Shown here piece after piece: positions 1 to 33,202 of a stretch of 33,202 nt of DNA (position 1 is its first letter; every line of letters starts with the position of its first letter). The stretch spans positions 1-33,202 of the forward strand of contig JAFVRN010000001.1 of the NCBI GenBank assembly GCA_017504265.1, given 5' to 3'. The DNA comes from Alistipes sp. GTDB taxonomy: Bacteria > Bacteroidota > Bacteroidia > Bacteroidales > Rikenellaceae. Both the position numbers and the translations under genes were made by a program. The notes under the pieces are model-generated. The model was given only the letters and a program-made list of their open reading frames with translations. It had not been told where the DNA came from and did no database searches.

Positions 1-99
1 CGTGAGTTGCGAAAGTATATTAACTACTATAATAACGACCGTATTAAACTAAAATTAAACGGAAAGAGTCCGGTGCAATACCGAACTCTTTACCAGTAA
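1..99 (+). CDS. IS3-family transposase, C-terminal end (cut by window edge)
   Basis: Thirty-two codons are open from the first base to a TAA. The peptide contains YINYYNNDRIKLKLNGKSP followed by VQYRTLYQ, which matches the C-terminal end of IS3/IS150-type DDE transposases (the YNxxRxxxxLxxxSPxxYR signature of the rve domain). The DDE residues and the start lie outside the window, so whether the gene is intact cannot be judged. A terminal inverted repeat follows about 20 nt after the stop, the usual layout for this family. Confident on family, not on subgroup. Confidence 0.85.
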   Translation, partial: RELRKYINYYNNDRIKLKLNGKSPVQYRTLYQ

Positions 100-141
100 A
101 ATTCTTTTTATTAATCAGTCCAACTTTTTGGGGTCAGATCA
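1..141 (+). mobile_element. Right end of an IS3/IS150-type insertion sequence
   Basis: The transposase tail is followed by AGTCCAACTTTTTGGGGTCA and then GATCA, ending at about 141. Read on the other strand this is TGATCTGACCCC then AAAAAGTTGGACT, the TG...CA-ended terminal repeat type known from IS3/IS150 elements. The left end is outside the window, so target duplication cannot be checked. The element abuts a hairpin repeat (142-195) that has lost its left arm. Confidence 0.75.
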
Positions 142-195
142 AACAAGTGTTGGGCACGCCTTTATTTTAGATGTTGTATAACAAGAGCTATTTTG
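142..195 (+). repeat. Hairpin-plus-tail repeat, copy 1 (left arm cut off by the IS)
   Basis: GTGTTGGGCACGCC and the AT-rich tail ending GAGCTATTTTG match copies at 13335-13399 and 18861-18921. Those copies begin with a GGGCGTGTC arm that pairs with the GGCACGC arm. Here the left arm is missing and IS sequence lies in its place, so the IS appears to have inserted in or next to the loop. Confidence 0.6.
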
Positions 196-291
196 AAGCT
201 GCTCGCAGGCCGTAAATGCGGAGTTTACTTTGCGTAAATGAGCATTTTGAGGGCGAGCATAACGACAAGACACTCATCTCATACAGCCCTC

Positions 292-759
292 TTATCGTAT
301 CTCATCGAGTAGTGTAGCACACCCATCCTCCAAAAGGTCGAGGACAAGCTCGAAGCCTTCGTGTCCCTCGTAATATGGATCGGGGATATAGCTCCAATCT
401 GTATGACGGCGAAGATACTCTTTGAAACGAAATATCTTCTGCTGTGCCCGACGATCGGGAGCAAGGCGGAATAACGCCTCATAATTGTTGTCGTCCATAG
501 CTATAACCTTGTCGAACAGCTCGAAATCCTCCTCGCGAACCTGACGTGCAAGGTGTGTCATCTCTATTCCACGAGCTGCCGCAGCACGTCGCATACGCAC
601 ATCGGAACGCTCGCCACGATGCCCACCATACGTACCTGCCGAGTCCACCTCGATAACATCCCCCAACCCCTCGCTCTCTACAAGTCTGCGCAGCATAGCC
701 TCGGCTGCCGGCGAGCGGCATATATTCCCAAGGCAGACAAAAAGTATACGTTGTTTCAT
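292..759 (-). CDS. Low-molecular-weight protein tyrosine phosphatase
   Basis: 155 residues, the usual length for the LMW-PTP/Wzb family. The N terminus FVCLGNICRSP holds the phosphate-binding loop C(X)5R with nucleophile Cys9 and Arg15, and IPDPYYEG near residues 125-132 carries the general acid (Asp127). These enzymes remove phosphate from protein tyrosines in the cytoplasm; in some bacteria they pair with tyrosine kinases of capsule export. No kinase or polysaccharide gene is visible here, so the substrate is unknown. It is divergent from the 1011 gene and has its own TATCTTTG promoter motif. An arsenate reductase of the same fold is less likely given the DPYY region. Confidence 0.93.
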   Translation of the reverse strand: MKQRILFVCLGNICRSPAAEAMLRRLVESEGLGDVIEVDSAGTYGGHRGERSDVRMRRAAAARGIEMTHLARQVREEDFELFDKVIAMDDNNYEALFRLAPDRRAQQKIFRFKEYLRRHTDWSYIPDPYYEGHEGFELVLDLLEDGCATLLDEIR

Positions 760-788
760 ACTATCGTTGCTTTATTTATTCGCAAGCA

Positions 789-796
789 CAAAGATA
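789..796 (-). promoter_or_regulatory. Candidate -7 promoter motif for the tyrosine phosphatase gene
   Basis: Minus-strand TATCTTTG fits the Bacteroidota -7 consensus TAnnTTTG and sits 30 nt before the ATG. No clear -33 TTTG is present at the right distance. Confidence 0.5.
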
Positions 797-924
797 TTAC
801 AAATTTTATTACCGCAGAGTGACGATCACCACAAATTTGTTTCGTTTAATAAATTTGCTGTTTTGTTGAATTATCATCCAAAAAGCCACATTTTTCACCA
901 TTAGGGGGAGGCTATTGCCCATAA

Positions 925-959
925 TTTGTATAAATAACGAGATATTTTTTGTAACTTTG
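925..959 (+). promoter_or_regulatory. Candidate promoter of the ytfJ-like/omp85 pair
   Basis: TTTG at 925-928 and TAACTTTG at 952-959 (-7 type), about 50 nt before the ATG at 1011. The 23-nt spacer is slightly longer than the optimum. Confidence 0.55.
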
Positions 960-1010
960 TCGTGTTTTATGATGATTTGATATTGGTTAAATATAAATAC
1001 AACAATCGAT

Positions 1011-1523
1011 ATGAGAACACTTACACTCATTCTATTCGCATCGTTTCTTTTCACGCTGACGGCCGATGCACAGAGCCTGCCTCGTAAGGTACGTAATGTT
1101 GAGGTGCAGGATTTGGACAGCAAGAAGGCGCGCCTGCCATGGTGGGGCGAGAAGAATCTGCTCATCTTCTATGTAGATCCGGAGGTACCTAAGCAGAATC
1201 ACGATTTTGTCTCATGGATAGAGGAGAATAAGCGTCTTGAAGGTCCTAATATCGAGGGTTTTGGCATCGTAAACCTTAAAGATGCGGTATATCCCAACTC
1301 ACTCGTACGTAAGATTGCCGATGCCCGTACCGCAAAGAATGGTGCTACCATCCTCTGCGACCCCGACCACTGGGTGAGCAGTGCTTGGCGTTTGGGCGAC
1401 TGCGACAATCAGTTCGTGATGCTTATCATTACGAAGGAGGGAGAGCTTGTCTACTACCACAAAGGCGAGATGGACGAAGCCGAGCAGCAGCGATTCCTCG
1501 AGATTGCTGATAAGTATCGCTAA
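1011..1523 (+). CDS. Secreted thioredoxin-like protein, YtfJ-like
   Basis: 170 residues with a type I signal peptide (hydrophobic residues 3-17, cleavage likely after ADA, about residue 20). The mature part looks like a small thioredoxin-fold domain: a beta strand NLLIFYVDPEVP where the redox motif would lie, then AWRLGDCDNQFVMLI and a terminal helix AEQQRFLEIA, resembling the end of enterobacterial YtfJ. There is no CxxC, so it is not a classical disulfide oxidoreductase. It is followed 3 nt later by an outer-membrane barrel gene, so the two are probably cotranscribed. The function of YtfJ proteins is unknown and the assignment rests on pattern alone. Confidence 0.6.
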   Translation: MRTLTLILFASFLFTLTADAQSLPRKVRNVEVQDLDSKKARLPWWGEKNLLIFYVDPEVPKQNHDFVSWIEENKRLEGPNIEGFGIVNLKDAVYPNSLVRKIADARTAKNGATILCDPDHWVSSAWRLGDCDNQFVMLIITKEGELVYYHKGEMDEAEQQRFLEIADKYR

Positions 1524-1526
1524 TAT

Positions 1527-2729
1527 ATGTTGCGCCGAGCTGCCCTAATCATGCTGCTGACACTGTGTGTCGGAGGGGCTGTTGCGCAAACAAACGAATT
1601 GTACATAGTAGGTAGCGATACTTTAAGCTACCAATACAGACCTATCGACCAGACCTCAGACACGCATATAGAGCGTGGCAGGCCTGGTCGTTGGCTTGAT
1701 CGCTATCTCGGCGGCATACCTCTTGGCAAGGAGCACAACGTAAAGGTATCGTTAGTTGGAGGCCCTGCATACTCCACCGAGACAAGCCTGCGCCTAACCC
1801 TCATCGGCACTATGGATTATCGCACCAAGCACCATACGGCCGACACCTTCCCATCAACCTTGAAGCTGAGCGCATCGGCATCAATATCGGGATACTACCA
1901 CATAGCCATCAGCGGCCATAACAGCCTCAAAAATAACCGCCACAGACTATTCTACCGCACGGAGGTAACATCGCTCCCTACACGCATATGGGGTTTGGAC
2001 TACGATAGCTCGCTACACGGCAGACAAGGCAGCTACGTATCGAAACTATACACAGCACTCTTTCGCTACAACTACGCCTTGGTCAAAGGGCTCTACATAG
2101 GTGTCAGTGCCGACTATCGCTACAATGCAGCACGCAAACCCGACAGCGATGCTATCACAGTACTTACCGGTCGGAATATGACTCTTTCGACGGCCGGCCT
2201 CGGCATTAACATCACCTACGACTCACGCGACAACATATCTGCCCCACATCGAGGGATATACCTATCGATAGAGGGCATAGCGCGCCCCGCGCCACTCAAC
2301 AATGTAGGCCATAACCTGTGGCAAGCAAACTTAACATTCGATGCCTACCAACCGCTATGGCGAGGTGCTGTACTGGCTTTCGACCTATACGCCGAGCACC
2401 ACTCCGCAGCTACCCCATGGCTACTGCGTTCACAGCTTGGCGACGAGCATCGTATGCGAGGTTACTACGCAGGCAGATTTAATGGCAATAACCTAATAAC
2501 CACACAATTAGAGCTACGACAACATATCTGGTATCGCATAGGATGTGTCCTGTGGGGAGGTGTCGGCACAACATTCTCCGAGGATGATAGATTTGCGTGG
2601 CGCAAGGTATTGCCAAACTATGGCATAGGCCTTAGATGGGCTCTTCGCGAGAGGTCGAATATACGCCTCGACTTCGGCTTCGGACGTGACAGTTTTGGTG
2701 TTGTTGTGGGCATAAACGAGGCTTTCTAA
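1527..2729 (+). CDS. BamA/TamA-family (Omp85-like) outer-membrane beta-barrel protein
   Basis: 400 residues with a signal peptide (cleavage near GGAVAQ|TN). The sequence alternates polar and hydrophobic residues as in beta strands. It carries two hallmarks of the Omp85 barrel: YDSRDNISAPHRGIYLSIEG near residues 230-250, and RMRGYYAGRFNGNNLITTQ near 310-330, containing the RGY/F motif of the lid-lock loop. It is much shorter than BamA and has no room for five POTRA domains, so it is a barrel-only relative, common in Bacteroidota next to secreted proteins. It probably assembles or translocates something at the outer membrane; no substrate is visible. The last residue is Phe, the normal outer-membrane C-terminal signal. 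Confidence 0.75.
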   Translation: MLRRAALIMLLTLCVGGAVAQTNELYIVGSDTLSYQYRPIDQTSDTHIERGRPGRWLDRYLGGIPLGKEHNVKVSLVGGPAYSTETSLRLTLIGTMDYRTKHHTADTFPSTLKLSASASISGYYHIAISGHNSLKNNRHRLFYRTEVTSLPTRIWGLDYDSSLHGRQGSYVSKLYTALFRYNYALVKGLYIGVSADYRYNAARKPDSDAITVLTGRNMTLSTAGLGINITYDSRDNISAPHRGIYLSIEGIARPAPLNNVGHNLWQANLTFDAYQPLWRGAVLAFDLYAEHHSAATPWLLRSQLGDEHRMRGYYAGRFNGNNLITTQLELRQHIWYRIGCVLWGGVGTTFSEDDRFAWRKVLPNYGIGLRWALRERSNIRLDFGFGRDSFGVVVGINEAF

Positions 2730-2738
2730 ACGAGTTGT

Positions 2739-2777
2739 CGGAGTGGTGTTTGACGCCGCATACGCACCACCTCTCCG
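2739..2777 (+). terminator. Possible terminator after the Omp85-like gene
   Basis: CGGAGTGGTG can pair with CACCA...CTCCG across a 16-nt loop, with a three-base bulge. No T tract follows, so this is weak. Confidence 0.3.
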
Positions 2778-2860
2778 AGTTACGCAGGCGGCATTATCTG
2801 CACAGCATCAAAAAACATCACCTTTTTAACTCTCATCTTTCTTTATTCGCCAAATTTTAC

Positions 2861-2868
2861 TACCTTTG
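2861..2868 (+). promoter_or_regulatory. Candidate -7 promoter motif for nadE
   Basis: TACCTTTG (TAnnTTTG type) about 70 nt before the nadE ATG, with TTTC at 2838 near the -33 position. Confidence 0.55.
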
Positions 2869-2936
2869 CACCGTACATAACTATACCTTTGGTATAGGAC
2901 TACGTAAACAAGCGAAAAAAGGGAGATTTTTAGAGT

Positions 2937-4523
2937 ATGAAGATAGCATTAGCGCAGCTCAACTTTACGGTAGGAGACATCAACGCCAACACCGAGAAGA
3001 TTATAGCAGCCATCGAGCGTGCCAAAACAGAGAAGGCAGACCTTGTGGTCTTTGCCGAGTTTGCAGTATCGGGAACTCCGGCATACGGACTTTTGACCAA
3101 GACCACATTCCTCACACTATGCGAGGAGGCTATAGAGCGTATTGCAGAGAGCTGCCATGGCATATCGGCCATAGTAGGCACACCCTACCTCACGGCCGAA
3201 GGCCCAGTGAGTGCCGCGGCCCACATCAACGAGCGTGGCGAAATAGAGTACATCGGCAAGCGTTATGTTACTGCACGCCGCGAGATGGGATACATCGTAG
3301 GCTCATCGATAGGCAGCCAAACGATACACATCAACGGCCACGCACTGAAAGTTGTCGTTGGCGACGACCTCAGCCGCATGGAGGATATTGACGAGGAGGT
3401 AGATGCTATAATCTCGGTGAATGCACGACGCTACGGCAAAGGCATCATGTCACGTCGCTTCGACAAGATGTGTCGCCTTGCTTTTACCGAAGGTAAGAAC
3501 CTTATACTCATCAACCAGGTGGGTGGCGCAGGAGATATTGTCTACGATGGCACATCGGGCATACTCAACAGCGATGGTAAGCTGATAATGGTGCTCAACA
3601 GCTTCGAGGAGGACTTCCGCATATTCGATACGGAGGAGATGCACGAGGCCATAGAGGTACCATTCACACCCTACCGCGACCGTACACGTATGATTTACAA
3701 GGCGGCATGTCTCGGCCTTCACGACTACTTCATCAAAAATGGCTATACCAAGGCCTGCGTAGGACTATCCGGCGGTATCGACTCGGCAGTGGTTGCCTGC
3801 CTTGCTGTAGGAGCTTTGGGCAAGGAGAATGTACGCGTGCTTCTTATGCCCTCGCCATTTACTCCCAACGAGAGTGTCGAGGATGCCAAACAACTTGCCG
3901 AGAACCTCGGCGTGGAGTACAGCGTGCTACCCATCGTAGATGCTTACAACTCGATAGTAGGCACATTACAGCCCGTAATCGGGGGCACGGAGTTCGATGC
4001 TACCGAGGAGAACATACAGTCGCGTATACGCACCACGATGCTTATGGCACTGCAAAACAAGACGGGATACATGCTGCTCAACTCGTCGAACAAAAGTGAG
4101 AACGCCCTCGGCTGGTGTACGCTATATGGCGACACGGCAGGTACGTTCAGCCCTACGGGTGACCTCTACAAGGGCGAGATATACGACTTGGCACGATACA
4201 TAAATGCCACATTTGGAGATATCATCCCCGACAACATAATAGACAAAGAGCCATCATCGGAGTTGCGCCCCGACCAAAAGGATAGCGACTACCTGCCACA
4301 CTACGAGGTGATAGATGCCATCCTGTTTAGAATGATAGAGAAGAAACAGCACCGCGAGGAGATAATAAACGCCGGCTTCGACTCGGATGTCGTGGAGAAG
4401 ATACACTCGATGATTATGCGCAACGAGAAAAAACGCTACCAGTTTCCACCGGTACTGCGCCTTTCGCCATGCGCCTTTGGACACGAGTGGCTTATGCCGT
4501 TGGTAAATCACTACGGCGACTAA
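2937..4523 (+). CDS. nadE: NAD+ synthetase, two-domain form with a degenerate glutaminase domain
   Basis: 528 residues. Residues 1-240 have the nitrilase/glutaminase fold and residues 245-528 are the NAD synthetase. The synthetase half is intact: P-loop SGGIDS at 278-283, then SSNKSENALGWCTLYGD and DLYKGEIYDLARY. It should adenylate nicotinate adenine dinucleotide and amidate it to NAD+. The nitrilase half normally frees ammonia from glutamine with a Glu-Lys-Cys triad. Glu41 (FAEFAVSG) is kept and Lys108 is a possible second residue. However, the ICEDLW segment that carries the catalytic cysteine reads VGDDLS (residues 141-146), and the LPNYxVFDE segment is also lost. The protein probably depends on free ammonia, or on a partner. 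The synthetase call is near certain; loss of glutaminase activity is inferred. Confidence 0.95.
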   Translation: MKIALAQLNFTVGDINANTEKIIAAIERAKTEKADLVVFAEFAVSGTPAYGLLTKTTFLTLCEEAIERIAESCHGISAIVGTPYLTAEGPVSAAAHINERGEIEYIGKRYVTARREMGYIVGSSIGSQTIHINGHALKVVVGDDLSRMEDIDEEVDAIISVNARRYGKGIMSRRFDKMCRLAFTEGKNLILINQVGGAGDIVYDGTSGILNSDGKLIMVLNSFEEDFRIFDTEEMHEAIEVPFTPYRDRTRMIYKAACLGLHDYFIKNGYTKACVGLSGGIDSAVVACLAVGALGKENVRVLLMPSPFTPNESVEDAKQLAENLGVEYSVLPIVDAYNSIVGTLQPVIGGTEFDATEENIQSRIRTTMLMALQNKTGYMLLNSSNKSENALGWCTLYGDTAGTFSPTGDLYKGEIYDLARYINATFGDIIPDNIIDKEPSSELRPDQKDSDYLPHYEVIDAILFRMIEKKQHREEIINAGFDSDVVEKIHSMIMRNEKKRYQFPPVLRLSPCAFGHEWLMPLVNHYGD

Positions 4524-4556
4524 CAACCGGCAATAGACACTACAACAGTCACCGAT

Positions 4557-4715
4557 ATGTCCTTTTGGCGAGCTCTCCTAGTAATATTCTTTCCACCACT
4601 ATCGGTTTTGGATAGAGGATGCGGCTCAATACTTATCGTATTGCTACTGACCGGCATAGGCTGGTTACCGGGAGTCATCGGCGCTCTCATCATCCTAACC
4701 AAAGCCGAGCCCTAA
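4557..4715 (+). CDS. YqaE/Pmp3-family small membrane protein
   Basis: A 52-residue ORF, MSFWRALLVIFFPPLSVLDR followed by GCGSILIVLLLTGIGWLPGV and IGALIILTKAEP. The FFPPLSVLxxGCG motif, two hydrophobic helices and the WLPGVIxALIIL end match the Pmp3/YqaE family of tiny inner-membrane proteins, linked in other organisms to membrane potential and salt stress. The function here is unknown. It starts 33 nt after nadE on the same strand with no clear promoter of its own, so it may be read through from nadE. Its stop lies right before the 12-bp repeats and G10 tract. Confidence 0.85.
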   Translation: MSFWRALLVIFFPPLSVLDRGCGSILIVLLLTGIGWLPGVIGALIILTKAEP

Positions 4716-4717
4716 CC

Positions 4718-4875
4718 AAGGGGCCAGACAAGGGGCCAGACAAGGGGGGGGGGCAGATAAGAGGAGGAGAAGGTAAGAGGACGAGAGAAGCGGGGAGAGA
4801 AGAGAGAAGAGAGGGTGAGAAGGAGCGGAAGAAAGGGAGAGAGAAGGAGAGAGAGGCAAAAGAAACAGACCTAAG
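4718..4875 (+). repeat. 12-bp direct repeats, G10 run and polypurine tract
   Basis: Two exact copies of AAGGGGCCAGAC (4718-4729, 4730-4741) are followed by AA and a run of ten G (4744-4753). About 120 nt of almost pure A/G on the plus strand then runs up to rseC. There is no convincing gene here; ORFs crossing it are low-complexity. The tract could form triplex or slipped structures and lies in the presumed 5' region of the rseC-rnf operon. Confidence 0.8.
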
Positions 4876-4884
4876 ATTGGCGAT

Positions 4885-5301
4885 ATGGGAGTGCAGATAC
4901 AACACAGAGGTATTGTCGAGCGTGTAGAGGATGACAAGGTAATTGTCAGCGTTGCACGTGAGTCGGCATGTGCCGGTTGCCACGCCAAGGGCATTTGTGG
5001 CGTAGATGGACAAAAGCGTCTTATCGAGGTACGTACGAAGTATGCCTCAACCTTCAAGCCCGAAGAGCGAGTGGTGGTAGCACTACTCTCCAAGAGGATG
5101 GGATTTGGGTCGGTAGCCTTGGGCTATGTGATACCGCTTATTGTTATGCTTGCCATACTATTTGGCGCAAAGGCTCTCGGATATAGCGATGGCATAGCAG
5201 CCATAGCAACACTCGCCGGCATAGCACTATACTACGTTGTGCTATACGTCATAAGACACACAATTGAAAGAAACATTCAATTTACAATTATAAAAGAGTA
5301 A
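4885..5301 (+). CDS. rseC: RseC/MucC-family membrane protein heading the rnf operon
   Basis: 138 residues. The N-terminal soluble part carries a cysteine cluster CAGCHAKGIC (Cys29, Cys32, Cys38). Two transmembrane segments follow at about 72-92 and 98-118. RseC-type proteins occur with Rnf/Rsx genes, and in E. coli RseC is part of the SoxR-reducing system, so a role in assembling or regulating the redox complex is likely. Its TAA overlaps the rnfB ATG by one base (TAATG), which suggests translational coupling. The name is by family; the exact role in Bacteroidota is not known to me. Confidence 0.88.
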   Translation: MGVQIQHRGIVERVEDDKVIVSVARESACAGCHAKGICGVDGQKRLIEVRTKYASTFKPEERVVVALLSKRMGFGSVALGYVIPLIVMLAILFGAKALGYSDGIAAIATLAGIALYYVVLYVIRHTIERNIQFTIIKE

Positions 5302-6167
5302 TGAACGCACTATTATTAACAGTCCTGACACTTAGCGTGTTGGGAGGCATCTTAGCTGTTATCCTCTACTTCGTGGCACAGCGATTCAAGGTAGAGGAAG
5401 ATCCACGCATCGACGATGTAGAGAAGATGCTGCCCGGTGCAAACTGCGGCGGATGTGGCTTTGCAGGATGTCGTTCTATGGCCGAGGCTCTTGTCAAGCG
5501 TGACGACATCTCCACGCTCTACTGTCCTGTTGCCGGAGGTAAGACGATGGTCGATATTGCCGGCTATCTTGGTAAGACGACACAGGAAAAGGGTCCGCAG
5601 GTTGCCACCATGCTATGTGGCGGCACATGTCAGAAGCGTCCCAAGGTAAACCACTACGACGGTGCCAAGAGCTGTGCTGTGGTAAATACGCTCTACGTAG
5701 GTGAGTCAGCATGCGCCTTTGGATGTCTGGGATATGGAGACTGTGTGGCAAGCTGTCAGTTTGGAGCTATTACGATGAACCCCGAGACAGGTCTTGTAGA
5801 GATTGACCCCGACAAGTGTACGGCGTGTGGTGCTTGCGTAAAGGCGTGCCCTAAGGCTCTCATCGAGCTACGCAAGAAGTGGCCTAAGAATCGTGCCATA
5901 TATGTGGCCTGCCGCTCGAAGAGTCGCGGTGCAGTAGTGATGAAGGCATGCAAGGCGGGATGTATCGGCTGCGGCAAGTGCGAGAAGGCTTGTCCGTTTG
6001 GTGCTATAACCATAGACAACAACCTCGCATATATCGACCCTGAGAAGTGCAAGCTATGTCGCAAGTGCGTGAACGAGTGCCCCACAGGTGCTATCCACAT
6101 TGCAAACATGGAGCCGCTGCCAAAGGAGCCTAAGCCGAGTGCCGAGAAGGCCGAGCAGAAGGCATAA
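5301..6167 (+). CDS. rnfB: Rnf complex subunit RnfB (ferredoxin-like, multi-FeS)
   Basis: 288 residues. It has one N-terminal membrane helix (about 4-26), then the 4Fe-4S motif CGGCGFAGC with a later Cys. At least two bacterial ferredoxin CxxCxxCxxxCP clusters follow (CTACGACVKACP, CIGCGKCEKACP, CKLCRKCVNECP). RnfB takes electrons from reduced ferredoxin and passes them into the ion-pumping ferredoxin:NAD+ oxidoreductase in the inner membrane. The C-terminal tail is Lys/Glu/Pro-rich. It is coupled to rseC, but separated from rnfC by 213 bp of MITE-like sequence, so expression of the two halves may differ. Confidence 0.96.
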   Translation: MNALLLTVLTLSVLGGILAVILYFVAQRFKVEEDPRIDDVEKMLPGANCGGCGFAGCRSMAEALVKRDDISTLYCPVAGGKTMVDIAGYLGKTTQEKGPQVATMLCGGTCQKRPKVNHYDGAKSCAVVNTLYVGESACAFGCLGYGDCVASCQFGAITMNPETGLVEIDPDKCTACGACVKACPKALIELRKKWPKNRAIYVACRSKSRGAVVMKACKAGCIGCGKCEKACPFGAITIDNNLAYIDPEKCKLCRKCVNECPTGAIHIANMEPLPKEPKPSAEKAEQKA

Positions 6168-6175
6168 CCTCGAAA

Positions 6176-6370
6176 TATAGAGGCTGTTTGAATCTTGTTT
6201 CAAGACCTTCGAGAGCTATTATCAAGGCGGCATCCATATATGAGATAGAGGCAATAAGCCTCACATAAGTCCACAAATGGATATCTATCGGACATAGACC
6301 ACAGAGAGTACGAAGCCGATTCTTGCAGCAACAAACAAACTTATTCAATAAAATTCTAAGCAGGTTCTTA
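6176..6370. mobile_element. MITE-like insertion between rnfB and rnfC
   Basis: The gap has imperfect terminal inverted repeats: the left end TAGAGGCTGTTTGAATCTTG aligns with the reverse complement of the right end, TAAGAACCTGCTTAGAATTT, with a few changes and two one-base gaps. Ends of this kind (GxxxCTGTTTGAA) are seen on IS4/IS5-like elements. No transposase is encoded; the minus-strand ORF inside has no recognisable motif. Inside are a GAGGC-AATAA-GCCTC hairpin and flanking short complementary arms. A flanking TA or TTA may be the target site. Without a second copy this stays a candidate. Confidence 0.45.
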
Positions 6371-6380
6371 GAGCAAAACT

Positions 6381-7727
6381 ATGAGAACATTTCCAATAGG
6401 CGGTATTCATCCGTCGGACAACAAGAAGTGGAGCAAAGATATGGCCATTGAGGTCATGGAGCTTCCCGACGAGGTTGCTATACCTATGATTCAGCATATC
6501 GGTGCTCCCGCCATACCGATTGTGGCCAAGGGCGATAAGGTGCTCACCGGTCAGCTTATAGCTCAGGCTTCGGGCTTCGTATCGGCAAACATCCATTCGC
6601 CGATATCGGGCACGGTAAAGGCTGTGGACATCTTCCCCAACGGTCAGGGTCTGCATCGTCAGATGATAGTCATCACACGCGAGGGTGACGAGTGGGTGGA
6701 GAGCATCGACCGCTCTAAGGAGCTTAAACGCGAGTGTAGCCTAACGCCGGCCGAGATTATCGCCAAGATTAAGGATGCAGGTGTCGTAGGTATGGGTGGT
6801 GCCACATTCCCCACACATGTAAAGCTCTCTATTCCTGATGGACAGAAGGCCGAGATACTTATCATCAACGGCGTGGAGTGCGAGCCATACCTCACATCGG
6901 ACTACCGCACGATGCTCGAACGTGGCGAGGAGCTGCTCACGGGTGTCGAGATATTGATGCGCGCACTAAGGGTTGAGCGTGCCGTGATAGGCGTAGAGAA
7001 CAACAAGCCGGATGCTGTGGCTCACCTACGAGAGCTTATCGCCAAGGGTAACTACCGTGGCATAGAGGTTATGGCACTTAAAACCCGCTATCCGCAGGGT
7101 GGCGAGAAGCAGCTTATAGCAGCCATCACCGGCCGTCAGGTAGCACCTCCACCTGCACTGCCTATCTCGGTGGGTGCTGTGGTATGCAACGCCTCGACCT
7201 CGGTTGCCGTATACGAGGCCGTGCAGAAGAACAAGCCACTTATCGAGCGTGTCGTAACCATTACGGGAAAGGATATAGCACATCCAAGCAACTATCTGCT
7301 ACGCTTCGGAGTATCGTTCAAAAGCCTTATAGCGAAGGCCGGAGGTCTTCCCGAGGGCGATGTCAAGGTACTCAACGGAGGACCTATGATGGGTCGCTCG
7401 GTGGTAGCAATCGATGCTCCTATAATCAAGGGTTGCTCGGGAGTAACCATCATATCGGGTGCCGAGGCTGAGCGTGGCAAGGAGCAGGCCTGCATAAAGT
7501 GCGCTAAGTGCGTGTCGGTATGTCCTATGGGCTTGGAGCCATACCTGCTTGCGAAACTTGCTCGCAAACAGCTCTGGGATCGCGCCGAGGAGCACAACAC
7601 CATAGATTGTATTGAGTGTGGTTGCTGCTCGTATACCTGTCCTTCAAGTCTGCCGCTATTGGACTATATACGTATCGGCAAGCAGACGGTGATGGGCAAC
7701 ATACGTGCGCGCGCAATTAAAAAGTAG
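6381..7727 (+). CDS. rnfC: Rnf complex subunit RnfC (NADH/FMN and FeS subunit)
   Basis: 448 residues, a normal length for Bacteroidota RnfC. The N-terminal RnfC barrel region is followed by a NuoF/complex-I 51-kDa-like domain with GMGGATFPTHVKL and the NGVECEPYLTSD segment (NADH and FMN site). Two 4Fe-4S motifs follow near the C terminus: CIKCAKCVSVCPMGLEP and CIECGCCSYTCP. RnfC is the peripheral subunit that exchanges electrons with NAD(H). The start ATG lies directly downstream of the MITE-like segment. rnfD follows after 34 nt. Confidence 0.97.
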   Translation: MRTFPIGGIHPSDNKKWSKDMAIEVMELPDEVAIPMIQHIGAPAIPIVAKGDKVLTGQLIAQASGFVSANIHSPISGTVKAVDIFPNGQGLHRQMIVITREGDEWVESIDRSKELKRECSLTPAEIIAKIKDAGVVGMGGATFPTHVKLSIPDGQKAEILIINGVECEPYLTSDYRTMLERGEELLTGVEILMRALRVERAVIGVENNKPDAVAHLRELIAKGNYRGIEVMALKTRYPQGGEKQLIAAITGRQVAPPPALPISVGAVVCNASTSVAVYEAVQKNKPLIERVVTITGKDIAHPSNYLLRFGVSFKSLIAKAGGLPEGDVKVLNGGPMMGRSVVAIDAPIIKGCSGVTIISGAEAERGKEQACIKCAKCVSVCPMGLEPYLLAKLARKQLWDRAEEHNTIDCIECGCCSYTCPSSLPLLDYIRIGKQTVMGNIRARAIKK

Positions 7728-7761
7728 TATCATCTTGGAATAACGAAAAAACAGATAAATT

Positions 7762-8715
7762 ATGGCATCCAGACTTTTTGCTGCACCCTCACCCCATATT
7801 CACGGTGGCGAATCTACTCGTCGCATTATGGGGGATGTGGTCTTGGCACTACTTCCGGCACTATGCGTATCGACATATGTGCTTGGCTGGCGTGTATTAC
7901 TAACCACGGCTATCGCTGTTGCAGCCTGCGTACTCTTCGAGTACCTTATTCAGCGATTTATGTTTAAGCGCAGCTCGACTATCGGCGATCTCTCGGCCGT
8001 GGTAACGGGTATATTGCTCGCCTTCAACCTACCTGCCGGCATCCCTTGGTGGATTATTATCATCGGGGCATTGGTAGCCATCGGCATCGGTAAGATGACC
8101 TTTGGCGGCTTGGGTTGCAACCCCTTCAACCCTGCACTTACGGGACGTATCTTCCTGCTTATAGCCTACCCCGTGCAGATGACCGACTGGACAACGGGTA
8201 TTCCCGATACGGTATCGGGTTCTACGATGCTTGCCGATGTCAAGGCGGGTGTATATGGTGTTAGCGAGATAGACTTCGTAGCGATGCTCGGTGGTCATAT
8301 GAACGGCTCGCTCGGCGAGATTGGTTCATTTGCACTTATCCTCGGCGGTATCTACCTGCTATGCCGCAGGGTTATTACATGGCATATTCCTGTCTCGATA
8401 CTGGCCACCATGGCACTCTTTGCGCTGTGTGTTGCCGCAGGCGAGGGTGGCGATATGCTCTATAAGCTACCTCTATTCCACATATTGGCAGGCGGTGCAC
8501 TGCTCGGTGCTATCTTTATGGCTACGGACTACTCTACATCGCCTATGACACACACAGGTATGTTAATCTATGGTGTCGGCATCGGTCTTATCACGATGAT
8601 TATCCGTCTGTGGGGTGCATATCCCGAGGGTATGTCGTTTGCGATATTTATCATGAATGCCGCAACACCGCTAATCAACAAGTATTGTCGTCCGAAGCGT
8701 TTCGGAACTAAATAG
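7762..8715 (+). CDS. rnfD: Rnf complex subunit RnfD (flavinylated membrane subunit)
   Basis: 317 residues, NqrB/RnfD family, with around eight to ten membrane helices. The likely covalent FMN site is SGSTMLADVK near residue 155, matching the SGAT-type flavinylation motif of NqrB/RnfD, with Thr as acceptor. GGLGCNPFNPALTGR and ATDYSTSPMTHTGMLIYGVG are conserved family segments. It forms part of the ion channel and electron wire across the inner membrane together with RnfG, RnfE and RnfA. It is tightly spaced in the operon. Confidence 0.96.
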   Translation: MASRLFAAPSPHIHGGESTRRIMGDVVLALLPALCVSTYVLGWRVLLTTAIAVAACVLFEYLIQRFMFKRSSTIGDLSAVVTGILLAFNLPAGIPWWIIIIGALVAIGIGKMTFGGLGCNPFNPALTGRIFLLIAYPVQMTDWTTGIPDTVSGSTMLADVKAGVYGVSEIDFVAMLGGHMNGSLGEIGSFALILGGIYLLCRRVITWHIPVSILATMALFALCVAAGEGGDMLYKLPLFHILAGGALLGAIFMATDYSTSPMTHTGMLIYGVGIGLITMIIRLWGAYPEGMSFAIFIMNAATPLINKYCRPKRFGTK

Positions 8716-8729
8716 AGGGGAGAAAGAGT

Positions 8730-9491
8730 ATGAAGAGTTCATTAAAAAATATGGTGGTGGTACTCTTTTCGATTACCGCTATTGCAGCCCTTCTTGTAGC
8801 CCTTGTCAATGAGCTTACGCTCGACACTATCAAGGCTACTGAGGCGCATAACAAGGATTTGGCGAAGTTGGAGGTGCTACCTCCATTTGATGGCGAGGCT
8901 CGATACGAGGAGATCGGCCACAGCATTAACGATGGCGCACTCACTATCAACGTAACCAAGATTAGCAACAGCACGGATGGCAGCCTTGTAGGTTATGCCG
9001 TAGAGGCACCAAGCATAACAAAGAATGGCTATGCAGACCGCATATACCTTATGGTAGGTTTTGTCGAAACGGAGCAGGGTACGCTTATCAATGGCGTTAA
9101 GGTACTCTCGCAGAAGGAGACACCGGGTCTTGGTGCAAATATGACAAAGGAGGGCAATGCCCTGGAGCGAAGCGTTGTGGGCAACAACCCTTCGGCTATG
9201 ACCTTCAAGGTTAAGAAGGATGATGCGTCGGGTTCGTTCGACTCGCTTACGGGCTCTACCGTATCGTCACGTGCCTATGCCAATGCTATCGAGACGGCAT
9301 ATGCTGCCTACCTTTGGGCTAAGGGTGAGCTTCCTACAAGTAGCGATGCTCAGTCGGGTGCTACGAAGGGTAGTCAGACAAGCGACGATGATAGCGTGGC
9401 CGTAGATGCGGAGAGTGGTGCGACACTCACCGACGGAAGTAACTATGAGCAGGAGCTTGAAGCTCAGAAAGGAGATATAAGCAATGAGTAA
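8730..9491 (+). CDS. rnfG: Rnf complex subunit RnfG with extra flavinylation-like motifs
   Basis: 253 residues, somewhat longer than the usual 190-210. It has one N-terminal membrane helix (about 8-27) and then a periplasmic FMN-binding domain. The expected covalent FMN site is DSLTGSTVSSRA (residues 171-182; acceptor Thr177). The C-terminal tail beyond about residue 200 adds DAQSGATKGS (206-215) and DAESGATLTD (226-235), both of the DxxSGAT form used by ApbE-type flavin transferases. RnfG relays electrons between RnfD and the rest of the membrane module. It overlaps rnfE by 8 nt. The extra motifs may be bound by flavin or may be decoys; this cannot be decided from sequence. Confidence 0.96.
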   Translation: MKSSLKNMVVVLFSITAIAALLVALVNELTLDTIKATEAHNKDLAKLEVLPPFDGEARYEEIGHSINDGALTINVTKISNSTDGSLVGYAVEAPSITKNGYADRIYLMVGFVETEQGTLINGVKVLSQKETPGLGANMTKEGNALERSVVGNNPSAMTFKVKKDDASGSFDSLTGSTVSSRAYANAIETAYAAYLWAKGELPTSSDAQSGATKGSQTSDDDSVAVDAESGATLTDGSNYEQELEAQKGDISNE

Positions 9492-10068
9492 ACTGCAACT
9501 TATAACCAAGGGTATACTTAAAGAGAACCCTACGTTTGTCCTCATATTGGGTATGTGTCCGACGTTGGGTGTCACCTCTTCGGCAATCAATGGTATGGGT
9601 ATGGGTGTAGCCACCATGGCTGTACTTATACTGTCGAATATTGTAATATCGCTCATCAAGAACATCGTTCCCGACAAGGTACGTATTCCGGTCTTTATCG
9701 TGGTTATCGCCTCGTTTGTCACCATTATCGAGATGCTTATGAAGGCCTATGTTCCCGCGCTATATGCCTCATTAGGTGTGTTTATTCCACTTATCGTGGT
9801 AAACTGCATCATCTTGGGTCGCGCCGAGGCCTTTGCCTCGAAGAATGGTGTATGGGACTCTGCGCTTGACGGTGTAGGCATAGGCTTGGGCTTCACGCTA
9901 TCGCTTACGGCTATAGGATCGGTGCGTGAGATATTGGGTACGGGTGCTATCTTCGGATGGTCGTTTGCTCCCGATGTTATGCCTCTTGTATTCGTCCTTG
10001 CCCCGGGTGGCTTCCTTGCATTAGGCTACCTTATGGTATTGTTCAACAAAATCGCAAAACGAAAGTAA
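9484..10068 (+). CDS. rnfE: Rnf complex subunit RnfE
   Basis: 194 residues, NqrD/RnfE family. It has six predicted membrane helices and the conserved N-terminal KENPTFVLILGMCPTLGVTS segment, whose Cys is part of the buried 2Fe-2S site shared with RnfA. It is an integral inner-membrane subunit of the ion-translocating ferredoxin:NAD+ oxidoreductase. The start overlaps the end of rnfG by 8 nt and rnfA follows after 6 nt, so translation is probably coupled. Nothing unusual in length or composition. Confidence 0.97.
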   Translation: MSKLQLITKGILKENPTFVLILGMCPTLGVTSSAINGMGMGVATMAVLILSNIVISLIKNIVPDKVRIPVFIVVIASFVTIIEMLMKAYVPALYASLGVFIPLIVVNCIILGRAEAFASKNGVWDSALDGVGIGLGFTLSLTAIGSVREILGTGAIFGWSFAPDVMPLVFVLAPGGFLALGYLMVLFNKIAKRK

Positions 10069-10074
10069 TAAGCT

Positions 10075-10725
10075 ATGGATACTATTAATATTTCGAAAGA
10101 GGTTATTACCGCCTTTGAGACAGGTAGCGTCGAGGCTGCCCCCATCACACTTATTGCCATTATCATCGGTGCAATATTTGTGAACAACGTGGTTCTATCG
10201 CAGTTCCTCGGAATATGCCCCTTCCTCGGTGTTTCGTCAAAGGTTGAGACATCGCTCGGTATGGGTATGGCTGTAACTTTCGTTATGGCACTCTCGGCAG
10301 TTGTTACCTGGTGTTTGCAGAACTATATCCTTGTGCCATTTGGCATCGAGTATATGCAGACCATCGTCTTTATTCTGGTCATCGCGGCTCTGGTGCAGAT
10401 GGTCGAAATCGTACTTAAAAAGGTCTCACCATCGCTCTACCAGGCATTAGGTATCTTCCTACCCCTTATCACCACAAACTGTGCTGTGCTTGGTGTAGCA
10501 ATCCTTATGGTACAGAAGGAGTTCGGACTACTCACAGGTGTGGTATACTCGGTATCTACGGCATTGGGCTTTGCCTTGGCTTTGGTGCTGTTTGCCGGCA
10601 TCCGTGAGCGTCTCGATGTAGAGGATGTACCTCAGGCTTTGAAGGGTGTGCCTATTGCACTTATCACAGCGAGCCTCTTGGCGATGGCCTTTATGGGCTT
10701 TGCCAATGTTGTACCTCTGCCATAG
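10075..10725 (+). CDS. rnfA: Rnf complex subunit RnfA
   Basis: 216 residues, NqrE/RnfA family. The first 25 residues are an extension compared with the usual subunit of about 190 residues. The family core then starts with VNNVVLSQFLGICPFLGVS, whose Cys mirrors that of RnfE. Six membrane helices follow, with LPLITTNCAVLGVA as a second conserved segment. RnfA and RnfE are inverted-topology homologues that together hold a 2Fe-2S cluster. It is the last gene of the operon and a strong hairpin follows 22 nt later. Confidence 0.97.
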   Translation: MDTINISKEVITAFETGSVEAAPITLIAIIIGAIFVNNVVLSQFLGICPFLGVSSKVETSLGMGMAVTFVMALSAVVTWCLQNYILVPFGIEYMQTIVFILVIAALVQMVEIVLKKVSPSLYQALGIFLPLITTNCAVLGVAILMVQKEFGLLTGVVYSVSTALGFALALVLFAGIRERLDVEDVPQALKGVPIALITASLLAMAFMGFANVVPLP

Positions 10726-10747
10726 CACATCCAAAACAGTATATAGC

Positions 10748-10778
10748 AGCGAGGTTATCCCGAAAGGATAGCCTCGCT
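10748..10778 (+). terminator. Terminator hairpin after rnfA
   Basis: AGCGAGGTTATCC pairs with GGATAGCCTCGCT (13 bp, one G-U) around a short loop. The following U content is low, so this may be a 3' end stabiliser as much as a terminator. It marks the end of the rnf operon. Confidence 0.7.
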
Positions 10779-10834
10779 ACTTACATATGTATAATAATAG
10801 ATACGATAATCTTTTAGTTTTAACGATTATTTAT

Positions 10835-10842
10835 TACTTTTG
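10835..10842 (+). promoter_or_regulatory. Candidate -7 promoter motif for the nuclease lipoprotein
   Basis: TACTTTTG fits TAnnTTTG and lies 42 nt before the ATG; TTTT at 10812-10815 is at about the -33 position. Confidence 0.5.
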
Positions 10843-10884
10843 TGGTGCTAAACGAAAAACGAATATCCCCCACACAATAATACG

Positions 10885-13311
10885 ATGAAACGATTTACAC
10901 TACTACTGATTGCTCTCACCGTGATGGGAGCCTGCTCTGACAACTATACGGATAGTATACTACCGAGTGATAAGTATATAGATGTCGCATTTGAAAATGA
11001 GGATACCCGCATATCGCTGTATAGCGGTAAGAGCATTTGGACTAAGGGCGATGCACTCACGGGCTTCTACCACTCTACGACAAATAGCAAATGGCTATAC
11101 GACGGCGAAACAGGAGCACGCGTAGGTAAGCTCTACCCCGCTGCCACACTCGACGAGGATGATGCGCGAACACGTTCGGTGCTTATATACCCCTACAACG
11201 AGAAGCATAGCCTTGTAGGCGATGGCTACGATGTTGTTATCTCTCTACCCGCAACACAACACTACGCCACGGGTAGCTTCGGCACAGATGGCGTGACGAT
11301 GATAGCATCGAGCGACAACAACTGTTTCGCTCTTCGTAACGTATGCGGATGGCTGATGCTACAATTTACGGGTCAGGGCGAGAGTGTCGAGAGCATTACG
11401 CTCTATGGCAACGATGGCGAACAGCTTGCAGGCGATATATACGTTGAGTCGAAGAGCGGCATAGCCACACTCGCTACCGATGCCACATACTGTAACAAGG
11501 CTGAGGTCGATATCGACGACGTGGAGATAGCCACCGACCTACGACTACTTGTCGAAGAGGAGGTAATCCTATCGGACAAGGCTACAACATTCTATATTGC
11601 ACTTCCTCCACAGAAGTTCAGCAATGGTATTATGGTAGATATCAAGTGTGAAGGATATGTTGCTTCGACATTTGTCACACACCGCAGCATAGAGATCAAG
11701 CGTAATAATATTACCCCTATGGCATCCCTCACCTTCTCGGGACGCGAGGAGGAAGACCACGGTGGTGGTGACGGCGGAGAGGATGGCAAGGATGATGGTA
11801 GCGATACTCCTACAGATGGAGCTACGGTACTATACTTCGACAATCTGGATGGCGAGGAGGCGACACAGAACTATGGTTCAAGTGGCACATATTGGCCCTA
11901 TATCAACCAGTTCCCCGAGTTCGCCAATCCTACGGGTAGTGCTGCCGGGAACTCGAGCTACGAGGGTAGTTATGTATCACTGCGCACTAATTACGGCTCG
12001 AACAGCGATAAGTCGGACTATGCAGGATCGGGCGTAAACTACTTCTTCTTTGGACGTGAGGCCTATGTCATAATAAAGAATATCGCACTGAATGGCGCGT
12101 ATAAGAATCTAAGCCTTACGTTTGGTGGCGAGAAGTATGCGACAGGTGGCGATAACATGTACACACCTTCCGAGCTGCACGTTATGCTCTCGGAGGATGG
12201 TGAGCTGTGGCACGACCTAAATTATAGCTATGCCGGCACGACCGAGGGTCGCTGGAATGTGGCTACCGCCGACTTTACCCTCGCTGATGCGCCACAACAG
12301 CTACATATCAAGTTCCTATGCGACGTGGACAGCGCATATCGTATCGACGACATCAAGCTCGTCACAGGTGTCGGTGGTCAGCTGATAGACCTCGGCAGCA
12401 TCCCCGACGATGGCGGCTCGGATGACGGTGGCTCGGGCGGTGGCGGCTCGGGGGATGATATACCGGTATGCGGCACAACCTATCGTAGCGGCTGGTATGA
12501 GCTACCCTCGGAGGCTGATAGCAACTCGGACGGCCGCGACGACAACAACGACACATACTACTACGCGCACCACCTATGCGCAGGTAGCGAGCGTAACGCA
12601 CAGCGTACGGGCAGCGCACGTAACTACACGGTATGTTTCAGCAGCGAGCACCACTGTCCCATGTGGGTAGCAGCACCACGACACTCGATGTACGAGGGTT
12701 CGGCAGACCGCACGGATGCCTATGGCAAAGACCCGCAAATACCATCCGACATACAGTATAACAGCAAGTCTACCGGTGGCGGATGCAACAAGGGACATAT
12801 GTTAGGTTCGGCCGAGCGCACCTCATCGTCGGCTACCAACAAGCAGGTGTTCTACTACACAAATATCGCACCGCAGTACTCCGATACATTCAATACGGGA
12901 GGTGGCGCATGGAACAACCTCGAAGACCACATCGACGGCCTTGTATGCCGAGATACGCTCTATGAGGTTGTAGGCTGCTACTTCGAGAAATATACCGACA
13001 AGTATGGAAATACGGGTACTCCTACGAAGATTTCATTTGGCGGTCGTAGCGACGTATCACGCCCCACGATGTTCTACTACGCACTGCTACGCACCAAGAG
13101 TGGTAACACGGGAAAGAGCGTCAGGGAGTGTTCCGCGAGCGAGTTGCAGTGTGCCGCCTTTGTCATATGCCACGAGCAGGATAAGGGTCACAAGCCCGAA
13201 GCACGAGATATTATCTCTATCGAGGAGTTGGAGCAACTCACCGGTTTCAGCTACTTCGACAACGTACCAAACGCACCTAAGAGCGTGGTAAACGCCTCGG
13301 ATTGGCTATAA
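10885..13311 (+). CDS. Surface lipoprotein: fimbrillin-like domain, jelly-roll-like domain and DNA/RNA non-specific endonuclease
   Basis: 808 residues. A lipoprotein signal with lipobox VMGAC (Cys17) is followed by residues 25-285, which resemble the fimbrillin-like N domains of Bacteroidota (W..GD, YP, LPATQHYATGSF, then MIASS and an ISLxG-like strand). A Gly/Asp linker (291-311) leads to a beta-rich domain (315-495) that looks like a carbohydrate- or protein-binding jelly roll. A second Gly/Ser/Asp linker (508-525) precedes the nuclease domain (529-808). The nuclease signature reads NKGHML (635-640) where NucA/EndoG enzymes have DRGH; His638 is the general base. TNIAPQ (659-664), Asn670 and WNNLE (676-680) complete the metal site. 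It probably degrades extracellular nucleic acid for nutrition or biofilm purposes. The gene stands alone with its own promoter. Confidence 0.85.
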   Translation: MKRFTLLLIALTVMGACSDNYTDSILPSDKYIDVAFENEDTRISLYSGKSIWTKGDALTGFYHSTTNSKWLYDGETGARVGKLYPAATLDEDDARTRSVLIYPYNEKHSLVGDGYDVVISLPATQHYATGSFGTDGVTMIASSDNNCFALRNVCGWLMLQFTGQGESVESITLYGNDGEQLAGDIYVESKSGIATLATDATYCNKAEVDIDDVEIATDLRLLVEEEVILSDKATTFYIALPPQKFSNGIMVDIKCEGYVASTFVTHRSIEIKRNNITPMASLTFSGREEEDHGGGDGGEDGKDDGSDTPTDGATVLYFDNLDGEEATQNYGSSGTYWPYINQFPEFANPTGSAAGNSSYEGSYVSLRTNYGSNSDKSDYAGSGVNYFFFGREAYVIIKNIALNGAYKNLSLTFGGEKYATGGDNMYTPSELHVMLSEDGELWHDLNYSYAGTTEGRWNVATADFTLADAPQQLHIKFLCDVDSAYRIDDIKLVTGVGGQLIDLGSIPDDGGSDDGGSGGGGSGDDIPVCGTTYRSGWYELPSEADSNSDGRDDNNDTYYYAHHLCAGSERNAQRTGSARNYTVCFSSEHHCPMWVAAPRHSMYEGSADRTDAYGKDPQIPSDIQYNSKSTGGGCNKGHMLGSAERTSSSATNKQVFYYTNIAPQYSDTFNTGGGAWNNLEDHIDGLVCRDTLYEVVGCYFEKYTDKYGNTGTPTKISFGGRSDVSRPTMFYYALLRTKSGNTGKSVRECSASELQCAAFVICHEQDKGHKPEARDIISIEELEQLTGFSYFDNVPNAPKSVVNASDWL

Positions 13312-13334
13312 CCAAGACATACGAGCATAAATAT

Positions 13335-13399
13335 GGGCGTGTCCAACCAAGCGTTGGGCGCGCTCTTTTGTTAGTAGTTGTATTACAAGAACAATTTTG
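13335..13399 (+). repeat. Hairpin-plus-tail repeat, copy 2 (terminator-like)
   Basis: GGGCGTGTCCAAC pairs with GTTGGGCGCGCTC (G-U pairs allowed), followed by CTTTTGTT and a conserved AT-rich tail ending ACAATTTTG. It sits 23 nt after the nuclease stop and can act as its terminator. The tail is shared with copies at 142 and 18861. Confidence 0.7.
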
Positions 13400-13478
13400 G
13401 GCTTATTGGTCAAAATAGTATCTACGTAATAGCACCCGCGCATGGCATATGAGCGGAGCAGCAGCTACAATGACATAA

Positions 13479-13522
13479 AAAGCCCCGAACGGGATACTGA
13501 CGTATTTCCCATTCGAGGCTTT
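13479..13522 (-). terminator. Terminator of gdhA
   Basis: Two 16-nt arms, AAAGCCCCGAACGGGA and TCCCATTCGAGGCTTT, pair with wobble pairs. On the minus strand the hairpin is followed by a run of T. The core, including the TGACGTA loop, resembles the centre of the palindrome at 30260-30385. Confidence 0.8.
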
Positions 13523-13561
13523 AATTGAAGCGTTGCTAAAGCTTCGCTATCAGCTAAATGA

Positions 13562-14905
13562 TTAGATGATACCCTGCTCAAGCATAGCCTGTGCTACCTT
13601 CATGAAACCTGCGATGTTAGCACCCTTAACGTAGTTAACAGTACCGTCTGGCTGTGTACCAAACTCAACGCAAGCCTCGTGGATAGACTTCATGATGAAG
13701 TGGAGCTTATCATCAACCTCCTCACCTGCCCAAGAGATGTGCATACAGTTCTGAGTCATCTCAAGACCAGAAGTAGCAACACCACCAGCGTTCACAGCCT
13801 TACCAGGAGCGAAGAGGATACCTGCTGACTGGAATGCGTGGATAGCCTCAGGAGTACAACCCATGTTAGAAACCTCGGCGCAGCACCATGTACCGTTAGC
13901 CAAAAGCTCCTTAGCATCAGCCTCGTTCAACTCGTTCTGGAATGCGCAAGGAAGAGCGATGTCACACTTAACAGACCAAGCCTTCTTGCCTGCAGTGAAC
14001 TTACAAGCCTCAGGGAACTTAGTAGCCATATCCTCAACCTTGTTGCGGTTAGAAGAACGCATAACAAGCATATAGTCAATCATCTCAGAAGTGATACCTG
14101 CAGGAATCTCGCAAACGCCATCAGGACCAGAGATTGCTACAACCTTAGCACCAAGCTCAGTAGCCTTCTTAGATGCACCCCAAGCTACGTTACCGAAGCC
14201 TGAAACAGCAACTGTCTTGCCCTTAAGATCCTTACCAGCCTTTGCCAACATATACTCTACGAAGTACAAAGCACCGTAACCAGTAGCCTCAGGACGGAGG
14301 ATAGAACCACCCCAAGTCATACCCTTACCGGTCAATACACCAGTGTGGTACTTGCGAGCAAGCTTCTGATACATACCATTGAGGAAGCCGATCTCACGAC
14401 CACCTACACCTACGTCACCGGCAGGAACGTCGGTATCAACACCGATGTTGTTCCACAACTCCTGCATGAAGGCCTGGCAGAAACGCATAATCTCGCCATC
14501 TGACTTGCCAACAGGGTTGAAGTCTGAACCACCCTTAGCACCACCCATAGGAAGTGTAGTCAAGGCGTTCTTGAAAGTCTGCTCGAAACCGAGGAACTTC
14601 AACATTGAAGGATTCACAGCTGGGTGGAAACGCAAACCGCCCTTGTAAGGACCGATAGCTGAGTTAAACTGTACACGGTAACCGAGGTTAGTCTGAACCT
14701 CACCATTGTCATCAACCCATGTTACACGGAAAGTGAAGATACGATCTGGCTCAACCATGCGCTCAACGATCTTTGCCTTCTCATACTCGGGGTGCTGGTT
14801 GTAAACCTCCTCGATTGACTCCAATACCTCCTGAACAGCCTGCAAGTACTCGCTCTCGCCTGGGTGCTTGGCCTCCAAATTGGCCATGATAACTTTTACA
14901 TCCAT
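13562..14905 (-). CDS. gdhA: Glutamate dehydrogenase (NADP-type, hexameric)
   Basis: 447 residues, the standard size of the small hexameric GDH. PMGGAKGGSDFNPVGKS holds the catalytic Lys (Lys124), and RVQFNSAIGPYKGGLRFHP is the glutamate-binding segment. GFGNVAWGASKKATELGAKVV is the dinucleotide-binding fold, and VNAGGVATSGLEMTQN is conserved near the end. It interconverts 2-oxoglutarate plus ammonia and glutamate in the cytoplasm. The length and sequence suit the anabolic NADPH enzyme, though the cofactor was not tested. Codons are strongly biased, as expected for abundant proteins. It has its own promoter and terminator. Confidence 0.97.
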   Translation of the reverse strand: MDVKVIMANLEAKHPGESEYLQAVQEVLESIEEVYNQHPEYEKAKIVERMVEPDRIFTFRVTWVDDNGEVQTNLGYRVQFNSAIGPYKGGLRFHPAVNPSMLKFLGFEQTFKNALTTLPMGGAKGGSDFNPVGKSDGEIMRFCQAFMQELWNNIGVDTDVPAGDVGVGGREIGFLNGMYQKLARKYHTGVLTGKGMTWGGSILRPEATGYGALYFVEYMLAKAGKDLKGKTVAVSGFGNVAWGASKKATELGAKVVAISGPDGVCEIPAGITSEMIDYMLVMRSSNRNKVEDMATKFPEACKFTAGKKAWSVKCDIALPCAFQNELNEADAKELLANGTWCCAEVSNMGCTPEAIHAFQSAGILFAPGKAVNAGGVATSGLEMTQNCMHISWAGEEVDDKLHFIMKSIHEACVEFGTQPDGTVNYVKGANIAGFMKVAQAMLEQGII

Positions 14906-15002
14906 AATTTTAGTTAAGTTAAAAGGTTATTAAATTAAAGTTGATTGTTGATTTTCATCCTCATTCTGTCATCTTGCAACACATAGCTGCATAATAGTCA
15001 TA

Positions 15003-15010
15003 CAAAGATA
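15003..15010 (-). promoter_or_regulatory. Candidate -7 promoter motif for gdhA
   Basis: Minus-strand TATCTTTG, which would give a 5' leader of about 90 nt before the gdhA ATG. No clear -33 element was seen. Confidence 0.5.
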
Positions 15011-15086
15011 AGAATAATTATCGGAGTTTGATACCTTGCACCAACTTTTTTTTTACAAAAGTGGAGTTTTTATCATATTTGATGGT

Positions 15087-15126
15087 AAAAAGGTGGCCGA
15101 CACCCCATTTTCGGAGTGCCGACCAC
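15087..15126 (-). terminator. Terminator of gcvT
   Basis: On the minus strand GTGGTCGGCACTCC pairs fully (three G-U) with GGGGTGTCGGCCAC and runs into CTTTTT. It lies 26 nt after the gcvT stop. Confidence 0.85.
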
Positions 15127-15151
15127 TACACCTATCTCTAATTCTTAGACC

Positions 15152-16246
15152 TTATACGAAAGGAAGACGTACCACCTCGGCCTTGAGCAGACGGCCACGA
15201 ACCTCAACGGCAATCTGTGTACCGGCCTTTGCAAACGCCGGCTTAACATAGCCCATACCGATACCTATCTTCAAGCAAGGTGACATCGTACCCGATGTAA
15301 CGTGACCAATATGGTTGCCTTCGAGGTCGGTCAATGAGTACTCGTGACGAGGCACACCACGGTCGATAAGCTTGAAGCCTACAAGCTTGCGCTCAACACC
15401 CTCCTTCTTCTGACGCTCCATAAGCTCACGATCGATGAAAGGCTTGTTATCAACGAACTTGGTAAGCCAGTTAAGACCTGCCTCGATAGGAGATGTGGTA
15501 TCGTCGATATCGTTACCATAGAGGCAGAAACCCTTCTCCAAACGCAACGTATCACGAGCACCGAGGCCGATGTTCTTCAAACCGAACTCCTCGCCTACCT
15601 TCCACATAGCCTCCCAGATTGTGTCGGCATCCTCGTTGTACATATATATCTCACAGCCACCCGAACCGGTATAACCCGTAGTCGAAAGGATAACCTCGCA
15701 ACCTGCAACCTTGCAAATCTTGAAGGTGTAGTACTCCATATCCTCGACAGGCTCCTCGGTCATCTTCTGCACAAGCTTCATAGCCAATGGGCCCTGAATT
15801 GCAAGCTGTGCAGTCTTTGCCGAGCCATTCTCAAGCTCCTCACCTGCCTTCATACCGAAAGCCTCACCCTCGCGGCAGATATGCTCCCAGTCCTTCTGCT
15901 CGTTGGCAGCATTCACGCAAAGCATATACTTCTGCTCGTTTATGCGATATACCAATACGTCGTCTACAATACCGCCACGACCGTTAGGCATTGTCGTATA
16001 CTGCACCTTACCGTCGTAAAGATCGCATACGTTGTTGGTAGTGATGCGCTGCAAGAACTCCGTAGCACGTGGGCCCTTAACCCAAATCTCGCCCATGTGG
16101 CTTACATCAAACACACCGCACTTCTCACGAACATTGATATGCTCGTCGTTGATGCCCGAGAACTCGATGGGCATATTGTAACCTGCAAACTCGGCCATCT
16201 TGGCACCGTTAGCAATGTGATACTTGGTAAAAGCTGTTGTTTTCAT
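15152..16246 (-). CDS. gcvT: Glycine cleavage system T protein (aminomethyltransferase)
   Basis: 364 residues, full length. The N-terminal [20 protein letters not shown] and [14 protein letters not shown] motifs and [12 protein letters not shown] are typical of GcvT and bind folate. The C-terminal [18 protein letters not shown] is the conserved barrel domain end. GcvT moves the aminomethyl group from lipoylated GcvH to tetrahydrofolate, releasing ammonia. The other gcv genes are not in the window. It follows the GNAT-like gene by 48 nt on the same strand with no promoter motif between, so the two are probably cotranscribed. Confidence 0.97.
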
Positions 16247-16294
16247 CTGGTTTTATTGGTTTTAGATTATAATTGTTGTTACGACTGATTGCGG

Positions 16295-17545
16295 TTATGC
16301 CTCGCTCTTTGTCTCCGTGGCGGCCTCCACCTTAGGGCGTGGCTTGAAGCCGACCTTGGGGCAACGGGTAAACTCCTTCTCGCGGTCAAACAGATAGCGA
16401 TACGTGGTATGCATCTTATGCTTGCGGGCACATATGTAACGCTCTACCATACGGTTCATCACAGGATTGAAGTCGCCAATCCATGCGAACTCCACCGAGC
16501 GGTATTGGTTGCGGTCGGTGCGTATGTAGTTGTCGAGCATAGCCTTCATAAAGCCCGACTCGACACCCTTGCCCTGAAACTCGGGCGTGATACCGAAGAT
16601 TATGGCAAATATGCGGTCGCATCTCTTTCGCACCTTCAAATCCCACATCATACGCAACTTATTAACGATACCGAACTTACCGTTGTACTTGCCTATAAGG
16701 CGGTTAAGGTCGGGCACCATAATGAAGAAGCCGATAGGTTCGTCGTTGAAATAGGCGAAGTATATGAGGTTGCGATCTACAATCGGGCGCATCGTATCGG
16801 CCATCTCGCGAGCCTCCTCTGCCTCCATAGGCTGCACACCCGTAAATAACGACCACGCTTTGTTATATATTGTGCGGAACTTCTCAACGGCCGAGTATAA
16901 ATCCTCATCTCCAATAGGCGAGAAACGATAACCCGGTGTAGACATAAGACGCTTAACGCGGTCGTATACCACCTCGTTTACATCGTCGTCGTACACATTC
17001 CACACGTAGGTGTTCTGGTTGAAGTAGTTTTGAAAACCGTAGTTCTCGAACAACGCCTTGTAGTATGGCAGGTGATAGGGGTTCTCGAATAGCGGCTGGT
17101 ACTCATAACCCTCGACAAGCAGACCCCACCACGCATCGCGCGAGCCGAAGTTTACAGGGCCATCCATAGCCTCCATACCTCGCTCTTTGAGCCAGTCACG
17201 CGCAGCATCGAAGAGCATGTTGGCCAACTGCTGATCGTCGATAGCCTCGAAGAAGCCACAACCTCCCGTAGGCTGCTCATAGCCATAGGCGTGTGTCTTG
17301 TCGTAGAAGGCGGCGATACGTCCCACGCACTCGCCCTTGGCATCGCGTGCCACCCAGCGAATGGCCTCACCATCATTAAAGAGTTTATTCTTTGCAGGGT
17401 CGAACACAGCCTTTATCGAGCTGTCGAAGGGGCATACCCAGTATGGGTTATCTTTATAAATTCTCTTAGGCAGGTCAAGAAACTCGCGCTCCATACGCTT
17501 ATCTCCCGATTTAACCTCAACGAGTGTGTACTTAACTGTTGCCAT
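16295..17545 (-). CDS. GNAT-superfamily protein, substrate unknown
   Basis: 416 residues. The N-terminal half includes RWVARDAKGECVGRIAAFYD (a GNAT beta2-beta4-like segment) and GPVNFGSRDAWWGLLVEGYE. The C-terminal half holds a second acetyltransferase-like core, with YFAYFNDEPIGFFIMVPDLN and the acetyl-CoA loop candidate PEFQGKGVESGFMKAML near residue 325. Proteins of this length with the WVCPFDSSIKAVFDP start are common in Bacteroidota and are annotated only as GNAT or hypothetical. No substrate can be named. It is probably cotranscribed with gcvT downstream, which may be coincidence. Confidence 0.7.
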   Translation of the reverse strand: MATVKYTLVEVKSGDKRMEREFLDLPKRIYKDNPYWVCPFDSSIKAVFDPAKNKLFNDGEAIRWVARDAKGECVGRIAAFYDKTHAYGYEQPTGGCGFFEAIDDQQLANMLFDAARDWLKERGMEAMDGPVNFGSRDAWWGLLVEGYEYQPLFENPYHLPYYKALFENYGFQNYFNQNTYVWNVYDDDVNEVVYDRVKRLMSTPGYRFSPIGDEDLYSAVEKFRTIYNKAWSLFTGVQPMEAEEAREMADTMRPIVDRNLIYFAYFNDEPIGFFIMVPDLNRLIGKYNGKFGIVNKLRMMWDLKVRKRCDRIFAIIFGITPEFQGKGVESGFMKAMLDNYIRTDRNQYRSVEFAWIGDFNPVMNRMVERYICARKHKMHTTYRYLFDREKEFTRCPKVGFKPRPKVEAATETKSEA

Positions 17546-17583
17546 ATATCTCTATTTATCAAACTTCATCAGCTATAGACATA

Positions 17584-17591
17584 CAAAGATA
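17584..17591 (-). promoter_or_regulatory. Candidate -7 promoter motif for the GNAT-like gene/gcvT
   Basis: Minus-strand TATCTTTG, about 39 nt before the ATG at 17545, in an AT-rich region. No clear -33 match. Confidence 0.5.
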
Positions 17592-17813
17592 TATATTTTT
17601 TTTGGAATACGAAGTATTATAGATTTTTTTTACACACCTTTTTCTCTCACATACTAAGATTACAGACAGCTGCGTTTTACCTATAAAAACACACTTTTTA
17701 GCATAAAAATCAAAAAAAGTGGCAATTTTACATTAATATTTGAAAAAAATGTACAACCTTTGCAGACGAGATATAAATGAAAAATTAGAGTATAACTAAA
17801 AAATTTTATCGAG

Positions 17814-18269
17814 ATGAAAAAAGTTACTATGATCGCAGCTACCCTACTACTTGCTGCAACTACGGCAATAGCTGCCACATTCACATCGTGCGACGACGAC
17901 AAGCCTATCACAATCGACAAGCTGCCTGCCGCCGCTCAGACATTTATCAAAGAGAACTTCGCCCGTGAGCAGGTATCCTACGTCACCGTAGACCGAGGCC
18001 TGATTCTTGACGAGTACACCGTAGTATTTGTCAGTGGCACGAAACTCGACTTCGACAACAGCGGCGAGTGGACCGAAGTGGATTGCCGCTACTCGGCTGT
18101 GCCTAACAGCATCGTACCCAAGCAGATTAGCGAGTATGTGAAGGCTCACCACCCCAACAGCGAGATTATAGAGCTTAAGCGCGAGCATAATCGCTGGGAG
18201 GCAAAAATCACAGGCGGACTGGAGCTGACGTTCAACTCATCGTTTGCGGTTATCGAGATTGACGACTAA
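17814..18269 (+). CDS. PepSY-like lipoprotein (DUF2874-type)
   Basis: 151 residues. The signal peptide ends in FTSC (Cys25 as lipidation site), followed by DDDK, an acidic stretch of the kind that routes lipoproteins to the cell surface in Bacteroidota. Two PepSY-like repeats follow: LPAAAQTFIKENFAREQVSYVT with a beta hairpin, and VPKQISEYVKAHHPNSEIIEL with a beta hairpin. The family is named for similarity to beta-lactamase-inhibitor folds; its biochemical role is not established. The upstream AACCTTTG at 17755 is a near match to the -7 motif. A relative lies 56 nt downstream. Confidence 0.8.
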   Translation: MKKVTMIAATLLLAATTAIAATFTSCDDDKPITIDKLPAAAQTFIKENFAREQVSYVTVDRGLILDEYTVVFVSGTKLDFDNSGEWTEVDCRYSAVPNSIVPKQISEYVKAHHPNSEIIELKREHNRWEAKITGGLELTFNSSFAVIEIDD

Positions 18270-18325
18270 CGAAACGCTATGCAATGGGCTAAGCTTCAAT
18301 GTGTAACCTGTAAAAAACTATTTTT

Positions 18326-18811
18326 ATGAGAAAATTGATGTTTGCCATTATGCTTGTGGCTGCGGCTACTATGGGCATAGGCTGTGACGACGATTACAAT
18401 GCACCTTCGGCCACCGTAAACGACTTTGACAACCGCTACCCCACGGCAACACATGTCGAGTGGGAGAAGAAAAAGGGACGTGCCGTTGTCGAGTTTGAGC
18501 TTGCCGGCCAGGATTGCGAGGCGTGGTACACGCTCGGTGGCGAGTGGATTATGACCCGCTTCGACATACGTTACTCGGAGCTTCCCGAGGCTGTACGCAG
18601 CTCCTTCGAGCAGGGATATGGCACACAGACTCCGATAGATGATGTGGAGCGTCTGGAACGAAACAATGCCGATACCATATATTACATAGAGGCTACGGTG
18701 GTTGTGAACGGATACCTTACGGATATATGCCTTGATTATCTTGGCGACGGCACACTCCTACGCAGCTCGGCCGATATAGAGAACTACGACTACTGGGCGT
18801 ACTACCTTTAA
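18326..18811 (+). CDS. PepSY-like lipoprotein, second of a tandem pair
   Basis: 161 residues. Lipobox GIGC (Cys20) is followed directly by DDDY, again an acidic surface-export type start. The mature part has the same plan as the upstream neighbour: VNDFDNRYPTATHVEWEKKK with the AWYTLGGEWIMTRFDIRYSE strand pair, then LPEAVRSSFEQGYG and two more strands. It is likely a diverged duplicate of the gene at 17814 and cotranscribed with it. The molecular role is unknown. The copy-3 hairpin repeat and a convergent terminator follow. Confidence 0.78.
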   Translation: MRKLMFAIMLVAAATMGIGCDDDYNAPSATVNDFDNRYPTATHVEWEKKKGRAVVEFELAGQDCEAWYTLGGEWIMTRFDIRYSELPEAVRSSFEQGYGTQTPIDDVERLERNNADTIYYIEATVVVNGYLTDICLDYLGDGTLLRSSADIENYDYWAYYL

Positions 18812-18860
18812 TCCGCGAGCTTAGAAGCTATAGTATACGACACTCGGCGAATGTCGAGAT

Positions 18861-18921
18861 GAGGGCGTGTCACAAGTTTGGGCACGCTCTCTATTTTAGA
18901 AGTTGAGGCAAGAGCTATTGT
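18861..18921 (+). repeat. Hairpin-plus-tail repeat, copy 3 (terminator-like)
   Basis: GAGGGCGTGTC pairs with GGGCACGCTCTC across a short loop and is followed by CTATTTTAGAAGTTG and a GAGCTATTG tail, matching copies 1 and 2. It begins 50 nt after the second PepSY-like gene. Confidence 0.7.
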
Positions 18922-18930
18922 TTAGGTACT

Positions 18931-18973
18931 AAAAATGAGATAGGGCTGACCCATTGGTCAGCCCTATCTCATT
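18931..18973 (-). terminator. Terminator of rpmH, possibly bidirectional
   Basis: A perfect 17-bp stem: AATGAGATAGGGCTGAC at 18934-18950 and its complement at 18957-18973, with a 6-nt loop. The T run lies on the rpmH side (minus strand). Confidence 0.88.
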
Positions 18974-18988
18974 CCTAAGATTTAGGAA

Positions 18989-19150
18989 TTAGTTGTACTT
19001 GAATGTAGCCTCGTCCGATACGGTCAACTTCTTGCGACCCTTAGCGCGACGTGCTGCCAACACCTTACGGCCATTGGCGGTAGCCATTCTCTGACGGAAA
19101 CCGTGCTTGTTGATTCTCTTACGACGAGAAGGCTGATAAGTTCTTTTCAT
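18989..19150 (-). CDS. rpmH: 50S ribosomal protein L34
   Basis: 53 residues beginning [20 protein letters not shown], the hallmark L34 start, and ending [10 protein letters not shown]. It is short, very basic and highly conserved, and is part of the large ribosomal subunit. An in-frame ATG two codons earlier (19154-19156, giving MAMKRT) is possible; the family start was preferred. The gene stands alone between its own promoter and terminator. rnpA, its usual partner in many bacteria, is not next to it; I believe this is normal in Bacteroidota. Confidence 0.97.
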
Positions 19151-19208
19151 TGCCATAGTCCTATCTGTTTTTATGTTTTAGTCTATTCAGTACTACTTAT
19201 GCGAGGTG

Positions 19209-19239
19209 CAAAGGTACAACGATTTTTCATAATTGCAAA
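19209..19239 (-). promoter_or_regulatory. Promoter of rpmH, near-ideal Bacteroidota type
   Basis: Minus-strand TTTG (19236-19239), a 19-nt spacer, then TACCTTTG (19209-19216). This matches the known -33/-7 arrangement. The leader is about 50 nt. Confidence 0.8.
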
Positions 19240-19292
19240 TATTTCCTGAAAAATAATTTGCTTTTCACACCTTAACCTCTCTTTTTACGATG

Positions 19293-19844
19293 CTACTCCT
19301 CATAGAGATCCAGCTCGCCACGCTCCACCTTGCCATATATCGCAGCAAGCTCGGCAACTACGGGCGACACCACAGCCAAGGTATCCTCCACGACACTCGC
19401 TCGCTCGCCCTTGATGCGATAGAGCATTGCTGCATACAAGGCCCTAAAACATAGCTCCGTGTCGCTGGTCTGCTCGTTATCGAACAACTCTCTTAGGCGG
19501 GCAATGGCCATAGGCAGGCGGGCATAGGTCTTGCGATAGTGCTCGCCAACGGGTAGCTTCATTAGTTGCAGATGCAGATTATGCAGGTCGGCGATAAGGT
19601 GTAGCGTATGGTCTATATGGCCCTTTTCGCCCTTACCCTCCTTTTGCAGCAGTTCTACAATCTGCATATACCAGTTAAAGATATTCTCGCGCTGCTGCTC
19701 GTCCACCCCCTCCAGCTTGGCCACAAGTGTCGAGTAGATAGCCTCGGGGCTGAACTGCAATGCTCGCAATATATCCTCAATCTGCCATATGTACAATATG
19801 TACTCGGCGATATTCTCCTTACGTTTGCTAAGTGCTATAAGCAT
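19293..19844 (-). CDS. DUF4924-family protein
   Basis: 183 residues, all helical in pattern, with no signal peptide and no membrane segment. It starts KRKENIAEYILYIWQIEDIL and contains NIFNWYMQIVELLQKEGKGE KGHIDHTL, features I associate with the DUF4924 family restricted to Bacteroidota. No function is known. It is the last gene of the cdd-rluA-like-dtd operon, 12 nt after dtd, and that RNA/nucleotide context is the only hint to its role. Confidence 0.75.
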   Translation of the reverse strand: MLIALSKRKENIAEYILYIWQIEDILRALQFSPEAIYSTLVAKLEGVDEQQRENIFNWYMQIVELLQKEGKGEKGHIDHTLHLIADLHNLHLQLMKLPVGEHYRKTYARLPMAIARLRELFDNEQTSDTELCFRALYAAMLYRIKGERASVVEDTLAVVSPVVAELAAIYGKVERGELDLYEE

Positions 19845-19856
19845 ATAACCTATTCT

Positions 19857-20309
19857 TTACTCTCTGTTTTTCGAATCTATCCATATTGTCACAGGACCAT
19901 CGTTGGTAAGCTCTATCTGCATATCGGCACCAAAGCTTCCCGTAGCCACACTGCGTCCCAAGAGACTCTCCACGCTGCGCACAAAGCTCTCGTAGAGGGG
20001 GCGTGATATGGACTCAGGGGCGGCCTTTATCCACGAAGGACGATTACCACGCTTTGTCGAGGCGTGCAACGTGAACTGACTGACAACCATGATATCGCCC
20101 TCGACATCCACCACCGAGCGATTCATAACACCCGCCTCGTCGTCGAAGATGCGCAGCTGAAGCAGCTTCTTGGTAAGCCACTCCACATCCTCGGCCGTCT
20201 CGTCATAACCCACACCCACAAGCACCATAAGGCCGTGACCTATCTCGGAATAGAGCTCGCCACCGATACGGCAACGAGCCTCCGTAACACGCTGAATTAG
20301 TAGTCGCAT
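19857..20309 (-). CDS. dtd: D-aminoacyl-tRNA deacylase
   Basis: 150 residues, full length for DTD1. It starts MRLLIQRVTEARCRIGG and carries both active-site motifs, SQFTLHA (77-83) and NDGPVT (136-141), the latter with the Gly-cisPro that excludes L-amino acids. It removes D-amino acids, and in many bacteria glycine mischarged on tRNA-Ala, as a proofreading step after aminoacylation. It lies in a four-gene minus-strand operon, 37 nt after the pseudouridine synthase gene. Confidence 0.96.
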   Translation of the reverse strand: MRLLIQRVTEARCRIGGELYSEIGHGLMVLVGVGYDETAEDVEWLTKKLLQLRIFDDEAGVMNRSVVDVEGDIMVVSQFTLHASTKRGNRPSWIKAAPESISRPLYESFVRSVESLLGRSVATGSFGADMQIELTNDGPVTIWIDSKNRE

Positions 20310-20346
20310 ACTCTCTTAACGCTATCCGATTTCAACCTCTTGTTCG

Positions 20347-21039
20347 CTAATTTTGCGCCTCCTCGAAGAATGCCCACAGGTTGTCGCTTGCAGGCACCGG
20401 TGCTGTGACCGATACAGGTCGGCCGCCTACGGGGTGCATAAACTCCACACGGCGCGAGTGCAGCGATATGCCACCATCCCTATTCGAGCGTTTCGCACCA
20501 TACTTCAAGTCACCCTTAATCGAACATCCTATGGCCGATAGCTGGGCACGTATCTGATGGTGTCGTCCTGTTTTAAGGTCTACCTCCACGAGGGTGTAGT
20601 TTGTTGAAGCTCCCAACACACGATACGTTAGACGCGCCTCCTTACCATCCCCCTTGGGACGTGCATAGGCACGCGAACGGTTGCTCTTGGCATCGCGCAC
20701 TATCCAGTGGTGCAACTCACCCTCCTCATCCTCGGGACGGCTCTCCGTGATGGCCCAATAGCACTTCTTTATCTCGCCGCGACGTATCATCTCGTTGAGA
20801 CGAGCCAACGCCTTTGAGGTCTTGGCAAATATCACAGCTCCACTCACAGGACGGTCGATGCGGTGTACCACACCGAGGAATACCGCACCGGGCTTATGGT
20901 CACGAATTTTGAGCATCGCCTTTATCTGATCCTCGATAGCCTCCGTACCATCGGGGTCGCTCTGCACAAGGTCGCCAGCGTGCTTATTTACCACCAGCAG
21001 GTGGTTGTCCTCGTAGAGTATATCGTTGATAGTAAACAT
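20347..21039 (-). CDS. RluA-family RNA pseudouridine synthase
   Basis: 230 residues. The catalytic segment HRIDRPVSGAVIFAKT holds Asp62 as nucleophile, and LKTGRHHQIRAQLSAIGCSI is the second family motif. No S4 domain is present at the N terminus, so it is a short RluA/TruC-type enzyme acting on tRNA or rRNA; which uridine is modified cannot be told. The ATG overlaps the cdd stop (TAATG), so translation is coupled to cdd. Confidence 0.92.
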   Translation of the reverse strand: MFTINDILYEDNHLLVVNKHAGDLVQSDPDGTEAIEDQIKAMLKIRDHKPGAVFLGVVHRIDRPVSGAVIFAKTSKALARLNEMIRRGEIKKCYWAITESRPEDEEGELHHWIVRDAKSNRSRAYARPKGDGKEARLTYRVLGASTNYTLVEVDLKTGRHHQIRAQLSAIGCSIKGDLKYGAKRSNRDGGISLHSRRVEFMHPVGGRPVSVTAPVPASDNLWAFFEEAQN

Positions 21040-21494
21040 TATAGCTTAAAGGTAAAGGGTAATAATTTCTCGGCACTATCTACCACCGTAGCCGTACCTG
21101 CACCACTCATAATCACACGTATCGGGCTCTGCTGTCTGCGCTCCACATCCACTATAACCTGGCGGCACTGACCACAAGGATAACACTCCCTGATAGATGG
21201 TTGCGAGGCAATGGCGAGTGCCTCGATGGGGTCGTCGGCGTAGTTGGCCTCGACATAGAAGAGCAGCGAACGCTCGGCACACAGACCTGCGGGATATACC
21301 TCGCTCTCGAAGTTCGAGGCGCGCAACACAAGACCGCTGCGCAGACGTACGGCAGCTCCTACACGGAAGTGCGAGTAGGGGGCATGGGCCGTAGCCGTGG
21401 CACTACGGGCTTCGGCCACAAGCCGAGCATCGAGAGTGTCGAGGTGTTCGAGCGACTCGAAGTGCTCGTATGAGATATCCAATACTTGTTTCAT
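21039..21494 (-). CDS. cdd: Cytidine deaminase
   Basis: 151 residues. Zinc ligands and the proton shuttle are visible in GLCAERSLL (Cys72, Glu74) and PCGQCRQVI (Cys107, Cys110), and HAPYSHFRVGAA is the substrate-side motif. It deaminates cytidine and deoxycytidine to uridine forms in pyrimidine salvage. It is the first gene of a minus-strand operon with an RluA-type enzyme, dtd and a DUF4924 gene. It is transcribed divergently from the metY leader. Confidence 0.96.
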   Translation of the reverse strand: MKQVLDISYEHFESLEHLDTLDARLVAEARSATATAHAPYSHFRVGAAVRLRSGLVLRASNFESEVYPAGLCAERSLLFYVEANYADDPIEALAIASQPSIRECYPCGQCRQVIVDVERRQQSPIRVIMSGAGTATVVDSAEKLLPFTFKL

Positions 21495-21519
21495 ATCACG
21501 TCACTGTATGTTTGACGTA

Positions 21520-21527
21520 CAAAGATA
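21520..21527 (-). promoter_or_regulatory. Candidate -7 promoter motif of the cdd operon
   Basis: Minus-strand TATCTTTG, 26 nt before the cdd ATG. Its -33 region overlaps the -33/-7 space of the divergent metY promoter. Confidence 0.6.
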
Positions 21528-21535
21528 CTATTTTT

Positions 21536-21566
21536 TTTGCAAATTAATAAATAATTAGTAACTTTG
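21536..21566 (+). promoter_or_regulatory. Promoter of the metY-metX-hom leader
   Basis: TTTG (21536-21539), a 19-nt spacer, TAACTTTG (21559-21566): the ideal Bacteroidota arrangement. Transcription should begin near 21573, about 14 nt before the leader ATG and 240 nt before metY. Confidence 0.8.
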
Positions 21567-21586
21567 CGCTACCTAGAACACTACTT

Positions 21587-21685
21587 ATGAGCACGCAGAT
21601 ACATATCACAACGGTCAATGTCATCGCCTCGACCCATGGGGCAGGCATCATCATCGGAGGTATGCACATGCGAATGTGCCGTTAG
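21587..21685 (+). CDS. Candidate Met-rich leader peptide upstream of metY
   Basis: A 32-codon ORF, MSTQIHITTVNVIASTHGAG then IIIGGMHMRMCR, begins about 14 nt after the predicted transcription start and ends 131 nt before metY. Three of the last seven codons are Met (ATG CAC ATG CGA ATG), as expected for a ribosome-stalling control region of methionine genes. The same bases form a GCACAT-GCGA-ATGTGC hairpin, which competes with a TGTGCC-GTTA-GGCGCA hairpin covering the stop. It resembles amino-acid attenuation leaders in layout. I know of no homologue, and Ile and Thr runs are also present, so which amino acid is sensed is uncertain. Confidence 0.5.
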   Translation: MSTQIHITTVNVIASTHGAGIIIGGMHMRMCR

Positions 21686-21765
21686 GCGCATCTTACTTCA
21701 CTTGGCGGTTACGTACCGCTATATCCCGACAGATTTTCATATTCGGCGACACCTCCCAGGGGGTG
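21656..21765 (+). promoter_or_regulatory. Structured metY leader with mutually exclusive hairpins
   Basis: GGAGGT (21656-21661) is complementary to ACCTCC (21751-21756), which otherwise sits in a local CACCTC-CCAG-GGGGTG hairpin (21750-21765). Between them are GCACAT/ATGTGC, TGTGCC/GGCGCA and GCGGT-TACGT-ACCGC hairpins. There is no poly-U, so control would be by folding near the start or by another terminator type. I see none of the conserved SAM-I motifs. Confidence 0.4.
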
Positions 21766-21816
21766 CAGGCCACACTATTTACTTATATTGGAACATAACG
21801 CAATAACTATACAACT

Positions 21817-23097
21817 ATGGCAGATAGAAAACTCCATTTCGAAACACTTCAAATACACGGCGGCTATCACGTCGATGCGTCGCAGTCACGAGGCATAGCC
21901 ATACACCCCACGGCAGCCTATCACTTTCCCACGTGCGAGTATGCCGCAAACCTCTTCACGCTAAGCGAGGCGGGATACATCTACACACGTCTGCACAACC
22001 CTACCACGGCAGCCTACGAGGAGCGCATAGCGGCTCTCTATGGCGGTGTGGGGGCACTGGCAACAGCATCGGGAATGTCGGCAATACTGCTCACCGTAAC
22101 AGCCCTCGCCAATGCGGGACAGAACATCGTGGCCTCGCCATATCTCTACGGCGGCACACACAACCAATTTGTCATATCGCTGCGCAACGTCGGCATAGAG
22201 TGTCGTTTGGCGGCCAGCGACTCGGCCGAGGATATGAAGGCTCTTATCGACGAGAATACACGCGCTCTGTTTGTCGAGTCGATGGGTAACCCCACCTGTC
22301 GTGTTGCCGACATCGAGGCTCTGGCAGAGGTGGCACACTCACACAACATACCCCTCATCGTAGATAACACGTTTGGTGCAGGCGGCTATCTGTGTAATCC
22401 CTTTGAGTGGGGTGCCGACATCATCACCGACTCGGCCACAAAGTGGATTAACGGCCACGGCACGGCTATGGGAGGTGTTATCGTCGATGGCGGTAAGTTC
22501 GACTGGGGATGTGGTAAGTTCCCGGCCATAGATGGCCCTTCGGAGGGTTACCACGGACTAAACCTATACGAGGCCTTTGGCAAGCAGGCATTCATCGTCA
22601 AGTGCCGTGTGGACGGTATGCGCGACTTCGGATGCTGCCCCTCGCCCTTCGATGCCTATCTTATGATGCTCGGCTTGGAGACCCTGTCGCTACGTGTAAA
22701 GCACGAAGTGGAGTCGACATATAAGCTTGCCGAGTATTGCCGCAACCACCCCAAGGTGGAGCGTGTCAGCTTCGTAGGTTTCGACGACCATCCCAGCCAT
22801 AAGCTCGCACAGAAGTATTTCCGCCACGGAGCATCGGCCGTGCTTACCATCGAGCTGAAAGGTACGCTCGAAAGCACCATAAAGTTTGTCGAGAGCCTGC
22901 GTCTGTCGGGTAATATGACGATGATTGGCGACTCCATATCGGTGGTAACACATCCGGCATCGACCACACACAAGCAGCTGTCGGACGAGGCGAAGCGCGC
23001 TGCGGGCATAACACCTACGCTGCTACGCATATCGCTCGGCTTGGAGAATGTCGAGGATATCATCGCCGACTACGAACAGGCATTGGAGGCGATATAG
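21817..23097 (+). CDS. metY: O-acetylhomoserine sulfhydrylase (PLP)
   Basis: 426 residues, full length for the Cys/Met metabolism PLP family. The PLP lysine is Lys209 in DSATKWINGHGTAMGG, and YTRLHNPTTAAYEERIA and TASGMSAILL are further family motifs. The length and the HFETLQIHGGYHVD start fit the O-acetylhomoserine (thiol) lyase that makes homocysteine from O-acetylhomoserine and sulfide, rather than cystathionine enzymes (usually about 380-400). The next gene, metX, makes its substrate and starts 2 nt after the stop, which supports this. It is preceded by the leader described at 21587. Confidence 0.95.
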   Translation: MADRKLHFETLQIHGGYHVDASQSRGIAIHPTAAYHFPTCEYAANLFTLSEAGYIYTRLHNPTTAAYEERIAALYGGVGALATASGMSAILLTVTALANAGQNIVASPYLYGGTHNQFVISLRNVGIECRLAASDSAEDMKALIDENTRALFVESMGNPTCRVADIEALAEVAHSHNIPLIVDNTFGAGGYLCNPFEWGADIITDSATKWINGHGTAMGGVIVDGGKFDWGCGKFPAIDGPSEGYHGLNLYEAFGKQAFIVKCRVDGMRDFGCCPSPFDAYLMMLGLETLSLRVKHEVESTYKLAEYCRNHPKVERVSFVGFDDHPSHKLAQKYFRHGASAVLTIELKGTLESTIKFVESLRLSGNMTMIGDSISVVTHPASTTHKQLSDEAKRAAGITPTLLRISLGLENVEDIIADYEQALEAI

Positions 23098-23098
23098 T

Positions 23099-24118
23099 AT
23101 GCGAGGGCTATACAAACATAACGCACCGCTGCTGCTCGAATCGGGTGAGGTGCTACCCTCGGTGGAGATTGTATACGACACCTTTGGGGAGCTAAACCAG
23201 AGGCGCGATAATGTCATATGGGTGTGTCACGCTCTTACGGCCAACTCCGATGTTGCCGACTGGTGGCCCCATACCGTCGAGAGCGGCAAGTTCTTAGACC
23301 CCGACCGCTACTTCATCGTCTGCGCCAACTTCCTCGGCTCGCACTATGGCACCACATCGCCCCTGAGCATAAATCCCGCGACGGGCAAAAAGTGGTACTA
23401 CGACTTCCCGCGTATCACGGTACGCGATATGGTTGCGGCACACAAGCTGCTGGCAGCACACCTCGGCATAGAGCGCGTCAAGCTACTTATAGGCAGCTCC
23501 ATAGGCGGTTTTCAGTGCATGGAGTGGGCCATCAGCGAGCCTCGCTTCGCCGAAAACCTCGCACTCATAGCCACCACCACCTGCTCCGAGCCGTGGGCAG
23601 CAGCCTTCAACGAGTCGCAGCGTATGGCCATACGCCTCGACCCCACGTGGGGCAAGCTCGACGACGAGGCGGGAGCAGAGGGTATGGCCGTAGCACGCAG
23701 CATAGCCCTTATGAGCTATCGCGGCGGCGCAGCCTACAACGCCACACAGCAGGAGAGCGACCCTCTGAACGAGGTGTCCTTCGAGCGTAGGGCACACAGC
23801 TATCAGCAATACCAAGGCGAGAAGCTCCGACGCAGGTTTAATGCCATGTCGTACTATCGTCTTTCGGAGGCTGTCGATTCGCACAACATAGCACGCGGCA
23901 GAGGCTCGATAGCCGAGGCACTGCGACGCATCGAGGCACGCACGCTTGTGGTGGCCATCTCCTCGGATATACTCTTTCCACCCGAGGCACATACGCCCCT
24001 ACGCGAGAATATAGCCGATGTGGAGTATCACCTCATAGAGTCGGAGTTCGGTCACGACGGCTTCCTGGTCGAGCACAACAAACTAAATAGGATTATTTGT
24101 GACTTCCTAAAACACTAA
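23099..24118 (+). CDS. metX: Homoserine O-acetyltransferase
   Basis: 339 residues starting MRGLYKHNAPLLLESGEVLP. An upstream ATG at 23048 would lie inside metY and adds a non-family extension, so the start 1 nt after the metY stop was chosen. It is an alpha/beta hydrolase: nucleophile Ser134 in IGSSIGGFQ, Asp in SSDILFPPE and His in EFGHDGFLVE complete the triad. It transfers an acetyl group from acetyl-CoA to homoserine in methionine synthesis. The family motif is usually GxSxGGMQ; here Met is Phe. The last 23 bases are tandemly duplicated downstream. Confidence 0.94.
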   Translation: MRGLYKHNAPLLLESGEVLPSVEIVYDTFGELNQRRDNVIWVCHALTANSDVADWWPHTVESGKFLDPDRYFIVCANFLGSHYGTTSPLSINPATGKKWYYDFPRITVRDMVAAHKLLAAHLGIERVKLLIGSSIGGFQCMEWAISEPRFAENLALIATTTCSEPWAAAFNESQRMAIRLDPTWGKLDDEAGAEGMAVARSIALMSYRGGAAYNATQQESDPLNEVSFERRAHSYQQYQGEKLRRRFNAMSYYRLSEAVDSHNIARGRGSIAEALRRIEARTLVVAISSDILFPPEAHTPLRENIADVEYHLIESEFGHDGFLVEHNKLNRIICDFLKH

Positions 24119-24152
24119 CATATATTTGTGACTTCCTAAAACACTAACATAT
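24095..24152 (+). repeat. 29-bp perfect tandem duplication at the metX end
   Basis: Two identical 29-bp units, ATTTGTGACTTCCTAAAACA then CTAACATAT, at 24095-24123 and 24124-24152. The first holds the last codons and stop of metX; the second ends within the hom start codon. Confidence 0.95.
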
Positions 24153-25332
24153 GAAGAATATAAACATAGGTCTCTTCGGCTTCGGCAACGTCGGACACGG
24201 CCTTTACGACGTATTGCGTCGCATAAACTCTACGAATGTACATATCAAGCGCATATGTGTACGCCATATTGATAAGGATCGAGGCGTGAATGCCGCGTTT
24301 ACCGACAACGCCGACGACATCTTCGAGGATAAGGATATAAACCTTATAGTGGAGGTCATCGACGATGCCGATGCGGCCTACACCATCGTCAAGCGTGCGC
24401 TGATGAACCACCTCCCCGTGGTATCGGGCAACAAGAAGATGCTCGGACACCATATCTTGGAACTTATCGAGCTACAGCAGCAGTACAACACACCTCTGCT
24501 CTACGACGCTTCGGCCTGTGGCAGCATACCCGTCATACGCAACCTCGAAGAGTACTACGACAACGACCTGCTATGCTCGGTTAAGGGTATCCTCAACGGC
24601 TCGTCGAACTTCATACTATCGAAGATATTTAACGAGCATATGAGCTACGAAGATGCACTGCATCTCGCACAGAAGCTCGGCTTTGCCGAGAGCGACCCCA
24701 CGCTCGATATCGACGGTTGGGATTCGCTCTACAAGCTTATCATCATCACCATCCACGCCTTTGGCGTATATGTCGCACCGGAGCATATATTCACCTACGG
24801 CATATCTACGATGAACGACTCGGATATACGCTTTGCACGCGAGAAAGACCGCCGCATAAAGCTCGTGGCCCACGTCGAAAAGGTGGACAACAGACTTATA
24901 ATGTGCGTCATCCCGCAGCTCATATCGCGCAACAAGTATATATACAGTGTCGAGGATGAGTTCAACGGCGTGGTAATCAAGGGTCTGTTCTACGACAAGC
25001 AGTTTATGTTCGGACGTGGCGCAGGAGGACACCCCACAGGCTCGGCCGTGCTCAGCGACATCACCGCCTGCGGCTATAACTACCGCTACGAGTATAAGAA
25101 GCGTAACGACTCCGTGCTACCAATTTATACCACCGACCATACCTTCCGCGTATACTTCCGCTATAAGCATGCCGAGCAGTGCAACCTGCTACATTTTAGC
25201 AAGATACGCGAGCAGTACACATCCGAAGATTACAACTACATTGTGGGCGACGTGACTATCTCCAACCTGAAAGCACATCAGGAGGAGCTGCGTGTGAGCG
25301 ATTGCTTCGTCGCCGCATATCCGTTTGATTAG
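24151..25332 (+). CDS. hom: Homoserine dehydrogenase (no clear ACT domain)
   Basis: 393 residues. GLFGFGNVGHGLYDVL is the NAD(P)-binding start, SGNKKML the cofactor-loop segment, GILNGSSNFILSKI the substrate motif, GFAESDPTLDIDGWDSLYK holds Glu180 and the catalytic Lys195, and FGRGAGGHPTGSAV ends the catalytic part. It reduces aspartate semialdehyde to homoserine. The roughly 75 residues after that lack an obvious ACT domain, which usually binds threonine for feedback control. Standing downstream of metY and metX, it feeds homoserine into methionine. The start is 32 nt after metX, across the tandem duplication. Confidence 0.94.
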   Translation: MKNINIGLFGFGNVGHGLYDVLRRINSTNVHIKRICVRHIDKDRGVNAAFTDNADDIFEDKDINLIVEVIDDADAAYTIVKRALMNHLPVVSGNKKMLGHHILELIELQQQYNTPLLYDASACGSIPVIRNLEEYYDNDLLCSVKGILNGSSNFILSKIFNEHMSYEDALHLAQKLGFAESDPTLDIDGWDSLYKLIIITIHAFGVYVAPEHIFTYGISTMNDSDIRFAREKDRRIKLVAHVEKVDNRLIMCVIPQLISRNKYIYSVEDEFNGVVIKGLFYDKQFMFGRGAGGHPTGSAVLSDITACGYNYRYEYKKRNDSVLPIYTTDHTFRVYFRYKHAEQCNLLHFSKIREQYTSEDYNYIVGDVTISNLKAHQEELRVSDCFVAAYPFD

Positions 25333-25360
25333 AGGGGTGCAAGGCTCGGCCTTGCCCTCT
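25331..25360 (+). terminator. Hairpin at the end of hom
   Basis: AGAGG and GCAAGGC pair with GCCTTGC and CCTCT, with a GGT bulge and a 3-nt loop. The stem begins inside the hom stop codon. No U run follows. Confidence 0.5.
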
Positions 25361-25444
25361 CTTGCATAGCAGAGCGAAGTCCGACCCCGCGTTGCGTAGC
25401 GCGTAAAAAATGGTCGAGAGGTCTCCACAATCACAAAATATTTG

Positions 25445-25452
25445 TATCTTTG
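25445..25452 (+). promoter_or_regulatory. Candidate -7 promoter motif of prfC
   Basis: TATCTTTG, about 35 nt before the prfC ATG. A short direct repeat CCCGAAGATAA follows twice in the leader. Confidence 0.6.
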
Positions 25453-25487
25453 CCGCCCGAAGATAACCCGAAGATAACAATGATAGT

Positions 25488-27071
25488 ATGGCACTTATAG
25501 ATGAGATTACCAAACGACGCACCTTTGCCGTCATAGCCCACCCCGATGCGGGTAAAACAACGCTTACAGAGAAGCTTCTGCTATTCGGTGGCGCGATACA
25601 CGTTGCGGGAGCCGTTAAGAGCAACAAGATTAAGAAGGGTGCTACATCCGACTTTATGGAGATTGAGCGACAGCGCGGTATCTCGGTGGCGACATCGGTG
25701 ATGGGCTTCGAGTACAAGGACGTTAAGATTAACATCCTCGATACCCCTGGCCACGAGGACTTCGCCGAGGATACATACCGCACCCTCACGGCCGTAGACT
25801 CCGTGATAATCGTTATCGACGGTGCGAAGGGTGTCGAGACACAGACACGTCGTCTGATGGAGGTGTGCCGTATGCGCAACACCCCCGTAATAGTCTTTAT
25901 CAACAAGCTCGACCGCCCCTGCAAAGAGCCATTCGACCTGCTCGACGAGGTGGAAAACGAGCTTAAAATCAAGGTGCGACCACTGGCCTTCCCAATATCT
26001 TCGGGCGACACGTTCAAGGGTGTATACAACATCTACGAACACAACCTATCGCTATTTACATCCGACGAGCGACAGACGGCCGATGCCTCTACCGTGGAGA
26101 TAAACGACCTCGGATCGAGCGACGTAGACCACTACGTAGGTCAGAAGTATGCCCAGCAGCTGCGCGACGACGTAGATCTGGTAGAGGGCGTATACGACGC
26201 TTTCGACCGTGATGCCTACCTGCGAGGTGAGTTAGCCCCCGTATTCTTCGGCTCGGCGGTAAACAATTTCGGTGTGCGCGAACTCCTGGAGTGCTTCATA
26301 CGCATAGCCCCCTCGCCACGTAGCGCAACAACAGCAACACGCCTTGTAGAGCCATCCGAAGCCAAATTATCGGGCTTTATCTTCAAGATACACGCCAATA
26401 TGGACCCCAACCACCGCGACCGTATCGCCTTTATGAAGATATGCTCGGGTAAGTTCGAGCGTGGCAAGAACTATCTGCACGTACGTAGCGGCAAGCAGCT
26501 TAAATTCTCCTCACCCACAGCCTTTATGGCCGAGAAGAAGTCGATAATCGACGAGGCATATCCGGGCGACATCGTAGGTCTGCACGACACGGGAACATTT
26601 ATGATTGGCGATACCTTCACCGAGGGCGAGCCGCTTAAATTTACGGGTATACCCTCATTCTCACCCGAACACTTCCGCTACATAGAGAATGCCGACCCTA
26701 TGAAGTTCAAGCAGCTGGCAAAGGGTATCGACCAACTTATGGACGAGGGTGTGGCACAGCTCTTCACCTCGTCGCTTAACGGCCGCAAGATTATAGGCAC
26801 GGTAGGCGCATTGCAGTTCGAGGTCATACAATACCGTCTGGAACACGAGTATGGCGCGAAGTGCCGCTGGGAGCCTATCTCCATACACAAAGCCTGCTGG
26901 ATAGAGTCCGATAACGAGGCACAACTCGCCGACTTCAAGCGTCGTAAGCATACCAATATGGCCGTAGATAAGCACGGTCGCGATGTCTTCCTTGCCGATA
27001 CGAGCTACGCCCTGGCTATGGCTCAGGACAATTTCAAGGATATACGCTTTAAGTTTACCTCGGAGATATAG
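25488..27071 (+). CDS. prfC: Peptide chain release factor 3
   Basis: 527 residues, full length. GTPase motifs: G1 AHPDAGKTT (17-25), G3 DTPGHEDF (85-92), G4 NKLD (139-142). QRGISVATSVMGFEY is the switch region seen in RF3. C-terminal NGRKIIGTVGALQFEVIQYR is typical of RF3 rather than EF-G or Tet proteins. It recycles RF1/RF2 from the ribosome after peptide release. A MATE transporter gene starts 5 nt later and is probably cotranscribed. Confidence 0.97.
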   Translation: MALIDEITKRRTFAVIAHPDAGKTTLTEKLLLFGGAIHVAGAVKSNKIKKGATSDFMEIERQRGISVATSVMGFEYKDVKINILDTPGHEDFAEDTYRTLTAVDSVIIVIDGAKGVETQTRRLMEVCRMRNTPVIVFINKLDRPCKEPFDLLDEVENELKIKVRPLAFPISSGDTFKGVYNIYEHNLSLFTSDERQTADASTVEINDLGSSDVDHYVGQKYAQQLRDDVDLVEGVYDAFDRDAYLRGELAPVFFGSAVNNFGVRELLECFIRIAPSPRSATTATRLVEPSEAKLSGFIFKIHANMDPNHRDRIAFMKICSGKFERGKNYLHVRSGKQLKFSSPTAFMAEKKSIIDEAYPGDIVGLHDTGTFMIGDTFTEGEPLKFTGIPSFSPEHFRYIENADPMKFKQLAKGIDQLMDEGVAQLFTSSLNGRKIIGTVGALQFEVIQYRLEHEYGAKCRWEPISIHKACWIESDNEAQLADFKRRKHTNMAVDKHGRDVFLADTSYALAMAQDNFKDIRFKFTSEI

Positions 27072-27076
27072 TCGCA

Positions 27077-28459
27077 ATGTCGCTATTCGACAGATACAAG
27101 CCCTACTACCGCCGTACGCTGACTCTTGCCCTGCCCGTAGTCATAGCACAAGCAGGACAGCTCACCACACAATTTGCCGACACGGCAATGGTGGGTAACT
27201 ATGGCGGTACCGACCCCATACCACTGGCTGCCGTAGCCCTCGGCAGCTCGCTCTTTCTGCTCATCTACCTTGCAGCTATGGGACTCGCCATGGGCATAAC
27301 CCCGCCTGTCGGCGAATACTATGCACGTGGCCAGCGTCGCGAGGTGGGATTACTCTTCCAAAACTCGATACTCTACTGCGTGGCTATCGGCATTATAGCC
27401 ACCATAGGAGCCATCGCCCTACGACCATTTATCGATACGCTGGGTGCGTGGATGTCCAACGAAGGCGAAGATGTAAGCCTTGTGGCGGCTATGGCACTAC
27501 CCTACTACGATATGCTGGTGTGGAGCATTATGCCACTGATGATATTTCTCTGCATCAAGCAGTTCTTGGAGGGCATAGGCAACACAAAGGTGGCGATGTG
27601 GACCACACTCTTTGGCAACCTGCTGAACATCGTCCTAAACTACATCTTCATCTTCGGCAAGTGTGGTGCGGAGAGTATGGGTGCCGAGGGTGCAGGTCTT
27701 GCCACGTTGCTCTCGCGTGTGGCACAGATGGCAATCATCCTCGCCTACTTCTTCCTATCGCGACGACTACGCATCTACCGCGCCTTCTTCGAGCTGCGTG
27801 CTCTACGTATCGCATATCTGCGCAGCATACTGCGTATAGGCTACCCGATATCGTTTCAGATGGTGCTGGAGTCGGCAGCATTCATCCTCACTTCCATACT
27901 CTCGCTATCGTTCGGAGCAGTTGCGGCAGGTGCTATGCAGGTGGCATTCAGCATCGCCAATATGGCGTGGATGATAACCGTTGCCATAGGTTCGGCCTCG
28001 ACCATAGTCGTAGCACACGTCTACGGTGCGGGATTGCGCCACGAACTGCGCCCCACGATAAAGGCTACGTACCATCTCGGAGTGGTGTGGGCACTGTTTA
28101 TGTCGGTAGTATTTATCGTACTGCGCGACCAGATAGCCTCGCTATTCACCGACAGCACGCAGGTCGTGGCACTATGCTCGGAGCTTATGCTGCTTATCGC
28201 CATATATCAGTTCTCGGATGCCGTGCAGGGACTATCCATAAGTATGCTCCGCGGCCTTCAAGATGTCAAGATTATTATGCCAATAGTACTTCTCTCGTAC
28301 CTCGGGCTGAATATCCCTATCGGCTGCGGCCTCGCCTACGGTATGGATATGGGATGCCACGGCCTTATCATAGGTCTTATCGTCGGTCTCAGCTCGGCAG
28401 CGTTACTCACCTCGCTACGCCTACATCGCTCTATGCGCCGCTTCGAACAAGAAGAATAG
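27077..28459 (+). CDS. MATE-family efflux transporter
   Basis: 460 residues with about twelve hydrophobic helices in two similar halves. Family signs include VVIAQAGQLTTQFADTAMVG, QFLEGIGNTKVAMWTTLFGNLLNIVLNYIFIFG and GYPISFQMVLESAAF. These inner-membrane proteins export cationic drugs or metabolites in exchange for Na+ or H+. It resembles NorM-like members; the substrate cannot be told. It lies 5 nt after prfC, a pairing that may be regulatory chance. Confidence 0.93.
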   Translation: MSLFDRYKPYYRRTLTLALPVVIAQAGQLTTQFADTAMVGNYGGTDPIPLAAVALGSSLFLLIYLAAMGLAMGITPPVGEYYARGQRREVGLLFQNSILYCVAIGIIATIGAIALRPFIDTLGAWMSNEGEDVSLVAAMALPYYDMLVWSIMPLMIFLCIKQFLEGIGNTKVAMWTTLFGNLLNIVLNYIFIFGKCGAESMGAEGAGLATLLSRVAQMAIILAYFFLSRRLRIYRAFFELRALRIAYLRSILRIGYPISFQMVLESAAFILTSILSLSFGAVAAGAMQVAFSIANMAWMITVAIGSASTIVVAHVYGAGLRHELRPTIKATYHLGVVWALFMSVVFIVLRDQIASLFTDSTQVVALCSELMLLIAIYQFSDAVQGLSISMLRGLQDVKIIMPIVLLSYLGLNIPIGCGLAYGMDMGCHGLIIGLIVGLSSAALLTSLRLHRSMRRFEQEE

Positions 28460-28469
28460 TATAAATACC

Positions 28470-28489
28470 AATAAGTATTTTTACTTATT
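28470..28489 (+). terminator. Weak AT-rich hairpin after the MATE gene
   Basis: AATAAGTA pairs with TACTTATT around a 4-T loop, followed by TTACTC. Low stability. Confidence 0.3.
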
Positions 28490-28547
28490 TTACTCATCTC
28501 GCCCCACATTTTTGCCGCGCTCTACGCCCCGCAAGTCAAAAAAAGAG

Positions 28548-28555
28548 TATCTTTG
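28548..28555 (+). promoter_or_regulatory. Candidate -7 promoter motif of the spt-like gene
   Basis: TATCTTTG, about 92 nt before the ATG. The leader in between shows no clear structure. Confidence 0.55.
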
Positions 28556-28647
28556 TTCGATTATCGTCCGTGAAGTTCCCTCCGAGAGCATGCGGACACA
28601 TATCAGGCAGAAGATAAAATGATATTTTAACCAAACTTTGAGATACA

Positions 28648-29916
28648 ATGGTAGATATTTTTGAGCGTTTATCGCAGAATGCCGGTGGTCCTATCGGCCA
28701 GTATATGTCGGCCGTACACGGCTATTTCGCCTTCCCTAAGCTTGAGGGAGAGCTTGGCCCACATATGATTTTCCGTGGCAAACCCGTACTTAACTGGAGC
28801 TTGAACAACTATCTCGGCCTTGCCAACCACCCTGAGGTGCGTGAGGCAGATGCACAGGGCGGTAAGGATTTCGGTATGGCCTACCCTATGGGCGCACGTA
28901 TGATGTCGGGACAGACGAAGTATCACGAGCAGCTTGAGCGCGAGCTCGCCGAGTTCGTGGGCAAGGAGGATGCCTTCCTTCTGAATTATGGCTATCAGGG
29001 TATGATATCTATTATCGACTGCTTGCTTACTCCTCGCGACGTTGTTGTCTACGACAAGGAGTGCCACGCATGTATCATCGACGGTCTTCGTATGCACCCG
29101 GGTAAGCGTTTCACATATGCCCACAATGACGAGGAGTCATTGCGCTTGCAGCTAAAGCACGCCACCGAGCTTGCCGAGCAGCAGCGTGGTGGTGTTTTGG
29201 TTATCACCGAGGGTGTATTCGGCATGAAGGGTGACCTCGGCTTCTTGGATGTCATCGTTAAGTGCAAGAAGGATTTCAGCTTCCGTCTGTTGGTAGATGA
29301 TGCTCACGGCTTCGGAACTATGGGTAAGGGCGGCCGTGGTACAGGTGACCACTTCGGTGTTCAGGACGAGATCGATGTTCTGTTCAACACCTTCGCCAAG
29401 TCAATGGCCGGCATCGGTGCATTCGTGTCGGGTCCACGCTGGCTCATCAACCTCTTCCGCTACAATATGCGTTCACAGCTATACGCCAAGTCGTTGCCTA
29501 TGCCTATGGTTATCGGTGCATTGAAGCGTCTTGACCTCATCCGCAAGCACCCTGAGTATCAGGAGAAGTTGTGGGAGATTACACGCGCCTTGCAGAAGGG
29601 TCTTACCGACAACGGCTTCAATATCGGCGTTACACAGTCACCTGTGACCCCTATATATATGAAGGGTGGCAACGAGGAGGGTACCAACCTTATCGTAGAC
29701 CTTCGTGAGAACTACGGTCTGTTCTGCTCTATCGTTATCTATCCTGTTATTCCTAAGGGCGAGATTATCCTACGTGTCATTCCTACAGCGGCACACACCA
29801 TGGAGGATGTAGAGTACACCATCAACACCTTCAAGGCCGTACGCGACAAGTTCGAGCGTGGCGAGTATATCAAGCCTATCCCACAGATGGCCGACCCAGA
29901 CTTCAAGGTACGCTAA
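28648..29916 (+). CDS. Alpha-oxoamine synthase, serine palmitoyltransferase-like
   Basis: 422 residues. PLP motifs: KECHACIIDG (His140 stacks on PLP), LLVDDAHGFGTMG (Asp217/Asp218, His220) and NTFAKSMAGIGAFVSG (Lys251, Schiff base). Members condense an acyl-CoA or acyl-ACP with an amino acid. In gut Bacteroidales the closest type is serine palmitoyltransferase (Spt), the first step of sphingolipid synthesis. Alistipes and relatives also make sulfonolipids, which begin from cysteate, so a cysteate acyltransferase is an alternative that sequence alone does not exclude here. KBL and BioF are less likely given the length and N terminus. No neighbouring lipid gene is visible. Confidence 0.88.
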   Translation: MVDIFERLSQNAGGPIGQYMSAVHGYFAFPKLEGELGPHMIFRGKPVLNWSLNNYLGLANHPEVREADAQGGKDFGMAYPMGARMMSGQTKYHEQLERELAEFVGKEDAFLLNYGYQGMISIIDCLLTPRDVVVYDKECHACIIDGLRMHPGKRFTYAHNDEESLRLQLKHATELAEQQRGGVLVITEGVFGMKGDLGFLDVIVKCKKDFSFRLLVDDAHGFGTMGKGGRGTGDHFGVQDEIDVLFNTFAKSMAGIGAFVSGPRWLINLFRYNMRSQLYAKSLPMPMVIGALKRLDLIRKHPEYQEKLWEITRALQKGLTDNGFNIGVTQSPVTPIYMKGGNEEGTNLIVDLRENYGLFCSIVIYPVIPKGEIILRVIPTAAHTMEDVEYTINTFKAVRDKFERGEYIKPIPQMADPDFKVR

Positions 29917-29953
29917 TTGCGGGTCATATAGTAGGATTACGGAATTATATGAT

Positions 29954-29990
29954 AGGGGCTGTACATCTGTTGCGATGGGCAGCCCCTTTT
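29954..29990 (+). terminator. Terminator of the spt-like gene
   Basis: AGGGGCTG pairs with CAGCCCCT, an 18-nt loop, followed by TTT. About 40 nt after the stop codon. Confidence 0.75.
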
Positions 29991-30097
29991 AATGTTGTAT
30001 GCCAATGAGACAATATCTATTTCTGGCCCTTGCGATACTCTTCGAGGTTGCGTGGGATTTTGTTTTGCAGGGCTGCACCCTGCCACTGCGGAGCAGT

Positions 30098-30233
30098 GTG
30101 GGTCAGATGGGTTAAATGGGTCCAATGGGTTAGATGGGGATTTTCCACCGAACACACAAAACACTCCGAACCCACAAAACACACAAAACCCACCGAACCC
30201 ACCGAACCCACCGAACCCACCGAACCCACAACA
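30098..30233. repeat. Head-to-head G-rich tandem arrays
   Basis: The plus strand at 30098-30140 has degenerate ATGGGTTA-like units (about 9 nt), while 30146-30233 has the opposite polarity: CCCACCGAA-type 9-mers, exact in four units at 30189-30226. The minus strand of the second array is GGGTTCGGT repeated, with four or more G3 runs, suitable for a G-quadruplex. ORFs here are low-complexity. No gene is present in 29917-30384. Confidence 0.75.
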
Positions 30234-30259
30234 CTCGGGATAATCAGCGGTTATCCCCC

Positions 30260-30385
30260 AATTTTTGTCAGAAGGGGTTAGCTGTGGCCTCGATTAAGAG
30301 ATTGCCCCGGATGGATAGTACTTGACGTACATTCCATTCGGGGCAATGATTGAGAGGCCGCAGATGACCCCTTATCACAAAAATT
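30260..30385. repeat. Long near-palindrome of about 126 bp next to aspS
   Basis: Arms match in order: AATTTTTGT/ACAAAAATT, AAGGGGT/ACCCCTT, GGCCTC/GAGGCC, ATTGCCCCGGATGGA/TCCATTCGGGGCAAT, GTAC/GTAC around a central TTGAC. Mismatched parts are short. It ends at the aspS stop. It can serve as a terminator for both flanking genes, but the extended arms are unusually long for that. Confidence 0.8.
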
Positions 30386-32142
30386 TACTCTGGATTTACG
30401 AGCGACAAGTAAAGCTCATCAAGCTGTGCTTGTGCTACGGGTGACGGACCGTCGAGCATAACATCACGACCGGCATTGTTCTTGGGGAATGCTATGTAGT
30501 CGCGTATAGAGTCTGAGCCACCGAAGAGCGAGCAGAGACGGTCGAAGCCAAAGGCCAAGCCTCCATGTGGAGGTGCTCCAAACTTAAAGGCGTTCATAAG
30601 GAAGCCGAACTGCTCCTCGGCAGCCTCGGGTGTGAAGCCGAGAGCATCGAAGACCTTGGCTTGTAGCTCGGCATCGTGGATACGGATAGAGCCACCGCCA
30701 ATCTCGGTACCGTTACATACGAAGTCGTAGGCATTGGCACGCATCTTACCCAGCTCGCCACTATCGAAGTACTTGGCGTCCTCGGGTTTAGGCGACGTGA
30801 AGGGGTGGTGCATAGCGTAGAAACGTTGCGTCTCCTCGTCCCACTCGAACATCGGGAAATCGACAACCCACAGCGGAGCAAACTTCTTGGGGTCGCGCAG
30901 GCCAAGACGCTCGGCAACCTCCAAACGCAAGGTACATAGCTGTGTGAGGGTCTTGAACTTCTCGCCACAAAGGATAAGCACAAGGTCGCCACACTTAGCT
31001 CCCGTACGCTCTGCTATGAGCTTCAGCTCCTCGGGCGTGAAGAACTTGTCGATAGACGACTTGCAGTTACCCGCCTCGTCCACCTTGATCCATACCAGAC
31101 CCTTAGCACCCACCTGCGGACGCTTAACAAACTCGGTAAGCTCGTCTATCTGCTTGCGTGTATAGGCAGCACAGCCCTCGGCAGCGAAGCCAACGACATA
31201 TTCGGCAGAGTCGAATACCACGAAGTTGTGTCCGTGAGCCAGGTCGGTAACATCGCTGAATGTCATACCAAAGCGCAAGTCGGGTTTATCCGAGCCATAC
31301 TTCTCCATAGCTTCGATCCACGGCATACGCTGGAATGGCTCTGCAAACTCTATGTCCATCACCTCCTTGAACATATAACGTGCCCAGCGCTCGAAGATTT
31401 CGAGTACATCCTCCTGCTCTACGAACGACATCTCGCAGTCTATCTGTGTGAACTCGGGCTGGCGGTCGGCACGCAGGTCCTCATCGCGGAAGCAACGTAC
31501 AATCTGGAAGTAGCGGTCGTAGCCCGCAACCATAAGCAGCTGCTTCAACGTCTGTGGCGACTGAGGCAGTGCATAGAACTGATTGGGGTTCATACGCGAA
31601 GGTACGATGAAGTCACGAGCACCCTCGGGCGTAGACTTTATGAGGTATGGGGTCTCAATTTCGAGGAATCCCTCCTTGTCGAGGAACTGACGTACGGCCT
31701 GTGCCATACGGTGACGCAGAATCATAGCACGCTGCAACGGAGGACGACGCAGGTCGAGGTAGCGATACTTCATACGCAGGTCGTCGCCACCATCCGACTC
31801 CTCCTCGATAGTGAACGGAGGTGTCACGGCACGGTTGAGTATACGCAGGCTTGTTGCAGATATTTCGATGTCGCCTGTGGCAATCTTGCCATTCTTCGAC
31901 TGACGCTCGATGACCTTGCCCTCTACTTGCAGGACAAACTCACGGCCTACCTCTGCGGCAACAGCCTTAACCTCCTCTGCCGAGTGCTCCTCGACAACAA
32001 TCTGTGTGATACCATAGCGGTCACGCAGGTCGATAAAGGTCATAGCTCCGAGGTTACGCACCTTCTGTACCCATCCGGCAAGCGTGACGAGCTGCCCTAC
32101 ATTTGCGATGCGGAGTTCTCCGCAGGTGTGTGATCTGTACAT
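30385..32142 (-). CDS. aspS: Aspartyl-tRNA synthetase
   Basis: 585 residues, full length for the bacterial class IIb enzyme. The N-terminal OB-fold ([20 protein letters not shown]) binds the anticodon. Catalytic motifs include [24 protein letters not shown] (motif 2) and [10 protein letters not shown] (motif 3), and a GAD insertion lies between. It charges tRNA-Asp. It probably ends in the palindrome at 30260-30385 and starts from a promoter facing that of tadA. Confidence 0.98.
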
Positions 32143-32177
32143 AGTATTATGATTTTTTTAGTTTTCCTCAAAATTTG

Positions 32178-32185
32178 TATCTTTG
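32178..32185 (+). promoter_or_regulatory. Candidate -7 promoter motif of tadA
   Basis: TATCTTTG, 42 nt before the chosen ATG at 32228. It sits 7 nt from the opposing aspS motif at 32193-32200. Confidence 0.55.
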
Positions 32186-32192
32186 CAACTCA

Positions 32193-32200
32193 CAAAGGTA
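32193..32200 (-). promoter_or_regulatory. Candidate -7 promoter motif of aspS
   Basis: Minus-strand TACCTTTG, about 50 nt before the aspS ATG. Its expected -33 region lies right of it, beside the tadA start. Confidence 0.5.
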
Positions 32201-32227
32201 ATAATTTTAGAGAAACATTGTTACGCT

Positions 32228-32689
32228 ATGGCCGAAAAAAATGCAGAACAGCAGCTCAAAGATGAAAAATATATGCGCCAGGCACTAAACGAGGCACGTC
32301 GTGCGTTGGATAATGCAGAGGTGCCCATCGGTGCTGTGGTTGTCGCCGGCGACAGGGTGATAGGCCGAGGGCACAACCTCGTAGAGCGGTTGTGCGACGC
32401 TACGGCACACGCCGAGATGCAGGCCATTACGGCAGCGATGTCGGCACTTGGAGGCAAGTACCTAAACGACTGCACGTTATATGTCACCGTCGAGCCGTGT
32501 GTGATGTGTGCCGGAGCTTTGGCGTGGAGTCAGATAGGACGCATCGTCTATGGCGCAAGCGACCCTAAGCGCGGATATTCCACCTTCTCGGAGCGGATAA
32601 TACACCCGCGCACCGAGATTAGCAGCGGCGTTCTTGGCGAGGAGTGTGAGGTGCTTATGAGGGAGTTTTTTAGCAGTTTACGCAAATAA
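32228..32689 (+). CDS. tadA: tRNA adenosine(34) deaminase
   Basis: 153 residues from the ATG at 32228 (MAEKNAEQQL). An upstream TTG at 32183 overlaps the promoter motif and was rejected. Zinc motifs are HAEMQAI (His61, catalytic Glu63) and PCVMCAGAL (Cys91, Cys94), typical of TadA. It converts A34 to inosine in tRNA-Arg(ACG), widening codon reading. A general nucleoside or guanine deaminase is less likely given the VPIGAVVV and GASDPKRGYSTF motifs. It is divergent from aspS, another tRNA-charging gene. Confidence 0.95.
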   Translation: MAEKNAEQQLKDEKYMRQALNEARRALDNAEVPIGAVVVAGDRVIGRGHNLVERLCDATAHAEMQAITAAMSALGGKYLNDCTLYVTVEPCVMCAGALAWSQIGRIVYGASDPKRGYSTFSERIIHPRTEISSGVLGEECEVLMREFFSSLRK

Positions 32690-32725
32690 GTGACTGCGAA
32701 GATTTCGTATTATATAAAAAAGTTA

Positions 32726-32733
32726 TAACTTTG
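32726..32733 (+). promoter_or_regulatory. Candidate -7 promoter motif for the TPR gene
   Basis: TAACTTTG, about 70 nt before the ATG at 32804, with TTTC at the -33 position. Confidence 0.55.
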
Positions 32734-32803
32734 CAACCACTCTCCCTGCCAATAGGCATAGAGCTACTGAAAACTATAAACTAAAACAATACTTAACAAA
32801 CTT

Positions 32804-33202
32804 ATGAAAAGACTTATTATGACTGTTGTCGCTCTTATGGGTGCGACTACTCTCTTCGCTCAGACCGATGTTGTTGCAACATTCCAACAGGGTCTGGGTA
32901 ATGCCAAGTCAGGCAACTACACCGAGGCTATCGCTCAGTTTCAGGAGGTTATCGACGCAAGCTACGACATCGACGAGCCCGATGCAAACCAGCAGAAGGC
33001 TATCGTAGGCTCAAAGAAGTTCATGGTGACATGCTACAACAAGATGGGTGTAGCAGCTATCAATGCCAAGGAGTATAACACTGCTATCGAGCACTTTACC
33101 AATGCTGCCAACTATGCCGAGCTTTACGACGACATCGCAGCTATGAACAAGAATAAGTCGCTTATCGGTCAGGTATATCAGGTGCAGGGTGCCGATGCCT
33201 TC
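32804..33202 (+). CDS. Secreted TPR-repeat protein (N-terminal part)
   Basis: 133 codons are visible and run off the window. The signal peptide MKRLIMTVVALMGATTLFAQ is likely cleaved after FAQ. The mature part has helical pairs with TPR spacing: FQQGLGNAKSGNYTEAIAQF and later INAKEYNTAIEHFTNAANYA. Such periplasmic proteins act as scaffolds. The partner is unknown because the rest of the gene is not seen. Confidence 0.8.
   Translation, partial: MKRLIMTVVALMGATTLFAQTDVVATFQQGLGNAKSGNYTEAIAQFQEVIDASYDIDEPDANQQKAIVGSKKFMVTCYNKMGVAAINAKEYNTAIEHFTNAANYAELYDDIAAMNKNKSLIGQVYQVQGADAF

Follow-up and report, generated by a model that had tools for sequence, protein, structure and literature searches.

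A conserved methionine-codon leader upstream of metY in Alistipes and its proposed role in ribosome-mediated attenuation

In the classical attenuators of the trp, his, leu, thr, ilv and phe operons, a short promoter-proximal open reading frame (ORF) carries codons for the cognate amino acid and is followed by RNA hairpins. The leader upstream of metY in Alistipes that is the subject of this work is alike in all three respects; here, however, the amino acid is methionine, and the leader lacks an intrinsic terminator and a conserved antiterminator, whereas a second type of leader in other Alistipes genomes (Type II) has the complete terminator/antiterminator layout. A further relative is tnaC of Escherichia coli, in which free tryptophan induces arrest of the nascent TnaC peptide and the controlled operon is catabolic. 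In both cases a ribosome at the end of the leader could shield a Rho entry site beside the stop codon, but the sensor that we propose is codon starvation and the operon is biosynthetic. For His, Leu, Thr and Trp, attenuator motifs are represented in Rfam, and those for Ile/Val and Phe have been characterised elsewhere, according to the relevant passages of PMC3766115. The cysteine leaders of Actinobacteria are similar in having runs of codons for the amino acid of the pathway near the stop codon and no terminator hairpin; in the sections of PMC1262725 that deal with them, the authors propose Rho-dependent termination as one possibility, name the tna operon as a precedent, and report having found no RNA structure conserved upstream of actinobacterial methionine operons. 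As described in those sections, the actinobacterial leaders are specific for cysteine and have no conserved hairpins, whereas of the two hairpins of our leader one (H2) covaries and the other (H1) is conserved in sequence. Mycobacterial polycysteine ORFs have reportedly been addressed in later work as well. In other Bacteroidales, the SAM-I riboswitch (S-box, RF00162) precedes the same kind of genes; it senses by its aptamer, while our leader would sense by its codons. A Flavobacterium transcriptome gave clues of leader-peptide attenuation upstream of amino acid operons, the word methionine being absent from its main text (PMC9723704), and an excerpt of PMC7366714 notes short ORFs that resemble leader peptides in 5' UTRs of B. 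thetaiotaomicron. Among the matches listed from PMC full text, outside of which most subscription papers and bioRxiv lie, there was neither a description of a methionine leader-peptide attenuator nor one of a SAM riboswitch combined with a Met leader.

The locus is part of a stretch of 33,202 nucleotides from Alistipes sp. (contig JAFVRN010000001.1), the whole of which we refer to as the window. A short ORF is located directly 3' of the promoter of a biosynthetic operon (see Table 1), and we infer its translation from the selection on its codons. We take the promoter to be of the Bacteroidetes type; the metY start is 131 nt downstream of the leader stop, and the name metX was given from context. 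A first-pass annotation of the sequence had pointed to the promoter, to the 32-codon ORF with Met at three of its last seven codons, and to GGAGGT (21656-21661) and the complementary ACCTCC (21751-21756), all of which are present where it had seen them. It had also placed ACCTCC in a local hairpin, and the minimum-energy fold of the region indeed contains the CACCTCC/GGGGGTG hairpin together with the hairpin at the stop codon, without the GGAGGT:ACCTCC pair. Since this fold is unremarkable on its own (z -1.75; 14 of 200 shuffles fold as well), one sequence proves little. No SAM riboswitch motif had been recognised, in agreement with our searches: the whole window had no Rfam match at the gathering score, including SAM-I (RF00162) and the T-box, a permissive search of the leader returned only chance-level matches to other families, and no S-box was found in the genome of the window.

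Table 1. Features of the metY leader and operon in the window
Feature	Positions	Strand	Details
Promoter, presumably Bacteroidetes-type	21536..21566	+	TTTG 21536-21539, 19-nt spacer, TAACTTTG 21559-21566; from sequence
Leader ORF, 32 codons, MSTQIHITTVNVIASTHGAGIIIGGMHMRMCR-stop	21587..21685	+	ATG at 21587; family conserved
Putative sensor end AUG-CGA-AUG-UGC-CGN-UAG (M-R-M-C-R-stop)	21668..21685	+	conserved across the 81-row alignment
H1 hairpin GTGCC-GTTA-GGCGC	21676..21689	+	spans last codons and stop; 100% paired in 80 distinct rows
H1-H2 linker, G-poor, U/C-rich	21690..21703	+	length 12-15 nt in 80 of 81 rows
H2 hairpin, TACGT loop	21704..21720	+	all six pairs vary on both arms
C-rich, G-poor stretch after H2 (part), putative Rho entry site	21721..21744	+	from composition only
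metY-proximal hairpin, CACCTCC/GGGGGTG	21745..21771	+	region folds better than shuffles in 36 loci
metY, O-acetylhomoserine sulfhydrylase family	21817..23097	+	Pfam PF01053 (Cys_Met_Meta_PP), E 2.2e-118
metX-like acyltransferase	23048..24118	+	Pfam PF00561 (Abhydrolase_1), E 1.9e-16; overlaps the metY end at the listed ORF start
hom, homoserine dehydrogenase	24151..25332	+	Pfam PF00742 (Homoserine_dh), E 8.1e-49

Comparison of related loci established a conserved Met-codon leader ORF that bears the marks of translation. Of 101 genomes searched with the metY protein, 94 had a match at E<=0.001, and the upstream regions were compared. In 24 of these loci the ORF has the common end ATGCGAATGTGCC..., which is nearly always ATGCGAATGTGCCGNTAGGC and corresponds to MRMCR and the stop codon; in the same loci, H1 is formed by GTGCC and GGCAC paired over the stop codon (GGCGC in the window). 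A covariance model of the ORF end, H1 and H2 built from these 24 loci (R1) matched 69 of 180 Alistipes genomes at E<=0.1, and at E<1e-4 it matched 68 of the 180 at 69 places, the window's own included. At 68 of the 69 places metY is directly downstream (58 are L071-L128 and 10 come from the first sets of metY upstream regions); the remaining place, L129, is at a contig end. For five R1 matches with E values of 0.03-0.06 (L130-L134), there was no metY in the stretch covered. The Met-rich leader ORF before metY-metX-hom that the first-pass annotation had proposed is supported, and it is conserved. An exact scan for the motif in one genome per species resulted in 83 places, L215-L217 among them, 77 of which have metY on the same strand within 500 nt; of the other six, two are cut by the end of the stretch, one (Prevotella corporis) has no metY in the 548 nt available, and three are a different string in unrelated sequence. 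The promoter box, whose consensus TAnnTTTG is also named in the passages used from PMC9723704, recurs 5-75 nt (median 20) upstream of an in-frame ATG in 79 of 80 loci, and a -33-like element is present in 42 of 80 under a loose rule, both being raw counts with no chance background.

The leader is carried by Alistipes, other Rikenellaceae, Tidjanibacter, Ca. Avirikenella, three Prevotella, one member of the Paludibacteraceae and one bin labelled Muribaculaceae. By record title, the records with the motif are mostly metagenome-assembled genomes of Alistipes or Rikenellaceae from animal guts; a search of viral contigs for the exact motif gave 0 matches. The metY of the Muribaculaceae-labelled bin is 87% identical to that of the window, and the leader in this bin reflects either transfer or misbinning. 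At the level of the order (247 genomes), R1 found, beyond the window, two weak matches (E 0.003 and 0.01), both without GCGAATGTGCC. In Prevotella L148, L168 and L187, the leader may be reduced to MMRMCR and the stop codon. At L148 and L168, about 290 nt separate metY from the motif, and the gene shares 68-69% identity with that of the window, which suggests that the leader was transferred together with its gene. Alistipes also has metY loci with neither type of leader, such as L006, L017 and L022. At L006, the metY is 90% identical to that of the window, and TTTG...TAACTTTG is located 73 nt before the gene, with no leader; the leader is thus a separable module, which has apparently been lost at L006.

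The codon usage of the leaders shows which amino acid is concerned. In 77 distinct leaders among the 80, with the start codon and MRMCR excluded and 1648 codons counted, ATG upstream of MRMCR is in frame in 202 cases, against 10 and 0 for the two remaining frames; for the last nine codons before MRMCR the values are 159, 1 and 0. The corresponding counts for whole leaders are 166/118/77 for Ile, 104/116/62 for Thr and 41/118/67 for Cys codons, and stop triplets are distributed 0/100/72. Of the ten codon classes tabulated, Met shows the strongest frame bias by a wide margin, and from the comparison with Ile and Thr we can conclude that Met is the codon kept by selection. Such a bias is as would be expected of a translated ORF selected for Met codons. 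The sensed amino acid had been left open between Met, Ile and Thr in the first-pass annotation; Met is now favoured, with Ile frequent as well, the commonest residues in the variable part being Met (12.3%), Ser (11.6%) and Ile (10.1%). In the 81-row alignment (A3), the first ATG of AUG-CGA-AUG is present in 80 rows and CGA in all 81, and the third base of the last Arg codon is T in 47, A in 18, C in 11 and G in 5 rows. L127 (MSQRMCR-stop) is the sole row of the 81 in which the first Met of MRMCR is replaced, and both H1 and H2 are intact there; L016 ends in MRMCL, with Leu for the last Arg.

Structure was studied in an alignment of 81 loci with 80 distinct rows (L205 having been added to 80), which was fitted to the model and leans towards it. 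H1 is paired in 100% of the cells of the 80 distinct rows, and since four of its five pairs never vary, covariation says nothing for or against this hairpin. H2 is paired in 92.8% of the cells, and all six pairs show changes on both sides (137 such cells). In the 81-row alignment the joint covariation score of H1 and H2 is 0.437 as compared to 0.152 for shuffles and at most 0.111 for a slid partner, values which, like all z and shuffle values given here, treat related sequences as independent; one of five measures, the count of pairs changed on both sides, is not above shuffles (181 of 500 reach it). The original, unfitted alignment of 24 rows scored 0.254; shuffles gave 0.143, with none of 500 attaining the observed score, and slid partners 0.135 at most. 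Here two of five pair measures are not above shuffles (89 and 193 of 500 reach them). Comparison thus bears out the pairing of H2; in 80 of 81 rows, 12-15 nt separate it from the end of H1. The H2 loop starts with TACG in 48, CACG in 11 and TATG in 7 of the 81 rows; we take such loops to be of the very stable UNCG/YNMG kind. In a few rows H2 is absent or different: its columns are gapped in L144, and L186 and L213 have a different loop. In L213 (Paludibacteraceae), the hairpin at the place of H2, AGAACC-AACC-GGTTCT, looks like a terminator because TATATTCTTTTT follows. A clade with 75% identity (L019, L021, L025, L028, L104, L117 and others) has a third hairpin after H2, GTGTC-nnn-GACAC or similar, the GTGTC strand of which could also pair with GGCAC of H1; this hairpin was not seen in the clade of the window. 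The comparison of related metY upstream regions that had been suggested beforehand has in this way supported the leader ORF, its Met codons and, by covariation, H2, but it did not support two other pairings. One is the hairpin thought to lie over the Met codons (GCACAT-GCGA-ATGTGC), which lacks conservation: of its six pairs, two are unpaired in 39 and 64 of 80 rows, with no changes on both sides. The other is the GGAGGT:ACCTCC switch; over 36 loci, i. e. the window and its close relatives, pairing of the leader ORF with the 5' arm of the metY-proximal hairpin does not exceed shuffles (mean z 0.03).

A second type of leader was found in sister Alistipes genomes. Seven Alistipes loci without MRMCR have a run of Met codons, such as MMMVMCMCNRFRRV-stop, followed before metY by a terminator, such as AATCCGGCTT..GTCGGATTTTTTT. 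The model built from these seven loci (R2) matched 28 of 180 genomes at E<1e-6, corresponding to 27 leaders (L218-L244), 26 of them with metY and one (L243) with a weak metY match. In L243, the Type II leader and its terminator precede an apparently decayed metY. The R2 match L245 (E 5e-7) was discarded as the terminator of another gene, and of the matches at E<=0.1 (74 of 180 genomes), those weaker than the top 28 look like ordinary terminators. According to our reading of both match lists, leaders of the R1 and R2 types never occur in one genome. The Type II ORFs have ATG in the three frames 150, 9 and 2 times (25 ORFs, one of which is a non-leader from an R2 locus without metY). Their last codons, GCCGGGTGTAG, are complementary to the terminator's 5' arm, ATCCGGC, and the duplex signal at this place has a combined z of -9.5 (22 loci), with nothing comparable in the window type. 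In an alignment of 25 of the 27 loci (L219 and L221 were left out as repeats of L218), the antiterminator strand lies 16 nt from the last ATG in 24 loci; in the remaining one, L234, an additional Met forms the last codon and the 16 nt are counted from the preceding ATG. Given the size of the ribosome footprint, this distance is what a stalled ribosome would demand. Judged by comparison of their sequences, these 27 sister genomes have a textbook Met attenuator, composed of a Met run, an antiterminator and an intrinsic terminator, before the same gene. In the window type, the second AUG of AUG-CGA-AUG is exactly 16 nt from the end of H1.

A link to the SAM-I riboswitch emerged from other Bacteroidales. 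S-boxes are present in 43 of 149 sampled genomes of this order, and 34 of 48 S-box loci (L248-L277 and L281-L298) have a short ORF that starts 4-15 nt after the aptamer (4-21 nt were searched). In the other 14, the gene itself is at this place (4 loci), there is a T run (6) or neither (4); in nine of the 34, the ORF is accompanied by a T run within 130 nt. These ORFs were picked by position only, and the leader class took precedence over a T run. In their last 36 nt, ATG is found 62/2/3 times by frame, as compared to 18/27/17 for Ile and 12/16/9 for Thr. By reading, 30 of the 34 ORFs have Met among the last 12 codons; Met is missing there in L250, L267 and L292, and in L269 the frame counted differs from the frame that ends with Met. 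The ends include EISMCMR, GSSMFMR, FFMDMRGMRM, MPLMPMCMRR, SPMRMR and HMFMRCMRSMLS, each followed by the stop codon, and the genes behind them are metY-, metH- and aspartokinase-like, as read from their first residues rather than by family search. Outside Bacteroidales, among the best 30 S-box loci of a phylum-wide search, 20 of which come from one family, only seven had an ORF at this place, and the ATG counts of these seven (2/3/1) revealed no Met bias. In Ca. Avirikenella (Rikenellaceae, L144), an S-box at 1636-1731 is followed by a 37-codon leader ending in SMRMCR-stop, placed at 1739, and then by metY. These observations lead us to lean towards the idea of a composite, two-input Bacteroidales leader in which the SAM level and the charging of Met-tRNA are read in series on one RNA; the window type would be the same leader minus the aptamer, with a conserved H1/H2 output that does without an intrinsic terminator, and Ca. 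Avirikenella would be the intermediate. The window type may be a tandem that lost its aptamer, and in the simplest history Alistipes would have kept the leader and lost the aptamer.

How the state of the leader might be passed on to metY is suggested by what follows its stop codon. The terminator scan found 0 terminator-like sites at 21480-21900 of the window. In 36 loci of the closest clade, the region proximal to metY has a more stable fold than its shuffles (mean z -1.68); the best hairpin there is not conserved in sequence, ends 30-46 nt before the metY ATG in 28 of the 36 loci, and is directly followed by a T run in two of them. That of the window is not followed by a U tract. Pairing of the leader ORF with this hairpin is not beyond shuffles in the 36 loci (mean z 0.03 for the 5' arm and -0.24 for the 3' arm). 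A looser duplex between the ORF and downstream sequence gave a mean z of -0.57 (combined -3.4) in the 36 closest-clade loci, and 0.05 in 32 loci of the next clade, and was not borne out by any specific pairing. In a sliding duplex scan of 76 of the 80 window-type and 22 Type II loci, from which near-identical and motif-less ones had been removed, no conserved antiterminator was detected in the window type: the combined signals at -42 (-5.1) and +3 (-4.6) are weak against the -9.5 of the Type II control, and a general antiterminator was dismissed. Ribosome-mediated attenuation, the layout proposed in the first-pass annotation, was supported as to the leader ORF and the cognate Met codons, but not as to an intrinsic terminator and a conserved antiterminator; with no intrinsic terminator detected in the window leader, the classical layout is incomplete there. 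The window-type stop codon is followed by a G-poor, U-rich linker (G 3-5% and U 48-53% in bins 9 to 15 of 80 loci), H2, and then a C-rich, G-poor stretch. C minus G, taken over 78 nt from the stop onwards, is +0.116 (80 loci) as compared to +0.001 in 111 other 5' regions, which come from 80 of the 83 pattern-match loci and are in many cases related; this bias is modest (mean percentile 0.83 against a fixed-window and 0.76 against a best-of-eight background) and, as a property of composition, no proof of Rho. We propose that the output of the window type is premature transcription termination and, more tentatively, that Rho dependence is its most probable form. A Rho-dependent output is preferred because no intrinsic terminator was found, and the closest parallel in print, the cysteine leaders in the sections of PMC1262725 considered here, leads us to favour Rho too, if with some reserve.

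Taken together, the region probably is a leader that senses Met codons and controls metY-metX-hom by ribosome-mediated attenuation, and it is very likely that this leader regulates metY by codon-dependent stalling. In the mechanism that we propose, a ribosome would start about 15 nt after the predicted transcription start, synthesise the Met-rich peptide and meet AUG-CGA-AUG before the stop codon. With charged Met-tRNA at hand, it would pass these codons, terminate at UAG and leave; H1 and H2 could then form, the G-poor RNA behind the stop codon would be exposed, and most transcripts would end before metY. If Met-tRNA is scarce, the ribosome would stall on the AUG codons. With the second AUG in the A site, about 16 nt would lie under it, up to precisely where H1 ends, so that H1 would be blocked and the start of the exposed segment shielded, and transcription would read on into metY. 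Translation in vivo, stalling, a functional H1 hairpin and the output step are what we infer here.

The main alternative for the output step, unlikely as it appears, is that H1 and the U-rich linker form a weak intrinsic terminator at the leader stop that is blocked directly by a ribosome stalled on AUG-CGA-AUG. H1 has a GC-rich stem of 5 bp and a short loop and is followed by 9 nt that on average contain 4.5 U and 0.5 G (80 loci), and the 16 nt from the last AUG to its end would suit such a block; however, the terminator scan finds none in the window, and a ribosome close behind the polymerase would cover H1 in the replete state too. A different switch was suggested by the complementarity of GGAGGT and ACCTCC in the window: an antiterminator formed by them would compete with the metY-proximal hairpin as terminator. 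The good folding of the metY-proximal region in the 36 loci would fit, but the pairing is not conserved in them, the hairpin of the window is not followed by a U tract, and GGAGGT would be hidden under the very ribosome that stalls at the Met codons, which makes this switch highly improbable.

As for the sensing step, we regard it as rather improbable that MRMCR acts by nascent-peptide arrest, i. e. by a Met- or SAM-dependent jam of the ribosome at the stop codon, with H1 and H2 reading this state. MRMCR is almost invariant, its last Arg is kept with four different third bases (and one Leu, in L016), and three Prevotella loci seem to retain only MMRMCR and the stop codon; yet Met persists in the Type II and SAM-I-linked leaders although the residues after it vary (CNRFRRV, RSDLRRV, MFMR, MGME, MCMCSTG), the invariance of the codons CGA and TGC suggests a constraint at the RNA level, and arrest at high Met would need an unknown step to switch the operon off. 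The near invariance of H1, the strong covariation of H2 and the conservation of its loop would also be compatible with a structured RNA, that is an undescribed riboswitch or a protein-binding element composed of H1 and H2, with the short ORF as a mere bystander. This is very improbable in view of the in-frame bias of ATG and the 100 and 72 stops in the other frames, which indicate a translated ORF, and of the Rfam searches, which gave no match at gathering and chance-level matches in the permissive mode. Short leader ORFs have finally been proposed to raise downstream translation (PMC4833913, in the part used here), but a leader that acts by translational enhancement or re-initiation and senses no amino acid is scarcely credible here: it leaves both the selection for Met codons and the tie to methionine genes unexplained, and metY of the window starts 131 nt behind the leader stop. 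Thus, codon-dependent stalling in a Met-sensing leader is the reading that we prefer.

Such a leader would reveal how methionine is sensed by gut Bacteroidales; the codon of this amino acid is also the one with which every protein begins. Riboswitch with leader, leader alone and leader with terminator form a natural series among the loci, along which one can trace how one sensor took the place of another. The window type, moreover, poses the question of what a stalled ribosome does when a terminator is absent.
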